From assembly GCF_007744675.1 (NCBI RefSeq), contig NZ_CP036269.1, positions 5,125,546-5,189,545 of the forward strand: a stretch of DNA of 64,000 nucleotides. Direction: 5' to 3'. This stretch comes from Gimesia alba. GTDB taxonomy: Bacteria; Planctomycetota; Planctomycetia; Planctomycetales; Planctomycetaceae. The notes beneath the pieces were generated by a model. It was not told the origin of the DNA, searched no databases, and worked only from the letters and a program-made list of their open reading frames with translations. Of this stretch, positions 1 to 64,000 are shown in pieces (the stretch's first letter is position 1; the number at the start of each line of letters is the position of its first letter). The position numbers and the translations under genes are program-made.

Positions 1-262
1 TGGCCCGGGAAACCGTACATGTCGGCGAGGCGGTATAAAAATCGGTCAGTTTGACCCCCTGCTTTGCTAACTTGTCCAATTGCGGCGTCTTCATCACGGG
101 ATTGCCGTAGCATCCCAGGTCGCCGTAACCCAGATTGTCGGCTGTGATCAGCAAAATATTCGGGCGTTGTCGTGTCTGCTTTTCTTTTGCAGAAATCGGA
201 CTAAGAGAAAACAGAGCAAGCAAACAAACTACGACCAAGAAAGAAAACAGGCGGCGATACAT
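1..262 (-). CDS. Sulfatase, N-terminal part (cut by window edge)
   Basis: Only the first 87 codons lie in the window; the rest lies beyond base 1. A signal peptide (about residues 1-26, hydrophobic core then S-A-K) leads into the alkaline-phosphatase-like fold start, [15 protein letters not shown], where sulfatases bind the catalytic calcium. The segment at residues 82-86 reads C-T-V-S-R in the position of the formylglycine motif C-x-P/A-x-R, so the third position is Val instead of Pro or Ala. The first metal site reads Asp42-Asn43 rather than the commoner Asp-Asp. Family assignment is secure; substrate is unknown. The odd Cys motif raises the question whether the enzyme is matured to formylglycine. 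The start ATG (262-260) gives a normal exported N-terminus. Confidence 0.85.
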
Positions 263-414
263 TGAAGATCCTCTAATCAGTTGCAAGACAGGGCGTCATG
301 ATTTTTCAGGAACGAGCAGCGAGCAAGACGTCTTTTCGTTCCTCTTCATCTGAACAATTTCAACGGCCGCTGTCAATCAAAGGGCTCTGATCGCAATTGC
401 TTGAAACCACTTCG

Positions 415-2463
415 CTAAGCGAGCTGTTGCATTAAATACAGATACTCCAGCGAACTGAGCATCGCTTCCTGCTTCTGGTTTGCGGTTCCTTTGTGGCCCC
501 CTTCGATATTCTCATAATAATAAAAATCGTAGCCCATCTGTTCCATGCGGGCAGCCATTTTACGGGCATGCCCCGGATGCACGCGATCATCTTTGGTCGA
601 GGTAAAGAAATAGACCTTGGGATAAGCTTGCCCCTCTTTCAAATTCTGCAGAGGCGAGTACTTCTGCAGATAGGCCCACTGTTCGGGCAGATCGGGGTTT
701 CCGTATTCCGCCATCCAGCTGGCACCAGCCAGAAGCTTGTTAAAACGCTTCATGTCGAGCAAAGGCACGCCACAAACGATGGCGTTGAACAGTTCCGGGC
801 GTTGCGTAAATGCGACTCCCATCAACAGCCCACCATTACTGCGGCCCATGGCGCCATAATGCTTGGGGGCACTGAAGCCGCGACTCTGGACCGCTTCGGC
901 AACCGCGTAAAAATCATCAAACGCACGCTGACGATTTTCCAAGAGAGCAGAATCATGCCAGCGGGGACCATATTCACCGCCGCCTCGAATGTTGGCCAGC
1001 ACATACGCCCCCCCTTTTTCCAGCCAGAGTTTCCCTAACAGCGGGCTGTAATGGGGCAGAATCGAAATCTCAAAGCCGCCGTAGCCATACTGTAGTACCG
1101 GAGTCGAATGATCGAGCTTGATATCTTCCCGGTAGACAATGAAATACGGGACGTCGGTTCCGTCCTTGCTGATGGCAAAATTTTTCTCGACCTTCAAACC
1201 ACTGGTATCGAATCGTGCGGGAGTTGATTGAATTGGTTCCTCGACTTCTTTTGAAAAATCGACGTAATACAGCGTACTTGGTTGCAGAAAACCGTCGCGG
1301 GACATCAGCAGATGATTGCTGTTACTGTCAGAAGAGTGAATGGAGATGACATCGTTCTCTCCCCAGGGAATCAATCGTCCCTGCCATTTGTTTTCATTGA
1401 ATGTAAATTCCCGAATCTGGCTCGAAACATGTTCGATCCCGGTAATGTAGACTGCATCTTTGGAACACCGGACCTGTGAAACGGTGCCCACCTCGCCCGG
1501 ATCAAATAGAGGCAGGACCTGATTAATCTCGCCTGTCTGTTGAAAATCGGTTAACGAAAAACTGACCAGAGCGCCAGGCTGATAGCCGCGCCATTCTTCT
1601 TTCAATTCAATCAGCACCTGATCCTGAAACAGCCCCGATATGCTGGCCTTCTTGGGAAGTGGCAGTTGTTTCAATTCCCCTGTCTCTAAAACCAGGTAGA
1701 AACTGAAATGATAAAAATCGTGTCCGCGCAAGACGAAACAGACCTGCCGTTCGCCGTGGTGGAGATCGATGGGATAAATAAAGGTTTCCTCCATGCCTGT
1801 TTCCAGCAGTGTTTTGGCTGCTGAGAGAGGTGTCCCTCGCTTCCAACGTTTGAGGATGCGGGCATAGCCGGAGGTATTCATACTCCCTTCCCCCCAATCG
1901 GTGGCGATCAAGAGATGATCCCGGTTCTCCCAGCAAAGATTGGTTTTTGCAAGTGGTACTTCGAAACCCTCTTTGACAAATGACTGAGAAGGAACATCAA
2001 ACTCTCGATAGACGGCAGTATCGGTGCCCCCCGGGGCAAGCTCAATGATGCAGCGATCGTAGTCAGGGGCCAGGCAATCGACGCCTTTATAAATCCAGTT
2101 CTCGTTTTCGTCTTTTGCCAGTTGGTCAATATCCAGCAGAGTTTCCCAGTCTCGCTGTTTGCTTCTGAATTTTGCGAGACTCGTTCGCCGCCAGATGCCC
2201 CGTACGTGTTCCTTATCCCGCCAGAAGTTATAGACATACTCACCACGTAGTGTGCCATAAGTAATACGATCGGAGGCGGTCAGAATCTGCAAGGCTTCCT
2301 GCTCATACGCTTGATATCGGGGATCACTGGTCAGGGCTTTCAAGGTGGTGTCATTCTGCTGCCTGACCCAGTCTAGAGCCTGCTCGCCTTCAATCTCTTC
2401 CAGCCAGAGTAATGCCTCTTCCTGATTCGTGTTGTTCTCTGCAGGGCGGTCCAGTGAATCCAT
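415..2463 (-). CDS. Prolyl oligopeptidase family serine peptidase (S9A)
   Basis: A 682-residue protein of normal length for prolyl oligopeptidase, which cleaves after proline in short peptides. The N-terminal two thirds match the beta-propeller lid (start LLWLEEIEGEQALDWV is typical of the family). The C-terminal alpha/beta hydrolase domain has the nucleophile elbow GRSNGG (Ser about 542), the acid in TKDDRVHPGH (Asp about 625) and the catalytic His in EGGHKG (about 657), so the triad is complete. No signal peptide is evident, which fits a cytoplasmic enzyme. It stands alone, with an intergenic region of about 540 bp between its start and the divergent helicase gene. Confidence 0.93.
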   Translation of the reverse strand: MDSLDRPAENNTNQEEALLWLEEIEGEQALDWVRQQNDTTLKALTSDPRYQAYEQEALQILTASDRITYGTLRGEYVYNFWRDKEHVRGIWRRTSLAKFRSKQRDWETLLDIDQLAKDENENWIYKGVDCLAPDYDRCIIELAPGGTDTAVYREFDVPSQSFVKEGFEVPLAKTNLCWENRDHLLIATDWGEGSMNTSGYARILKRWKRGTPLSAAKTLLETGMEETFIYPIDLHHGERQVCFVLRGHDFYHFSFYLVLETGELKQLPLPKKASISGLFQDQVLIELKEEWRGYQPGALVSFSLTDFQQTGEINQVLPLFDPGEVGTVSQVRCSKDAVYITGIEHVSSQIREFTFNENKWQGRLIPWGENDVISIHSSDSNSNHLLMSRDGFLQPSTLYYVDFSKEVEEPIQSTPARFDTSGLKVEKNFAISKDGTDVPYFIVYREDIKLDHSTPVLQYGYGGFEISILPHYSPLLGKLWLEKGGAYVLANIRGGGEYGPRWHDSALLENRQRAFDDFYAVAEAVQSRGFSAPKHYGAMGRSNGGLLMGVAFTQRPELFNAIVCGVPLLDMKRFNKLLAGASWMAEYGNPDLPEQWAYLQKYSPLQNLKEGQAYPKVYFFTSTKDDRVHPGHARKMAARMEQMGYDFYYYENIEGGHKGTANQKQEAMLSSLEYLYLMQQLA

Positions 2464-3002
2464 GTTAAAACTCCGTTGGGGAAGGGCCTATGATCGAGTC
2501 TGCTGGTATTGTAGATGAAAACTTGAATCGGTCTTAAGAGATCGGAACGAATTTGTCATATTTTTCTGAAGAACCGCCTGTGAAATCAGATATTATTCGA
2601 AATACTGAAAAGGGGACGTGCAATGAAACCGGGTCATTGGTATAATTCCCGATGTTGAGTAGTCAAAAAATATCAGGTTCACAGGAAGAATCCCTGATTT
2701 AATTTTGACTGATCTCCAGAATCTCTTTTATAAAGAATACGCTGTTTGCGGTTCTTTTCGTGTTGTTTTGGCTACTTTTTGCCGAATTCCCTGATCGGGA
2801 TTCCGCGATTGAGGGTAGCAGTTGGGTGATACGAAGCAGAGCTTCGAGGAGAGCTCTTTTCAGGTCATAACCTGAAAATGAATCCCTGAGTCCGGAATGG
2901 CCGACTCTCACCTGTATCTTTTTTTCGCACGAGCAATTTCTATTTTTAACACGACGTATACGCCCAGCCTCCCGGCTGAAGGTTCGTCGAAAGGTTCAAC
3001 GT
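2464..3002. other. Intergenic region with helicase promoter and long leader
   Basis: This 539-bp stretch separates the divergent peptidase and helicase genes. It holds a good extended -10 promoter on the plus strand (2618-2646) and then about 350 nt that would be transcribed as leader. In the leader I see a small inverted repeat ATCAGG (2672-2677) with CCTGAT (2693-2698). I see no convincing coding frame. Confidence 0.6.
2618..2646 (+). promoter_or_regulatory. Sigma-70-type extended -10 promoter upstream of the DEAD-box helicase gene
   Basis: A perfect TATAAT at 2641-2646 is preceded by TGG, giving the extended -10 form TGnTATAAT. With a 17-bp spacer the -35 hexamer would be GTGCAA (2618-2623), which matches the consensus at only three positions, acceptable when the -10 is extended. 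Transcription would begin near 2653, leaving a leader of about 350 nt before the start codon at 3003. Confidence 0.6.
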
Positions 3003-4763
3003 ATGTCAACGGATGCCCCATCACAGGCAAAATTTACGGATTTAGCACTCTGTCAGCCCGTTCTGGACTCGCTGGAAGAGCTGGGATACCAGACCCCGAC
3101 TCCGATTCAGGCACAGACGATTCCCTACTTACTGGAAGGACGTGATCTCGTTGGTCAGGCCCAGACTGGTACAGGGAAAACCGCTGCTTTTGCACTCCCT
3201 TTACTCTCGAAAATCGATCTGGATGTCAAAGCACCACAGGTATTAGTGCTCGCCCCCACGCGGGAACTGGCAATTCAGGTCTCCGAATCATTTAAGCAAT
3301 ATGGCTCGAAACTGAAAGGCCTGCAGGTCCTTCCGATCTACGGCGGCGCTGACTTCAAAAGCCAGTTACAGCCTTTAAAACGAGGGGTCCACGTCGTAGT
3401 GGGAACCCCCGGCCGTGTAATGGACCATATGCGTCGCGGCACACTCAAAATGGACAACTTGCGTTGTCTCGTGCTGGATGAAGCCGACGAAATGCTACGA
3501 ATGGGCTTTATTGATGATGTGGAATGGATACTGGAACAGACACCGGATAATCATCAAACCACACTGTTTTCGGCGACCATGCCCGAAGCCATCCGGCGGA
3601 TTGCAGTGACCTATCTGCAATCGCCAGAAGAAATCACCGTCAAAGTCAAAACCAGAACCGCTGATACCATTAATCAACGGTACTGGCTGGCGAAAGGCCA
3701 TCATAAGCTGGATGCTTTGACCCGCATTCTGGAAGCGGAAGAAATTGACGGCGTACTCATCTTTGTACGAACCAAAACAATTACCACGGAATTGTCTGAA
3801 AAACTGGAGTCGCGCGGATTCCTCGCTGCTCCTTTAAATGGCGATATCCCCCAGAAACAACGAGAGCGAACTGTAGGTCGGCTCAAAGCCGGGCATGTGA
3901 ATATTGTCATCGCAACCGATGTTGCAGCCCGTGGGTTAGACGTGAATCGCATCAGCCACGTGATCAATTACGATTTACCAGGCGACTCAGAAGCTTATGT
4001 GCATCGTATCGGTCGTACGGGTCGTGCAGGTCGCACGGGTGAAGCAATCACCTTCGTTTCTCCTCGTGAAACACGATCACTGCAGAGCATCGAACGTGCC
4101 ATCAAGCATAAAATTGAACGCATGGATCTGCCAGCGATCAGCAAAATCAATGAACGCCGCCAAGAGCGTTTCAAAGAATCGATCACGAAAGCCATGAAAG
4201 GGCCCGATTTCGAACTGTTCCAAAAACTGCTGGCCGAACATCAGGCCGAATCAGGCAGCTCGGAACTTCAAATCGCAGCCGCGTTGGCTTGCATGTATCA
4301 GGGAAAACGTCCTCTGTTCTTAACCGAGGCTCCTCCTCGAAAACAACGGGAAACATCATCTGGGCCAGGAAGAGACCATTCTCGCTCCGAGCGTCCCGAA
4401 CGTCGTTTCCAGAAAGACAAAGAACGTCCCCGCAACCGAAAGCTCGAAGATGCCCCTGAAGAAGGCATGGAACGTTTTCGCATTCAGGTCGGTCACAGTC
4501 ATGGAGTCAAACCGGGCAATATTGTCGGTGCGATTGCCAATGAGGCTGAACTGGACAGCCAATATATCGGCCGGATCAATATCTTTGACGACTACAGTAC
4601 GGTTGATCTGCCGGAAGGCATGCCTCGGGATATCTTCCAATCTTTGAAAACCGTCTGGGTCTCTGGCCAGCAGTTACGAATTTCACGATTCGAACAGGCA
4701 GGCGCCTCAGCCAAACGAAAACGCTTTAAAGGCAAGCATAAGCACAAACAACAGAAGGTTTAA
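3003..4763 (+). CDS. deaD: DEAD-box ATP-dependent RNA helicase, DeaD/CsdA type
   Basis: This 586-residue protein unwinds RNA duplexes, in bacteria usually for ribosome assembly and mRNA turnover, often in the cold. Visible motifs are the Q motif (Phe11 with TPIQAQ), Walker A AQTGTGKT (53-60), PTRELA (85-90), DEAD (159-162), SAT (190-192) and HRIGRTGR (334-341). A basic linker (about 440-480) leads to a DbpA-type RNA-binding domain (about 490-562), which separates this protein from short RhlE-like helicases, and the C-terminus is Lys-rich. AAAGG lies just before the ATG. The gene ends in a strong bidirectional terminator. The long leader suggests post-transcriptional control, but that is inference. 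Confidence 0.95.
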   Translation: MSTDAPSQAKFTDLALCQPVLDSLEELGYQTPTPIQAQTIPYLLEGRDLVGQAQTGTGKTAAFALPLLSKIDLDVKAPQVLVLAPTRELAIQVSESFKQYGSKLKGLQVLPIYGGADFKSQLQPLKRGVHVVVGTPGRVMDHMRRGTLKMDNLRCLVLDEADEMLRMGFIDDVEWILEQTPDNHQTTLFSATMPEAIRRIAVTYLQSPEEITVKVKTRTADTINQRYWLAKGHHKLDALTRILEAEEIDGVLIFVRTKTITTELSEKLESRGFLAAPLNGDIPQKQRERTVGRLKAGHVNIVIATDVAARGLDVNRISHVINYDLPGDSEAYVHRIGRTGRAGRTGEAITFVSPRETRSLQSIERAIKHKIERMDLPAISKINERRQERFKESITKAMKGPDFELFQKLLAEHQAESGSSELQIAAALACMYQGKRPLFLTEAPPRKQRETSSGPGRDHSRSERPERRFQKDKERPRNRKLEDAPEEGMERFRIQVGHSHGVKPGNIVGAIANEAELDSQYIGRINIFDDYSTVDLPEGMPRDIFQSLKTVWVSGQQLRISRFEQAGASAKRKRFKGKHKHKQQKV

Positions 4764-4794
4764 CTTCTGCTGTTTGCTGTTTTGACCAGACCAT

Positions 4795-4832
4795 AAAAAA
4801 ACCGCGGTCGTGAATCACGACCGCGGTTTTTT
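4795..4832. terminator. Bidirectional intrinsic terminator between convergent genes
   Basis: An 11-bp GC-rich stem (CCGCGGTCGTG at 4802-4812 with its complement at 4816-4826, loop AAT) is flanked by seven A on the left and six T on the right. It can therefore stop transcription from the helicase gene and from the convergent minus-strand gene. Confidence 0.92.
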
Positions 4833-4849
4833 GTTTTTCGATTTCGTTA

Positions 4850-6346
4850 TTATTTGTTGTTTCCAAATGCCTTACTTGTCTGGCCTGAAGACGTCTGCTG
4901 TTTGAGACGCTTGCTACGAGTGAAGACCTGTGAAACAGCCCCTGAAGAGGAGGCATTCACACCCGTTTTCTTGGCACCTAACTTAATTTTGGAAGGCACA
5001 CCAGAACCGGGCACAAACAGACGACGCTGTGGCTTGTATCCGATATAGCTCAAAAAGTCGTTAATTCCAATCACGCGAACCGCCTTCAGACGGGCTTCTT
5101 CGCGAATTTCTTTCATCTTAGAGATCAGCTCCAGCATTTTGTCACGTTGTTCATCAGTCTTTGCGGAGTCTACATCAGGAGTCTCACCGATCACGAGGAA
5201 TTTGGTATGAACGGTCAAACCATTTCCGAGCCGTTCCCCGTTTTCTGTAACTTCGTTGTCGATCTTGGCGTTGGCATTTTCAATGATGCCACGCAGCAGA
5301 TCCATGTCCGATTTTCCGTCTCCATCCAAATCGATGATGCCTGAGATGGCAAAAGTTTCTGGTCGGCCGACTCCCCAAAGAGGCGTATAAATTGGGTCGC
5401 CGGGGCTGATGGGCTGGTAAATGTCATCGCCAACAATCCGAGCTTCAGAAAGATGGGGACCAAGAATTTTGGTCACTTCAATGGCACCGATGATATCCTC
5501 TTCACCACGACCAATTCCCTGATGCGCTTTGCGATAGACGCTGAAAGTCATCCGCTTGGGAAGACGATCGGCTTCTCCCAGGTTGATCCAGACGACGCCC
5601 GTGCTGTTATCAACCGTACGGACGACACCATCTGGCTTTTCGAAGCTGACTTTCTGCACCTGATCCAGGCGGCTGCGAAGTGTATCAACCAGACCGGCAT
5701 AGCGATTATTTTTGTTTTCGAGATCTTTAATCTTCTTCGCGTCTGTTTCACGCAATTGATCCAATTCGATCAGGATCTCTTCGTTTTCTTTCTGGAGAGC
5801 CGCAATTTGCTGATCCTTGGCAGAAACTTCTTCTTCTTTGATTTTCTGTGTATCCGCTAAATCTTTTTCAGAACTGTCGCGGGCCTTTTTGTGTTCATCG
5901 ACGACTTTGTCCAACTCTCCCTTTAAGGCCAGGAATCTTGCTTCCAGTTCATTTTTAGCGGTCTGTTCCTGAGCGAGTTGGCTTTTGGTCTGATTCAGCT
6001 GACCAGACAACTTGATCAGTGTGTTCTTAATGGTTGGTTCAGCCAGCACAGCAGCATGGGTCTTGATATCCAGCTCCGTTGCACCAATTACGGTATTCGG
6101 AGTTTTGTTATCCAATCCGATATCATCCTGCTCATTGCCGAGCAATTTTTTAAGGGCCTGTAGTTCTTCGTCCAGCTTGCGGACTGCGGCACCATCCCGC
6201 TGCGAGTCCTTCTGGGCCTGATCCAACTTTACATTCGCTTCTGCCAGATCTTTATAACCCAGATAAGCGGCAACGCCACCAATCAATGTGGTCATGACAA
6301 AGAAGATGAGAGAAAAGTGAACAGCAGTTGGTTTACTGGCAGCCAT
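4850..6346 (-). CDS. Membrane-anchored coiled-coil protein, unknown function
   Basis: The 498-residue protein begins with one hydrophobic segment (about residues 12-34), followed by a long charged Lys/Glu/Gln-rich coiled coil (about 35-235) with no helix breakers. The C-terminal part is globular: a beta-rich segment (about 240-330) ending in PISPGDPIYTPLW, an Asp/Gly-rich stretch GIIDLDGDGKSD, and a segment HTKFLVIGETPD that recalls BRCT-like folds only weakly. The last 60 residues are basic and Ser/Thr-rich. I do not recognise the family. The topology suggests a scaffold tethered to the membrane. AAGG lies about 10 nt before the ATG. It shares the terminator at 4795-4832 with the convergent helicase gene. 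Confidence 0.85.
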   Translation of the reverse strand: MAASKPTAVHFSLIFFVMTTLIGGVAAYLGYKDLAEANVKLDQAQKDSQRDGAAVRKLDEELQALKKLLGNEQDDIGLDNKTPNTVIGATELDIKTHAAVLAEPTIKNTLIKLSGQLNQTKSQLAQEQTAKNELEARFLALKGELDKVVDEHKKARDSSEKDLADTQKIKEEEVSAKDQQIAALQKENEEILIELDQLRETDAKKIKDLENKNNRYAGLVDTLRSRLDQVQKVSFEKPDGVVRTVDNSTGVVWINLGEADRLPKRMTFSVYRKAHQGIGRGEEDIIGAIEVTKILGPHLSEARIVGDDIYQPISPGDPIYTPLWGVGRPETFAISGIIDLDGDGKSDMDLLRGIIENANAKIDNEVTENGERLGNGLTVHTKFLVIGETPDVDSAKTDEQRDKMLELISKMKEIREEARLKAVRVIGINDFLSYIGYKPQRRLFVPGSGVPSKIKLGAKKTGVNASSSGAVSQVFTRSKRLKQQTSSGQTSKAFGNNK

Positions 6347-6832
6347 GTTTTTAAACCTTAAGGATTTTTAAGTGACAATCAGGTGCGGATTGCACCGTGA
6401 CGGTAATCGTCTGATGTGTAAAACCAGTTTAGGGTCGCTCTGGATCAGCCTTGATTCACTACAGGAAAGACAGATGAAATGAATCTGAAAATTCTGAAGA
6501 ACCAGCATCCTGCCTTGTAATCCATTTTAAATGCTGAAAAAGCAGTGTCAAGAAGCTTTCTCATTCTATATCGAGTGCTGTCAATTGGTTTTACAATCGC
6601 TGGCAGGGTTGACCTCTCCAGAAAAGTACACAAACTATCAGTCATACGACCAAAGCAGCCGTCACTGATAAAAGATTTCAACGAGTTTTGAGTTCGACTT
6701 GCCTGTCGATGGCGATCAAGGCCTGTCTCTTCAATAATGAGCCTGATCCTGCAGACAAACTGTGGTGTTAGCCTCCGCATGTTTTCAATTTCGGCTATCT
6801 CTTTTCAGAATTTCAGGTAAAGCTAAATCTTT
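6347..6832. other. Divergent intergenic region upstream of polA
   Basis: About 490 bp between the coiled-coil protein gene and polA. I see no promoter I would trust and no repeat. A minus-strand open frame (6445-6780) has no family features and an implausible composition, so I do not call it. Confidence 0.5.
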
Positions 6833-9541
6833 ATGAAAGAAACACTTTACATCATTGATACGTTTTCTCTGGTATTTCAGGTTTTTCATGCTGTACCGGC
6901 CAACATGGCCAGCCCTACTGGTCAGCCCACCAATGCGATATTTGGTATCACTCGCGATATCCTTAATATCATTAAAACCCATTCGCCCGATTATCTGATC
7001 TTCGCCATGGATTCGAGCGGGCCGGGAACGAGAAACGAGATCTATCCGGAATATAAGGCAAACCGCAGTGAAATGCCCGAAGATCTCAAGCCTCAGATTC
7101 CGCATATCATGGATGTGGTCAAGGGATTTCAGGTGCCTGTCATCGATTGTCCGGGCTGGGAAGCCGATGACGTCTTTGCCACCATCGCCCGCCAGGCGAA
7201 GGAAAAGGGGATTGAAACGGTCATTGTGACCAATGATAAAGATGCCCGCCAGCTGATCAACGAGGCTGTGAAGCTCTATAATATTCGTAAAGACAAGTTC
7301 ATGGACGCCAAAGCGGTCGAAGAGGATTGGGGCGTTCGCCCGGATCAGGTGATTGATTTTCAATCGTTGGTGGGAGACAGCGTCGATAATATCCCGGGCG
7401 TTCCTCTGGTCGGCCCGAAAAAAGCACAGACTTTGATTGAGCAGTTCGGCTCGCTGGAAGAAGTACTTGCCAACGCCGATCAGGCGAAAGGCCCCAAACT
7501 GCAGAAAAATCTGAAGGAATTCGCCGATCAGGCTCGCATGTCGCGCGAACTGGTCACTCTGAATACCGATCTGGATCTGGAAGTCGACTGGGAAGACTCG
7601 CGCTTAACACACCCCGATCGAGAGCGATTGCGCGAGCTGTTTCTCGAATTTGGATTCCGCCGCTTCGCCGATGAAATGAAGGAAGATTTCACACACAAGA
7701 GCGAACCGCAGGTTGCCGAAGAACGAGTTCAGGAAACGGTTGATACCAAACCGGCATTCGAAAAATTCCTGGCATTGCTGAAGCAGCAGGATGAATTTTG
7801 CGTCGACTTGGAAACGACCGGCTTAAAACCAGCCGAGGCCGAAATTGTGGGCTGGGCCATCAGTTGGCAGAAAAACCAGGGCTATTACATTCCCGTAGAA
7901 GGCCCCGCTGGTCAAAAAGCCCTTGATCCAGCATATGTTCTCGAACATCTGAAACCACTCCTGGAAGACCCGGAAATTCAGATTACGAACCAGAACATCA
8001 AATACGACATGGTCGTGCTGATGCGCGTGGGCGTATTTCTGCAGGGAGTCAGCATTGACCCGATGGTCGCCAGTTATCTGCTCAGTGCCGGGGAGCGCGG
8101 ACACAGCTTGGATAAACTCTCCGAACGCTATCTACAACATACGATGATCCCAATCTCGGATTTGATCGGTTCGGGAAAACAGCAGAAAAAAATGTTTGAA
8201 GTCGATGTCGAAAAAGTAGCCGAATATGCGGTGGAAGACGCCGATATCGCCTGGCAGCTTTCGCGCATACTAAAAGAAGAACTCAAGCATGAAGGTCTGT
8301 GGGATCTCTACTGGGACCTCGAACGCCCATTGATTCCAATTCTGGCAGAGATGGAATTCACAGGCATCAAAATAGATAAGGCCGAGTTAAAGCAGCAAAG
8401 CGAGCAGCTTCAGGAGCGTCTGACCGAACTGATTGGCGAGATCTATGAAATTGCCGGCCATGAATTCAACATCGCTTCGCCGCTGCAACTGCGCACGGTT
8501 TTGTTTGAAGAGCTGAATCTGCCTGTCTTCAAGAAAACGAAAACCGGCCCCAGCACTGACCAGAGTGTTCTCGAGAAGTTAGCGCCGTTGCATGAACTGC
8601 CGGCTAAGATTACTGAGCATCGACATCTATCGAAACTGAAAAGCACTTACCTGGATGCCCTGCCCGATCTCGTTAATCCGGAAACGGGGCGGATTCATGC
8701 CAGCTTCAATCAGGTAGTCGCTGCGACAGGCCGATTAAGTTCCAGTGATCCCAACCTGCAGAACATTCCGATTCGCACGGAAGAAGGTCGCCAGATCCGC
8801 AAAGCCTTTATTCCGGAAAACGAAGACTGGCGACTGCTGTGTGCTGATTATTCGCAAATCGAATTACGGGTTCTGGCGCATCTAAGTCAGGACGAAGCGC
8901 TCAGCCAGGCATTCCGTGAAGGTGCCGACATTCATACTGCGGTCGCGTCTGACATCTTTCGCGTCTCCCACGACGACGTCGACAGCGACATGCGCCGCAC
9001 CGCCAAAGCGGTCAACTTTGGTGTGATCTATGGACAAAGCCCGTTTGGATTATCAGAAGCAATCGGCATCCCGCAATCCGAAGCAGCTGGTTTTATCGAC
9101 GATTATTTTGATCGTTATAGCGGCGTTCGAGAATTCCTCGATCAGATTCTGGAAGACTGTGCGAAGAATCATTTTGTGCGGACGATCTGTGGCCGAAAAC
9201 GGGATATCCAGGGAGTGCGAACTGGTCTCCAGAAGCAACTGAACATGCCCGAACGAACCGCCATCAATACCGTGATTCAGGGATCGGCAGCTGACCTGAT
9301 TAAGCAGGCCATGATCAATTTGAGTGAACGATTGAAACAGGAGCAACATCCAGGCCGCCTGTTGATGCAGATTCATGACGAACTCGTGTTTGAAGTCCCG
9401 GTTGCCGAACTGGTCTCGCTGAGTCATCTGGTCCGCGAAGAGATGGAGTCGGCAATGGAACTGGATGTCCCGCTGATTGTCGATATCTCATCCGGTTCAA
9501 ACTGGCTCGAACAGACTCCGCTGGAGGTCTCCCAGGCCTGA
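6833..9541 (+). CDS. polA: DNA polymerase I
   Basis: A full-length 902-residue family A polymerase, used for Okazaki fragment processing and repair synthesis. The 5'-3' flap nuclease domain (about 1-290) contains the acidic motifs GWEADDVFA and TNDKDARQL and the helix-hairpin-helix GDSVDNIPGVPLVGPKKA. The 3'-5' proofreading domain keeps all its metal ligands: Asp325 and Glu327 (DLETTGL), Asp392 (NIKYD) and Tyr465/Asp469 (YAVED). The polymerase domain carries DYSQIELR (Asp672), the O helix RRTAKAVNFGVIYG and HDE (848-850). Proofreading should therefore be active, which is not true of every bacterial Pol I. coaE and rho follow on the same strand. Confidence 0.98.
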   Translation: MKETLYIIDTFSLVFQVFHAVPANMASPTGQPTNAIFGITRDILNIIKTHSPDYLIFAMDSSGPGTRNEIYPEYKANRSEMPEDLKPQIPHIMDVVKGFQVPVIDCPGWEADDVFATIARQAKEKGIETVIVTNDKDARQLINEAVKLYNIRKDKFMDAKAVEEDWGVRPDQVIDFQSLVGDSVDNIPGVPLVGPKKAQTLIEQFGSLEEVLANADQAKGPKLQKNLKEFADQARMSRELVTLNTDLDLEVDWEDSRLTHPDRERLRELFLEFGFRRFADEMKEDFTHKSEPQVAEERVQETVDTKPAFEKFLALLKQQDEFCVDLETTGLKPAEAEIVGWAISWQKNQGYYIPVEGPAGQKALDPAYVLEHLKPLLEDPEIQITNQNIKYDMVVLMRVGVFLQGVSIDPMVASYLLSAGERGHSLDKLSERYLQHTMIPISDLIGSGKQQKKMFEVDVEKVAEYAVEDADIAWQLSRILKEELKHEGLWDLYWDLERPLIPILAEMEFTGIKIDKAELKQQSEQLQERLTELIGEIYEIAGHEFNIASPLQLRTVLFEELNLPVFKKTKTGPSTDQSVLEKLAPLHELPAKITEHRHLSKLKSTYLDALPDLVNPETGRIHASFNQVVAATGRLSSSDPNLQNIPIRTEEGRQIRKAFIPENEDWRLLCADYSQIELRVLAHLSQDEALSQAFREGADIHTAVASDIFRVSHDDVDSDMRRTAKAVNFGVIYGQSPFGLSEAIGIPQSEAAGFIDDYFDRYSGVREFLDQILEDCAKNHFVRTICGRKRDIQGVRTGLQKQLNMPERTAINTVIQGSAADLIKQAMINLSERLKQEQHPGRLLMQIHDELVFEVPVAELVSLSHLVREEMESAMELDVPLIVDISSGSNWLEQTPLEVSQA

Positions 9542-9641
9542 ACCTGTGATGATTATAGCAGAAATTCGCCCCCTCTCTATGATAGATCAATCGCCCCTGA
9601 TATTTGAGTCAGAGTCGTCACATGGAAAAGTACAATTTTAA

Positions 9642-9670
9642 GGGGAAAATAGCGAAGTTTCCTTTTTTTT
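9642..9670 (+). terminator. Possible weak terminator after polA
   Basis: GGAAA (9644-9648) can pair with TTTCC (9658-9662) and is followed directly by eight T (9663-9670). The stem is short, extended only by G-U pairs, so this is tentative. Confidence 0.35.
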
Positions 9671-9839
9671 GTTGACAACCAGCATGCTATCGGTAACGAT
9701 ATTAATGCACGCCCATGTGTCTCATCTACCAGTTGCTAAGGGATTCAGCAATCATAAACCTCCTGTGTGGTAAGTTTCTGTTGCGAAGGAATGTGTAAGA
9801 AAACCATTTTCCACCAATGCAAGTTGTTTTAACCATCTT

Positions 9840-10472
9840 GTGTCTTGTCATACATTCATTCCCACAATTGCACTGATCGGAGGGATCGGGTCTGGCAAAA
9901 GTGCGGTAGCCAATAAAGTCAAAACTTTGCGATCTGTAAAGATAATTGATGCCGATCAAATCGGACATGAGATACTAGATTTTCCAGAAGTTCAGCAGAA
10001 AATTCGAGAGCAGTTTGGAACTGCGGTGTTCAATGAACAAGGAAAGATCGTCCGTTCCAACCTTGCCAAACTTGTTTTTGGAGACGAGAAACAACATCAG
10101 GAATCATTAAAGAAACTGGAAGAAATAGTCCACCCCCAGATTCATCGGAGACTTGAGCAGGAAATTTTGGCGGCCCGGTCTGAAGGACAGGTCGATGCAA
10201 TCCTGGTTGATGCGGCTGTGATCTTGGAAGCGGGCTGGAAAGATTTGTGCGATCAGATCGTATTTATTGAGTGCCCTTTTGAGAAACGACTCAACAGAGT
10301 CACTCAGAACCGAGGCTGGTCGTCAGCAGAGTTGACAAAACGGGAAAAACATCAGCTGCCCCTCTCAGAAAAACGTAAACTAGCAAACGATGTGATTCAA
10401 AATGACCAGGATCTGGCTGCCGCCGGGCTGGCCTTATCCAGATTTATTGATGACTTAATTAAAACGAAATAA
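9840..10472 (+). CDS. coaE: Dephospho-CoA kinase
   Basis: CoaE phosphorylates dephospho-CoA, the last step of coenzyme A synthesis. The 210-residue protein has the P-loop GGIGSGKS (about residues 14-21), the substrate segment IIDADQIGHEIL and the lid segment with paired basic residues. The frame is closed by a TAA at 9771 and has no ATG before the P-loop, so GTG at 9840 is the only sensible start; it has no clear Shine-Dalgarno site. It lies 298 bp after polA, a neighbour that also needs nucleotide metabolism but has no direct link. A TTGACA hexamer at 9672-9677 could be the -35 of its own promoter, but no good -10 follows. Confidence 0.93.
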   Translation: MSCHTFIPTIALIGGIGSGKSAVANKVKTLRSVKIIDADQIGHEILDFPEVQQKIREQFGTAVFNEQGKIVRSNLAKLVFGDEKQHQESLKKLEEIVHPQIHRRLEQEILAARSEGQVDAILVDAAVILEAGWKDLCDQIVFIECPFEKRLNRVTQNRGWSSAELTKREKHQLPLSEKRKLANDVIQNDQDLAAAGLALSRFIDDLIKTK

Positions 10473-10701
10473 ATTAAACAAATGACCGGACTCCGGATGT
10501 TCCAGTAACACCTGCGAGTCGAAAAGACAATTTCAAAGCAGGCTCATCCCAGATCGTATCATAAATACCCACTGATGCTTTTCACTATATTGACAGCCTT
10601 GCCAAAGGTTAAATTCATCTTCGCGTTCAACACATCTCAATTGATTCAAGAACTCCACGCTATTTCATCTCACTATTTTTGTAATTCGGAAAGTTATCAC
10701 T

Positions 10702-12135
10702 ATGGCCAAATCCATTAAACTTCAGACTTCTGAAAATGACGGACCTGTGGCTTCAAAAAATATCGAACAGTTAACTCCCAAGCCAAAGCGGGAGAAAGTT
10801 GATTCGCGCAGTCAAAGCGAGTCGGCGATTACCAAATCTGCCGATGAACGCTACGAGAAAATTAAGCAAAGTGAGATTCATATCGCCGATCTGCAACGGT
10901 TGACGATGAAAGATCTCATGCAGTTGGCCAAAGAAGAGAACCTCACCGAGTACACGGGGCTCAAAAAACAGGATCTGATCTTCAAAATCCTGAAAGAACG
11001 CACCAAAGTCAATGGTCTGATGTTTGGTGAAGGCACGCTGGAAATACTCCCGGATGGATTTGGATTTCTACGCAGCCCCGATTATCACTATCTGCCCTGC
11101 CCGGATGATATTTATGTCTCCCCCAGCCAGATCCGTCGCTTTGGTTTACGGACCGGGGCGATCGTGGCCGGGCAGATTCGACCTCCGAAAGAAAATGAAC
11201 GCTATTTCGCGTTACTTCGCGTCGAAGCCGTTAACGGCTGTGATCCCGAAATCCTGACAACCAAAGTCTTCTTTGACGATCTGACGCCGCTCCACCCGAA
11301 AGAACGTCTCCGACTTTCTTCGCCTGCCGGCAATTTAAGTACACGGATTGTGGACCTCGTGGCTCCCGTCGGAATGGGACAACGTGGTTTGATTGTTTCT
11401 CCACCGCGAGCCGGTAAAACTGTGATGTTACAGGAAATGGCAAAATGTGTCCTGGGCAGTCATCCCGGTGCTTATGTCTTTATCCTGTTGATTGATGAAC
11501 GACCGGAAGAAGTCACCGATATGGAACGCCAGGTCGGTGGCGATCGTTGCGAAGTGGTCAGCAGTACGTTTGATGAACCACCAAGCCGCCACATTCAGGT
11601 TTCGGAAATGGTGATTGAAAAAGCCAAGCGGATGGTCGAATACGGCGAAGACGTGGTGATCTTCCTGGATTCCATTACCCGACTGGCACGTGCCTGGAAT
11701 ACGGAAGTCCCGCATTCCGGTAAGATCCTGTCTGGTGGTGTCGACGCCAACGCGCTGCAGCACCCCAAACGGTTCTTCGGTGCCGCCCGTAATGTGGAAG
11801 AAGGGGGCAGCCTGACGATTGTGGCCACAGCCCTGGTCGATACAGGCAGCCGCATGGATGAAGTGATCTTTGAAGAATTCAAAGGAACCGGTAATACCGA
11901 ACTGCACCTGGATCGCAGAATGGTCGAAAAACGAATCTGGCCTGCGATTGACGTGAATAAATCCGGAACGCGACGTGAAGAACTGTTGATGGATGAAGAA
12001 GAACTCCGCAGAGTCTGGATTCTCAGACGCGTGCTTAATGATATGAACCCCGTGGATGCGATGGAGCTTCTGACAAACCGGATGCGTCGTACCAAAACCA
12101 ATGAAGAATTTTTATTGAGTATGAATCTGGGCTAA
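10702..12135 (+). CDS. rho: Transcription termination factor Rho
   Basis: Rho is the hexameric RNA-dependent ATPase that ends transcription. In the 477 residues, a charged N-terminal extension (about 1-60) is followed by the Rho N-terminal helical domain ([29 protein letters not shown]), the RNA-binding OSB fold ([22 protein letters not shown]) and the ATPase domain with Walker A SPPRAGKT (233-240), [16 protein letters not shown], the Walker B segment [16 protein letters not shown] and the R-loop [20 protein letters not shown]. All core elements are intact. The 229 bp before it hold no gene. ribH follows after 157 bp. Confidence 0.98.
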
Positions 12136-12292
12136 ACGTCTCTAAGATCTGCCCCCCGGATTCAAAAAATGCGTGAGTCATACCAAATTGATTCAGAATC
12201 GCAATCCCCGCGATTCACTCCACAGAACAATATCTGAACAACCCGCTGGTCTGTTTTTTTCCGTTTCCCATTTAGATTAAGTTACTACTTCG

Positions 12293-12775
12293 ATGAACCA
12301 TAAACTGATTGAAGGCGATTTACTGGCCCGCGATGCAAAATTTGCGATCGTTGTTTCCCGCTGGAACGAACTGATTACTCGCCGGCTGCTGGAGGGAGCT
12401 CTCGAAACAGTCCGTCGTCACGGTGGTTCGGAAGAAAATGTCTCTGTCGTTTGGGTACCCGGTTCATTCGAGCTTCCTCTGGTTGCGGATCGACTGGCTA
12501 AAAGTGGCCGGTACCAGGCCGTCTGTTGTCTGGGTGCTGTAATCCAGGGAAGTACAATGCACCACGATTATATCAATCATCAAGTGGCGGCAGGCATTAT
12601 GCGGAGCAGCCAGGAAAGTGGTGTCCCCGTGCTGTTCGGAGTTCTGACCTGCGAAACCATGGAGCAGGCGCTGGATCGCGCCGGCGGAAAAGTTGGCAAT
12701 AAAGGGAGTGAAGCGGTATTGGCTGCGATTGAGATGATCAATCTGTTACAATCTATTGACCAGGATCAGTCCTGA
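12293..12775 (+). CDS. ribH: 6,7-dimethyl-8-ribityllumazine synthase
   Basis: RibH condenses 5-amino-6-ribitylaminouracil with 3,4-dihydroxybutanone phosphate in riboflavin synthesis and normally assembles into a 60-mer or decamer. The 160-residue protein shows [28 protein letters not shown], the loop [15 protein letters not shown] with the catalytic His, and [17 protein letters not shown]. It sits between rho and nusB; the ribH-nusB pairing is widespread in bacteria. No riboswitch-like structure was seen before it. Confidence 0.97.
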
Positions 12776-12854
12776 TCTGCGCTGCTAAACCACAACCAGA
12801 GTTATTAAATACTCTGATTATTATATATTCTTCAACCGTGTTAGTGATGCTCTC

Positions 12855-13391
12855 ATGTCTCTCCGAAAACAAGCGCGAACATTAGTCGTGCAAATGCTCT
12901 ATCAAATTGATCTCAATCCTGATATTTCTGCAGGAGAGGTTCGTCGTATGATAGACGAACATGGTCGCAATAAAACGACCCGTGCTTTCGCCTGGCAGTT
13001 ATTTTCTGGCGTGATGGAGTATAAACCGCAGCTGGATGAGCAAATTGTCCGTGTCGCTGAAAACTGGTCACTGAAACGGATGGCGGTAACGGATCGGAAT
13101 ATCCTCAGACTGGGTGCCTACGAATTACTCCACACCGATACGCCGTCGCCTGTCGTGATTGACGAAGCAGTGGAACTGGCGCGCGAGTTCGGCAGTGCTC
13201 AATCTTCTCAGTTTGTAAATGGGATACTCGACAAGCTGCTGCATCAACCGACGGCACCAGAACAAACAACAGAAGAACAACCTGCACCAGCGCCACCTGA
13301 AAAGCAGGAGCCGGAAGCCCCTGCCAAGGACGAAATGGCCCCCCGTGCTCCGTCTCCTTACCGCAAGTCGAAGAACCCCTGGTCTACTTAA
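12855..13391 (+). CDS. nusB: Transcription antitermination factor NusB with Pro/Glu-rich tail
   Basis: NusB binds boxA RNA together with ribosomal protein S10 in rRNA antitermination. Residues 1-130 give the all-helical NusB fold (RKQARTLVVQMLYQIDLNPD, ENWSLKRMAVTDRNILRLGAYELL split across helices, VIDEAVELAREFGS, FVNGILDKL). Residues about 131-178 form a low-complexity Pro/Glu/Ala tail that ordinary NusB proteins lack. The last 8 bp of the gene overlap the last 8 bp of the convergent SDR gene. No terminator lies between the two, so antisense reading of both ends is likely. Confidence 0.96.
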   Translation: MSLRKQARTLVVQMLYQIDLNPDISAGEVRRMIDEHGRNKTTRAFAWQLFSGVMEYKPQLDEQIVRVAENWSLKRMAVTDRNILRLGAYELLHTDTPSPVVIDEAVELAREFGSAQSSQFVNGILDKLLHQPTAPEQTTEEQPAPAPPEKQEPEAPAKDEMAPRAPSPYRKSKNPWST

Positions 13392-14517
13392 CGCCGAATC
13401 GATGTGGCGTGCGGTCATTCCAGCTGAAGTTCATATCGATGGCGGCCTGCGAGAGTCGTGTTAATAACTCACGATCAATGTGCGGGCAGGGTAAGTGCGG
13501 CGCTGCGGTCTGAGTATTGGTGCTGTCAAACACCGGATCATCGCGCCAATAAGAGTTATAAACGCGGATGTGATCATAGAACAACCGCTCTGCTTCGGTC
13601 GGATCTGTCAACTCAACACCAGCACCGGCAAAAATTGACCCGTAAAAATTACAGGTTGCTTCCAGCACGTCATGCACCAATCTGGACTGAACCGGATGCA
13701 ACGGGGTCAGGTGATACGTTTTCTCATGATGCTTGGGATGTGTAATGATGTAAGACATCACAGCAGAAACCCAGTCAACGGGAATCAGATTTTTTGATTC
13801 ATCACCATCGAGAGTAAAGCGAGAGTTGGCATAGAGCCGTCCCGTTTCATCGGGGGTCTGCATTTGCGTGAGCGTATGCCCCAGCTGCAAGGCGGCATAA
13901 AACCCGTGAAACGTGTTCGTGAAGCCGGTTTTCGAATCGCCAATAATAATCGCAGGCCGAAAGACCGTCAACGATTCAATATGATCGGCACTTCGCACCA
14001 GTAACTCTGCATCCAGTTTACTGCGTTCATAATCGTTGCCCGATTCCTGCCCCACATCAACGTCCGATTCCATGATTCTGCCCGTGCGTAAACCACACAC
14101 ATACGCAGTTGAGACATGGTCAAATTTTTTGATGTTCGCTGTTTTACAGAACTCGAGGACTTTTTTCACACCGCCCACATTGGAACGCCAGGGCTCACTC
14201 TCCTGGCTGGTGCTATAAAAAGACAGACTGGCGGCAGAGTGAATGATGCGGTCGACATTCTCTGTCGCCCATTCAAGTTGTTCCTGACTCAACCCCAGAT
14301 TTTCTTCGTTGATATTCCCTTCCAGCACAACGGGCCGCGGTAATTCACGACCTAAATGGTCATCCCAGAAAGCCATGATCATATCGATGCGCTGATCAAC
14401 CGTCATCCGTCGTGTAGGACGAACCAGAACAGCCAGCGGGACTCCTGCAGAAGCTAAGTCTCGAATTAAATATCGTCCCAGTAATCCTGTGGCACCTGTT
14501 ATCAGATGATATCCCAT
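13384..14517 (-). CDS. NAD(P)-dependent SDR, thioester/fatty-acyl reductase-like
   Basis: A 377-residue extended short-chain dehydrogenase. The N-terminal GATGLLGRYLI is the GxxGxxG nucleotide site, VDRIIHSAASLSFY is the segment common to male-sterility/thioester reductase domains, and YERSK (Tyr-x-x-x-Lys) supplies the catalytic Tyr and Lys. Proteins of this type reduce acyl thioesters or modify nucleotide sugars; the AASLSF segment favours the former, but the substrate cannot be read from sequence. It lies downstream of an RND exporter gene on the same strand (254 bp gap), so a shared lipid-related role is possible. Convergent overlap with nusB is 8 bp. Confidence 0.85.
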   Translation of the reverse strand: MGYHLITGATGLLGRYLIRDLASAGVPLAVLVRPTRRMTVDQRIDMIMAFWDDHLGRELPRPVVLEGNINEENLGLSQEQLEWATENVDRIIHSAASLSFYSTSQESEPWRSNVGGVKKVLEFCKTANIKKFDHVSTAYVCGLRTGRIMESDVDVGQESGNDYERSKLDAELLVRSADHIESLTVFRPAIIIGDSKTGFTNTFHGFYAALQLGHTLTQMQTPDETGRLYANSRFTLDGDESKNLIPVDWVSAVMSYIITHPKHHEKTYHLTPLHPVQSRLVHDVLEATCNFYGSIFAGAGVELTDPTEAERLFYDHIRVYNSYWRDDPVFDSTNTQTAAPHLPCPHIDRELLTRLSQAAIDMNFSWNDRTPHRFGVK

Positions 14518-14771
14518 TTTGAATTCCGCTGTGTTTCAATAAATAAAGTTGAGGTCGTTTGATACCTGAAATTGTTGTTCCACCACTCCCCTGAGATTGT
14601 TCGTCTGCTGCATTTTGTATCGAGGCAGAATCAGCATGGAATGGAACAAAAGGGGGATGCTGACTGAGCAGGGGAACGTCAATGATAATGAACTGGCTTC
14701 ATATATCAATCAAGGGGTACCGAAAAGCCGAGAGTTTGCAAGACCAAGTGCCTGTTTCTCAGAAAAAGTCT

Positions 14772-17000
14772 TTATGCAACTGCTTTCTCTGACTGATCTT
14801 TCGTTCCGAGGTGATTCTGCTTGATGAAATGCGGGGCACCAGGATGCCGCCCCTCATGTAGCTCATCGCTGTCATTGTGATCAGTGGATTCACCCTCTTC
14901 TGGTTTGTGTGGTCGTAACGCCAGCAGACAGGGAAGTAGAATCAAGTCACCCACCAGGGCAGCTCCCAATAGTGAGGTCATCATATACCCGAATCGCGCG
15001 GTGGGTACAAAATTGCTCAATGTCAAAGCCAGCATGCCAGCCCCCGTAATCACAGCGGCTGTGAAAATGGGTTCTCCGGTCATCAGCAGAGAATCACGAG
15101 AGGACTGCGCTGAATTCTTAGTCAGTCGATATTGGCTCTGATAGCGTACCAGGAAATGGAAGGTCCCATCCACGGCGATGCCCAGGGCGATACTGGCCGT
15201 CATCATAATCCCGATGTCGATGGGAATCTGATACCAACCCAAAATCCCGAACACAATACAAATCGGTGTCAGGTTAGGCACCATCGCCACGAGTCCAGCC
15301 TTGATCGAACGCAGCGAAACAATCATGACCACGGTGATAATCAGAAACGCCATCGAGAAGCTTTCCCAGAATCCGATGAAGATCTGATTTTGTGCCCGTC
15401 TTAACAGGGGGGCAACACCAGTCAGAATGACATCCGGATCATCAATCATCTCAGATAGTTGATCATAAATCATATCTTGAGGAAGATCGGCACCGCTACT
15501 GATTCGGGCGGAAATTCTCCAGAGTCGTTCACCATCGGAAACAAAATCGTTCTCGCCATGAGCCGCTTGTGCATGTGATAACAGGCGCGCGGTCTCGAAT
15601 GGACTTTCCGGAAACTGTTTCGGGAAAAAACTGGCCAGAGACATGGTATGCCGCACTGCGGGATGTTGTTGAATCGTTTCTTCCAGCTTACGAACCCGAT
15701 CGATTTTCTGAATGAACGGAATTTCTTCCTCACCAAAATCGACGATCGCTTCAATCGAATCCAGTTCGGTCAAATTCTCCTGCACGGCACGCACATCCTG
15801 AATCACTCTGCCTTCAGCCGGCAGGAAATCGAGCGGATCAATTTTGGTCCTGAGGTTAAAGAGCCCGACTCCCGTGATCAGCACGAGGACAATCGTCGCG
15901 ATGGATACACGGCCGGAATGATCAATGAGCCAGTTGGCACAGCGTTTGAAATCCCAGCGGCTTTCTCCAGCATGCACCATTTTTGGATCAATGGGCCAGA
16001 TCGTTAATACCGCTGGTGTTAGTCCCAGACCAGTAATCAATGACACAAATGTTCCAATAGAGGCGGCATATCCAAACTGAACCACCGGACCAATCTCACT
16101 GACGGTCAGGGAGAAGAGTCCAATCGTCGTGGTCAGGGTTGCCAGAAAGCAGGGCTTCCAGGCTATTTTCAAAGCAGCCGTAATAGGATCTTCTTCATCG
16201 ATACAGCTGACAACATAATGATGTACGTGAATCGAAATCGCGAGGGTAAAGACCATCACCATTACTGAGAGGGCACCGAGAATGAAATTCATTTCTCCGC
16301 CTCCGAGGTAGATCAAGGCAGTCGTCAGGTTGATTGCCCAGACAGTCAAACCGAGCGTCGCCAGCGTTTTTTTCCATTCCCGGAAGGAGTAATATAACAG
16401 TCCCAGACTGATCAGCAGCGTGATGATAAAGAATTTCTTATTACTTTTCTGACTGCCAAGCCGATCCAGTTCGGCAATCACAACCGGAGCTCCCGCCAGT
16501 TGAACTTCTTTGCCTGTTAGCTGATTGTATTCCAGTTTCGCACGGATGCCTTCTACTGTCCCGGCGCGATCTTTAATTCCGACATCCGACAGTAAAACGA
16601 CGATACCAGCAACATTTTTTTCCGAGTTGATTAACAGGCCGTTCAACCGGTGATTGATTTCTTCTTTTTCAACCTGGAATTCATTGAGGATATTTTTAAG
16701 CCGCTCAGGAGTCCAGCATTGCCTGACCGTAGGCAATGTTTCGATTCTGCTGGCGGTGGATTCGATCAACAGGGGCTGGTCCAAACCTTGCTGTACCGCG
16801 ATCAAGACGACTTCTTCCGCACCAAATTCTGCCTTGAATCGATCGTAGACGATTCGCACATCAGAATCTTTGGGTAACCAGGTTTCGATGTCGTTATTGG
16901 AAGGCAACAATTCCGCCAGAAATGTCAGAATTGGCAGCGTACAAAAGACGCCCCAGATGAGTTGCCTGCTATATTTTTTGTAAAAAGAAGAGATCATCAT
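14772..17000 (-). CDS. RND superfamily exporter, MMPL type
   Basis: A 742-residue membrane protein with the duplicated RND layout: one N-terminal helix (about 12-30), a large exoplasmic domain, five helices (about 195-360, with VMVMVFTLAISIHVHHYV), a short link, a seventh helix followed by a second exoplasmic domain, and five more helices (about 570-705). This resembles MMPL/HpnN-like lipid or hydrophobe exporters and is shorter than AcrB-type drug pumps. The C-terminal tail is Glu/His/Asp-rich and cytoplasmic. No periplasmic adaptor or outer-membrane channel gene is adjacent, which fits an MMPL-type single-component lipid transporter. Two ATG codons stand at the start (MM). Confidence 0.9.
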   Translation of the reverse strand: MMISSFYKKYSRQLIWGVFCTLPILTFLAELLPSNNDIETWLPKDSDVRIVYDRFKAEFGAEEVVLIAVQQGLDQPLLIESTASRIETLPTVRQCWTPERLKNILNEFQVEKEEINHRLNGLLINSEKNVAGIVVLLSDVGIKDRAGTVEGIRAKLEYNQLTGKEVQLAGAPVVIAELDRLGSQKSNKKFFIITLLISLGLLYYSFREWKKTLATLGLTVWAINLTTALIYLGGGEMNFILGALSVMVMVFTLAISIHVHHYVVSCIDEEDPITAALKIAWKPCFLATLTTTIGLFSLTVSEIGPVVQFGYAASIGTFVSLITGLGLTPAVLTIWPIDPKMVHAGESRWDFKRCANWLIDHSGRVSIATIVLVLITGVGLFNLRTKIDPLDFLPAEGRVIQDVRAVQENLTELDSIEAIVDFGEEEIPFIQKIDRVRKLEETIQQHPAVRHTMSLASFFPKQFPESPFETARLLSHAQAAHGENDFVSDGERLWRISARISSGADLPQDMIYDQLSEMIDDPDVILTGVAPLLRRAQNQIFIGFWESFSMAFLIITVVMIVSLRSIKAGLVAMVPNLTPICIVFGILGWYQIPIDIGIMMTASIALGIAVDGTFHFLVRYQSQYRLTKNSAQSSRDSLLMTGEPIFTAAVITGAGMLALTLSNFVPTARFGYMMTSLLGAALVGDLILLPCLLALRPHKPEEGESTDHNDSDELHEGRHPGAPHFIKQNHLGTKDQSEKAVA

Positions 17001-17556
17001 AAGTATTGGTAGATCAATCTGCTTTCTCTTGTTCGAGTCAGTCCAAGTTCTCTCAAAAAGAAATTCATTGAGAAAATCTCCATCAACAGACTGACACTTT
17101 GAAAGGCCGCCTGTTGAATTGTTCTTGAACTATTTAGTTTTGGAGGTATCTCCCGTTTTTTATCGGGATCACCCCAATTTGGTATCGAACCATTTTTGAG
17201 ATGGACGTCATGAGGATTTTATAAACAACAAACGTTATAGCAGAATTTGCAGGAGTCTTTGGAATGATTGATACAACACGCGCCATCGAGGTGCGGATAA
17301 TCGTCATAACACACAGGAATCGATCTGTTTCTGTTGTTTTGTCGGGCGTTATAACTGTTAGTGTTTAACAGTCTTCCGCGTTCGCACCACTTGAATTTGC
17401 TCTATCGGCTCTCAAACATCATCGAGACCGCACTCCGTTTGCAATTTGAAACTAAAGCCGTCCCTGCTTTATTTTTGTAGCCTATATTTCAATATCAGCT
17501 ATGGATCAGAGTCCTGGCAGACTTTCGAAATGACTTCCCATTCAGGAGTAAATTCA
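17001..17556. other. Divergent intergenic region between RND exporter and PilZ genes
   Basis: About 556 bp. The frame of the PilZ gene stays open back to 17446, but the real start is at 17557. A perfect 7-bp inverted repeat lies at 17354-17372, and a weak TCCCG/CGGGA hairpin with a T-rich loop at 17151-17168. No gene seen. Confidence 0.5.
17354..17372. promoter_or_regulatory. Inverted repeat ACTGTTA-N5-TAACAGT, operator candidate
   Basis: A perfect 7-bp dyad with 5-bp spacing, about 185 bp before the PilZ start. The size suits a dimeric repressor site. No function can be assigned from sequence alone. Confidence 0.3.
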
Positions 17557-17907
17557 ATGGAAGAGACCCCGTGGAGCCGTCCCTCGATTGAGGATCTCAA
17601 ACACGTATTGGAAAGTTTTGGAAACAGCGATGCCGTCAACGTGCGAGAAGTTGACCGCTTGGAGCTGTCTGTTCCCGCAGAGATAAAGACCTCTCGTGGA
17701 AATGTGATTGCCGCGATGACTCGAGAAATCAGTCGTCAGGGGCTGGGTATGCTGCACAAAGGCATGTTGAACCCCGGCGAAGTCACTGTCAAACTGGCCA
17801 GCGAAACACGGGAATTTGAATACCGTGTCAAAATCATGTGGTGTACGCCTTGCGACAACGGCATGTTTATCAGCGGCGGAGAATTTCTGACCAAGCCGGA
17901 AGACTAA
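17557..17907 (+). CDS. PilZ-domain protein (c-di-GMP receptor candidate)
   Basis: The 116-residue product carries the PilZ signature: REVDR fits the RxxxR motif (residues about 30-34), and EISRQG stands where D/NxSxxG is expected, with Glu replacing Asp/Asn. PilZ domains bind cyclic di-GMP and alter motility, adhesion or enzyme activity. The start is set by AGGAG at 17544-17548, 8 nt before ATG 17557; the frame is open further upstream (17446, 17530) but those starts lack a ribosome site. It is a stand-alone PilZ domain, so any partner is encoded elsewhere. The Glu substitution makes ligand binding less certain. Confidence 0.8.
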   Translation: MEETPWSRPSIEDLKHVLESFGNSDAVNVREVDRLELSVPAEIKTSRGNVIAAMTREISRQGLGMLHKGMLNPGEVTVKLASETREFEYRVKIMWCTPCDNGMFISGGEFLTKPED

Positions 17908-17946
17908 TTTGCCGGTTCAACTAAGCTGAACAAACAAATGGAATGA

Positions 17947-19965
17947 TCAGGGCGAAGGATTGCCCCGCCTCAGCAGGATCACGATGATCATCAACAGTAA
18001 CAGAATGATCACCCCGCCCACAATCAGCAACAGAGTCGTCATTCCCGACCACGCACTTCTCAGTTGAGGACGTTTTTTCTCGTCCAGATCCCATTCGATC
18101 TCATCCAGTGTTAAACTGGTTTCGGCGAGAGGACCGTTTCGATTCTCCCCGTTTAACACACGTCCATTCTCGCGCCGTTCCTGAATCTTCGACCGGAATT
18201 TTACAGGCGCCGTCTGTACCCCCTGCTTCCCTCCAGAATGGTTCAACATCGTTGCTGATTGTCCCTGAGGCTGATCGGCCTGTGATGTCAGATCCCCTGG
18301 CAACGCTGGCAATTTGGGCAGCATCAATTTCGGCCCCGGTGCTGTAGGTGATTCTGCTTTTTCCACTGCTTTGATTGGTTCTTGCGGAACGGGAACCGAC
18401 TTCGGCTGAACGGATTCCTGCTGAGCGGGTTCTGGCCCACTGAGTCTGATTCGGGCCGGTGGTTCATCGGTCACTTCTTCCAATTCGAGTGAGGGAGAAG
18501 GAACGGAGTTGGTTTGAGGGGGAGCTGTTTTCTTCGGGAACGGAATCTCGAATGGCTCTTCTGCCTTCTCTTCAAATGAGGGTGGTTCCAGTCCGATTCC
18601 GCCAGACCGTTTTTTCTGTCCCCAGACGTCACGTTGCCGGGGCTGAATAGTGATCGACTGTGGTTCGTTCCCCACATTACGCGGCACAATCAGTGGCAGT
18701 TCCTCTGAGCTACCTGCTGAAGGTCGCGATTGTGTTTTTGGGGGTTCTGGTGATTGCGGCTTTGTGACAGCACGCCTTTTCAGTGGATGAACGCGTGAAG
18801 GTTGAAATTGAAAATTGTGTACCTTCTGGCCGCTATTTGTCTGCACTTTTGGCTGAGCATGCTCTACGGCTTGCACGTTTGAAGATCCCCGGGCGGGCGA
18901 AGTTTGCATCGCAGGCTTCGAACTTTTTATCTGCTGCAGTAACATCTGGGGAGACTGCTCATCGATTCCAAAAGCAACATGCCCGCGGTAGCTGGACTCC
19001 AGCGCCTGTTCTGCTAAAAACTCAGCGTATTCATAGTTCTTTTGTTTCAGTTCGCGTTTGGCACGCGCCATGACAGAATCAATCTGCAACCGCCGCATTT
19101 CCTGATTGACGTCGTCAAATGCAGGCTGCATCTGCTCTAGATCCTGCTTGAGATCTTTGCCCATTTGCGAAAGCTGAGATTGAATTTTCTGATCCTGGAT
19201 CTGATCTAAAGAACGGCTGATTTCTTCGGTACGAAACGGTGTTGTCTCTACCAACTCAGATTGTGCTGCCGAAACAGCCGACTTGCTTTTCGCTTGTTTT
19301 GATTCTGCTTTTGATTCAGCAGCAGGAATCGCATTGGAAACTCGCTGAATGCCGTTTGTGATTTCCTGATTGACGGAACTTGATGCCTGTTTGATTCGGT
19401 CAATTTTCCGATGATAGGTTTCAGCGACCTTTGCAGGATATTTCTTAGCCGATTCGACCAGCGATTTAGATCGCCAGTTCTCAAGCGGTGCTTCTACCGT
19501 TTTTCTGGATGGTTTATTCAAACCTTCTGAGGCACCGCGGTCATTTATTAAAGCATTCGCTGCAATCTCAGCATGGGACAACTGTGCTTCGGTTCCCAGA
19601 TCCACCTGATTTGCATTGGGGTAATATCCACTGACTTTAACTTTGGCGGCAGTTTCTTTATCTGAAGTTTTCTTTTTCGAATCAAAAAAGTTAAAGCTGG
19701 AACTGCTTTTCGAAGCAATCAGCGCGTCTTCAGACTTTTTACTGGATTGAGAAATCACCTCAGAGGGCTGGCGCAAACACCCCGCCGTGAAATAACAGCT
19801 CACAATCAACAGCAAATAAACCGTTGTCAGTTTTCGTTTTACTAGACCGGTCTTCACAACGACAAATCCTGTCATCTGCATCCAGAGGTCAAAACGGGAC
19901 TTTGACTCTCTGCCTGGGTCGCGGGAAGTAACCTCAATGGGGGCTTGAGGTTCAGGAAGCATCAT
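17947..19965 (-). CDS. Proline/serine-rich membrane-tethered protein, unknown function
   Basis: Residues about 43-62 form a hydrophobic stretch after KRK and end in FTAGC, a weak lipobox-like site. Residues about 80-330 are Ser/Lys/Gln-rich with helical segments, about 340-620 are low-complexity Pro/Gln/Ser-rich, and a very strong single transmembrane helix (about 640-663) is followed by RRGNPSP. The product could be a bitopic or lipid-anchored envelope protein spanning a long disordered region. Alternative starts at 19881 or 19875 would give a normal lipoprotein signal length; no start has a good ribosome site. I recognise no family. It is convergent with the PilZ gene, 39 bp away. Confidence 0.75.
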   Translation of the reverse strand: MMLPEPQAPIEVTSRDPGRESKSRFDLWMQMTGFVVVKTGLVKRKLTTVYLLLIVSCYFTAGCLRQPSEVISQSSKKSEDALIASKSSSSFNFFDSKKKTSDKETAAKVKVSGYYPNANQVDLGTEAQLSHAEIAANALINDRGASEGLNKPSRKTVEAPLENWRSKSLVESAKKYPAKVAETYHRKIDRIKQASSSVNQEITNGIQRVSNAIPAAESKAESKQAKSKSAVSAAQSELVETTPFRTEEISRSLDQIQDQKIQSQLSQMGKDLKQDLEQMQPAFDDVNQEMRRLQIDSVMARAKRELKQKNYEYAEFLAEQALESSYRGHVAFGIDEQSPQMLLQQIKSSKPAMQTSPARGSSNVQAVEHAQPKVQTNSGQKVHNFQFQPSRVHPLKRRAVTKPQSPEPPKTQSRPSAGSSEELPLIVPRNVGNEPQSITIQPRQRDVWGQKKRSGGIGLEPPSFEEKAEEPFEIPFPKKTAPPQTNSVPSPSLELEEVTDEPPARIRLSGPEPAQQESVQPKSVPVPQEPIKAVEKAESPTAPGPKLMLPKLPALPGDLTSQADQPQGQSATMLNHSGGKQGVQTAPVKFRSKIQERRENGRVLNGENRNGPLAETSLTLDEIEWDLDEKKRPQLRSAWSGMTTLLLIVGGVIILLLLMIIVILLRRGNPSP

Positions 19966-20075
19966 TCGCAGGCGCGCAACCGCACCCGACGAAATGCCTG
20001 TGATCTTTTATCGACTAGGCTGAATTGATGGCATGAGAGGGTATTTTGGATTTTGATCGTCTTTGAGAAAATAGC

Positions 20076-20933
20076 TTATTTCTTGCAGAGCTTGCGTAAC
20101 GTTTCCATATTAATCTGATCCAGCGGGACCCCGTCTTCTTCGTCTTTCGGGGTCTCCAGATACATGGGCCGATCCTGAAATGTCGGATCATTCATCAAAT
20201 GCCGAAACGGTTCCAGGCCCAGAAAGCCCCGGCCAATATTTTCGTGCCGATCTTTGCGACTGCCGAATTCGCATTTACTGTCGTTAAGATGAAAGGCACG
20301 TACCCGATCAATGCCAATCACTTCATCCAGCTCGGCCATTGTCGCTTTATATTCCGATTTTTTGATCAGGGGATAACCGGCGGCAAAGATGTGACAGGTA
20401 TCAACACAGATACCCAACCGCTGCCCGTCCTGCACCTGCTGCAGAAGATAGGCCAACTGTTCAAACCGAAATCCAAGATTCGAACCCTGCCCTGCCGTCG
20501 TCTCCAGCCAGATTTGTGTGGCAAACCCTTCGGTCTGCTGATGAATGCGATCGATGGCAGCCACAATCCGATCGAGTCCTTCTTCTTCACTCGACGTCAC
20601 ATAACTCCCGGGATGCATGACGGCCCCTTCCAGCCCCAGTGCCTCGGCCCGTTCCAGTTCGATCACAACGGCATCGATCGACTTATTCCACAACTCGTCT
20701 TTCGGACTCGCCAGATTGATTAAATAGCTCATATGTGAGCAGGGATGTGTAATCCCCGTTGCTTCCATCCGCTCCTGAAACAGATCGACATCTTTGTCGG
20801 TGAGCGGCTTGGCGCGCCATTGATTATTATTTTTGGTAAAGATCTGTACGCAATCCATATCAAATTTAGCGGCGGTATCAACGGCTTTATAATATCCACC
20901 AGCAATCGACTGATGTGCTCCCAGTAATGGCAT
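20076..20933 (-). CDS. nfo: Endonuclease IV (AP endonuclease family 2)
   Basis: Nfo cleaves DNA at abasic sites in base excision repair. The 285 residues start with LLGAHQSIAGGYYKAVDTA and keep the zinc ligands and their context: FTKNNNQWRAKPL, HMSYLINLASP, AVMHPGSY, IWLETTAGQGSNLG (Glu), GICVDTCHIFAAGY (Asp and His), HLNDSK and HENIGRGFLG. The TIM-barrel is complete to PMYLETPKDEEDG. It is a single gene with no obvious operon partner. The sulfatase gene starts divergently about 240 bp away. Confidence 0.96.
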   Translation of the reverse strand: MPLLGAHQSIAGGYYKAVDTAAKFDMDCVQIFTKNNNQWRAKPLTDKDVDLFQERMEATGITHPCSHMSYLINLASPKDELWNKSIDAVVIELERAEALGLEGAVMHPGSYVTSSEEEGLDRIVAAIDRIHQQTEGFATQIWLETTAGQGSNLGFRFEQLAYLLQQVQDGQRLGICVDTCHIFAAGYPLIKKSEYKATMAELDEVIGIDRVRAFHLNDSKCEFGSRKDRHENIGRGFLGLEPFRHLMNDPTFQDRPMYLETPKDEEDGVPLDQINMETLRKLCKK

Positions 20934-21172
20934 GTCGCAAATCCAGAAAACGAATTATTTAGATGAGTTCAGACGTCAAAAATCATTATAGGTTGTCTGC
21001 CCTGCCCCCTCCAGCCACTGCAGTGCGAAACAAAATCCCAGCGGATTGCCTTGAATTCCGTGGGAAGTTTTATAGCGAGCCGTTACAATCGATCTGTATT
21101 CTTAATTCAATTTCATCTCCCTGCTATTACAGGTTTTCGTTGCTTTCTTTTCTGATTGAAACTGGACGAATC

Positions 21173-22594
21173 ATGCAATCCCTCAAATGGTGCTCGCTAT
21201 TGCTCTCATTGTGTTTGTTTCCAAACATGCTCCAGGCAGCCGGACAACCCAACATCATTATCCTGCTGGCCGATGACCTGGGTTATGGTGAACTGGGTTG
21301 TCAGGGAAATCCGCAAATTCCGACGCCTCATATCGACTCCATCGCTGCCGACGGAATCCGCTTCACGCAAGCGTATGTCACCGCGCCCAATTGCAGCCCC
21401 TCTCGTGCCGGTCTACTGACGGGAAAGATTCCTACTCGCTTCGGTTACGAATTCAATCCCATCGGCGCGCGAAATGAAGATCCGGGAACCGGCCTGCCCC
21501 CTGCAGAACAAACGCTGGCTGAACTGCTACACGATCAAGGTTATACCACGGGGCTGATTGGTAAATGGCATCTGGGCGGAGCCGCTGATTACCATCCTTA
21601 CCGGCATGGCTTCGATGAATTCTTCGGCTTCGTGCATGAAGGTCATTACTTTGTCCCGCCCCCCTATCAGGGTGTGACTACAATGCTGCGCCGCAAAACG
21701 ATTCCCGGCGGTGGTAAAGGACGCTGGATGAGTGACAACCTGATTTACTCCTCTCATATGGGACATGATGAACCCGACTATGATGCCAACAATCCGATCA
21801 TTCGAGGCGGGCAGCCGGTTGAAGAAACCGCATACCTGACCGATGCATTCACGCGCGAAGCGGTCAGCTTTATTGACCGTCATCAGGACAAACCGTTCTT
21901 TCTTTATCTGGCCTATAATGCGGTGCACAGTCCCCTGCAAGGTAAACAGGAAGACATGCAGCGTTTTAAAGATATCGAAGACGTGCACCGTCGTATTTTT
22001 GCGGCGATGCTGGCTTCGCTGGATGACAGCGTGGGAAAGATCCTGAATCAGGTCCACAAGTCAAAGCTCGACCAGAAAACGCTGATCATTTTTCTCAGTG
22101 ATAACGGCGGCCCCACACGAGAACTTACTTCGAGTAATCTCCCCCTGCGTGGTGGAAAAGGCTCCATGTATGAGGGAGGCTTGCGGATTCCCTTTATGAT
22201 GCGCTGGACGGGTACTTTGAAACCAAAGCAGACATTTTCTCATCCGATCAGCAGCATGGACATCTTCAGCACTTCAGCCTTGCTGGCTGGCGCAGAGGCG
22301 CCTGCAAATTTGGATGGTCGCGATCTGATGCCTTATCTGTTGAAACAGAAAACAGGCGCACCGCATGAGGAACTGTTCTGGCGACAAGGAAACAGAGCCG
22401 CTCTCAGAAAAGGGGACTGGAAAATCGTGAATCATCGCAGACATCGAAAAGAACCGGTCTGGGAACTGTTCAACATCGCCGAGGATCTGTCCGAAGAACA
22501 GAACCTCGCTTCACAGCAGGCAGAGAAGTTGAACGAGTTGAAAGCGCGCTGGAAAGAACTCAACGCACAAATGAAACCGGCGATTTTTCAATAA
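21173..22594 (+). CDS. Secreted sulfatase (formylglycine type)
   Basis: Of the open frame, the part from ATG 21173 gives a proper signal peptide (hydrophobic core about residues 8-21, then AGQPN), so I place the start there; 473 residues. ILLADDLGYGE holds the calcium-binding Asp pair (33-34), and C74-S-P-S-R is a canonical formylglycine motif followed by AGLLTGK. GLIGKWHLGG and LIIFLSDNGG complete the active site. Such enzymes remove sulfate esters from glycans or other substrates outside the cytoplasm; the actual substrate is not evident. It is convergent with a second sulfatase gene 8 bp away, and the two are not close copies. Confidence 0.92.
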   Translation: MQSLKWCSLLLSLCLFPNMLQAAGQPNIIILLADDLGYGELGCQGNPQIPTPHIDSIAADGIRFTQAYVTAPNCSPSRAGLLTGKIPTRFGYEFNPIGARNEDPGTGLPPAEQTLAELLHDQGYTTGLIGKWHLGGAADYHPYRHGFDEFFGFVHEGHYFVPPPYQGVTTMLRRKTIPGGGKGRWMSDNLIYSSHMGHDEPDYDANNPIIRGGQPVEETAYLTDAFTREAVSFIDRHQDKPFFLYLAYNAVHSPLQGKQEDMQRFKDIEDVHRRIFAAMLASLDDSVGKILNQVHKSKLDQKTLIIFLSDNGGPTRELTSSNLPLRGGKGSMYEGGLRIPFMMRWTGTLKPKQTFSHPISSMDIFSTSALLAGAEAPANLDGRDLMPYLLKQKTGAPHEELFWRQGNRAALRKGDWKIVNHRRHRKEPVWELFNIAEDLSEEQNLASQQAEKLNELKARWKELNAQMKPAIFQ

Positions 22595-22602
22595 CAGATC
22601 GT

Positions 22603-24165
22603 TTAGTCTTGCCGTGACACGTCTGCACCGGGTCGACTGCTGCCCTGCTTGATGATGCGGGCAAGCTGTTGCTTCAGTCGCTTTGTAACCGCGGGATGCT
22701 CTGCAGAAACGTCTGTTTTCTCCGCAGGATCGTTTACCAGATTAAAGAGTTGGTACTGTGGCACTTTCTTATTTGCCAACTGTTGCTCAACGACGACGTT
22801 GCGGGCCGTCTTTTTGTCGTAGCGGTGCAGTTTCCATTCGCTGACCCGCAAAGCATAGGTGCCATTATTTCCGTTATTCTGTTGTACGAGGTGATCACGG
22901 CCCTGCGCCTTGTCTTTACCTAGCAGGGCATCCAGCACATTGAAACTGTCCCGGCAACTGTTTTGGGGAAGCGTCTGTTTTGTGAGAGCAGCCAGGCTGG
23001 CTGGCATATCGATAGTACAGACAAGTTCATCGCTCACCCCGGGCTGGATGTGGCCTTTCCAGCGGGTAATGAAGGGTGTTCGCGTTCCCCCTTCGTAGAC
23101 GCTGTATTTGCCGCCGGAATAGGGACCGGCAGCGCGATGCTTGCCGATTTTTTCCAGTGCGCCGTCCTTGTAACCGTCGTCGAGCACCGGACCATTGTCG
23201 GAGCAGAACACGACCAGCGTGTTGTCCGCCAGTTTCAATCGATCGAGAGTTTTCATCAGCTCACCTACGCACCAGTCAAGCTGCACGATGGAATCGCCGC
23301 GAAATCCGAGTGATGTCTTTCCCTGAAACCGTTCGTGAGGCATGCGGGGGACATGAATATCGTGTGAAGAGAAAAACAGAAAAAACGGTTTGTCTTTGTT
23401 CTGCTCAATAAACTCATTGGATTTCTCAACCCACTTATCGGCCAGATCTTCATCGCGGAATCGCGCTGCATGCCCTCCTGTATAAAAACCGATACGGCTG
23501 ATGCCGTTGTGAATGGTGGAATTATGACCGTGTGACCAGTCCATTTTCAGAGTATCACGGTGAGTCAATCCTGTGGGATGATCGGGGCTTGGTTTTTTGT
23601 TTCCTACCCATAACGGATCGGCGGGATCGAGATTGAGCACCCGATGGTCCTGCACATAAACCTGTGGTACACGATCGTTGGTGGTCGGCAGCAGGAAGCA
23701 GGTATCGAAGCCGATTTCCATCGGCCCGGGTTTTAACTGTCCATTCCAATCCGGGCCCCCTTGTCCGCCCAGTCCCAGGTGCCATTTTCCGATGACCGCC
23801 GTCGTATAACCGGCGCGATTCAGAATGGAGGCAACCGTTTCCGTACCCGGCTTGATAATGGCCGGTGCATTCGGTGGTGCGATTCCCGTCCGTTCGCCGC
23901 GAAAGGCATAAGTGCCCGTCAGCAGTGAGTAGCGCGTTGGCGTGCAGGTCGAAGCTGAACAATAGCCGTTGGTGAATCGCAGGCCCTCGGCAGCCAACTG
24001 ATCGATGTGCGGCGTTTTGAGTTCCGTGGCACCGTAACAGGAAACATCACCGTAGCCCAGGTCATCGGCCATGATCACGATGACATTCGGCGTTTCAGCA
24101 AACGTTTGTCGGTTAACCAGTCCCAGTAGCGTAATCAGGAACAGCATCAGGAGACAACGGCGCAT
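22603..24165 (-). CDS. Secreted arylsulfatase-type sulfatase
   Basis: 520 residues with a signal peptide (core about 5-17, TFAETPN following). VIMADDLGYGD gives the metal Asp pair, and C74-T-P-T-R is canonical for conversion to formylglycine. VIGKWHLGLGG, HGHNSTIHNG and VVFCSDNGPV are further sulfatase features. The C-terminal part (YQLFNLVNDPAEKTDV) is the usual small beta-sheet domain. It differs clearly from the convergent sulfatase 8 bp away, so substrates probably differ. Activation requires a formylglycine-generating enzyme encoded elsewhere. Confidence 0.92.
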   Translation of the reverse strand: MRRCLLMLFLITLLGLVNRQTFAETPNVIVIMADDLGYGDVSCYGATELKTPHIDQLAAEGLRFTNGYCSASTCTPTRYSLLTGTYAFRGERTGIAPPNAPAIIKPGTETVASILNRAGYTTAVIGKWHLGLGGQGGPDWNGQLKPGPMEIGFDTCFLLPTTNDRVPQVYVQDHRVLNLDPADPLWVGNKKPSPDHPTGLTHRDTLKMDWSHGHNSTIHNGISRIGFYTGGHAARFRDEDLADKWVEKSNEFIEQNKDKPFFLFFSSHDIHVPRMPHERFQGKTSLGFRGDSIVQLDWCVGELMKTLDRLKLADNTLVVFCSDNGPVLDDGYKDGALEKIGKHRAAGPYSGGKYSVYEGGTRTPFITRWKGHIQPGVSDELVCTIDMPASLAALTKQTLPQNSCRDSFNVLDALLGKDKAQGRDHLVQQNNGNNGTYALRVSEWKLHRYDKKTARNVVVEQQLANKKVPQYQLFNLVNDPAEKTDVSAEHPAVTKRLKQQLARIIKQGSSRPGADVSRQD

Positions 24166-24283
24166 GGTGATTCTCTCAGTGACTAGATAAGAATATTTTT
24201 GAATGGAACAGAAAGATTTATGGTACTACAAGCGACGGGCTGGTTCTACGAATAACAATCTATTTTCTCCATCTGTATTCGCA

Positions 24284-24988
24284 TCAGACTTTTTGTCCCA
24301 CGTACATCAGCTTCCCGAAACCAACTTTCTGCTGCTTGGTTTGAAAGCAACTATTGAGTAGAGCAAGGATCGCTTCAGGCTGACTGAGCCACTGTTCATA
24401 GGTCGTCAATTCCTGCTCGATCATTATCGCCAGTGCATCTAATTTCGGCCATAGCTTTCTGAATGCCCGAACTTTGCAGGCTGCATGCACAATTCGCAGA
24501 AAGGGAGTCAACCAGGGCTCCACAATGACGACACATCCTCCCGGACGAAGTACGCGCTGCATTTCTCTTAAGGTCCGTTCCAAATCAACGGGGAGTTCGG
24601 GCAGATGATGCAGTCCACCTTGCACAATTAAAACGTCCCGGCTGTGATCTTCAAATTTCAACTCCCGGCAATCTCCGACATACAATTGTGCGTTGCCTTG
24701 ATATTGCTTGAGTAAATGAGGTGAAAGATCGACACCTTCTACAGAATGAAAGCCCAGTTGATGCAGGACATCCAATCCCGTACCCTGCCCGCAAAACAGC
24801 TCGACGACTTTGAGATCTTTATCCCACTGATCAACACCCAACTTCTGGAGTCGTTTCAGAAATTTCTGACATTCCTGTTCTGGCGTCTCGAAATGGCGAT
24901 AGGCGGCTTCCCAGATCTCATCACAGCATTCCATTCCTGGATGCCAGTACTCAATCTGCAAGGCGGACTCATTCTGCTGTATGTTCAT
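24284..24988 (-). CDS. Class I SAM-dependent methyltransferase
   Basis: The product (234 residues from ATG 24988) has the Rossmann SAM site VVELFCGQGTGLDVLHQLG, then VEGVDLSPHLL, LIVQGGLHHL and LRPGGCVVIVEPW, the order of a methyltransferase type 11/UbiE-like fold. The start at 24988 overlaps the end of the preceding methyltransferase gene by 20 bp; a longer frame to 25030 would overlap by 62 bp and is less likely. Order on the minus strand is GT2, methyltransferase, this gene, all overlapping, so they are co-translated. The acceptor is unknown; lipid, glycan or quinone-like substrates are possible. Confidence 0.85.
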   Translation of the reverse strand: MNIQQNESALQIEYWHPGMECCDEIWEAAYRHFETPEQECQKFLKRLQKLGVDQWDKDLKVVELFCGQGTGLDVLHQLGFHSVEGVDLSPHLLKQYQGNAQLYVGDCRELKFEDHSRDVLIVQGGLHHLPELPVDLERTLREMQRVLRPGGCVVIVEPWLTPFLRIVHAACKVRAFRKLWPKLDALAIMIEQELTTYEQWLSQPEAILALLNSCFQTKQQKVGFGKLMYVGQKV

Positions 24989-25589
24989 GGCTGACTCGAA
25001 TCCTGGCAACAAAATGCAATGATCGACCAAAGAGGTAGTCTGCCGGCCTAGGGTAGAGATGAAGGTTACTTTCCCAGTCCGTCACTTCCAATTCCAATAC
25101 GGAGAACATCTGCTGCCACTCTTCATAAGACAAATAGTTGTACGGCAGAGCAACGCCATAACCTGCATTCCCCACCCAGTCCATGAAGCGGAGAGTTGAT
25201 CTCGCAAACAGCCCGTTTCGGGTATGATCTTTTATAAGTATGGATTTCCGCGCGACCCGCCGGGCTTCCTTCAGAATCACGGTGGGATCGACGGTGTGGT
25301 GCAAAACGTCGATCAGCAGAATTGAATCAACGCTGTTATCCTCAAAAGGAATTGTTGTTCCATCATATTCTGTAACCGGAATTTTTGTATCCGGCCTGAC
25401 AAGTACATCAAGGCCTTTGAGCTTTAGATTCGGATTGGCCTCGGCAAGACAACTTCCCAACAGGCCATCACCGCAACCGAGATCCAGCACCAGACCATCC
25501 GGGGGTAATAATGGTGTAAGGTGTCTGATCAGTGATTCAACACGTCGACTGTGAACCGTACGAGAATGGATCTGCTGGAGCATTTTCAT
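24969..25589 (-). CDS. Class I SAM-dependent methyltransferase
   Basis: 206 residues with LVLDLGCGDGLLGSCLA as the SAM-binding loop, LKGLDVLVRP as motif II and DSILLIDVLHHTVDPTVILKEARRVARK as the post-motif region. It starts with ATG overlapping the stop of the GT2 gene by 4 bp (25586-25589), typical of translational coupling. The late segment GYGVALPYNYLSYEEWQQMFSVL resembles methyltransferases associated with polyprenyl-glycan or surface polysaccharide loci, but this is only a resemblance. Specific acceptor unknown. Confidence 0.85.
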   Translation of the reverse strand: MKMLQQIHSRTVHSRRVESLIRHLTPLLPPDGLVLDLGCGDGLLGSCLAEANPNLKLKGLDVLVRPDTKIPVTEYDGTTIPFEDNSVDSILLIDVLHHTVDPTVILKEARRVARKSILIKDHTRNGLFARSTLRFMDWVGNAGYGVALPYNYLSYEEWQQMFSVLELEVTDWESNLHLYPRPADYLFGRSLHFVARIRVSHEHTAE

Positions 25590-26872
25590 TTCATTATGTG
25601 TCGTGAAGTTTCAACCGTCGGAGTGATTTTCTGATAGTTTACGTTTCGAAGCTCACTCGATTCATTCGACATCGCTTCAAGGATATTTTTTTTGAGGACA
25701 CTTTGTTCAAAATACCAAATAGCGACAACTTTCATGAGTACGAAAAAAATGAGTGTCTGCATGACAGTAAACAGCGCAAATGCGCCTGCAATCAATCGTG
25801 ACCAATGCAGGGTAATCGTCCCGGTTGTTACATACTCGACGATGCCTGGCCAGAGGAATCCAATTCCCAGTAAGGTAAACAGGCCGGTGATGAAGAGAAG
25901 AGATTTCCCAGAAAACAGACTGACCACGATCGACGACCAGAATCCAACCGATTCTTCGCGACGGGAACTGAGCTGCGCCATCCGATTGGTCAGTGCCGAA
26001 GCCAGAAGTAACATCATGCCAAAGGAACCAACCAATTGGCAGACGACAAATCGATAGATCATCCACTCTTCCAGTCGACCGTGCTGAAAGTAGAATTCAG
26101 CTGGATAGGCCGCCAGCAGCAGGATGAGTAATACACAGAATGTAAAACCTGCCAGGAAAATCTTCTCCGGCCGATAACAGAGCACCCCTTCACCGATGAC
26201 TTTGAGAAAACGAAATCCATCCCAGAGTGCACTCAGTTTACTTTCCCCGATACGTTCCTCGTATTTCATGGGAATTTCAATAATGCGTAGATGATTCATC
26301 AACGCCCGCGCACTCATCGCCGGCGTGAAATGCAATCCATCTGGTAGCGGATACAGATGCTTGAGAGACTGCCGCCGTACAACCCGCATTCCACTGGCGG
26401 TATCCGTCACTTTTCGACCACATAACAAGCCCAGCAGAAACGCGAAAATTCGGTTGCCCGCTCTGCGAATTAACGGCATTTGTGAGTCGGATCCCAAGCG
26501 CGAGCCAAGCGTCACATCAGCATTTTCGTCTAACGCGGTCCGGCAGAGTTGCGCGAAAAACCGTGGATCGCAAGTGCCATCGGCGTCGAGAAACCCAACC
26601 AGATCACCCTGTCCGAGTCTCCAACCTTCTTTAATGGCAGCTCCATATCCCTGGTTTTCTTCAAATACGACAACCTGAACATCTTCATAGCTTTGTGCAA
26701 TTTCAACCGTCCGATCGGTTGACCCATCGCTGACAACAATGATTTCTACGCCATCTAAGCCTGCCTGGTGAGAAATTTCCTCCCTGGCATCCAGACATCG
26801 CGCGATTGTGCCACCAATGGCCTCTTCTTCGTTCAATGCCGGAATGACAATCGTAAGCCTCTTATTATCCAT
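25586..26872 (-). CDS. GT2 glycosyltransferase, dolichol-phosphate mannosyltransferase-like, membrane-anchored
   Basis: The catalytic domain (about 1-230) has TIVIPALNEEEAIGGTI, IIVVSDGSTDRTV, the metal motif in VGFLDADGTCDP (DAD) and TDTASGMRVVRR. Four hydrophobic segments fill the C-terminal half (about 245-395). This arrangement belongs to polyprenyl-phosphate sugar transferases that load a sugar on a lipid carrier for extracytoplasmic GT-C enzymes. It is first of three overlapping genes with two methyltransferases, and a GT-C-like membrane protein gene starts divergently 295 bp away, which fits a shared glycan pathway. Confidence 0.9.
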   Translation of the reverse strand: MDNKRLTIVIPALNEEEAIGGTIARCLDAREEISHQAGLDGVEIIVVSDGSTDRTVEIAQSYEDVQVVVFEENQGYGAAIKEGWRLGQGDLVGFLDADGTCDPRFFAQLCRTALDENADVTLGSRLGSDSQMPLIRRAGNRIFAFLLGLLCGRKVTDTASGMRVVRRQSLKHLYPLPDGLHFTPAMSARALMNHLRIIEIPMKYEERIGESKLSALWDGFRFLKVIGEGVLCYRPEKIFLAGFTFCVLLILLLAAYPAEFYFQHGRLEEWMIYRFVVCQLVGSFGMMLLLASALTNRMAQLSSRREESVGFWSSIVVSLFSGKSLLFITGLFTLLGIGFLWPGIVEYVTTGTITLHWSRLIAGAFALFTVMQTLIFFVLMKVVAIWYFEQSVLKKNILEAMSNESSELRNVNYQKITPTVETSRHIMK

Positions 26873-27167
26873 TGTTTACAACTCATCTCTTATTGCGTGA
26901 GTGGCGCCTGCTTAAATCAATCATCCGTGTGACTGAGGTGCCAGTGCCATGGAGAAATATCTTGCTTTCAATATAGCTAAGACTGCATAATAGGGAACTT
27001 TAAAGGGGATGGTCAACAAGAAAGTCTGAATTCTGAGATTCTGGACAGAGGCCTAAAAGGACGATAAGTCTTTTTATATCATTACGATTGAGCGGAATCG
27101 TTGTAATCGTGTTTTTCCTCACAGAACCAACACTACTACCTGACGAGTCTGGCCCGGATTTCTATCA

Positions 27168-28880
27168 ATGTACAAGTCGCTGTTTTTCTTATCGCTGTAT
27201 GTCTTTCTCGCGCTGTGGGCGCTGACCAACGTGCTGCCCAATCAATTCATTCGTTTCAAAATTCTGAATCGCTTTCGGGGCATCGTGCATTTCCTGAGCG
27301 GTCCCCGGTCCTCGGTCGTCACAGTTTTCCTCCTCTGCTTTGCGCTGTCAGCTGGTATTTCTTATTACCACAACCCGGTTCCCTCCGTGCCTGATGAGTT
27401 CAGCTATCTGCTGGCGTCAGATACATTCTCTGAAGGCCGACTGACAAACCCGACTCATCCCTTCTGGAAACATTTTGAATCGTTCCATATTTTCCAGCGA
27501 CCAACCTATGCTTCGAAATACCCGCCAGGACAGGGATTGTTTCTGGCTATCGGTCAGGTGCTAACCGGGCACCCGATCGTCGGAGTCTGGTTGAGTGTTT
27601 CGCTGGCGTGTGCAGCAGTCTGCTGGATGCTGCGTGCCTGGGTACCTCCCCAATGGGCCTTTATGGGAGGCCTGCTGGCCGTACTCCATCCGTTATCCAT
27701 TTTCTGGGGGCAGAATTATTGGGGAGGGGCTGTCGCCATTCTCGGTGGCGCATTACTGTTTGGCGCATTGCGGCGACTGATGCAGCAACCGCGTACAGGT
27801 ACGGCATTCATACTCGGTATGGGGTTATTTCTACTGGCCATCAGCAGACCCTTTGAAGGTTTTTTGACGGCGATTTGCGCTGCCGTACTACTGGTGATCT
27901 GGATGGTCAGACAAACCCGGTTTCCCAGAATGGTTCTGCTAAAATCGGTGCTGCTCCCACTGGGAGTCGCATCTTTAATGATCGTCGGCGCGCTGGCAAC
28001 TTACAATTACCATCTCACGGAGAGCGCCTTCCGCTTACCTTACCAAGTGCATGAGGAGACCTATTCTCCGACGCCACTTTTTGTCTGGGGTACGCCGCGA
28101 ACCGATCTGGCTCCCTACAATCCGCATTTGAAAAAACTGCACTATGGCTGGTCTCTTGATATTTATCAACGACAGCAGGACGCCAGTGGCTATTGGAATG
28201 AAGTCTCTGAAAAAACAACAAGAATCATTCGCCAGATGATTGCGTTTCCGCTAGGCATTCTCCTGCTGATGCTCCCCTGGATCGTAAAGGATCGCTGGGG
28301 ACGCATTGCAGTGATCATCGTATTATTGATCAGCCTGATCAATATCTTTTGTGCGACGTTTTTCCTGGCACATTATCTGGCACCGATTTTCTCACTCATC
28401 TTCTTTATCCTGATTCAGGGGGTACGCCATTTACGAGCGGCGCACTGGAGAAAACAGAGCCAGGGCCCCGTATTCGTCATGGGACTCTGGCTGCTGTTTG
28501 TCACGTTGAGTTTTTCCAGGATCTGGCTGCAATCATCCAATCCCGAGACAACTCCCCGGCATGCGCTTGCGCTGCAGCGATCCGAATTGATTAAAGCATT
28601 AGAAAAACGTCCGCAGAAGGATTTGATCTTTGTGAAATACTCACCCGAACATGATCCGCATTTTGAATGGGTTTATAATCGGGCCGACATCGACAATGCG
28701 GAAGTCGTCTGGGCGCATATTTTAACCAACAAAGAGAATCAGAAGCTGATTGAACATTTCGCGGATCACCAGATCTGGTGGCTCGATGCAGATGCCAAAC
28801 AGCTTAAGCTGAGACCGGTGAAAGGCCTGCCTCCAAATCAAAAGCCTGAGACTCTATCCAACACTTCCTCCGCTTCATAA
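27168..28880 (+). CDS. Polytopic membrane protein, GT-C/ArnT-like glycosyltransferase candidate
   Basis: 570 residues with about 10-12 hydrophobic helices in the first 470. The first exoplasmic loop carries PSVPDEFSYLLASD, an acidic Asp-Glu pair where GT-C enzymes such as ArnT and PMT place their catalytic Asp/Glu. Lipid-linked sugars are the usual donors. A soluble C-terminal domain (about 480-570) contains KDLIFVKYSPEHDPHFEWVYN. I base the GT-C call on topology and the acidic loop, not on a firm family match. The neighbouring divergent GT2 gene could supply the lipid-linked sugar. The gene is followed at once by an unusual T10-G7 tract. Confidence 0.7.
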   Translation: MYKSLFFLSLYVFLALWALTNVLPNQFIRFKILNRFRGIVHFLSGPRSSVVTVFLLCFALSAGISYYHNPVPSVPDEFSYLLASDTFSEGRLTNPTHPFWKHFESFHIFQRPTYASKYPPGQGLFLAIGQVLTGHPIVGVWLSVSLACAAVCWMLRAWVPPQWAFMGGLLAVLHPLSIFWGQNYWGGAVAILGGALLFGALRRLMQQPRTGTAFILGMGLFLLAISRPFEGFLTAICAAVLLVIWMVRQTRFPRMVLLKSVLLPLGVASLMIVGALATYNYHLTESAFRLPYQVHEETYSPTPLFVWGTPRTDLAPYNPHLKKLHYGWSLDIYQRQQDASGYWNEVSEKTTRIIRQMIAFPLGILLLMLPWIVKDRWGRIAVIIVLLISLINIFCATFFLAHYLAPIFSLIFFILIQGVRHLRAAHWRKQSQGPVFVMGLWLLFVTLSFSRIWLQSSNPETTPRHALALQRSELIKALEKRPQKDLIFVKYSPEHDPHFEWVYNRADIDNAEVVWAHILTNKENQKLIEHFADHQIWWLDADAKQLKLRPVKGLPPNQKPETLSNTSSAS

Positions 28881-28908
28881 TTTTTTTTTTGGGGGGGTCC
28901 CAAAAAAA
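28881..28908. repeat. Homopolymer tract T10-G7-T-C3-A7 with dyad symmetry
   Basis: Ten T and seven G follow directly after the stop codon, then T, CCC and seven A. TTTTTTTGGG (28884-28893) is the exact inverse of CCCAAAAAAA (28899-28908). A hairpin is possible, but the T-first order is not that of an intrinsic terminator. Such runs are prone to slippage in replication and in sequencing. Confidence 0.7.
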
Positions 28909-28923
28909 CTGATCTCACTATCG

Positions 28924-29559
28924 CTATTTTTTCCCGACCTCACGCTTTGTCGTGGGAGAAATCTCAATCCCGGTTCTGCTAAAGGCGATGGCCCGTGAAC
29001 CAGAGGTACCGATCATAACCGTTTCCATCAGCGGTCTCTCTGCCCCCTGCTCTGAGAACCAATTCACCAGAAAATTCGCCCCGGCCCCTCCACTGCTGTC
29101 GCGTTCTTCGACCAGAAAATCGATCGTCTGAAACGGTTCCAGTTTGATCGTACTGTCCAGAAACGATTCCACCTGTTTGCCATCCGTATCAAAGTAATCA
29201 ATCTTATCCAGATAAATCGATTGATTAGGATCGATGTTACGGATACTCAAAGTGGTCTCCAGGAGTAACGGAGATCCGCCGTGATAATAAATGTGTGAGT
29301 AACAGGGAACATAGGTCGAGCCGCGGCGGGATATTTTTTGCCGATCGAATTCGCCTGCTGAATAGAGACTGAGGTCTGGCGGTTGATAACTGCGCGGCGG
29401 AATATATTTGACTCGGTCTTCAAACTTAGCAAAGCGGTTATCAAGGTAAACGACCGCACTGATCATGACCAGACTGATCGTCCCCAGCAAAACTAACAGC
29501 CCGATCCAGTTTTCACAAAACCAGAGAAACCAGTTAGGATACTCGTTTTTATTTTGCAT
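28924..29559 (-). CDS. DUF3124 protein, single-pass membrane
   Basis: 211 residues: a cytoplasmic Trp-rich N-terminus, one helix (about 16-38), then an exoplasmic domain that matches the DUF3124 pattern (GSTYVPCYSHIYYHGG, LSIRNIDPNQSIYLDKIDYFDTDGK, FLVEERDSSGGAGANFLVNW, MIGTSGSRAIAFSR). The function of DUF3124 is unknown to me. It lies 152 bp downstream of the HD gene on the same strand and may be part of that transcript. Confidence 0.82.
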   Translation of the reverse strand: MQNKNEYPNWFLWFCENWIGLLVLLGTISLVMISAVVYLDNRFAKFEDRVKYIPPRSYQPPDLSLYSAGEFDRQKISRRGSTYVPCYSHIYYHGGSPLLLETTLSIRNIDPNQSIYLDKIDYFDTDGKQVESFLDSTIKLEPFQTIDFLVEERDSSGGAGANFLVNWFSEQGAERPLMETVMIGTSGSRAIAFSRTGIEISPTTKREVGKK

Positions 29560-29711
29560 CGTGCACTCGCTTTCTCTTCAAGCAACTATTTCCGACTGTT
29601 GTTGAGCGCGGGTTCTGCTTTCCTGCGGGAGCCTGACAATACGCCCGTTTCCTGGATTGTATTAAACTATAGTGAGGCTAAATAGGAAAGTGCGACTCAA
29701 AGATCCGACGA

Positions 29712-30299
29712 TTAAGGTAAATATTTTTTCAATCCCTCAAGCTTCTCATTGCAGTTCTTGACCAGCGATTCTAATTGCGGGTCAGACTGACCGGCAGCAT
29801 CGATCATGGAGCGATAGTACTGCACGATTTCTTCCGGACTGGCGCCGAAGTGTCCCCAGAATTCCACTTTGTCTTCTGTTTGAAGATCAAACAGCATCGC
29901 TTCCAGGTTATGCAGTTTATCGGCCAGCTCAATTGCACGGGCACCCAGCGTCGCCTGTTGCATGACTTGAATGTGCCCCTGCTTGCGATCCCGCCAGCTC
30001 CGTTTTTTCCCTTCACGGGTCTCTTTCTCTTCCGTCATTTCTTTGACGTATTGAACCACCTCCCCGGAGAAGAGTTCCGCCAGTTCTTCGATCGTCAAAT
30101 CCGTATCCTCGACGACATCGTGCAGAACGGCTGCAGCGAGAATCGACTCATCATGGAACCCGGCCTTCATTAAGATCAGGCAGACACTCATCGGGTGTGA
30201 AATGTAGGGAATTCCAGACGATTTTCGTTTTTGAGACTTATGAGCCACAGCGGCCAGCCGGACCGCATGTTCGACTATGGGAGAGTGAAGTGGTTCCAT
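29712..30299 (-). CDS. HD-domain phosphohydrolase, SpoT/MESH1-like
   Basis: The HD fold of RelA/SpoT hydrolases is visible: HKSQKRKSSGIPYISHPMSV (first His), LHDVVEDTDLTIEELAELF (HD then ED) and LADKLHNLEAM (distal Asp). These residues bind manganese in enzymes that remove pyrophosphate from (p)ppGpp. Length (195 residues) is that of a small alarmone hydrolase or related phosphohydrolase without a synthetase domain. I choose ATG 30299; a TTG at 30320 is an alternative that lies 8 bp after the ABC gene stop. Close spacing implies co-transcription with the degenerate ABC protein and the ABC-2 permease upstream. Confidence 0.85.
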   Translation of the reverse strand: MEPLHSPIVEHAVRLAAVAHKSQKRKSSGIPYISHPMSVCLILMKAGFHDESILAAAVLHDVVEDTDLTIEELAELFSGEVVQYVKEMTEEKETREGKKRSWRDRKQGHIQVMQQATLGARAIELADKLHNLEAMLFDLQTEDKVEFWGHFGASPEEIVQYYRSMIDAAGQSDPQLESLVKNCNEKLEGLKKYLP

Positions 30300-30328
30300 G
30301 CCTGTTTCTTTGGGGTTCAACGTGCTGT

Positions 30329-32425
30329 CTAAGATTCCTGAGAGTGCCTGAACTGATTGAATCGCGTGTATTCCCAGTGGCGATAGAGGGCCGACTTCTT
30401 CAACAGATTCGATTGACTGTCAACAGCTTCGACCTTTCCTTCATGAATCAGCACAACCTGATCCACGCGGCGGAGTGTCGTAATCCGGGAGGGAATCACG
30501 AGAATAGTGCGATTCTGAAATATACGCGTGTAGGCATCCTCCAGAAGTGTCTTGGTATCATCATCGAGCGCTTCTTCTGGTTCTTCAATAATCATCAAGG
30601 CCGGCTTTCGCAACAAGGCCCGCGCCAAACCTAAACGAAACGATTCGCCTACCGTCAGCTCTTCTCCATGTTGTCCCAGTGCGGTTTCATAACCTTGTGG
30701 TAAATTCTGAATAAACTGATGTGCGTGCGCTTCTTTTGAAGCAGCGATTATTTCCTGCAGTGAATAACGTTCATCGCCGCATTGGATATTCTCTTTGACT
30801 GTCCCCGTTAAGCAGGGATCATTCCCGCTGACATAAATCGCTTCGGCCCTGAGTGATTCTAAAGTCACCCAGGCAGTGTCTTCCCCGTCCATCAAAACCC
30901 GTCCCGATTTTGGTTCGATGAACCGGGGAATCAGATAACTGACTGCCCGCGGTGCCAACGTTTCCAGCGACACCAGTGCCGTGCTGGTCCCCGCTGGAAT
31001 TTTGATATCAAAGCCATTGAGAATTTTCGGACCGTTGGCTGACTGGCTGTAGCTGACATTTTCGAATTGGAGTGATTGTGACAAGGGTTCCTGAAACTTG
31101 GCACCGACGGCCTGACTGACTTCCGGAATCTGATTCAGATAGCGATAGATGGAACTGGCGGCAATGCTGGCAGTATTTCGAATCTGCATCAGTTGATACA
31201 AGCCGTTGACTGGCAGATAGAAGAAGGCAAAAATGCCAACAAGTATGATTGCTGCAGAGAGCGGCAAACTTTCCGGATTGACCAGTACCTTATAGCCAAC
31301 CAGAAATAGAACCAGACAGGAACAGAACACCGCCAGACCGCGGGCAATGCGATGCCCCCAACCCTCAACGCGCTTCAGCTTATCAAGGTTATCCGTATAC
31401 TTATCGAGATATTTCTGAAACTGTTCATGCTCTGCGGTTTCCATGCCATAGCCGCGAACCAGCCGCGTGCTACGCAAATTTTCTGCAAGCAAGGAGAGCT
31501 CGGATTCAATATTCACCAGCGTTTTCGCATGCTGAATTTCGTACTCTTTTCGATGTTGCGACAAGAAGTACCAGGCCGCCGCCAGCGGAATCAGACACTG
31601 TAATGTCAGTCTCCAATCAATGGATATCGCGAATAGTAACAGGATCAACAGCGCGAGAGGATGGCGAGAAAGTTGATAGACCCACTCGAAAACGCCATTC
31701 TGAACCGTTCCGACATCCTTGATGAATAAGTGAAATGCCTGATCTGTTTCTTTGCCCGATAAATCGCCGGGGCCCAGGCGCAGTGCCTGTCGGTGAATCA
31801 TATTGCGCAACGTCGTAGAAACGTGATGCGAAATTTTCAGACTGCGCTGCCTTGCTCGCCAGCGAATCAGAACCCGGATGCTCGCCAGAATCAGAGCCAC
31901 CAGAATCAGAGTGAATAAAGCCGTCTGATTCTCCTGCAACAGGGGCACACGCTGGTAAATCCCCGACATAATTCCCAACTGATATTTGGAATGTAGCCAC
32001 CAGACTGAAGGAAGAATTCCAGAATCCGTCAGAATGCTCAAATTTAAATTCACGGGAGCAGGTGCGACGGGTTGCTTTTCTTCCGGTTGAGACGCGGGCT
32101 GCTTTGCAGCCGGTTCCGCCTGTTTTTTTTCTGTTTCCGCTTCTGCTGGTGGTGCGTCTGACTCTGCTTCCACAGGCGGGATGACAAGCGGGGGTACATT
32201 CCTGATTTTCTGGAGCAACTGGACATTCTGCTCGCCTCGGACAGTAATTCTCCCGCGATGATTGAGCAAGTCGACAATCAGAAACACGTCGACCAGTAAG
32301 CAGACCAGTACCAGGCCATTGATGAGAGACCAGAACAATACGGATCTGGCGGAACCCCGAAAGAATTCCCGCGCTGGAAACGCGCGGTGGAATGCGTTGG
32401 GCTGACGATTTGACACAAGACCCAC
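30329..32425 (-). CDS. ABC exporter-like protein with degenerate ATPase motifs
   Basis: 698 residues in the layout of a type IV (ABCB-like) half exporter: helix at about 34-53, helices to about 410, nucleotide-binding domain about 452-675. Between the first two helices is a Pro/Glu/Ala-rich insert (about 80-125) not usual in the family. The ATPase domain is in frame and well conserved in fold but its catalytic motifs are gone: the Walker A site reads SLETLAPRA (486-494) with no Gly, Lys, Ser or Thr in place; the Q-loop reads VSGNDP; the signature reads LTVGE (590-594); Walker B has Glu614 for Asp; the H-loop His is Ser646. It should not hydrolyse ATP as a homodimer. It is 46 bp after an ABC-2 permease gene and just before an HD gene. 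Confidence 0.88.
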   Translation of the reverse strand: MGLVSNRQPNAFHRAFPAREFFRGSARSVLFWSLINGLVLVCLLVDVFLIVDLLNHRGRITVRGEQNVQLLQKIRNVPPLVIPPVEAESDAPPAEAETEKKQAEPAAKQPASQPEEKQPVAPAPVNLNLSILTDSGILPSVWWLHSKYQLGIMSGIYQRVPLLQENQTALFTLILVALILASIRVLIRWRARQRSLKISHHVSTTLRNMIHRQALRLGPGDLSGKETDQAFHLFIKDVGTVQNGVFEWVYQLSRHPLALLILLLFAISIDWRLTLQCLIPLAAAWYFLSQHRKEYEIQHAKTLVNIESELSLLAENLRSTRLVRGYGMETAEHEQFQKYLDKYTDNLDKLKRVEGWGHRIARGLAVFCSCLVLFLVGYKVLVNPESLPLSAAIILVGIFAFFYLPVNGLYQLMQIRNTASIAASSIYRYLNQIPEVSQAVGAKFQEPLSQSLQFENVSYSQSANGPKILNGFDIKIPAGTSTALVSLETLAPRAVSYLIPRFIEPKSGRVLMDGEDTAWVTLESLRAEAIYVSGNDPCLTGTVKENIQCGDERYSLQEIIAASKEAHAHQFIQNLPQGYETALGQHGEELTVGESFRLGLARALLRKPALMIIEEPEEALDDDTKTLLEDAYTRIFQNRTILVIPSRITTLRRVDQVVLIHEGKVEAVDSQSNLLKKSALYRHWEYTRFNQFRHSQES

Positions 32426-32471
32426 CGAATCTGTTTTAAATTATTAAGAAACGAAGACCATTCTCTGTGCG

Positions 32472-33398
32472 TCAGGCAAGGTCACGGTCTTCAAAAAGGA
32501 TAAAGGCAACCAGAATCGCGATTCCAGAATAAAGCAGGCAGCTTAAAGCGGAATGGCCGATATAAACTGGTGGAACCACTGTTCCCGTTGCTACCGCGGG
32601 AGACATATTAAAGTTATCCAGGTTGGGCAGAATGGTGGCAATCAATTGCCCTGTGAATTTCACAAACTCCAGCCCTTCTGCTTTCGCCTGAACCAGGTTT
32701 GGTGTCAGGTGCCCAATGATATAGACACCGAAGCAAATAATCATGTTCACCATCATTGGCAGTCGAGTTGAAATGGCGACGCTGATTGCGGCCAGAATGG
32801 CGACTTCCATGTAGATCAAAAGAATCCCGGGCAGAATCAGCCAGACGGCGGCCATCTTTTCTGCATGACTGGGAACATCCTTTGAAGCTTCCCGCGCGTC
32901 ATAGCCAACTTTGAAATACACGAGTAACAGGAAGGTAATCACCAAGGGCAGCATCAGCCAGACGACGGCTTTCAGAATGCCCAGGTATTTTCCCACGATG
33001 AACTGCCGCCGATTGATCGGCTTGGACAGCAATGTCATTGCCGTCTTACCTTCAATTTCATCTGCAACACTCGTACTGGCTGACCAGACTGCCAGCAGCA
33101 GACTACAAATCAAAATGGTTGCCAGACCGCAGTCCATTAACATCTTGACATCATCGCCCATCGAAAAGAACGGGAGGAACGTATTCAACAATAACAGAAT
33201 CAAGCCTAACGCCACCAGGAGCAAAAAGACCGGCTGGCGAATGGCTTCTTTTGTCGTGGCACGGGCAATCACTCCTGCCTGCGTTTTGGCACTCACACCA
33301 AACAAAAGAATAAAATAGAGCAAAACCCCGGCACCGGTAATCCACCATTGCACAGTCAGGTCAGCGGTTTCAGCAGAAAAAACCAACAGGCTTTCCAT
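32472..33398 (-). CDS. ABC-2-type permease
   Basis: 308 residues with about six to seven hydrophobic helices (about 18-38, 55-75, 90-108, 145-167, 190-212, 220-240, 285-302). The segment DEIEGKTAMTLLSKPINRRQFIVGKYLGI after the third helix is the coupling region typical of ABC-2 permeases of the NatB/GldF kind. Such proteins need a separate ATPase. No ATPase gene precedes it (the 326 bp before it are empty), and the next gene downstream, 46 bp away, encodes an ABC protein whose ATPase motifs are destroyed. Transport substrate unknown. Confidence 0.87.
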   Translation of the reverse strand: MESLLVFSAETADLTVQWWITGAGVLLYFILLFGVSAKTQAGVIARATTKEAIRQPVFLLLVALGLILLLLNTFLPFFSMGDDVKMLMDCGLATILICSLLLAVWSASTSVADEIEGKTAMTLLSKPINRRQFIVGKYLGILKAVVWLMLPLVITFLLLVYFKVGYDAREASKDVPSHAEKMAAVWLILPGILLIYMEVAILAAISVAISTRLPMMVNMIICFGVYIIGHLTPNLVQAKAEGLEFVKFTGQLIATILPNLDNFNMSPAVATGTVVPPVYIGHSALSCLLYSGIAILVAFILFEDRDLA

Positions 33399-33724
33399 CG
33401 TTCATTCACCAATCAAATAACAAAAACTATTATGAATTGAAGAAAAATAAGGTCACACTCGCGATCAGGCTATTTCCGGCGCAGAATCAATCTCGCCTCT
33501 TACGAATCAGAGTGCCTCAAACGTTGGTTTTATTTCTGAAATTATGCGGAGTTCAGCATTTTGAACCAACTTCTATCGAGCAAGAGCTACTTTACCGAGA
33601 AAAGGTGGTCAAAGTAAAGAAAGCAAGGCACTCCGGTCGTCGTTTTCCCTAATCTGGGATGAACGTTCGCTATAACTTGCCAAATTGGTTTCACACCAAC
33701 CTGAACCTGCTCAACTGCATAGGG
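33399..33724. other. Intergenic region without recognised features
   Basis: 326 bp between the ABC-2 permease gene and the acylphosphatase gene. No plausible gene, terminator or promoter stands out. Confidence 0.5.
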
Positions 33725-34036
33725 TTAGCGTTTGATCTCGAATTTGGTCCAGATCGGGTTGGGCGTGGATTCCTGTATCGATACATCTGTCACATTCGTT
33801 GCAAACATCAGCATCATGTCATCGAAAAACTGGTCAAGAATCGGCTTACTTTCGGCTTGTGCTACAAGCTCGACCGTTCCATCCGATAAATTTTTCACAA
33901 AGCCAGTGATCGGATATTGGTGCGCCAGCCTTGAAGTGCGGTAGCGAAATCCCACGCCTTGGACGCGTCCCTGAAAAATCGCGCGCAGACAAACTGCCTC
34001 TGCCGATGAATCAGGTTGCTGAGAACCAGCACACAT
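33725..34036 (-). CDS. acyP: Acylphosphatase
   Basis: Hydrolyses carboxyl-phosphate bonds such as acetyl phosphate or 1,3-bisphosphoglycerate. The signature FQGRVQGVGFRYRT holds the phosphate-binding loop and catalytic Arg, and GFVKNLSDGTVELVAQ holds the catalytic Asn. At 103 residues from ATG 34036 it matches the usual small size with a short Ser/Gln-rich lead; the frame extends to a TTG at 34096, which I judge unlikely. csrA lies 108 bp upstream on the same strand. Confidence 0.93.
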   Translation of the reverse strand: MCAGSQQPDSSAEAVCLRAIFQGRVQGVGFRYRTSRLAHQYPITGFVKNLSDGTVELVAQAESKPILDQFFDDMMLMFATNVTDVSIQESTPNPIWTKFEIKR

Positions 34037-34143
34037 GGCCTCTACTTTATAACAGAACAGAAATGGCGAATGAATTAATAGCGCTTTGATAGACAATCAA
34101 GAAAGACTTGAGTCTTGAGATGGGAAGCCTGTCAGCAGTCCGC

Positions 34144-34347
34144 TTAATGCGAAGTTGTTCCTTCAGGAAGCTGCTCAATTTCAGGCAGCTCAGAGAAGTC
34201 GATACACAACTCTTCGCGAACAATACTCATGCTTCGGGGGGCATCAATACCCAGTCGGACAGAATTAGGGCCAATGCGAACGATTGTCAGAGTTACATCA
34301 TCGCCAATCCGAATTCGCTCACCGGGCTTACGTGATAATACAAGCAT
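34144..34347 (-). CDS. csrA: Carbon storage regulator CsrA
   Basis: A 67-residue RNA-binding regulator. MLVLSRKPGERIRIGDDVTLTIVRI and RLGIDAPRSMSIVREEL are the family signature, including the Leu4 and Arg44-region residues that contact GGA motifs. CsrA dimers block or stabilise target mRNAs. Its own leader has AAGGA at 34359-34363, 11 nt before the ATG, which is both the only ribosome site and a minimal GGA-type CsrA target, so autoregulation is plausible. No flagellar genes (fliW, hag) are nearby. Confidence 0.96.
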   Translation of the reverse strand: MLVLSRKPGERIRIGDDVTLTIVRIGPNSVRLGIDAPRSMSIVREELCIDFSELPEIEQLPEGTTSH

Positions 34348-34741
34348 TTCTTTTCGAATCCTTCGTTGTCTTTTCCCTCATACTTCCCTGTAACCTTTTT
34401 AAAGGTCGAAGCAAATTGCAGGATGAGGGTCGTTCAAGAGTACTCATCTCAACAGCTTGATGAAAACAACCTGTACGCTTCAGCAAACTGCCATCACTAC
34501 GATGTCGACATCAGTATGATAACACCTTTTCGTTAAACGTGTCTACCCCAGACCTAAAAATATCAACCCAACCCCTAAAAACGTCACAGCCTCCCTCTAT
34601 TTCAGCCACATACCCTATCTTTATGCTCAAAAAACGTGCACACCCACAGCTGCACAAAAAACGGGCAGTAAATCAGCGATTATGGCTCGTCGATAAGAGA
34701 TGCTTTTCTCGTTGGCAGACGGCTTTCACCTGAATGAGAAA

Positions 34742-34767
34742 CCTATTTCCATTATATCGGAAATAGG
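34742..34767. repeat. Perfect 9-bp hairpin in the csrA / oxidoreductase gap
   Basis: CCTATTTCC (34742-34750) pairs exactly with GGAAATAGG (34759-34767) across an 8-nt loop. There is no T tract on either side, so it is not a standard terminator. Confidence 0.45.
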
Positions 34768-34891
34768 CTCCCAACAGCGAAGCTGGTCTCTGTTCAATTT
34801 TCAGCAATTAATTCAATTCGCGAAAATACAGAGCCTGGTTTAAATTCTGACAAGATAAAAAAAGAAGCATGAAAACTGGCTGGCGACCGCT

Positions 34892-34915
34892 TGACGATTT
34901 CGATCAGGATCGTCA
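34892..34915. promoter_or_regulatory. Inverted repeat TGACGAT-N10-ATCGTCA, operator candidate
   Basis: A perfect 7-bp dyad about 150 bp before the start of the Gfo/Idh/MocA gene at 35068. It could bind a transcription factor; no family can be named. Confidence 0.3.
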
Positions 34916-35067
34916 GTCTTTAGCAACAGTGTTAAGTAATCTGCGTTTTTCAAAAATCTGTAACACTCCATCACACAACGGACGTGACCTACAGTGGCCT
35001 GAGAGTCGTTACAGAAATCCGAATTCGGTCTCACACAGAATTTCTGCCTCAACAGCAGGGGAACATC

Positions 35068-36129
35068 ATGATTCGTATTGGAATTATCGGAATTGGTTTT
35101 ATGGGAATGGCTCATTACGAGGGAGCCAAAAAACTCAAGGGAGCCAAAGTCACAGCCATTTCAACCCGCGATGCCAAAAAACTGTCCGGGGACTGGAGTA
35201 GCATTGAAGGCAATTTCGGTCCGCGCGGCGGGCAGGAGGATCTTTCAAAAGTTAAACAATACAGCGACTACCATGATTTACTGGCTGACCCCGATATCGA
35301 TCTGGTAGATATCTGCCTGCCAACCCAGATGCATGAGCAAGTCGCCCTCGATTCCATCAAGGCTGGCAAGCATACGCTGGTCGAAAAGCCGATTGCCATC
35401 GACCTCAAAGCCGCCAATAAAATGGTAAAGGCCGCAGAAAAGGCAGGAGTCCAGTTTATGGTCGCCCAGGTACTGCCTTTTTTCCCGGAATTTCAGTTCG
35501 CTGTTGAATGTGTGCAGAGTCAGAAGTATGGAAAACTGCTGGCCGCTCATTTCCGTCGTGTGATGGCCCCTCCCAAATGGTCTGAAAATATCGAAGACTT
35601 CCAGAAACTGGGGGGCTGGGGAATCGACCTTCATATTCATGACAATCATTTAATCAGCCTGATGTGCGGCGTGCCTCGAAAAGTGACGTCGCGCGGAATT
35701 GAGAATAAAGGCTACATAAACCATGTTCATACGGTCTATGACTTTGAAGACCCGAATCTGGCAGTCAGTTGCGTGAGTGGCGGGATCGCGACACGAGGGC
35801 TGGAATTTGCACATGGATACGAACTCTACTTTGAAGATGCAACGCTGCTGTTCGGCGCTGGAACGATGGGAGTTGGCAAGAATAAGGAATGGGTCGTCAG
35901 CCAACCTTTGACTTTGATTACCAAAAATGGTCAGTTGAAGCACCCCAAACTCAAAGGGGGCGATGCCTGGTGTGCCGCATTTACTCTGGAATTGCAGGCT
36001 GCAGTCAACGCCCTGGAATCAGGCGTCGAACCAGAGGCCCTCTCGGGCGCACTGGCAAGAGATGCCCTGAAAATTTGCTACGCGGAAGCAAAAAGTATTG
36101 AAACCGGGCGATCCATTCCGGTCAAATAA
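35068..36129 (+). CDS. Gfo/Idh/MocA-type NAD(P) oxidoreductase
   Basis: 353 residues. IRIGIIGIGFMGMAHYEGAKKLKG is the Rossmann GxGxxG segment, DLVDICLPTQMH and HTLVEKPIAIDLKAANKM contain the EKP motif of this sugar/inositol dehydrogenase family, and GGWGIDLHIHDNHLI carries the His-containing active-site helix. The start at 35068 follows AGGGGA and begins directly with the nucleotide fold; an upstream ATG at 34984 would add a tail without homology. No signal peptide, so cytoplasmic, unlike the exported family member at 37.3-38.7 kb. Substrate unknown, probably a sugar. Confidence 0.92.
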   Translation: MIRIGIIGIGFMGMAHYEGAKKLKGAKVTAISTRDAKKLSGDWSSIEGNFGPRGGQEDLSKVKQYSDYHDLLADPDIDLVDICLPTQMHEQVALDSIKAGKHTLVEKPIAIDLKAANKMVKAAEKAGVQFMVAQVLPFFPEFQFAVECVQSQKYGKLLAAHFRRVMAPPKWSENIEDFQKLGGWGIDLHIHDNHLISLMCGVPRKVTSRGIENKGYINHVHTVYDFEDPNLAVSCVSGGIATRGLEFAHGYELYFEDATLLFGAGTMGVGKNKEWVVSQPLTLITKNGQLKHPKLKGGDAWCAAFTLELQAAVNALESGVEPEALSGALARDALKICYAEAKSIETGRSIPVK

Positions 36130-36166
36130 GTGTCCTTTGACTTTGTAATGTGATCATTTCAACGAT

Positions 36167-36213
36167 CAGACCGCCGAATCTCGAATGGTTCTCGAAATAC
36201 GGCGGTCTGTTTA
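36167..36213 (+). terminator. Hairpin terminator after the oxidoreductase gene
   Basis: CAGACCGCCG (36167-36176) pairs with CGGCGGTCTG (36200-36209), and the inner part adds more pairs with mismatches. The T tract is short (TTTATT), so strength is moderate. Confidence 0.55.
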
Positions 36214-36381
36214 TTGGTATGCTGACAGAATTGGGGTAATCTGACGTCCTCCAAGAGCCCATTCGTCGAAACCGGAATAATTCCTCATTACAGGCGCAGC
36301 CAGTCCGAATGGCGCGAAAACGCGATTCAAAACCCGAATTTCGGGACAAATTATTCGATTCTTTCACTTCCTGACAACGTT

Positions 36382-37227
36382 ATGACCATGCTTGAAAATT
36401 TACCTCTCCAATCTGTGAAATATAAAGGGCTGACGATCGAGGGCTATTCTCGCGCCGCCGTTCAGAGCTACTGGAGAGTCCCCGAACTCAAACTGGGCTT
36501 CGATATGGGAGGCAGCCCCTGGGCGTTTATGGGAACTGCTGTCTATTTTATTTCACATGCGCATCTGGATCACATGGCGGCGCTACCCGCATATGTTGCC
36601 CGGCGGCGGATGATGAAAATGAGTCCTCCCACGATCTATATGCCCGAAGAGGTTGTCGACCCGGTGTGGAACATGCTGAAAAGCTGGCAGAAGCTAGACC
36701 GGGGGCGAATGGAATGTGATCTGGTCGGCATGAAAGATGGAGAAGAAGTCCAGCTTTCGCGCGAACACGCCGTGACGGCATTTCGCACTAAGCATACGGT
36801 CCCCTCTCTGGGATTTCAGGTCTGGGACTGCCGCAAAAAACTGAAAGCTGAATATCTGGGGAAGCCGGAAACGGAAATCCGCGATGCCCGGATGTCGGGG
36901 ATCGAAGTCAGTGAAGAGATCCGCGTGCCGCTGGTGTGTTATACCGGTGACACCGCACCCGCAGGCCTGGATCATTTTGAGCAGGCGTATGAATCGAAAG
37001 TTCTGATTACAGAAATGACATTTTACCGCCCCGAACACCGGCGGGAAAAGATTCATAAATTCGGACACATGCACCTGGACGATATTGTCGAACGTGCAGA
37101 CCGATTTCAGAACGAATTGCTCATTCTCGCACACTTCAGCACGCGGTATCACGATAATCAGGTCATGAACGCCGTCAAAAAGCGGTTGCCTGCTGAACTA
37201 CAGGAACGTCTGCAACTCTGGATGTAA
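36382..37227 (+). CDS. Metallo-beta-lactamase fold tRNase Z-like nuclease, short plant-type
   Basis: 281 residues. [12 protein letters not shown] is the HxHxDH zinc motif (about residues 57-62), KHTVPSLGF supplies a His, YTGDTAP an Asp, GHMHLDDI the conserved HxHxD-like loop near the end, and [10 protein letters not shown] the last zinc His. The block [23 protein letters not shown] and the late [15 protein letters not shown] resemble the short-form tRNase Z proteins of plants more than the bacterial ElaC type with its FTHLHGDH motif. tRNase Z trims tRNA 3' ends. The resemblance is from memory of the family, so the RNA substrate is inference. The gene stands alone. Confidence 0.85.
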
Positions 37228-37284
37228 GCCGGCCTGTTTTCGACTGGCGATTCACGGTGTAGATTAATTATCACTGACGAGCGT

Positions 37285-37318
37285 AAAAAAAGCCTGAAGG
37301 AAACTGCTTCCTTCAGGC
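37285..37318 (-). terminator. Intrinsic terminator of the Tat-exported oxidoreductase gene
   Basis: Read on the minus strand, an 11-bp stem (GCCTGAAGGAA at 37292-37302 with its complement at 37308-37318) is followed by seven T (plus-strand A at 37285-37291). It lies 30 bp after the stop of the minus-strand gene. Confidence 0.88.
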
Positions 37319-37347
37319 GGAGCGCTTTTGATTATTGAACGAACCGA

Positions 37348-38721
37348 CTATGCGTTGATTTCATAGCCTTTTCGCTGTTCGCGTGATTGCCACTGATTGG
37401 CATCATCGTCGCCGATAATCTGCTCTGTATTGGGGTCCCATTCGAGAGAGCGATTCAACCGGATGGCGATATTTGCCAGGTGACAAGTCGTAATCGCGCG
37501 ATGATGTGTCATTACATCGGAAATCGGTTGTTCCCGCGCATCAACACATTCATAGAAGTTGCGCATGTGATCGCCAGGCTTTCGCCCTTTGTAGAGCTTT
37601 GTGATCGTGTCACTGGAAAGCGGGTTGTTTTTCAGGTCTTCTACCGGTTTTCCGGTCAGATCGCCACGACTGACGAACATCCGACCTTTCGTTCCCGTAA
37701 AGAGAATCCCGTTACGTCCATCGCTTTTGATTTTCATTTTCACTTCGTTCGGGAACGTGCATTGCACTTCGAACTTGGAAGCGACGTTATAAGCGTCGTC
37801 CTTGGTAGGCATGCCGTCTTTCAGAGGCACTGGATGCTCTGCAGAAATCGGCACGACCTGAGTCGGCCCGGAGTGATCCATGCCAATTCCCCATTGGGCA
37901 ATATCGACATGGTGTGCGCCCCAATCGGTCATTTTGCCGCCGGAATACTCATACCACCAGCGGAACTCATAATGACCACGAGTTTTGGGCTTGCCATCAA
38001 CAGATTTCCAACGATACGCGGTTTTCGGTGCCTGCCCGAGCCATTTTTCCCAGTTCAATGTTTTGGGGACTTCCGCCACCGGAATGGGGCCACTGGGAGC
38101 AATTCCGCCGATCACACATTCGACTTCGGTGATATCACCCAGTCGACCTTCTTTGATAATTCCCAACGCATTCAGGAACCGCTGTCCCATTTCACTGCGC
38201 TGTTGTGTGCCCACCTGGAAGACACGGCCGGTTTCTTTCAACGTTTTAATGATTTTTTTGCCTTCATCAATCGTCAATGTCAGCGGTTTTTCACAGTAAA
38301 CGTCTTTGCCGGCTTTCATGGCTTCAATCGCGATTTTCGTATGCCAGTGATCGGTGGTGACGATCGTCACGATATCAATTTCCGGGTTTTCGAGAATCTT
38401 CTGATAGTCTTCAAAAACAGCGACTTCTTTATTGTTGCCTTTTTTGCCCTGGATGTCTTTCACTCGGTTCCGGGCTTTATCGGCATGTGCGGCATCGACA
38501 TCGCAGACGGCAATCACATCGCCGTACTTCATGGCGTTGGGACCAACGGCGTTCCAACGACTGCCGGTTCCAATACATCCCACAACCGGACGGTCATTGG
38601 CTGCTTTGAATTTGTAAGCGCTGGCAGGGTCAATATCGAACCAGAAAGGAACACTACTACCAGCGACGAGGGCAGCAGATGTTTTCAAAAAGTCGCGACG
38701 ATTCTGCTTTTGATTACTCAC
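37348..38721 (-). CDS. Tat-exported Gfo/Idh/MocA oxidoreductase
   Basis: From GTG 38721 the protein has 457 residues and begins [21 protein letters not shown], a twin-arginine signal (RRDFLK) with hydrophobic core. An AAGGAG at 38728-38733 stands 6 nt before this GTG, which decides the start over an upstream ATG at 38778. The mature part shows [10 protein letters not shown] (nucleotide site), [17 protein letters not shown] (EKP motif) and [24 protein letters not shown] (catalytic His region). This subtype is expanded in planctomycetes and probably acts on sugars after cofactor-loaded export. It has its own terminator at 37285-37318. Confidence 0.92.
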
Positions 38722-38897
38722 TGAAGACTCCTTATCAACAAAAAATGGTGCAGGACGACCCGGATCAACGAATCGCATAGTTGCAGGAAGATTAATCGTG
38801 ATCAGTCATTATAATGAACTGGGAAACAGCTTTGCAAAGATCAAGCGGTCTTTATATCTGGTTTGCCCTCTATTCTTTTTTGTACGTCTCTCAAACG

Positions 38898-38923
38898 TTT
38901 CCTGCTAAACTGAAAGCAGGAAA
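38898..38923. promoter_or_regulatory. Inverted repeat TTTCCTGC-N10-GCAGGAAA upstream of dinB
   Basis: A perfect 8-bp dyad with 10-bp spacing, ending 60 bp before the dinB ATG. Its place suits a repressor site for a damage-inducible gene, but the sequence does not match LexA boxes I know, and it could also be a hairpin in the leader. Confidence 0.35.
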
Positions 38924-38983
38924 ACAGCAAACAACCCATTTTTAAGTGAAGTTAATAAATAGGTCACACGAACGATTACTCTC

Positions 38984-40183
38984 ATGCGCACGATCCTGCA
39001 CGTAGACATGGACGCGTTCTATGCGTCGATTGAAGAACGGGAACACCCGGAACTGAAAGGGCAGCCCATCATTGTTGGCGGTCGTGCAGACCTTCGGGGT
39101 GTCGTTTCCGCAGCGAATTACAAAGCGCGCGAATTCGGCGTGCACAGCGCCATGCCAATGAAAACTGCGCGGCAACTTTGCCCGCAGGCACACTATTTTC
39201 CGGTTCGCATGCAGGACTATGCAGAGATATCCCGTTCGATTCAATGGATCTTTCGCAAATACACGCCGCTAGTGGAACCACTGTCTCTGGATGAAGCATT
39301 TCTGGATGTGACCGGGAGTCATCTCTTATTCGGCACCGGAGAGGAAATTGCGATCACAATCAAAGACGAGATCAAAGAGTCACTCAACCTGATCGCATCT
39401 GTTGGCGTGGCCCCGAATAAATTTCTGGCGAAAATTGCCAGCGATGCCGACAAGCCGGACGGCCTGGTGATTGTTGAATCTGATAAAATCCACGACTTCC
39501 TTGATCCCCTGCCCATTTCCCGTGTCTGGGGCATCGGCAAGGTGGCCACCCGACGTTTTTCCAAACTGGGTATCAATACCATATCTCAGCTGCGGGCGCT
39601 TGATCCGGGATTATTAACAGAACTGTTTGGCGAACAGGGGCAGCATCTATGGGAACTCTCACAGGGAATTGATGAGCGTCCGGTGGTTCCCGAACGGCAG
39701 GCCAAATCGATCTCGCGCGAGACGACTTTTTCTCTGGATGTAACGGATCTGGAAATTCTAAAAAGTGTTCTGATTGAACTGGTGGAAGACGTCGCCCGCC
39801 GACTCCGTAAAAATGAACTGCGGGGCAGAACCATTCAACTCAAAATTCGCTACGATGATTTTGCGACCTTTACCCGTGCACTGACGGTCCATCAACCGAC
39901 TAACATCACCAGAGAAATCGAAGAAGCCTCAATTCTATTGCTGGAACAGAGACTCCCCGAGCGACCATTATCCATTCGTTTGATCGGAGTCGGCGTGACT
40001 GGTTTTGATACGGGAGCCCGACAACAACGTTCGCTATTTGATGAAGAAGATCAGCAGAAACATTCGCGGCTGGATCAGGTCAAAGATCAGATCGCCAACC
40101 GTTTCGGAACAGAATCCATCAAACGCGCAAATCGGATTGAGGCGGCTGAACCAGACGAACCAACCGCATCGGAATCAGGTTGA
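38984..40183 (+). CDS. dinB: DNA polymerase IV (Y-family, translesion)
   Basis: 399 residues. ILHVDMDAFYASIEEREHPEL and LSLDEAFLDVT carry the catalytic acids; FGVHSAMPMKTARQLCP and VGVAPNKFLAKIASDADKPDG belong to the palm and fingers. The helix-hairpin-helix (VWGIGKVATRRFSKLGI) and little-finger domain follow. A C-terminal RSLFDEED could serve as a beta-clamp-binding motif (Q..LF type), with RQQRSLF in the right place. The gene is preceded by an 8-bp dyad and is convergent, 17 bp apart, with a sulfatase gene. Confidence 0.96.
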   Translation: MRTILHVDMDAFYASIEEREHPELKGQPIIVGGRADLRGVVSAANYKAREFGVHSAMPMKTARQLCPQAHYFPVRMQDYAEISRSIQWIFRKYTPLVEPLSLDEAFLDVTGSHLLFGTGEEIAITIKDEIKESLNLIASVGVAPNKFLAKIASDADKPDGLVIVESDKIHDFLDPLPISRVWGIGKVATRRFSKLGINTISQLRALDPGLLTELFGEQGQHLWELSQGIDERPVVPERQAKSISRETTFSLDVTDLEILKSVLIELVEDVARRLRKNELRGRTIQLKIRYDDFATFTRALTVHQPTNITREIEEASILLLEQRLPERPLSIRLIGVGVTGFDTGARQQRSLFDEEDQQKHSRLDQVKDQIANRFGTESIKRANRIEAAEPDEPTASESG

Positions 40184-40200
40184 AACCAACTATTTTCAGT

Positions 40201-41757
40201 TCAATCGTTAAGCGGGGGTGCCCAGCGAACTTTCTGAATTGTATCGAAACGAACGTGCGTGTCGTTGGTCGCTTTCTGGCCGGCACGACTGCTGCCTTGT
40301 TCGATCAAGCGTTTGAAATCAGCCGTCATCTGCGCTACTTTTTGTGGGCGCTGCTTCGCGAGATTATGCGCTTCGCTGATATCGGTATCTAAATTAAAAA
40401 GTTCTGGAATCGTCGGCTTCCCGCGTGACTGCTGAAGATTTTTCCCACTCATTTTGAACACAAGTTTCCAGGGGCCGTCGCGATAAGCAAATTCGCCGTG
40501 ATTCGAATGACTCACCAGTGATTGACGCGCGGCCTGATTCGGTTTCCCCTGTAATGCAGGCAGAAAACTGATGCTGTCCTCTGCTCCGTCTGGAGGTAAC
40601 TCAGCTCCTGCAATTTCGGCACTTGTCGCCAGTAAGTCAGTCAGGCAAACCATCTGCTGACTACTAGAACCTGCACCAATCTGTTTTGGCCAACGCACCA
40701 CAAGCGGCACGCGGTGCCCCCCTTCCCAAATGTCTCCTTTATGTCCACGATAAGGGCCACTGGGAAGATGGCCGGCTTTGATCAGATCGTTCCAGCCGGT
40801 GTAATGCGAGTGCCCGTTATCGGCAGTGAAAATGACAACCGTGTTGTCTGCGATCCCCGCTTTGTCGATGGCTTCAATAATTTGCCCTGCAGACCAGTCG
40901 GTCTCCATGACAAAGTCGGCAATGGGGGCGATACCACTTTTACCGCGAAAGGGTTTGGACGGGACCACTGGTTCATGAGGAGACGTCATGGAAAAATAAA
41001 GGAAGAACGGGGACTGTTGCTCTGACTGATCTTTAATGTAGCGTACAGCACGACTGGTGATCTCCGGCAGAATCTTCTGCATTCGCCAACCAGGTGCCGC
41101 TGGAGCTCCCACAAAGTTTTTCGGTAAGACAATGCCTTCACTGGCATCCAACTCAAAGCGTGCGGTGGGCTGAGTCTCTACATGGTTATTTTCAATGAAT
41201 GTGAATGGAGGCAGATTCGGCAGATCGACGCCGAAATAGTAATCGAAGCCCCGTTCGGTCGGTCCTCCGTTGATCGGTTTTGTGAAATCCCACTCCAGCT
41301 TCCATTGCCCGTTTTTTTTCTCCATCATCTGACTTGTTTGAGGGCCGGGCCAGTTCCAGCCCAGGTGCCACTTCCCGATGCAGGCCGTCTGATATCCCTG
41401 TTTCTTGAGTAATCCGGGGAGCGTCAAGCGCTCTTCCGCGATCAACGGTGGTTCGTAAGCAGCGACCACCCATTCCTGCAAGCGTGTACGCCAACTATAA
41501 CGCCCCGTCAATAATCCATAACGTGTCGGAGTACAAACAGCAGACCCACTATGCGCATCGGTAAAACTCATCCCCTCTCGCACCAGACGATCGAGGTAAG
41601 GCGTGGCAATTTTATTGTTTGGATAGTGAGCCTGAATATCGCCTACGCCAAAATCATCGGCCAGAATGACGACAATATTTGGACGTTCCTGTTGATCTGC
41701 GAAAAGAGTAACAGGACAGATGCTGAACAAGATTAATAAGAGCATTTTCAGAGGCAT
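40201..41757 (-). CDS. Secreted sulfatase (formylglycine type)
   Basis: 518 residues from ATG 41757, chosen because GGAG lies about 8 nt upstream and the product begins with a clean signal peptide (MPLKMLLLILFSICPVTLFA). The longer frame to 41979 would run into the 3' end of the ABC permease gene. ILADDFGVGD holds the Asp pair, C75-T-P-T-R the formylglycine site, CIGKWHLGWNWPG and VVIFTADNGHSHYTGW the rest of the active site. It belongs with arylsulfatase A-like proteins; substrate unknown. It may be read from the ABC genes upstream (142-bp gap) or on its own. Confidence 0.93.
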   Translation of the reverse strand: MPLKMLLLILFSICPVTLFADQQERPNIVVILADDFGVGDIQAHYPNNKIATPYLDRLVREGMSFTDAHSGSAVCTPTRYGLLTGRYSWRTRLQEWVVAAYEPPLIAEERLTLPGLLKKQGYQTACIGKWHLGWNWPGPQTSQMMEKKNGQWKLEWDFTKPINGGPTERGFDYYFGVDLPNLPPFTFIENNHVETQPTARFELDASEGIVLPKNFVGAPAAPGWRMQKILPEITSRAVRYIKDQSEQQSPFFLYFSMTSPHEPVVPSKPFRGKSGIAPIADFVMETDWSAGQIIEAIDKAGIADNTVVIFTADNGHSHYTGWNDLIKAGHLPSGPYRGHKGDIWEGGHRVPLVVRWPKQIGAGSSSQQMVCLTDLLATSAEIAGAELPPDGAEDSISFLPALQGKPNQAARQSLVSHSNHGEFAYRDGPWKLVFKMSGKNLQQSRGKPTIPELFNLDTDISEAHNLAKQRPQKVAQMTADFKRLIEQGSSRAGQKATNDTHVRFDTIQKVRWAPPLND

Positions 41758-41899
41758 GAATTTCTCCAGGCAGAAATTTCGTTGAAACAGGGCATTCAAT
41801 CCTAAAGGGAAGCGGCAGGGAATGAAACTGAATTTCAGACGATTTTTGAGACACAACCGGAATCTGTGGTGCTGTTGAACGTGGACCAGCGGAAGCTGT

Positions 41900-44122
41900 T
41901 CAAGCCGCGGAAGGATCGGTCGCCGGAGCTGGTTCTCCGCGATTGCTAATGTAAACCAGAACAAAGCCGGCAACCACAATCAACAGCGAGCCACCAAGCC
42001 AGGAGATCGGGAGATGCTTCTGATTTTCCAGATTGATCTCCCAGCGGGAAAGCGTATCCTGATAACTGGCGATAGTGATTAACAAACCGTTGTGAATCAT
42101 ATGGAGCAGGATGCCGGGAATCACACTGCGCGAGATCACATTCACGTATCCCAGACACAGCCCCATGAAGAAACTGGGGAAGAAGCGTTCGATGAACAGC
42201 GAATCGCGCACGATCACATGGAACAGCGCAAACAGAAAGGACGAGGCCAGAATGGCTCCGTTCGTTGAAAAGCGATTCAAGAGCGAACTTAACAGATACC
42301 CTCGAAAAAACAGCTCTTCGCATACAGCAGGTAATACCGCCAGCGAGACCAGTTTGACCCATAAGGGAATTGATGACAGCTCCAGTTTCATGGATTCAAA
42401 TAATTTGGAAAGTGTTTCGACTCGCGCATCGGAGAGCGCCATGATTTCGATTTCATATGCGAAGGGCCAGAGTGTCAAGCCGAGTAATATCGCGGCAAGA
42501 CAGGACAGCGCCTTAGGTCGATACCAGCGAAATCCGGATTTCAGTTTCACACCGCCCAGCCAGGCAAACAGCAGCGGGATCAAAAGAAACAGGCAGAATG
42601 TGAGTGTGCCCGAAACCAGCAGACGTTGCGAGAATGTGATTCCTCCCAGGCGGCTGACGAATGCAGCAGAGAGAATAAATGCTGGAAACATGACTGCCAG
42701 GCAGAGCATGGCATTATTCAAAGCAGGCACGAGATGTGTTTTTTTTGCCCGCTTGAAAAAGTCAGACCAGGAGGTTTCGCTTTGATATAAAATCGTATCG
42801 GTGCCAAATATTCGTGCCGCGAGACTTAGCGCCACCACTGCGTAAAACAGCGTGGAAAACACGGATACAAAAAACAGCAGAGGCTGGGCTTCGTGCAGCA
42901 GAAAATCTCGGCTAAGCAGCACAATGTTCGCTAAAGGAACGACCGCCCAGATCAATGTCATCTTTAAATTAGGCACCATTCCCAAAATGCCGGGCGCCAT
43001 TGAAATCAACATCAACGGAATCAAATATGCCTGGGCTTCTTTAAAGCTGCGGGCAAAGCTGGTGATACACAATAGCACCGCAGAAAAGAAAGCAGCAAAA
43101 ATCACCAGCAACAACAGGATTTCCAGAATAATTAACAGCGTCATCCCTTCGCCAAATAAGACGCTTTCCAGCCCGTTAGCATACGCGGTCGCCAGCATCG
43201 CCGTCATGTTCACGAGCGCAGTCAGAATCGCCACGACCAGCACAGCAAAAAACTTGGCAGACAGAATCCACATCCGCGGGAGTGGGGCTGCGATCAATGT
43301 TTCCAACGTCCCGCGTTCACGTTCACCGGCTGTCAGATCGATAGCGGGATAGACAGCACCGGTCATGGTCATCAGGATTAAAATCAAGGGGACGATCGTC
43401 ACTAGTGAATACGCCTGCTCAGTCTCAGACTTCACAGTCGCCACAGTCGTTTCAAAGGGGACGAGATTGCTTTCTCCCAGATTTTTCAGTAATTGATTCC
43501 GATAGTTCCAACGGACGGCCTGCAAACGGTCCTCAATATATTCAGCGGCACGTCGACTATGTGGCGATTGTGCACCGTAAATGATTTCGAATCGACCGCT
43601 GGTCTGTTTGTGTTTGGTTTTGCTATTCTCCACTTCGAGAGGAATATAGCGTACGCCGACATCGACGGACCCTTCACTGACCAGCTTGGAGAGATTCGAA
43701 TTTTTCCCGCTTTCCTCTGCGATCATGAATTTCATGACCGGCTTCACCTGTTGGAAGGCTGACAGCATCCCCTGCATTGGTTCCGATTCAGACTCTGATT
43801 CTGCCGATTTTGAATTTTCTTTCTCGGCCAGCATCGCATCACCCTGGTTGAACAGGGCGCGAAACAATTGTGCTTCCGAATCGTTGGGAAACACAACGCG
43901 ATATTCAACTTCACTGACTTGAGTCACTTGCTTCAATAAAAACTTCTGCAGCATGAGCCCAAGTAGCGGATAAACGAGCAAGGGCATTAAAATCAGTGTG
44001 ATGACCGTCCGACGATCGCGCAATATTTCTCGCAACTCTTTTTTCAGCAATCCTGAAAAACGAAACGAGGGAGTGGGAGTGTAGATGCGGTCATCAGAAT
44101 CCTGATCATAGGGAGACGCCAT
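41900..44122 (-). CDS. ABC-2 permease (NatB-like) fused to CPBP intramembrane protease
   Basis: 740 residues in two modules. Residues about 1-420 form a NatB-type ABC-2 permease: a helix near 40-60, a large exoplasmic domain, then six helices with YPAIDLTAGERERGTLETLIAAPLPR as the coupling helix. Residues about 470-720 form a CPBP protease (Rce1/CAAX-like) with CEELFFRGY (Glu602-Glu603, Arg607), FLFALFHV (His) and HMIHNGLLI (His, Asn), so its catalytic residues are complete. The start overlaps the stop of the ATPase gene by one base. The fusion suggests transport coupled to cleavage of a peptide or prenylated substrate, but that is inference. Confidence 0.9.
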   Translation of the reverse strand: MASPYDQDSDDRIYTPTPSFRFSGLLKKELREILRDRRTVITLILMPLLVYPLLGLMLQKFLLKQVTQVSEVEYRVVFPNDSEAQLFRALFNQGDAMLAEKENSKSAESESESEPMQGMLSAFQQVKPVMKFMIAEESGKNSNLSKLVSEGSVDVGVRYIPLEVENSKTKHKQTSGRFEIIYGAQSPHSRRAAEYIEDRLQAVRWNYRNQLLKNLGESNLVPFETTVATVKSETEQAYSLVTIVPLILILMTMTGAVYPAIDLTAGERERGTLETLIAAPLPRMWILSAKFFAVLVVAILTALVNMTAMLATAYANGLESVLFGEGMTLLIILEILLLLVIFAAFFSAVLLCITSFARSFKEAQAYLIPLMLISMAPGILGMVPNLKMTLIWAVVPLANIVLLSRDFLLHEAQPLLFFVSVFSTLFYAVVALSLAARIFGTDTILYQSETSWSDFFKRAKKTHLVPALNNAMLCLAVMFPAFILSAAFVSRLGGITFSQRLLVSGTLTFCLFLLIPLLFAWLGGVKLKSGFRWYRPKALSCLAAILLGLTLWPFAYEIEIMALSDARVETLSKLFESMKLELSSIPLWVKLVSLAVLPAVCEELFFRGYLLSSLLNRFSTNGAILASSFLFALFHVIVRDSLFIERFFPSFFMGLCLGYVNVISRSVIPGILLHMIHNGLLITIASYQDTLSRWEINLENQKHLPISWLGGSLLIVVAGFVLVYISNRGEPAPATDPSAA

Positions 44123-44898
44123 TAAATAAACTCCCGTTGCGCAGTGGGAATCGATTCAGCTGGCTCAACGGGCGCATCGAGCAGTTGCAGGAAGATTTGT
44201 GTTAATGTTTGACAGGACGTGCATTGTTGTAGTTCAGCCAGGGTTCCTTCATAGCTCTTTTTACCATTGTGCAGCAACCCGAAACGGTCACAGAGTTGCT
44301 CTGCTTCATCCAGCCGATGGGTGCAGACAATCACGGCTTTACCTTCATCGCGCAGCAGATCGATGTAATCAAAAATCACTTTACTGCCTACAACATCCAG
44401 GCCGCGCGTTGGTTCATCCATCAACATCACGGGAGGATCATGAATTAAAGACCGTGCCAGGTTCACACGTTGTTTTTGCCCCGTGCTCAGGGTGGCAGAA
44501 CGACGATCGAGAAAGGGATTGATATCGAACAACCGAGACAGTTTTTCAATCTGGTCTTCTGCCTGGACGCGGGGAACTCCATACACGTCGGCAAAGAAGG
44601 AAAGAATCTCGCGCGGCGTCAGCCATTGATAGAGGCCCGCACTGGTCGAGACCAGACCAACCCGCCGTTTGATTTCATCAGGATGACTTGAAACCAGAAA
44701 GCCTTCGACTTCCGCATCACCGCTGGTTGGTTTCAACAGCCCCAGGATCATGCGGAGCGTCGTTGTTTTGCCGGCACCATTGGGTCCCAGCAAACCATAG
44801 ACTTCCCCCTGCTCTACCTGGAACGAGATCTGGTCAACTGCGAGAACATCCTGATTTCTCGCTTCGAATATTCGCGTGAGATCTTTAACAAAAATCAT
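44122..44898 (-). CDS. ABC transporter ATP-binding protein (NatA-like)
   Basis: 258 residues from ATG 44898, just after AAGG; a longer frame to 45150 adds sequence of no recognisable type. [10 protein letters not shown] is Walker [16 protein letters not shown] the signature, [14 protein letters not shown] Walker B and [14 protein letters not shown] the H-loop, all intact. Together with the permease-CPBP fusion gene immediately downstream (one-base overlap) it makes a complete exporter. This contrasts with the damaged ABC protein at 30.3-32.4 kb. Confidence 0.95.
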
Positions 44899-45347
44899 GC
44901 TGGCCCGCCTTCTGCTCTCGCCTGACCCACCCGTGAAGCACAATCCATGCGCCCTGAATGCAGCATTCATGAAATGACAGGTTGTGTCACGACGAAAAAA
45001 AAATGACTTGAAGGATTTGCCTGCTTCAAACACGTTGATATCACGAGAACTGTGAATCGAAATGCTGGCGCACCACCAACGTGATCTGGGTCGAGGACAT
45101 TCTAACAAACTCCAGGCCAGTCTGTCACGTACTAAAAACGCTACCACCAAAGAATCAGTAAAGAAGTCAGAATGCCTTCCCCCTGAAGCATTTGAACATT
45201 TTTGTACCAGGTCCTCATTTTTTCAGGACTTCAAGAAGCCCGCTGAAACTCCTTGCACCATCTCGCCAGCGCGACCACAATAAAGAAACACAACTGTGCC
45301 TCGCTATTTATCATCTGCGATTCTTCCAAACACAAAAAGGTCTTCCG
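44899..45347. other. Divergent intergenic region, nothing recognised
   Basis: About 450 bp between the NatA-like gene and the beta-propeller gene. Frames extend into it from both sides but without family features. No clear promoter or terminator. Confidence 0.5.
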
Positions 45348-46604
45348 ATGTGCCTACAAATCTCCCGCTACTGGTTAAACTGCATTCTAATGCTCTGCCT
45401 GATCACTAACTTTGCATCTGCAGAAGACGACTGGCGCGTCTGGCGGGGTCCGAATGCAAATAACATCGCGGCCGAGGGTGAAACACCTCCCATCAAATGG
45501 AGTGAGTCCCAAAATATCCGCTGGAAGGCACCTCTGCCTGGTCGGGGGCATTCCTCACCAATTGTGGTGAATGATCGTGTTCTGATTTCCACTGCGGATG
45601 AAGAGAAACAAATTCAATCGGTGGTCTGTTTTGATCGGGCAACGGGGCGACAGCTCTGGAAAACCGATGTCAGTCAGGGAGATTTTGCCCCTAAGATTCA
45701 TCAGAAAAATACACACGCTTCACCGACACTGGCTTCGAACGGGGAATCAATCTTCGCCGTTTTTCCGCAATTCGATCGGATTCAGCTCACAGCACTGGAT
45801 CTGGAGGGCAAACAGCGGTGGCAGATCAAAGCCGGCGGTTATCTGCCACAAGCATATCAGTTTGGCTATGCCCCCTCGCCCATTCTGTATCAGGGAAATG
45901 TGATTGTCACATCAGAATACGAAAAGAATGGTTTTATCGCAGCCTTTGACCAGCAAACGGGCCGCGAAGCCTGGCGCATCAAACGGCCGGAGAAGATGAA
46001 TTTTTCCACCCCCATCGTGGCACGGCTCGCGGGCCGCGACCAGATGTTGCTCAGCGGCAACGCGAAAGTCGCCAGTTTTGATCCCCAGACCGGACGCGAT
46101 CTCTGGTCTGCCCCGGCGATGTGGCTCGTCAGTTGCGGAACCATGGTCTGGGACAAGGATCTGGTCTTCACCAGTGGCGGATTTCCTTTAAAAGGGACGA
46201 TGGCCGTCAAAGCCGACGGTTCCGGAAAAATCGTCTGGACGAATCGAGTGAAATGTTATGAGCAATCGATGCTGGCCTACAAAGGATATCTGTATGCGGT
46301 CGACGATAACGGCATCGCATACTGCTGGAACGCACAAACGGGAAAGGAACAGTGGAAAAGCCGCCTGGGCGGGAAAGTCTCTTCCTCGCCTGTACTGGCT
46401 AACGAAAATATTTACCTAACGAACGAAAAGGGAAAAACATTCGTCTTTCGGGCCAATCCTGCCAAATTCGAACTGGTGGCAGAAAACCAACTCGGCGATG
46501 AAGGTTTCGCGACGCCAGCGATCTGCGGCAATCAAATTTTCCATCGCGCTGCCAGCCGCGCGTCCGGTAAACGTCAGGAGTTTCTGTACTGCATTGGAGA
46601 GTGA
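45348..46604 (+). CDS. Secreted PQQ-type beta-propeller repeat protein
   Basis: 418 residues from ATG 45348 (AAAGG 7 nt upstream), opening with a signal peptide (core CILMLCLITNFASA). The mature part is WRVWRGPNANNIAAEGE followed by repeated blades with the A-x-D-x-x-T-G-x-x-x-W pattern (FDRATGRQLWK, FDQQTGREAWR, FDPQTGRDLWS, WNAQTGKEQWK). Such planctomycete proteins are periplasmic; cofactor-dependent dehydrogenase residues are not evident, so a binding or scaffold role is equally likely. Two unknown genes follow at 41 and 15 bp, probably one transcript. Confidence 0.9.
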   Translation: MCLQISRYWLNCILMLCLITNFASAEDDWRVWRGPNANNIAAEGETPPIKWSESQNIRWKAPLPGRGHSSPIVVNDRVLISTADEEKQIQSVVCFDRATGRQLWKTDVSQGDFAPKIHQKNTHASPTLASNGESIFAVFPQFDRIQLTALDLEGKQRWQIKAGGYLPQAYQFGYAPSPILYQGNVIVTSEYEKNGFIAAFDQQTGREAWRIKRPEKMNFSTPIVARLAGRDQMLLSGNAKVASFDPQTGRDLWSAPAMWLVSCGTMVWDKDLVFTSGGFPLKGTMAVKADGSGKIVWTNRVKCYEQSMLAYKGYLYAVDDNGIAYCWNAQTGKEQWKSRLGGKVSSSPVLANENIYLTNEKGKTFVFRANPAKFELVAENQLGDEGFATPAICGNQIFHRAASRASGKRQEFLYCIGE

Positions 46605-46645
46605 GCATCAAAATAGATCGGCTGCGGAATCGTTGAGGGGAAATC

Positions 46646-48031
46646 ATGGCTGTTTATTATCTACTGTCGATGCTTGCTGTTATAGCTCCAGGTAAAGCCG
46701 ATTTCTCCGTCGACGAACTGTTCACAATCTATCAGCAGAATCACGCGTCCTTTGTCGCAATGGAACTTGACTGTTTCTACCACTGGGGTCATTCCGATGA
46801 GCTCCCTGCCAGTATCGATGCCGAGATCGATTACTTGAAGAAACAGTTACAGGTGGATGACTTGCCTGTTGAGCTTATTCGGATTATCGAAGCAAAGGCA
46901 TCCCCCGGCTCCAGTTTCCAGGAAGCAAAGCAGCAGTTTATCGCACACAGAGAGATGATGAGAAAACTGGAGTTGAGAGCCATCATAGAACACGAACATA
47001 TTTTCTTCCGAATGACGCCCGAACAATGGGATCTCCACTTGTATCAGAACGCGAAAATGAATGATCTTCGCCAGAAATCTGCAGTGGCGCGCGGTTTGAA
47101 GTCCTTCACCGGCGGCGATTTTCAGCATGTCCAACGAAAAGTAGAGGGAGGATGGCTTTGCCTTGAACCTTATCCTTATGTCAATAGCACGTACCCTGTT
47201 GCATGCTCCAAAACGATTTGGGACACAAGGCAAGCACCACTACCTTTGTTCTTGGAATCAGGGCTTCTAAAAACGGAATCTTCGACTCATTGGAATACGT
47301 TCTGGGACGAACCAGAAAAAATCCAGTCATTCGGAAGCTGGATCCCCGAGACCGGCGGCCCTCTTCAGTTACTGATTAAACCATTTGACAACATGCAATT
47401 TCAGTTTGTCGCGCTGGATGTATCCAAAGGAGCAATGCCACAATGGAGCTCACTGATGCAGTGCATCGACGACCATTCCATTGAGAATTTAACTCCGGAA
47501 ATCGTGTCCAATCTCGCCGCACAGATCGAATTTTTTCGGAATCATTCAACAACCAACTCACGCAAGGAAGCGGTTCCGTTGAAAATTATTTTTTTCGATG
47601 ACTACCAGAACTTAGAAAGCGCCGGCTGGTATCCGTTCAAGATCATGCATAAGCATATCACACTTCATCCAACCGAAGAAACATACAGAGAAAAACGGAC
47701 CTGGAGACATACGCCGTTTGGTATCGGAGGCATCCAGACGCTCCAAATCAAATCGATCGCGGTAAATGACTCTGTGAGTAAAGGTGAGCCTTTGAAATTA
47801 CCAGCCAATACCATCATCCTGGATCTCGATACCGAGAATAATACGATCCTGGATGATACCCCCGTCAAAGCGACGGATCGCTTCATGACGCGTCTTCTGG
47901 GGCGCACGCTCTGGGGTACCGTGAAACGGAACGCTGCAGTGTTCATTGGCGGAATGATCATTTTCTGCCTGATCGGCTTCCTGATCTGGAGACGGCTCAA
48001 AGGAAACTCGACCCCGGCGAGTGAACACTAA
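46646..48031 (+). CDS. Unknown exported protein with C-terminal membrane anchor
   Basis: 461 residues. A short hydrophobic N-terminus (about 3-16) ends in PGKADF and may be a signal peptide. The body (about 20-425) has no motif I recognise; it includes LFLESGLLKTE and LEPYPYVNSTYPVACSKTIWD and contains several Cys and many aromatic residues. A strong helix (about 434-452) followed by RRLKGNSTPASEH anchors the C-terminus with a small cytoplasmic tail. GAGGGGA stands before the ATG. It lies 41 bp after the beta-propeller gene and 15 bp before a small membrane protein gene. Confidence 0.8.
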   Translation: MAVYYLLSMLAVIAPGKADFSVDELFTIYQQNHASFVAMELDCFYHWGHSDELPASIDAEIDYLKKQLQVDDLPVELIRIIEAKASPGSSFQEAKQQFIAHREMMRKLELRAIIEHEHIFFRMTPEQWDLHLYQNAKMNDLRQKSAVARGLKSFTGGDFQHVQRKVEGGWLCLEPYPYVNSTYPVACSKTIWDTRQAPLPLFLESGLLKTESSTHWNTFWDEPEKIQSFGSWIPETGGPLQLLIKPFDNMQFQFVALDVSKGAMPQWSSLMQCIDDHSIENLTPEIVSNLAAQIEFFRNHSTTNSRKEAVPLKIIFFDDYQNLESAGWYPFKIMHKHITLHPTEETYREKRTWRHTPFGIGGIQTLQIKSIAVNDSVSKGEPLKLPANTIILDLDTENNTILDDTPVKATDRFMTRLLGRTLWGTVKRNAAVFIGGMIIFCLIGFLIWRRLKGNSTPASEH

Positions 48032-48046
48032 AAGGAGACTACATTA

Positions 48047-48250
48047 TTGAAAACCAGCAAACGCCTTTTCCGTTGGAGTGTCCTTTGTATAACGATCTTT
48101 GTTTCACTGCTGATGCTGGGTTATGTCTTTTATGAGTTGATAGACTTCGACAGCTGGCCGTACCAAGGCACTATCATCATTGCCTGTTTTCTGGGAGGTG
48201 TTGCATTACCGATGATTGTTGTTACTCTCTTTCCCGGTGAAGATGAATGA
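48047..48250 (+). CDS. Small two-helix membrane protein
   Basis: 67 residues from a TTG start, supported by AAAGGAG about 10 nt upstream. Two hydrophobic helices (about 11-29 and 41-60) are separated by ELIDFDSWPYQGT, and the C-terminus is acidic (PGEDE). No family recognised. It follows the previous gene by 15 bp and is closed by a terminator, so it is the last gene of a likely three-gene unit that starts with the beta-propeller gene. Confidence 0.7.
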   Translation: MKTSKRLFRWSVLCITIFVSLLMLGYVFYELIDFDSWPYQGTIIIACFLGGVALPMIVVTLFPGEDE

Positions 48251-48272
48251 AACACGTTATGTTATCGCGCAC

Positions 48273-48313
48273 AAAAAAACTGTAGCCGATACAGAACCGA
48301 CTACAGTTTTCAG
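48273..48313. terminator. Terminator between convergent units
   Basis: AAAACTGTAG (48276-48285) pairs with CTACAGTTTT (48301-48310) over a 15-nt loop. Flanking A and T runs allow action from both sides. Confidence 0.75.
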
Positions 48314-48332
48314 ATTAACAAACTCGTTTTTC

Positions 48333-48788
48333 TTATTTTGCTTTTTTGAGATTCATATCCAGCAGACTACCTGCACCCGTATCTCCTTTAGCGGACTTCA
48401 GGACAATTTTGATCGAGTCTCCGCCCCCTTCCGGGACCATCACCTGGGTATCCTGGACAGCGGGTGGGGGATCCATGAAATTTTCTCCCATGTTGCCCAG
48501 CACTACGCGATAGTTACCCGGAGCAGCACCATCCTCTTCCTCGTAGGTTCCCAAGACAAACGTGCCATCTGCGTTGACGTTTGCTTTCGCAGTTCGAACG
48601 TTGTCTCCCTGCTTCTGAATCGGTAACAGATCGATATGAATCGGGCCAAACGGCTTGTCATCCAAAGTCAGCACACCAGAGGCGGGAACGGTTTTCACCG
48701 TACGTTTATCGCCGGACGCATCACCTCCACCGCACCCGGAAAGGGTCAGCATCAAGATGACAGTCAGGACATTCACAGAGCGCAACAT
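48333..48788 (-). CDS. Small planctomycete lipoprotein, beta-sandwich type
   Basis: 151 residues. The signal peptide ends in the lipobox LSGC (Cys19), so it is a lipoprotein. After a short Gly/Asp linker the body reads ASGVLTLDDKPFGPIHIDLLP, the start of a transthyretin/carboxypeptidase-regulatory-like sandwich seen in many planctomycete lipoproteins, with VNADGTFVLGTY and APGNYRVVLGN. It follows the DUF1559 gene on the same strand, the usual pairing; a terminator hairpin sits between them. Function unknown. Confidence 0.88.
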   Translation of the reverse strand: MLRSVNVLTVILMLTLSGCGGGDASGDKRTVKTVPASGVLTLDDKPFGPIHIDLLPIQKQGDNVRTAKANVNADGTFVLGTYEEEDGAAPGNYRVVLGNMGENFMDPPPAVQDTQVMVPEGGGDSIKIVLKSAKGDTGAGSLLDMNLKKAK

Positions 48789-48835
48789 CTCTAAAAACCT
48801 TCTTAGAATAAGACTAAATGAATCGGAAGTGAAGA

Positions 48836-48866
48836 AAAACGGTTCCTCTCCTGAAGGAGAGGAACC
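48836..48866 (-). terminator. Hairpin terminator between the DUF1559 and lipoprotein genes
   Basis: An 11-bp perfect stem (GGTTCCTCTCC at 48841-48851, complement at 48856-48866, loop TGAA) is followed on the minus strand by GTTTTTC. It may give partial termination so the DUF1559 gene is made in excess over the lipoprotein. Confidence 0.75.
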
Positions 48867-48877
48867 TGAAGTGTTGA

Positions 48878-49891
48878 TTAAAATTCTCCGACAATACTAT
48901 CGAATCTGCCACCAGCGATGGTGTTGAGTGACATCCAGAGACTGGGTGCACCGGCAGACTGATTGTGGTCACCATGATAGTCAATGTTTTCACTGACAAA
49001 GCGGACGGAGCCATCGGCCATCATGAAGTGAGCGCCCCCCTGATGTACGGAACCAGGTCCCGGCCAGTCAGAGTTCAAACAATGCGCGGCGATGTAGACA
49101 GGTCCCCAGGCGTAAGGAGCAGTCTTGTAAAACGTGCCGTCTTCTCCTGTCGATGTTCCATCTGGTAACAGCAGATTATTGTTAGCATTATTCATCACGA
49201 CAATGTGAGTTGAAGCAACGAACGCCATCCGATAGACGGCTTCGCCGCCACCGTCACGCAATCGACCTGCACCACAAGTCCGTCCGCCACCGGCAAAACC
49301 ATTTTGGGGAACTTCACCGACAGCAATCGTGGTCGTGGTTCCATCGGTGATGTCACGGATGCGTACTTTCGATTTGAGAGTGAAGACTCCGGTATGAATC
49401 TGGTTGGGTCGCTGCCACCAGTCAAACCCCTGTGATCCAGCGTAGTTCGTGGTAGCAAAACCATCGCGTGCACTGGGATCGTGATCCTGGTCGGAGGGGC
49501 AATGTAGAACCGGGAGCTTGGTCGCCTGAATCGGGCCGGCGGGTCCGGTCTGATTCAAGAGAGGCGCAGAAAAGTTAATCTGATTGTAAAGTGGCGCCTG
49601 TTCCAGGAAAGGCAGAATTAATGTAATCCAGGTGTAGTTACGCGCGCCGGGATTTGATCCACCTGGATCGTTGGTCCACACATCATTCGGGAAAATCGAA
49701 TGTGTTTCATGATAATTGTGCAGTGCCAATCCGAGTTGTTTCAGATTGTTTTTACAGGTACTGCGTCGGGCGGCTTCACGCGCCTGCTGCACTGCGGGCA
49801 ACAGTAACGCAATCAAAATTGCAATGATGGCAATCACCACCAGCAACTCGATCAACGTGAAACCTTTCCTTTGTGACTGTCTCAGATTCAT
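48878..49891 (-). CDS. DUF1559 protein with pilin-like N-terminus
   Basis: 337 residues from ATG 49891, fixed by AAGGAG 6 nt upstream. The N-terminus [36 protein letters not shown] is split here by prepilin peptidase after Gly (KG/FTLIE), as in type II secretion pseudopilins and type IV pilins. The rest is the DUF1559 (SBP_bac_10) domain with [10 protein letters not shown], the ending [17 protein letters not shown] and the Cys residues usual in the family. These proteins are a hallmark of planctomycetes, often in many copies; their role is not settled. Confidence 0.95.
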
Positions 49892-50519
49892 ACTACTCTC
49901 CTTCATAAAATAAAATAAGAAAAAGTGAAAATCGATATGATTATTCTGTTCCATACAACACGCAAATATTTTCAATACTCGAAAAGAGCATCTGAATATA
50001 CGCAGCAAAGATCAAAGCAGAATCCCGGAGAACCGGACGTCGTAAAAGAGTTGTCTAGGTTTTAGATCGAAAAAAGAGTTGTAGAGGAGTATCTTGAACT
50101 CCCTCAGTATCACCTACTACACAAAAAAGTAGAATTATTAATTTATGTAGAAGGTGGTCTTAATATATCTAAATACTCTCATTAATACACACTTGCGTAA
50201 ACCTGATTTTATAAAAGGTTTTATAAAAAAGTCAATTTCGTCGCAAAATGCTCCCTTGTTTCGTTTCAGTTAAAATACGAATATTAACCAGTTTTTTATC
50301 ACAGGTGAGAAAACGGCATTACAGGATCAGTCCCCCTGAACTCGCCCGGAATCCACATCCTTGTTCACAACTGATCTTTTATCCAAAATCTTGTACACAA
50401 AATAATACACTCCATTCGAAATTGAAAACGGCTCTGACTCAAGTTACCTTTTCGTCAAAGCGAACGAGGATTTCTGTCCCCGTCCTAATTTTGGTGATTT
50501 CAGCTAGAAAACCTGTCGT
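49892..50519. other. AT-rich divergent intergenic region
   Basis: About 630 bp, clearly richer in A and T than its surroundings. It holds two copies of AAAAGAGTTGT (50044-50054 and 50072-50082) and two adjacent copies of the palindrome TTTTATAAAA (50207-50216 and 50219-50228). A candidate -10 TAAAAT lies at 50271-50276 with no good -35. No gene seen. Confidence 0.55.
50207..50228. repeat. Two adjacent TTTTATAAAA palindromes
   Basis: Two identical 10-bp self-complementary units separated by GG, that is, one per 12 bp. Spacing near one helical turn could suit a binding site for an AT-preferring protein, but chance in AT-rich DNA is also possible. Confidence 0.4.
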
Positions 50520-51593
50520 ATGTCCCAGCAAACACAATTTGATTTGATCCTTGTGGGGCAGGGTCTGGCTGGTACGGCGCTGGGGTGGACGTTGCTGCAC
50601 CGTGGCTATCAGGTATTAATTCTTGACCGTTGTGAATCGACCACTTCTTCCCAAATCGCGGCGGGACTGATCACGCCGATCACCGGATTGCGGCTGGTGG
50701 TTTCCTGGCGACTCGACGATTTTCTGCCGTTTGCGACCGACTTTTATCAGCAGATTGAACAAAAAACCGCTTCTCACTTTTTCGAACTCAAGCCGATGCT
50801 GCGACTGTTTGCTTCCGAACAGGAGCAGGACCAATATCGGCAGCGTTCACAAACGCACTTCCCGCAGTTGGTTTCTCAACCGCAACCACTGGCTGATGAA
50901 AGTGCGTTTGAGATGAGCCGGGGCGGCTTTGAAATGGCACAGGGAGGGCAGCTGGATGTGCCAACTTACCTGAGTGTCTCCCGCACGCACTTTTCCACAC
51001 AGAATTGTTTTCTGAAAGCAGACCTCAATCCGGTCAGCGATGTCAAGTTTGAACCAGAGCGTGTGATTCTCCCTCGCTGGAATATCTCTGCTGATAGAAT
51101 CATTTTTTGTGAAGGCATTCACGGTCAACAGAATCCCTGGTTTCAAAGCATCCCTTTTGAAGGAGCAAAAGGAGAAATCCTTACCTTGAAAATACCGGGA
51201 CTGACAGAACGACGCGTAGTGCATCGAGGAGTCTGGCTGGCACATTGGAAAGAAGACCTGTATCGTGCCGGTTCGACTTATGATCGCGAACATCTTGACT
51301 GTGAACCAACGTCCGCCGGCCGCGAGGAAATCTGTGCGCGACTTTCCGAGTTTCTCAAACTCCCCTTCGAAGTCGTTGACCACCGGGCAGCCGTCCGACC
51401 GGTGATTCGGGGCCGCTTACCAATTATGGGCCTGCATCCCGCGCAGAACAAAGTCGGATTTTTTAACGGCTTCGCTTCGAAGGGAAGCCTGCAAACGCCT
51501 TGGATGGCGAATTATTTCGTCGACGTGCTGGAAGGCAAACAACCTTTAGACAAACAACTGGACCTTAGCCGCAAAGTCGATCTTACCCAATGA
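50520..51593 (+). CDS. FAD-dependent oxidoreductase, DAO family, MnmC(o)-like candidate
   Basis: 357 residues. DLILVGQGLAGTALGWTLLHRGYQVLILD is the FAD-binding site, split as GQGLAG (13-18) and the acidic end of strand two. TTSSQIAAGLITPITGLR occupies the place of the flavin-contact loop, and VDHRAAVRPVIRGRLPIMG and GFFNGFASKGSLQTP are the usual DAO C-terminal segments. The family includes glycine oxidase, ThiO and the oxidase half of MnmC. The gene overlaps the following gene by 4 bp (ATGA), and that gene is a YtqB/MnmM-type methyltransferase. I therefore favour the tRNA cmnm5-to-nm5 uridine oxidase role; this is inference from context. Confidence 0.85.
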   Translation: MSQQTQFDLILVGQGLAGTALGWTLLHRGYQVLILDRCESTTSSQIAAGLITPITGLRLVVSWRLDDFLPFATDFYQQIEQKTASHFFELKPMLRLFASEQEQDQYRQRSQTHFPQLVSQPQPLADESAFEMSRGGFEMAQGGQLDVPTYLSVSRTHFSTQNCFLKADLNPVSDVKFEPERVILPRWNISADRIIFCEGIHGQQNPWFQSIPFEGAKGEILTLKIPGLTERRVVHRGVWLAHWKEDLYRAGSTYDREHLDCEPTSAGREEICARLSEFLKLPFEVVDHRAAVRPVIRGRLPIMGLHPAQNKVGFFNGFASKGSLQTPWMANYFVDVLEGKQPLDKQLDLSRKVDLTQ

Positions 51594-52159
51594 CACGCTT
51601 AACCGACCGAGCTCACCAACTGATTGCTGCTGTGTTACAGCCGGGTGAAACTGCCGTTGATGCAACCGCAGGCAATGGGCACGACACGCTGTTTCTATGT
51701 CAGACCGTGGGTCCAGCGGGGCAGGTTTACGCGTTCGACATTCAACAGGTGGCGCTGAACCAAGCGGCTGAATTACTGCATCAATCCGGTTATACAAACT
51801 GTGAATTGGTTTGTTGTGATCACAGCTTACTTCGAGAGATGATACCTGAAGAGTACCAGGGACGCATTGGTGCGATCATGTTCAACCTGGGATATCTGCC
51901 TGGCGGAGATCATAGTCAAATCACACAGACAGACTCGACGCTGACTGCGATCGAAGCGGCACTGTTGTTGTTACGACCTGGCGGCATCCTGACCGTAATG
52001 GCGTATCCCGGTCACGCCGGGGGTGATTCAGAAATGACAGCGGTGGCAAAACGTTTCCGCCAACTGGAAGAGAGTCATTTTAAAATTGAAGTTATATTGG
52101 CGCGATCGGAATCGACCAGCGCACCACGGTTGCTTGTGGCACAAAAGCCGGAGAGTTAG
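51590..52159 (+). CDS. mnmM: YtqB/MnmM-type SAM methyltransferase (tRNA nm5U methyltransferase candidate)
   Basis: 189 residues of the rRNA_methylase/YtqB family. VDATAGNGHDTLFL (24-37) is the SAM loop and FNLGYLPGGDHSQIT (about 97-112) is the family hallmark, absent from other class I methyltransferases. ALLLLRPGGILTVMAYPGHAGG follows as usual. YtqB of Gram-positives (now MnmM) adds the methyl group that converts nm5(s2)U34 to mnm5(s2)U34 in tRNA. The gene is translationally coupled to the DAO-family oxidase by a 4-bp overlap, so together they could replace the two halves of MnmC. Confidence 0.88.
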   Translation: MTRLTDRAHQLIAAVLQPGETAVDATAGNGHDTLFLCQTVGPAGQVYAFDIQQVALNQAAELLHQSGYTNCELVCCDHSLLREMIPEEYQGRIGAIMFNLGYLPGGDHSQITQTDSTLTAIEAALLLLRPGGILTVMAYPGHAGGDSEMTAVAKRFRQLEESHFKIEVILARSESTSAPRLLVAQKPES

Positions 52160-52166
52160 CGGCAGA

Positions 52167-52409
52167 CTACTCTTCTTCTGATGAATCTTCTGCAGATTCG
52201 GACGACTCGCGAATCTCTTCGATCACCTGACGGGCACGGTCCACATCGTTTGACATGACATCGACTTTGACTTCAAAGACTCCGGTATAACCTGCCTGAA
52301 GTTCATTTTCGAGCATGCAGCGTATTCCTTCCCCTTCCAGCGTCATTTTAATAAATTCCGCTTCCATCACGTTTGTGGTAGAATACACTGTTTCGAGGCT
52401 TTCGCTCAT
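52167..52409 (-). CDS. DUF2007 putative signal-transducing protein
   Basis: 80 residues. LETVYSTTNVMEAEFIKMTLEGEGIRCMLEN followed by KVDVMSNDVDRARQVIEEI is the ferredoxin-like DUF2007 domain, and the tail is a run of Ser and Glu. A role in protein-protein or regulatory binding is assumed in the family but unproven. AAGG lies about 9 nt before the ATG. It is convergent with mnmM, with only 7 bp between. Confidence 0.88.
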   Translation of the reverse strand: MSESLETVYSTTNVMEAEFIKMTLEGEGIRCMLENELQAGYTGVFEVKVDVMSNDVDRARQVIEEIRESSESAEDSSEEE

Positions 52410-52665
52410 CGCTATTTTTCCTTAAGACAAACCGTCCATGTTATCGGATTCGATACATGGAGCGCTCAACAGTCAGTCAGTTATTCGTTTTGCATCTGAT
52501 CAAGCTAACTGGAAACTCAATTTACTTCAATACTGTTTTCGGCACTTGAGGTCAGATCCCTGACAAAGAGACAGAGTCTCATTTGATGCTTGTAATCTAA
52601 TATAGCTCGGCGATACTCTGAAAGACGGCGCCATTCCGTATTTTCCCGGAGAATAAAGGGACGTT

Positions 52666-53934
52666 ATGAAATTCCACTCCTCATCCGTTACAATCAGGGC
52701 AAAACGTGTGCTTCTGATGCTTGCCTTCACCCTGTTCCTCGCTCCCGCTTCGCTACCGGCTGAAGATTTCCCCCGCAAACCAGTCGTCCTGACAGAACGT
52801 GCACGTAAGTTGCATCAACAATGCCTGGTAATTGACGGGCACAATGATCTCCCCTGGACGATGCGGCAAAAGGCGGCTTCTTCATTCAAACAGGCCGATA
52901 TCTCGCAGCCTCAACCCAAGTTTCATACGGATATTCCCCGTCTCAAAACAGGAAATGTCGGCGCCCAGTTCTGGTCTGCATATGTTCCCTCTGAAACGCG
53001 ACTCGAACGGCGTGCCGCCCATAATACACTGGAACAGATTGACCTGATTCATCGTATGATTAAGAGATATCCTGAAACATTCGAGATGGCATCCACGGCC
53101 GATGATATTGAACGAATTCACAAGTCGGGAAAAATTGCCTCAATGATCGGCGTGGAAGGCGGGCATTCGATTGAAAATTCGTTGTCTCTGCTGCGTGTGT
53201 TTTACGGGCTCGGCGTCCGCTACATGACCTTGACACATTCCGACTCGCTCGACTGGGCCGATTCAGCAACCGATGATGCGAAAAATAATGGACTCTCCCC
53301 ATTCGGTGAAGAAGTCGTCCTCACCATGAATCGGCTGGGAATGCTGGTTGACATTTCACACGTTTCTCCGGAAACAATGGAGGACGTGCTGCGTGTGAGC
53401 AAGGCACCGATTATCGCATCACATTCTTCCGCGCGGGCGATTGCCGATCATGCACGGAACGTTCCCGATGAGATCCTGCTCAAAATCAAAGCGAACGATG
53501 GCGTGGTGATGGTGAATTACTTCTCTGGCTTCGTGGTTCCTGAATCGGCCCGGCAGATGACGGAAATGTTTAACGTCCGCCGCGAACTGAAGCAGAAATA
53601 TCCAAATGAAACGGAATTCAACCGGGAATACAATCGCTGGAAAAGCAGCCACAAAATGAAACCGGGCACGATTCATGATGTCGTCGATCATATTGACCAC
53701 ATCGCGAAAGTCGCGGGTGTGGAACACGTGGGGATCGGCTCCGATTTCGACGGCGTTTCCTCATTGCCAAAGCAACTGGAAGATGTCTCCACCTACCCGC
53801 TGATCACCCAGGCGTTACTGGATCGGGGATACACGGATCAGCAGATCAAACAGATTATGGGACAGAATCTGATGCGCGTGTTACGAAAGGCAGAACAGGT
53901 TGCCAAACAGCTCCAGCAGCAACCGGCGGAATAA
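52666..53934 (+). CDS. Membrane dipeptidase (M19, renal dipeptidase family)
   Basis: 422 residues with a signal peptide (core about 13-31, ASLPAED following). IDGHNDLPW (His59, Asp61) binds the first zinc, GVEGGHSIE gives the bridging Glu, VDISHVS and IASHSSARAIADHARNV hold two more His, and HVGIGSDFDG the final Asp, so the binuclear zinc site is complete. Such enzymes cleave dipeptides, including D-Ala or D-Glu forms from peptidoglycan. AAAGGG lies shortly before the ATG. Single gene, followed by about 480 bp without a credible gene. Confidence 0.94.
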   Translation: MKFHSSSVTIRAKRVLLMLAFTLFLAPASLPAEDFPRKPVVLTERARKLHQQCLVIDGHNDLPWTMRQKAASSFKQADISQPQPKFHTDIPRLKTGNVGAQFWSAYVPSETRLERRAAHNTLEQIDLIHRMIKRYPETFEMASTADDIERIHKSGKIASMIGVEGGHSIENSLSLLRVFYGLGVRYMTLTHSDSLDWADSATDDAKNNGLSPFGEEVVLTMNRLGMLVDISHVSPETMEDVLRVSKAPIIASHSSARAIADHARNVPDEILLKIKANDGVVMVNYFSGFVVPESARQMTEMFNVRRELKQKYPNETEFNREYNRWKSSHKMKPGTIHDVVDHIDHIAKVAGVEHVGIGSDFDGVSSLPKQLEDVSTYPLITQALLDRGYTDQQIKQIMGQNLMRVLRKAEQVAKQLQQQPAE

Positions 53935-54417
53935 CAGAAAGTACTGCTCGATTTTCATCTGAGTGCCGGCGCGACGGTTTTGTAAAATACACGCGTGAAA
54001 GAAATCAGCGCGTGCGCAAACCAAAACCGTTCTCAATTGAGGTATTCCGATGAGACGACAGAAACTCAGGTATCAACTGCTCCCCTTTGTTTTCCTTTCT
54101 ATCACCGTCGGTAGTGACAGGCATCGTATGATTCGACGGGACCGGGTCAAGCTGGGTTGCGCCAATCTTTCGCCTCTGATCGCTTATCATATCTCTACGT
54201 ACGCCTGTGATAGTGTGATGATGTCGTGCGAAGCGTCACAAAGCGTCGGTGCTCAAAGTGAAGCAGTCAGTGTCGGACGCGCAAAATGTGGCTCAAATAA
54301 GGGCTTTTTGATGATGTTGTTTTCGACAGGCTGTCGATATGCCAAGTATTTTGGGTCTCGTCTCGCGCGCGACTTTATCTCCGCATTGTCAAAATCGCCA
54401 CCGGAGGGTCAAGACGT
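53935..54417. other. Intergenic region between dipeptidase and the first RG-rich gene
   Basis: About 480 bp. An open frame at 54050-54523 crosses the terminator at 54418-54444 and enters the 3' end of the convergent gene, so I do not call it. A 6-bp dyad CACGCG/CGCGTG lies near 53991-54015. Nothing else seen. Confidence 0.5.
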
Positions 54418-54444
54418 AAAAAATGCCCTGTTTCCAGGGCATTT
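54418..54444 (-). terminator. Terminator of the first RG-rich gene, copy shared with its paralogue
   Basis: Stem AAATGCCCTG (54421-54430) with CAGGGCATTT (54435-54444), loop TTTC, and a T run on the minus strand (plus A at 54418-54423). The core TGCCCTG-TTTC-CAGGGCA is identical at 57154-57171 after the paralogous gene. Confidence 0.88.
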
Positions 54445-54485
54445 CTTGAATTTTTGTGAAATTATCAAAGGGTTACTTGAATACG

Positions 54486-56312
54486 CTATGGCTTCGGTGC
54501 CACTAAAACCGGTTGCGCTGTGACAGGGGGTGCAGGTAGATTTTTCTGCATCTCCTGAACATTCTGCTGCTTCAGTTCTTTCAGATAATCCTGCAACAGT
54601 TGATACGTTTTTTGAAACTCCGAACGGTCTGTTATCAAATGGTACTTCGAATCCAGTTGAACCTGTTGATAATTTTTAACCACAGGTTCGAGTTCCGAGA
54701 GGGTAGGAGTGGTACCAGTCGAAGACAAACTTTCGGGCAGAGCCAGATAATCTTTCCACACATCATTTACTATCTGATCAAGTTCCTGATGCGCACTCAG
54801 CAAGGCATTTCTCAATTCGTCTTGAGTCAGTTCCTGCTGTGCCTGTCTGGCGGTCTCCTGATCCACGCGTAACATATCCCAGATTTCAGAAACGCCGTCA
54901 CTAAAGTAGATAATCACCGTTGATTTATCTTTGGTCAAACTATCCAGACTGGTTTCCATCGTGATGGTATCTTCTTCGCCGATTTTCCAGGCCACGCGTT
55001 GTTTTGCTTCATCAATCGCGCCCTGAAGCGGCAATGAAATATTACCCTCTTTGTTGAAATAGGTACCAGCAATCGCACCATTTTTTCCGACTGCTAATTG
55101 AACCGTTACATCAACGTCTTTGGTTCCCTGCGGGACAATGGCGAACACACCGACGGGCATCCACTCAGCCGCATCTTCCGGCGGAGAAACACTCTCTGCA
55201 ATCTGATCCGCCTGTGATTCGTAAACCGTGACAGGAGCGACTTGCACGCCGTCGTTATAAATATAACCATCACTCACTGAATAGTTATAGACGACGGGAG
55301 CCAGACTGTTATAGCCAATCCAGGCACTTAAACCGCCGAACGTCGTCCAGACCCAGGGACGGTAGCCATAGCGGCGATAATGATAGTAGGGATAGTATCC
55401 ATATCCCCTGTAGCGGGAGCCATAACCATAACTTAATCCCAAGCCGTACCAGGGTCGGTAACCAGTCCAGTAACCGGGGCGATAATAATAGGACCTGTTC
55501 GCATTACCGTGTCGATGAGATCCGCCCCTTCGACTTCCTCCCGGTTTCAAGCCGGGACTGCGATGGGCATGATAATTTCCTCGTGGTCTCAAACCTGAGC
55601 TGCGACTGAAATTCTGGGTTCCAAACCCACTGCGACTTCCCCTCGGACTGAGGCCTGAACTGCGACCAACGTTCTGATTGTCAAACCCACTTCGGCCACT
55701 CCTGGGGCTCAGGCTGGGACTTCGACCAATGCTTCGGTTTCCTGATCCGCTGCGGCTTCCTCTCGGGCTCAAGCCTGGGCTTCGATCTCTGTTTCTTGAA
55801 CCTGAGCTAAAGTTTGAGAAGTTTGATCGGGATCGGCTGCTGCTTCCGGAGCGGAACCCCGGATTGCTGGTCCTGTTTCGTAACTGTGATGAAATCGAAT
55901 TGCTGGATGACCTCCTCTGACCGCTTCGGGATGAAGTACTCGCGCTCCCCGGCCGCATCGTTGATCTTGTAATTCGATTGGAAGACGATCTGCCTGATCG
56001 TGATGCACTCGCTGAGCGTGACGGGCTGATCGAGTACGAAGGAGCAATCCTGCGTGATGAGGAACTGCCGCGTGAAAACGAACTTCCCCTGGAGGATCTA
56101 GAACCCGAGTACCTGCTCGATCGACCACTGCTGCGAGACATACTCCCTGATGACCTTCCACTGTGATGACCACCGCCACCACGTGATATTCCACCTCGAC
56201 TTCCGCCGCTACGACTTCCACCTCCACGGCCGCCGCGCTGGGCAAAGCAATCAAGTTCGCTGATAAACATTACCGCGAGTAATGTCATCATTAAAATCGT
56301 AAACTGTTTCAT
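54486..56312 (-). CDS. Secreted Arg/Ser/Gly-rich protein, paralogue A
   Basis: About 608 residues from ATG 56312 (AAGG 8 nt upstream; a GTG at 56321 is the longer option). Signal peptide to about CFAQ. Then Arg/Ser/Gly low complexity (about 25-265) including three tandem 20-residue units of SPGLSPRGSRSG type, then a Tyr/Gly/Arg-rich part with YRPW motifs. The C-terminal domain (about 325-605) begins TFGGLSAWIGYNSLAPVVYNY, has DGVQVAPVTVYESQADQIAESV and VDVTVQLAVGKNGAIAGTY, and ends in Pro/Val. It is clearly paralogous to the protein at 57.2-58.9 kb, and both share terminator and promoter sequences. Function unknown; a basic, surface-exposed role is likely. Confidence 0.87.
   Translation of the reverse strand: MKQFTILMMTLLAVMFISELDCFAQRGGRGGGSRSGGSRGGISRGGGGHHSGRSSGSMSRSSGRSSRYSGSRSSRGSSFSRGSSSSRRIAPSYSISPSRSASASRSGRSSSNRITRSTMRPGSASTSSRSGQRRSSSNSISSQLRNRTSNPGFRSGSSSRSRSNFSNFSSGSRNRDRSPGLSPRGSRSGSGNRSIGRSPSLSPRSGRSGFDNQNVGRSSGLSPRGSRSGFGTQNFSRSSGLRPRGNYHAHRSPGLKPGGSRRGGSHRHGNANRSYYYRPGYWTGYRPWYGLGLSYGYGSRYRGYGYYPYYHYRRYGYRPWVWTTFGGLSAWIGYNSLAPVVYNYSVSDGYIYNDGVQVAPVTVYESQADQIAESVSPPEDAAEWMPVGVFAIVPQGTKDVDVTVQLAVGKNGAIAGTYFNKEGNISLPLQGAIDEAKQRVAWKIGEEDTITMETSLDSLTKDKSTVIIYFSDGVSEIWDMLRVDQETARQAQQELTQDELRNALLSAHQELDQIVNDVWKDYLALPESLSSTGTTPTLSELEPVVKNYQQVQLDSKYHLITDRSEFQKTYQLLQDYLKELKQQNVQEMQKNLPAPPVTAQPVLVAPKP
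55602..55781 (-). repeat. Three 60-bp in-frame tandem units in paralogue A
   Basis: Three successive 20-codon units, each of the pattern S-x-x-L-S-P-R-x-x-R-S-G-x-x-x-x-x-x-x-R, encode residues 181-240 (counted from the GTG). Partial, diverged units continue on the C-terminal side. Confidence 0.8.
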
Positions 56313-56919
56313 TTTTTTCACCTTTTCGATCAGTGAGAGAAAAACTGACCGGCCTGTTTCACGTGTATCACGAGAGGGTAAAGAGAGATCTGACCTGCTC
56401 GGATTCCACTGGTATCATTGTAGTCAACAATTCTGTTTTGGGAGGACCAAAAGAAAATTGCCCTGAATCATAACGAATGTTCTGCAAAAGCAGAGCAGTT
56501 GTCGCCGAGAACAGAAGCGTTTCGCATGCTGGATCTGACCAACAAACAGCCATCCCTCAATGTCTGTTTAAAATGACACAAATCTCATTCAACGAGTTTT
56601 GGACACAGGCTTCAGCCACGGGACGTTACTTTGCACTTCCCGCTCTGATTACCAATTTGAGGGCGTATTTGTCTGCAGGAGTAGCATCGACTAGCGAGAC
56701 TCCGTCAATCAACAATCAACCTTGTGGGGCAAGGTGAACCGCACTGGCATAACCTGGCGGCTGTGTTTGAAGTTCATTAGAAACGACGTTCATCGCGAGA
56801 AAATATAACAAGCCGCATCAGATGGAGACGATGTTCTTGCCATTGTTCTCAAGCGCAGAGGTCGTCTAACAGTACTCTAGCTTAGTAACATTACGTGGGG
56901 CGCGTCCTGCTGAGCAGTC

Positions 56920-56934
56920 GAACAATCCTTGTCC
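56920..56934. promoter_or_regulatory. Dyad GAACAATCCTTGTCC downstream of the promoter, copy A
   Basis: An imperfect palindrome about 7-20 bp downstream of the expected start of transcription. The counterpart at 59961-59975 is at the same distance from its promoter. Operator candidate. Confidence 0.4.
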
Positions 56935-56947
56935 TTCTCACGTATTC

Positions 56948-56976
56948 AAGATAGGAATTCAAATTGTGAAAGTCAA
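56948..56976 (-). promoter_or_regulatory. Sigma-70-type promoter, copy A
   Basis: On the minus strand TTGACT (56976-56971), 17 bp, TATCTT (56953-56948). The same arrangement, with TTGACA and the same TATCTT, recurs at 59989-60017, and the flanks align without gaps for about 70 bp. Confidence 0.7.
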
Positions 56977-57145
56977 CGTGAAGTAATCCCGTCTCACGAT
57001 TCGGTGAACGAAACCCGAAATCGATCGGCGTGAGAAAGTCCTGAAAACAAAGGAAAAATCCCCTGATTTTACCGGGTAATTGAAAATCACAGAAATTGGC
57101 ATTTTTCATCAGACACCTCTCAATTCAAGTTTGACAGGGACCAAC

Positions 57146-57174
57146 AAAAAAAGTGCCCTGTTTCCAGGGCACTT
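57146..57174 (-). terminator. Terminator of the RG/PG-rich gene, paralogue B
   Basis: Stem AGTGCCCTG (57152-57160) with CAGGGCACT (57165-57173), loop TTTC, preceded on the plus strand by seven A (T run on the minus strand). Core identical to the terminator at 54418-54444. Confidence 0.88.
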
Positions 57175-57220
57175 TTGTGAGTTTCGGAAATTGAATCCGA
57201 CTTGCCTCTGCTGAGACAGA

Positions 57221-58891
57221 TCAACTGTTTGCTGGTGGCGGTGCCGGTACTTCGGGTTGCTGTTCCAGATCTTTGAGATAATCATTGAGCAATTGATAGG
57301 TTTTCTGGAATTCCGGACGTTTAGTCAGAACCTGATATTTGGAATCTGACTGAATCTGCTGATAGTGCTTGATCACGATTTCCAGTTCGGTTTTCGTAGG
57401 AATCGCCGTTTCAGAATACATGCTATCGGGCAAAGCCAGATAATCTTTCCAGGCATCATCCAGATTGCTTTCGAGTTCCTGATAAGAAGTCACTAACTGG
57501 CTCTTCAGATCTTCGTTGTGAATTTCCTGCTGTGCCAGCTTGGCGGTTTCTTCATCGATTCTCTGCATATTCCAGGTTTCCGAAACGCCTTCACTAAAGT
57601 AGATAATCACTTTCGATTGATCTTTTGTGAGACTGTCCAGTCCGGTTTCCATGGTGATGGCATCTTCTTCGCCAACTTTCCAGGCGACGCGTTGATTCTT
57701 TTCATCGATGGCACCTTTGAGAGGCAGCGTGATATCGCCGTCTTTCTTGTAATAGGTTCCCGCGACGGCACCATTTTTTCCGACTGCCAGCTGCACGGTG
57801 ACATCGACTTCTTCGACTCCTTCAGGAAGGATCGCGAATACGCCAACAGACATCCATTCCGATGCATCATCGGGTGGTGGTACACTCTCTGCGATCTGGT
57901 CGGCCTGCGTTTCGTATTCACTCACGGAAGCGACCTGTACGCCGTCATTATAAACGTAGCCATCATTGACCGAGTAGTTGTAAATCACAGGTGTTGCCGC
58001 GCTATAACCAATCCAGGCTGCGACACCACCGAAGGTAGCCCAGGCCCAGGGGCGGTAGCCATATCTGTGATAGTGCTGGTACGGATTGTATCTGTACCCG
58101 GGACGATGGCCGTGCCAGTATCCGGGCGGGTAATAAGGTTTGTTTCCATAACCGGGTCGGTTTCCAGGAGGACGATTTCCCGGTGGTCGATTTCCGGGTG
58201 GCTTGCCACCGCCTGGTTTCAATCCGGGTTTTCCGCCGCCGGGGCGATTTCCATTTCCGGGGCGATTGCCGTCTCCTGGTCGATTGCCATTTCCAGGACG
58301 ATTACCGTTCCCTGGTCGATTTCCGGGACCACTGCCCGGACGATCGCCTGGCTTGAGTCCTGGTTTTCCGCCACCGGGTCGATTTCCGCTACCAGGTCGA
58401 TTTCCACTGCCCGGACGGTTTCCACCGCCGGGAGATAAGCCCGGGTTACTTCCACCGGGTTTGTTGCCTGGTTTTGTTCCTGGTCGGCTTCCGCTTCCCG
58501 GCCGACTTCCACTTCCGGGTCGTAAACCAGGATTCCCTGATCCACTTCCTGGTCTTGTTGATGGCCTTGAAGAACCGGGTTTTCGATTGGAAAAATCGAG
58601 CGTTTTGCCCGGCTTTGAAGCTGGTTTCGAAGGTCGTGATGAAGGCCTACTTGAAGACGGCCTGCTGAATGAACGTGAAGAACTGGGACGACTCATCGAT
58701 GGACTACGTCTTGAAGACGAACCTCTGGAGGGAGCCGGACGCGCCGAACGTGATGCGCCACCTCGGCTGCCGCCACGGGAAGCGCCGCCACCTCGTCCAC
58801 CGCCGCGACCTCCTCTCTGAGCAAAACAATCGAGCTCGCAGATAAACATCATCGCAAGGAAAGTCATCGTTACAGCAGTAATCTTTTTCAT
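57221..58891 (-). CDS. Secreted Gly/Pro/Arg-rich protein, paralogue B
   Basis: 556 residues from ATG 58891. The signal peptide (MKKITAVTMTFLAMMFICELDCFA) closely matches that of paralogue A. It is followed by Gly/Arg/Ser, then a long run of NRPG, SRPG and KPGLKPG repeats (about 115-250), then YYPPGYW and the shared domain TFGGVAAWIGYSAATPVIYNY onward. The C-terminal domains of A and B are alike along their length, while the repeat regions have diverged in type (RSG-rich against NRPG-rich). It starts 48 bp after the SnoaL-like gene and is likely co-transcribed with it. Unknown function; perhaps a cell-wall or matrix component. Confidence 0.87.
   Translation of the reverse strand: MKKITAVTMTFLAMMFICELDCFAQRGGRGGGRGGGASRGGSRGGASRSARPAPSRGSSSRRSPSMSRPSSSRSFSRPSSSRPSSRPSKPASKPGKTLDFSNRKPGSSRPSTRPGSGSGNPGLRPGSGSRPGSGSRPGTKPGNKPGGSNPGLSPGGGNRPGSGNRPGSGNRPGGGKPGLKPGDRPGSGPGNRPGNGNRPGNGNRPGDGNRPGNGNRPGGGKPGLKPGGGKPPGNRPPGNRPPGNRPGYGNKPYYPPGYWHGHRPGYRYNPYQHYHRYGYRPWAWATFGGVAAWIGYSAATPVIYNYSVNDGYVYNDGVQVASVSEYETQADQIAESVPPPDDASEWMSVGVFAILPEGVEEVDVTVQLAVGKNGAVAGTYYKKDGDITLPLKGAIDEKNQRVAWKVGEEDAITMETGLDSLTKDQSKVIIYFSEGVSETWNMQRIDEETAKLAQQEIHNEDLKSQLVTSYQELESNLDDAWKDYLALPDSMYSETAIPTKTELEIVIKHYQQIQSDSKYQVLTKRPEFQKTYQLLNDYLKDLEQQPEVPAPPPANS
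58148..58552 (-). repeat. Short-period GNRPG/SRPG coding repeats in paralogue B
   Basis: In-frame repeats of five to six codons (G-N-R-P-G, S-R-P-G, G-K-P-G-L-K-P-G) fill this stretch. Their DNA also leaves long open frames on the opposite strand and in other frames, which are artefacts of the repeat. Confidence 0.8.
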
Positions 58892-58939
58892 CAGTTCAGC
58901 CTGTTCAATCACGAAAGAGGAGGCATGTCATCAATTGAG

Positions 58940-59875
58940 TTATTTAGAGTCAAGTGCAGGTGGTAAGCGGACCACTTTTACTTGATCGATATCTGGTTCG
59001 TGTACGTTTCCGACTATTCGGTTTTCCGATTTCCAGAGAAAACTGTCTTCGTCGTTTTCTTTGAAAGTATAAGTGTTTGTTGCAGTCGCACGTGTGCCAT
59101 CCTGGAGTACACCGACTTTCTGTACCACCCAGCGATTGCCTTGCTGCGACCAGTATCCTTCAGCCACTCCGCCGTCGGTATCGAAGGTCCAGCTTTTAAT
59201 CTGTTTTCTGATCGGATCCCAGCCAACGCGTTGTGTCCCAGACAGGACAATGCGGCCTTTTAGATTGACTTTGAATTTGCGGAGAATGAAGTTTTTATTC
59301 TTACTCCAGACAGCTGAGGTATAGATGCTGGAAGAATCTTCCCGATCCACCCACTCTCCAATCATCCATTCCAGAGGCTTTAAATGTTCGTAGTTCGAAG
59401 GAACTTCTTCCGCTGACTCACGTACGGAAGTGAGTAACCACTTTCCATCTTTTTTAATACGAATCGCGGAGAAACGGCCGACGACCGGTTTTCCTTCGGG
59501 TGCAGGATCAACTTCCGAGGTGCCATCAATCAGCACAATATCAGGACGGAGAAAGCGAATGGAATTCGCATGCACTTTAATTTTTCGTCCGTAGCTGGAA
59601 TGGAAATAGTTTTCGAATTCGGCATGAATCGCATCGCGGCCCACGTAATGCGTGCCGGTTTCATCGATGTAATCGCCGTCTTCATCCCACATTTCAGCGA
59701 TCGCACTCGCATCGCGATGATTAAAGGCTTTCACAAACGCCTGATTCGCTGCTTTAAGAGCCACCAGTTCAGAAGTGGAGCCACCCGAGATCGTCGGCGG
59801 AGCGGAGTTCTCGGAAAATATATTGGCAGCGACTGAAAGAGAGAGAATCAGCGCGAGAGACACAGACAGCTTCAT
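58940..59875 (-). CDS. Exported SnoaL/DUF4440-like protein
   Basis: 311 residues from ATG 59875, supported by GGGGAG about 8 nt upstream; an ATG at 59899 lacks a ribosome site. A signal peptide (VSLALILSLSVAANIFS) precedes the SnoaL-like domain of the SgcJ/EcaC type (LVALKAANQAFVKAFNHRDASAIAEMWDEDGDYID, then RDAIHAEFENYF). The second half (about 165-310) is a lipocalin-like beta barrel (HLKPLEWMIGEWVDRED, WDPIRKQIKSWTFD). Ligand or reaction unknown. It is the first gene of a unit with paralogue B, under the promoter at 59989-60017. Confidence 0.86.
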   Translation of the reverse strand: MKLSVSLALILSLSVAANIFSENSAPPTISGGSTSELVALKAANQAFVKAFNHRDASAIAEMWDEDGDYIDETGTHYVGRDAIHAEFENYFHSSYGRKIKVHANSIRFLRPDIVLIDGTSEVDPAPEGKPVVGRFSAIRIKKDGKWLLTSVRESAEEVPSNYEHLKPLEWMIGEWVDREDSSSIYTSAVWSKNKNFILRKFKVNLKGRIVLSGTQRVGWDPIRKQIKSWTFDTDGGVAEGYWSQQGNRWVVQKVGVLQDGTRATATNTYTFKENDEDSFLWKSENRIVGNVHEPDIDQVKVVRLPPALDSK

Positions 59876-59960
59876 AACTTTGCTCCCCAACACAGACATC
59901 CGATTTCAAAATGCCTGAATTGCAGATGAATACGATGGGAGCCTCCTTTCAAATCCGCGC

Positions 59961-59975
59961 GAACAATCATTGTCC
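59961..59975. promoter_or_regulatory. Dyad GAACAATCATTGTCC downstream of the promoter, copy B
   Basis: ACAAT and ATTGT arms meet around a central C, a better dyad than the copy at 56920-56934. Position relative to the -10 is the same in both copies. Confidence 0.45.
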
Positions 59976-59988
59976 GGTCTACCTAGTC

Positions 59989-60017
59989 AAGATAGGTCTG
60001 TAATTTGTAGATGTCAA
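59989..60017 (-). promoter_or_regulatory. Sigma-70-type promoter, copy B
   Basis: On the minus strand a perfect TTGACA (60017-60012), 17-bp spacer, TATCTT (59994-59989). Transcription would start near 59982, about 107 nt before the SnoaL-like gene. Confidence 0.75.
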
Positions 60018-60346
60018 CAAAAAGTAAGTAAGACGGCGAAAATAGACAAACAAACAGACATCTGCACGTTTTCTGTATCAATTGCAAAGAATCAGAGGTT
60101 CTTGATACGAAGATTTTAAAGTGGATACGCCGATTTTCAGGTTTTTGAATAATTTATGAATTCTTCAGAATTCTGTGGAATAAAGTAGTGAGATACAGCC
60201 TCTTATAGGCGATAGGGAGGTCTTGTTTGATTTTTGAGAACAGGCCTGAAAACAGGGTTTCCTTCAATAATTACTGAATCAAACCCGGTTTGTGAGATTC
60301 TCATACTTGCAAATCAGATATTCCATTGAGAAAACGGAGAACTGAG

Positions 60347-60613
60347 ATGAAATTACTGTCGACACTTTTCACACTGTTGGGTCTGACACTGTTCGCAACT
60401 GGTTGCACCAAGCCTACTGAGCCACCAGCACCATCTGAAACCCCCGCTCCAGCTGAAACTCCTGAAACACCAGCTGCACCAGAAGGTGATGCCGCTAAAC
60501 CAGAGGGCGATGCTGCTGCACCAGAAGGTGACGCTGCAAAACCTGAAGGCGATGCTGCTAAACCAGAAGAAGCAAAACCTGAAGCCAAGCCAGAAGAAAA
60601 GAAGTCTGAGTAA
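60347..60613 (+). CDS. Small lipoprotein with PEGDAA repeats
   Basis: 88 residues from ATG 60347 (GGAG 8 nt upstream). The signal peptide ends in FATGC, a lipobox-like site at Cys20. The rest is Pro/Glu/Ala only: PAPSETPAPAETPETPAAP, then four or more PEGDAAK/APEGDAA units, ending in Lys/Glu. It is strongly acidic and surely disordered, probably an envelope spacer or surface coat lipoprotein. It ends in a strong terminator. The opposite strand carries a long frame only because of the repeat. Confidence 0.85.
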   Translation: MKLLSTLFTLLGLTLFATGCTKPTEPPAPSETPAPAETPETPAAPEGDAAKPEGDAAAPEGDAAKPEGDAAKPEEAKPEAKPEEKKSE

Positions 60614-60645
60614 TCTGCTTCTCCCTTCTTGTAAGGTATGAAATC

Positions 60646-60681
60646 AAAAAGCTCTCCTGAATCTTTCGGGAGAGCTTTTTT
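60646..60681. terminator. Bidirectional intrinsic terminator
   Basis: Stem AAAAAGCTCTCC (60646-60657) with GGAGAGCTTTTT (60669-60680), followed by T. It serves the lipoprotein gene and, on the other strand, folD. Confidence 0.9.
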
Positions 60682-60736
60682 AATGTCTATTCCAACAGAA
60701 GAGATTCTCTCCTTCGCCTGGTCGATGAAGTTCGAT

Positions 60737-61612
60737 TCAATCGGATAGCTTTCCAGTCAGAATCCGGGCAGCTGCTAATGTATTTTTCAAGAGCATGGCA
60801 ATGGTCATCGGCCCGACTCCGCCGGGAACAGGCGTAATCGCTGAGGCAACTTCTTTCACGGATTCAAACGCGACATCACCGACGAGCTTTCCATCTACGC
60901 GATTGATGCCGACATCAATGACAATCGCACCAGGCTTGACCATGTCTGCAGTCACAAATTCGGGCTGACCAATGGCGGCGATAATGATATCGGCCGAGCG
61001 TACGATCTCTTTCAGATTCTGAGTACGACTGTGACAGATGGTAACGGTTGCATCAGCCCCAACACCACGCTGAATCAGCAGCATAGCCATCGGTTTTCCT
61101 ACAATTTCACTACGTCCTAAAATGACCGCGTGCTTTCCCCCTGTCTCCATTTTGGTGGAGAGGATCATCTGCTGAATTCCATAAGGCGTGCAAGGCAGGT
61201 AACGAGGACGTCCCTGAACAATCAAACCAACGTTTTCAGGATGAAAAGCGTCGACGTCTTTCAATGGATTCACGATATCCAAAATCGCCGTTTCGTTGAT
61301 GTGTTTTGGCAGCGGAAGTTGAACGAGGATCCCATGCACTTCTGGATCAGCATTCAATTGCTGCACTAGATCAATCAATTCGGCTTCAGTCGTTTCAGCG
61401 GGCAGCCGTTTCAGCGTACTTTGAATGCCCGCTTTTTCACAGGCGCGCTCTTTATTCCGAACATAGACGGCACTTGCCGGATCGTCACCGACCAGAATCG
61501 CCGTCAAATGCGGAACTACCTGCGATTCCGCTTTGAACTGCGCCACTTCCTGAGCGATCTGTTCACGAAACGAAGCGGAGAGGGCTTTGCCATCAATAAT
61601 TTCTGCAGACAC
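60737..61612 (-). CDS. folD: Methylenetetrahydrofolate dehydrogenase / methenyltetrahydrofolate cyclohydrolase
   Basis: FolD interconverts methylene-, methenyl- and formyl-THF in one-carbon metabolism. The 291 residues include the catalytic Tyr/Lys in YVRNKERACEKAGI, GILVQLPLPKHIN, the Rossmann loop VILGRSEIVGKPMAMLL and PVPGGVGPMTIAMLLKNT. Length is typical. It lies 70 bp downstream of pgpA on the same strand and ends at the terminator 60646-60681. Confidence 0.98.
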   Translation of the reverse strand: MSAEIIDGKALSASFREQIAQEVAQFKAESQVVPHLTAILVGDDPASAVYVRNKERACEKAGIQSTLKRLPAETTEAELIDLVQQLNADPEVHGILVQLPLPKHINETAILDIVNPLKDVDAFHPENVGLIVQGRPRYLPCTPYGIQQMILSTKMETGGKHAVILGRSEIVGKPMAMLLIQRGVGADATVTICHSRTQNLKEIVRSADIIIAAIGQPEFVTADMVKPGAIVIDVGINRVDGKLVGDVAFESVKEVASAITPVPGGVGPMTIAMLLKNTLAAARILTGKLSD

Positions 61613-61682
61613 GCTGTCAATTCCTTGAATAAAACTTCCGAGATTGTCAGTTCGCCCACAACATAACGCATCAGCCGAAAAT

Positions 61683-62174
61683 CTAAAACCACCCCAACAG
61701 AATTAATGTAAGGTAAAGGCAAATCGCGGCGTAAATGGCGGCCACATAGTCATCTGCCATGATGCCCCAGCCGCCATGAATCCGATCAAAATATCGAACC
61801 GGCCACGGCTTCCAGATGTCAAACAGACGGAACCAGAGAAAAGCAATCACCGAATACCATAAGAACCGCAGATCGATGGCCCGATCAAAGACAGGCAGCA
61901 ACACGACCGTAAACGCGCCAATTTCATCAAAAACAATACAGCCAGGGTCGTCCAGGCCCAGAATTTTGGCGCCGCGATCACAGAGGTAAACGCCCACCAG
62001 AAACAGGACCACGGAGACCAGAAGATAAACGGGCAAGGAGAGATTGAGCCACAACATCCCTAAAACCAGCGGGGGTCCTAACAGGCTGCCGAATGTCCCG
62101 GGGACCTTGGGAATCAGGCCAATTCCCAGTCCGGTGGCGAACAGCAGAATAGATTGCTTTTTGAGGTTTCTCAT
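61683..62174 (-). CDS. pgpA: Phosphatidylglycerophosphatase A
   Basis: PgpA dephosphorylates phosphatidylglycerol phosphate at the membrane. From ATG 62174 it has 163 residues; an ATG at 62237 would add a non-homologous lead. Signature segments are GLGIGLIPKVPGTFGSL near the start, VFDEIGAF (metal acids) and the end FDIWKPWPVRYFDRIHGGWGIMADDYVAA. Four hydrophobic helices are visible. It probably shares a transcript with folD. Confidence 0.95.
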   Translation of the reverse strand: MRNLKKQSILLFATGLGIGLIPKVPGTFGSLLGPPLVLGMLWLNLSLPVYLLVSVVLFLVGVYLCDRGAKILGLDDPGCIVFDEIGAFTVVLLPVFDRAIDLRFLWYSVIAFLWFRLFDIWKPWPVRYFDRIHGGWGIMADDYVAAIYAAICLYLTLILLGWF

Positions 62175-62499
62175 TAATGATAGATATTCGACCAGCAAAT
62201 TCTCTGCTGTGCAGGACGGAAAAAAGTCACTATTCAAGATAATCGAAGTCGTTTATACTCTACGCGGAAGCAATTTTCCCGGGTACAAATGAACAATTCA
62301 CTTTTCTGAAGTGAGCTGTTCCTGTAGAGGTAAATCTCTACAATTCTGAGTGATCCAGTCTTTCAAAGTCATGAATAGTACCTGAACGACCAGAGATTGC
62401 CAATTGGATTCAAACTAAACCTACCCAGCCATTCAGAAACTCTTCCTGTGAAGCTGAACTCTGAATGTCATTACGACCATACCAACCAGGATTGAAGAC
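62175..62499. other. Divergent intergenic region, nothing recognised
   Basis: 325 bp between pgpA and the sulfite reductase gene. I see no promoter, hairpin or gene I would stand behind. Confidence 0.45.
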
Positions 62500-64000
62500 A
62501 TGACATCCCAAGAAGGCCCCAAGCTTTCCAAACTGGAACATCTCAAAGCAGGCAGCCGCCAGCTTCGTGGAACCATTGCTGAAGAACTATTGAATGACAG
62601 CGATGAGTTCACCGGCGATTCCACGCAGCTCTTGAAACACCACGGCACTTATCAGCAGGATAACCGTGATCTCAGAAAAGCCAAGAATCCGGACGGAACC
62701 CGCAAGGGAAAAGCGTATAGCTGCATGATCCGTACCCGGGTTCCCGGCGGTAAAGTCACCCCGGAACAATTCCTGGCCGAGTTGGATTTATGCGATCAAT
62801 ATGGCGACGGCACCGTGCGTTTGACAACACGTCAGGCATTCCAGTTGCACGGTGTGATTAAAGGCAACCTGCGTGCAGCCATTAAAGGAATCAATGACTC
62901 CAAGCTAACCACGCTGGCCGCCTGTGGTGACGTGAACCGAAACGTGATGGCATGCCCTGCCCCATACAAAAACAATCCGATCTTCGATTCGATGCAGGAC
63001 ATGGCATACGCGATCGCTGAGCATTTGCGACCGAAAACAACATCGTACTTCGATTTGTGGATCACGGACGAAGAAGGCAACAAGACTAACGCAGCAGAGT
63101 TCCAGCCGGTAGAAGAACCGATCTACGGCAAAACGTATCTGCCGCGTAAGTTCAAAATTGGCATCGCTCTGCCTGAAGACAACTGTGTTGATATTTTTAC
63201 GCAGGACATTGGCCTGTTGGCGATTGTCGAAGACGATGCCATTATCGGCTACAACTTCTATGTCGGTGGCGGTATGGGAGTCACTCCCAGTAACAAGAAA
63301 ACCTACCCTGCTCTCGGTAAACCTCTGGGCTTTGTTGAAAATGATCAGGTGCTCGCGGTTGCGGAAGCGGTCGTCAAAGTCCAACGCGATTTTGGTAACC
63401 GGGAAGACCGCAAACAGGCACGTATGAAATATCTGGTCGACAATCTGGGTATTGAAACGTTCCGGGAAAAAGTGGCCGAATATCTGGGTTCAGCGATCAC
63501 AGCCCCCCGCGATGTGGAAGTCACGGGAATTGACGACCACATGGGCTGGCATGAACAGGGGGATGGCAAACTGTTCCTCGGCGTAAATATTGAAAATGGC
63601 CGGATCAAAGATGATGGAGACCTCAAGATTAAAACCGGTCTCCGCAAGATTCTGGAGACTTACGGGTTCAACTCACGTATCACTGCGAAACAGAGTGTCA
63701 TCTTCTGTGATATTGATCCTGCGGATAAAGAGGACATTGAAAAGATTCTGGCAGACCATGGCATGAAACGCGCCGATGAACTCTCGGTAATTCGTCGCCT
63801 CTCAATGGCGTGCCCTGCCCTGCCGATGTGTGGCTTGTCGATTACCGAATCAGAACGCGTACTGCCGGATCTGATTACTGAGTTCGAGGAAGAACTGGAG
63901 AGACTGGGACTGCAGGACGAACAAATTTCAGTTAATATGACGGGCTGCCCGAATGGTTGTGCCCGCCCTTATGTTCCTGATATCGGACTGGTCGGAAAAG
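62500..64000 (+). CDS. Siroheme/4Fe-4S sulfite (or nitrite) reductase, N-terminal part cut by window edge
   Basis: The frame from ATG 62500 runs open to the window end (500 codons). Both ferredoxin-like repeats of the sulfite/nitrite reductase family are present: GDGTVRLTTRQAFQLHGV and ACGDVNRNVMACPAP (first siroheme-binding half), GGGMGV, then the cluster motifs CPALPMC (Cys438, Cys444, spacing C-x5-C) and TGCPNGC (Cys483, Cys487, spacing C-x3-C), which bind the 4Fe-4S bridged to siroheme. That marks an assimilatory sulfite reductase hemoprotein, six-electron reduction of sulfite to sulfide, with nitrite reductase as the alternative. The electron donor cannot be read from this part. The 3' end lies outside. 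Confidence 0.95.
   Translation, partial: MTSQEGPKLSKLEHLKAGSRQLRGTIAEELLNDSDEFTGDSTQLLKHHGTYQQDNRDLRKAKNPDGTRKGKAYSCMIRTRVPGGKVTPEQFLAELDLCDQYGDGTVRLTTRQAFQLHGVIKGNLRAAIKGINDSKLTTLAACGDVNRNVMACPAPYKNNPIFDSMQDMAYAIAEHLRPKTTSYFDLWITDEEGNKTNAAEFQPVEEPIYGKTYLPRKFKIGIALPEDNCVDIFTQDIGLLAIVEDDAIIGYNFYVGGGMGVTPSNKKTYPALGKPLGFVENDQVLAVAEAVVKVQRDFGNREDRKQARMKYLVDNLGIETFREKVAEYLGSAITAPRDVEVTGIDDHMGWHEQGDGKLFLGVNIENGRIKDDGDLKIKTGLRKILETYGFNSRITAKQSVIFCDIDPADKEDIEKILADHGMKRADELSVIRRLSMACPALPMCGLSITESERVLPDLITEFEEELERLGLQDEQISVNMTGCPNGCARPYVPDIGLVGK

Follow-up and report, generated by a model that had tools for sequence, protein, structure and literature searches.

The stretch of Gimesia alba DNA analysed here, 64,000 nucleotides long and called the window throughout, carries on its minus strand a gene for a protein built like one half of an ABC exporter, with a gene for an ABC-2 permease immediately upstream (gap about 50 bp) and an HD-domain gene directly downstream. 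Positions of these genes, and of the domains and motifs of the exporter-like product, which we call the pseudo-exporter, are collected in Table 1.

Table 1. Features of the pseudo-exporter locus in the window
Feature	Position	Strand	Basis
HD-domain gene (HD_4, SpoT-hydrolase-like), directly downstream of the pseudo-exporter gene	29712-30320	-	
Pseudo-ABC half-exporter gene, 698 aa	30329-32425	-	ORF, Pfam, AlphaFold2, Foldseek
First TM helix, residues 24-56	32258-32356	-	Model helix; membrane position inferred
TM1-TM2 loop, residues 57-165; long, partly disordered, presumably periplasmic	31931-32257	-	
Remaining transmembrane domain, residues 166-430	31136-31930	-	PF00664 and model helices
Pseudo-NBD, residues 450-690	30356-31078	-	PF00005, model, conservation
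A-loop site (presumed), Ser462	31040-31042	-	Conservation comparison
Lost Walker A, VSLETLAPRA 485-494, Lys position = Pro492	30944-30973	-	Alignment
Lost Q-loop, VSGNDPCLTG 532-541, Gln position = Gly534	30803-30832	-	Alignment
Lost signature, LTVGE 590-594, Ser position = Thr591	30644-30658	-	Alignment
Altered Walker B, LMIIEE 610-615, Asp replaced by Glu614, E615 kept	30581-30598	-	Alignment
Lost H-loop, IPSRI 644-648, His position = Ser646, Arg647 kept	30482-30496	-	Alignment
NosY-like ABC-2 permease gene	32472-33398	-	PF12679, adjacency, model and Foldseek

Domains and predicted structure of the pseudo-exporter

The open reading frame, called exactly at the coordinates given in the table, starts with GTG and has no interruption. 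In its product, PF00664 (ABC_membrane) matches residues 168-401 with 56.3 bits and PF00005 (ABC_tran) matches residues 499-616 with 39.1 bits, both above the curated cut-off, and the order of the two, transmembrane domain (TMD) followed by nucleotide-binding domain (NBD), is that of a type IV ABC half-transporter. Of the 137 positions of the ABC_tran profile, 31-135 are matched, which leaves out its N-terminal part with the P-loop. According to the AlphaFold2 monomer model (m69e749b5834f, 34 sequences; mean pLDDT 85, pTM 0.74) the protein is predicted to have the fold of an exporter half, with TM287/288, MsbA, ABCB10 and ABCB8 as the top rows in Foldseek. The loop between the first two TM helices falls below pLDDT 50 at residues 83-126, and the P-loop is reduced in the model to a three-residue turn between the end of a strand at 486 and the start of a helix at 490.

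Loss of catalytic motifs

Motif positions were read from an alignment with 37 intact exporters. Among the elements of a functional ABC ATPase, the Walker A consensus GxxGxGK[ST], the Q-loop Gln, the signature Ser, the Walker B Asp and the H-loop His are all absent, and the catalytic Glu after Walker B (E615) is present; the D-loop Asp (D621) and Arg647 are retained as well. At position 462, which we take to be the A-loop site, the protein has Ser, where 99% of the 78 intact rows compared have Tyr. An earlier note on this DNA had read Walker A as replaced by SLETLAPRA, the Q-loop by VSGNDP, LSGGQ by LTVGE, the Walker B Asp by Glu614 and the H-loop His by Ser646, and the alignment agrees with it at each of these sites; its wording that every motif was lost went slightly too far, as E615 and D621 remain.

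Distribution of the losses among relatives

The same type of loss is present in homologs just 25-50% identical to the window protein, which is beyond chance. Motifs were counted in 84 non-redundant family members, the window protein included. Within Walker A, the first Gly is kept in 30/84, the second in 0/84 and the third in 2/84, the Lys in 20/84 and the Ser/Thr in 0/84, while the Q-loop Gln is found in 22/84, the signature Ser in 5/84 and the H-loop His in 18/84. A single member (1/84) has the Walker B Asp, and Glu takes its place in 76/84. Invariant are the catalytic Glu and Arg647 (84/84 each); Pro616 occurs in 81/84.

In the window's taxonomic family the Walker A Lys, the Q-loop Gln and the H-loop His are all missing from every one of the 29 rows gathered in genome searches. 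In the 112-row tree described below, no row keeping Lys or His falls within the 42-row clade to which the window protein belongs (one such row, L131, is labelled Planctomycetaceae), and the loss therefore looks stepwise. The passage from relatives that retain Lys, Gln or His to the window's family, where all three are missing (0/29), suggests an order in which the motifs went.

A search covering 59 genomes, with that of the window among them, gave a match in all 59, ordinary exporters being among the matches. When 50 best-hit loci were aligned, the window's gene (L001) included, 48 had broken motifs; the two others (L047, L049) are intact exporters from genomes with no detected pseudo-exporter. 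A pseudo-exporter gene beside a permease gene was not found in G039, G040, G045, G049, G054 and G057. These comprise every genome of f5 and f7 (5/5) and 1/3 of f4. A very divergent copy could escape such a search, that of G055 (L091) being 21% identical to the window protein and detected via its neighbour gene. Among the best 80 of 566 relatives in a scan of GTDB r220, 45 are broken and 35 intact, a clean split. These broken rows are planctomycete-labelled except L141 (Bacterium) and L104 (Candidatus Kuenenia), and the intact ones come from many phyla, Planctomycetota among them. L104 is a MAG labelled Candidatus Kuenenia stuttgartiensis, which carries the pair of pseudo-exporter and permease and groups with Planctomycetaceae rows in the tree; it is probably a mislabelled bin. 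From a draw of 195 genomes of the phylum, in which other families of the class are represented by f5 and f7 only (seven genomes), the 20 that belong to the window's family reach 639-945 bits against the family profile; the remaining 175 genomes score 415 bits or less, the level of ordinary exporters. The earlier note had named relatives with normal motifs as the sign of a decaying gene; no intact member was found within the family in the alignments or the tree.

Descent

Both trees were built after removal of the motif columns. The 112-row tree has the pseudo-exporter family as one side of a branch (75 rows, SH-aLRT 100), and the 60-row tree, with more paralogs, as a single clade of 17 rows (100/100). 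In the latter, this clade forms one group (100/100) together with an intact MsbA-like exporter type, named L210-type after its representative in the window's genome, and six other-class planctomycete exporters. The nearest sister of the clade is supported at 88/55 only. With a length of 0.9 the branch leading to the clade is long, and its placement may in part reflect an attraction artefact. Judged by these trees, the family arose inside a Planctomycetota MsbA-like group.

Selection on the NBD

Values of dN/dS were obtained by NG86 for ten selected pairs, of which nine belong to the genus of the window and one comes from group f3; single values are rough, because dS is 1.3 in one pair and 0.09-0.2 in four. 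The NBD gave 0.015-0.068 and the TMD a similar 0.009-0.066, and the N-terminal part (residues 1-160), with 0.078-0.322, is the fastest-evolving one. Purifying selection acts strongly on the dead NBD. Its mean entropy is 1.61 bits in the pseudo-exporter set vs 1.66 bits in 78 intact exporters, a weak comparison, since the sets are unmatched in breadth (one class vs many phyla). At 17 NBD positions a residue conserved in at least 80% of the pseudo-exporter set is found in less than 50% of the intact set; E614, P616, D630 and R634 are examples. ATP binding is not expected of this NBD, and selection of such strength on it speaks for the domain itself having a structural or allosteric role.

The upstream permease and the gene neighbourhood

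Upstream sequence of 1300 bp or more was available for 72 unique loci. In 65 of these the permease gene lies directly upstream of the pseudo-exporter gene and on the same strand (median gap 91 bp), and in seven the two are not adjacent. The pair is kept across family-level distances, while most other neighbours differ. A strong match to the permease (E 1.6e-27 or better) is present in 57/59 genomes, including genomes with no detected pseudo-exporter, so the permease can do without it.

The AlphaFold2 model of the permease (m98ca4cc8e061) has a mean pLDDT of 83.6. Foldseek ranks 1-11 are chains of NosDFY, nine of them at E <0.001 and, for these nine, with TM by query of 0.50-0.60; the match is modest (rmsd 4.9-7.4). 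We take the matched chains to be NosY, the chain name not being part of the listing. No ABC ATPase gene next to the pair came up in motif scans, G044 apart, which has an intact exporter and, at the far end of another stretch, an ABC ATPase-like ORF, both some kb away. Thirty permease-homolog loci (20 from other classes), scanned over about 1.5 kb on each side, had no ORF with both motifs, and a NosF-like ATPase gene adjoining the permease was not found in the loci scanned.

Some permeases of group f5 that occur without a pseudo-exporter (L087, L089, L090, L092) are 519-598 aa long vs 273-439 aa in other loci, and in the two that were aligned the extra N-terminal part includes a stretch that may be a non-membrane domain. 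The window also holds, about 10 kb from the pseudo-exporter gene, a separate ABC-2 permease fused to an Rce1-like CAAX protease domain (41900-44122), accompanied by an ABC ATPase gene (44122-45150).

The next commonest neighbour cluster, acylphosphatase-like by eye, is present in 13/32 loci. That of the HD_4 gene, in 10/32, is outside the conserved core. In 6/32 loci (L057, L069-L073) the pseudo-exporter gene is followed, at a distance of 3.0-4.4 kb, by a kdsB-type (KDO cytidylyltransferase) cluster, two of the six having been checked by NCBIfam; near four L210-type genes no kdsB-type gene was recognised by eye from the starts of the ORFs. This cluster and the MsbA-like descent are the sole hints at envelope lipids as a substrate, and we regard a link to LPS as a weak lead. 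A link to anti-phage defence was rejected, as it came down to a single generic match to mad3 (41.2 bits).

A proposed membrane subunit that may work with the permease

The pseudo-exporter probably has a function for which it does not itself require ATP. We favour, at somewhat less than even chances, the reading that it is an ancient pseudo-ABC exporter and serves as a non-hydrolysing membrane subunit, most likely together with the upstream permease. An MsbA-like half-transporter would have split off within a planctomycete exporter group, and its lineage would have lost the means of binding and hydrolysing ATP step by step and been retained as a non-hydrolysing membrane subunit. This subunit may assemble with the ABC-2 permease, probably as a dimer whose NBDs would pack without ATP, and could have a part in envelope or lipid traffic, be it as scaffold, as gate or in handling the substrate; any ATP consumed would be used by an ATPase whose gene lies elsewhere. 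Because of the conserved gene pair, the permease ranks first among the candidate partners, and the L210-type exporter comes second.

A more specific proposal, which we hold to be rather unlikely, is a hybrid of two ABC membrane folds, the pseudo-ATPase exporter and the NosY-like permease, in which the dead NBD would serve as a clamp or gate. If it were true, much of a bacterial class would bear a pure pseudo-ATPase ABC exporter. From the role proposed in the earlier note, a dead ATPase kept for another purpose is in keeping with these results, whereas a regulatory, structural or channel-like function, or a partner elsewhere, went further than the evidence reaches. The conserved permease gene upstream had escaped that note.

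Other partners and other roles

A search of the window's genome with PF00664 gave four matches, the pseudo-exporter being one of them. The pseudo-exporter could be the dead half of a heterodimer with the intact L210-type exporter (G000:C1:5740812-5742899), with an extreme form of degenerate site, which we consider rather improbable. The L210-type is the only intact half present in all 19 genomes tested (375-1522 bits), it groups with the pseudo-exporter clade in the Planctomycetota group described above, both proteins have by eye a long TM1-TM2 loop, and degenerate-site heterodimers are known in the exporter fold, as described in passages of PMC7756269. However, the two genes are unlinked in the window's genome, and the 19 genomes comprise 13 with a pseudo-exporter and six with none detected, in which the L210-type must work without it. 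As the pseudo-exporter has neither a Walker A of its own nor a canonical signature, neither composite site of such a heterodimer would be canonical, and the weakly supported sister of the clade (88/55) speaks against this pairing as well. In the neighbourhoods scanned, the partner search proposed in the earlier note yielded no ABC half beside the pseudo-exporter, except for the intact exporter some genes away in G044; it gave one unlinked candidate.

Two further types were rejected as partners. The L211-type has an ortholog-level match (>700 bits; other genomes 311 or less) in 8/19 genomes, and six genomes bearing a pseudo-exporter are among the 11 without one, so it is no general partner; the L213-type is matched in 15/19, G037 and G041, which bear a pseudo-exporter, not being among them. 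L213/L261 (G000:C1:5909930-5912110) is itself a second degenerate ABC exporter half of the window's genome. It keeps the Walker A GPSGTGKS and has by eye an Arg in the Q-loop, LTSNQ as signature and neither catalytic Glu nor H-loop His, and its gene adjoins HlyD-like and outer-membrane efflux genes. Ten L210-type rows, from the window's family and f2 (L210, L214-L217, L220, L222, L223, L251, L252), have lost the Arg after the H-loop His, which the pseudo-exporter family keeps in 84/84.

That the pseudo-exporter forms a homodimeric, ATP-independent channel, facilitator or scramblase on the exporter fold is distinctly unlikely: the nucleotide-contact motifs are gone and the TMD and predicted fold retained, as such a protein would have it, but the strong selection on the NBD and the linkage to the permease are left unexplained. 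Very doubtful, too, is the view that adjacency to the permease is mere shared synteny and that the pseudo-exporter has an unrelated role, e.g. sensing of nucleotides or lipids. That nearly all of the 59 relatives have the permease, some of them with no detected pseudo-exporter, fits this view; the persistence of the pair over family-level distances, at which most other neighbours have changed, does not. One internal stop was counted in each of four family matches (G036, G017, G011, G021), three of which yielded a full-length open frame (L022, L024, L033), and the fourth, in G011, is a fragment lying where a contig ends. Decay of the gene or an error of sequencing, to which the missing catalytic motifs might point, can be all but dismissed in view of the long open frames in relatives, the broad conservation, NBD dN/dS <0.07 and the family-specific conserved residues.

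Comparison with known systems

The pseudo-exporter resembles MsbA and other type IV (ABCB-like) exporters in its predicted fold, in the order of TMD and NBD and in being a half-transporter. Its best NCBIfam model is that of MsbA (TIGR02203), with 207.6 bits vs a cut-off of 602, which is far below the level for assignment as MsbA, and unlike MsbA and the ABCB-like exporters it is without usable Walker A, Q-loop, signature, Walker B Asp and H-loop. For the permease, chains of NosDFY are the best structural matches; its neighbour, however, is the pseudo-exporter and not a NosF-like ATPase. We know of no complex of this type between an ABC exporter and a NosY-like permease. No title or beginning of an abstract in the literature searched describes the pseudo-exporter family, and in the main text of PMC10632474, on gene essentiality in Planctopirus limnophila, the terms 'ABC transporter' and 'permease' do not occur.

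Besides Pdr5, exporters with a degenerate site include TM287/288, TmrAB and TAP. In Pdr5, according to passages of PMC7756269, the degenerate site has lost the Walker A Lys, the Walker B Glu, the H-loop His and the signature, spread over two NBDs, and Pdr5 shows that transport can go on when several motifs are lost from one composite site. The pseudo-exporter is like such sites in that catalytic residues are replaced and the fold is kept. With Pdr5 as a precedent, though one whose losses are spread over two NBDs, the earlier note overstated the case in placing the losses far beyond known heterodimers. Degenerate-site exporters have their losses in one composite site and a canonical other one, whereas in the pseudo-exporter a single NBD lacks both Walker A and signature, which would leave no canonical composite site with any partner. 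A linked partner half is lacking too, unlike in the degenerate-site heterodimers. Loss of Walker A and signature in one NBD, fixed over a clade of several planctomycete families and with no linked intact half, appears to be new. The degenerate ABC sites described in passages of PMC7756269 keep one working site; in the pseudo-exporter clade the ATP-contacting set is gone from one and the same NBD, and, with selection on the NBD as strong as on the TMD, the clade offers a natural way of testing which functions an NBD has besides ATP hydrolysis.
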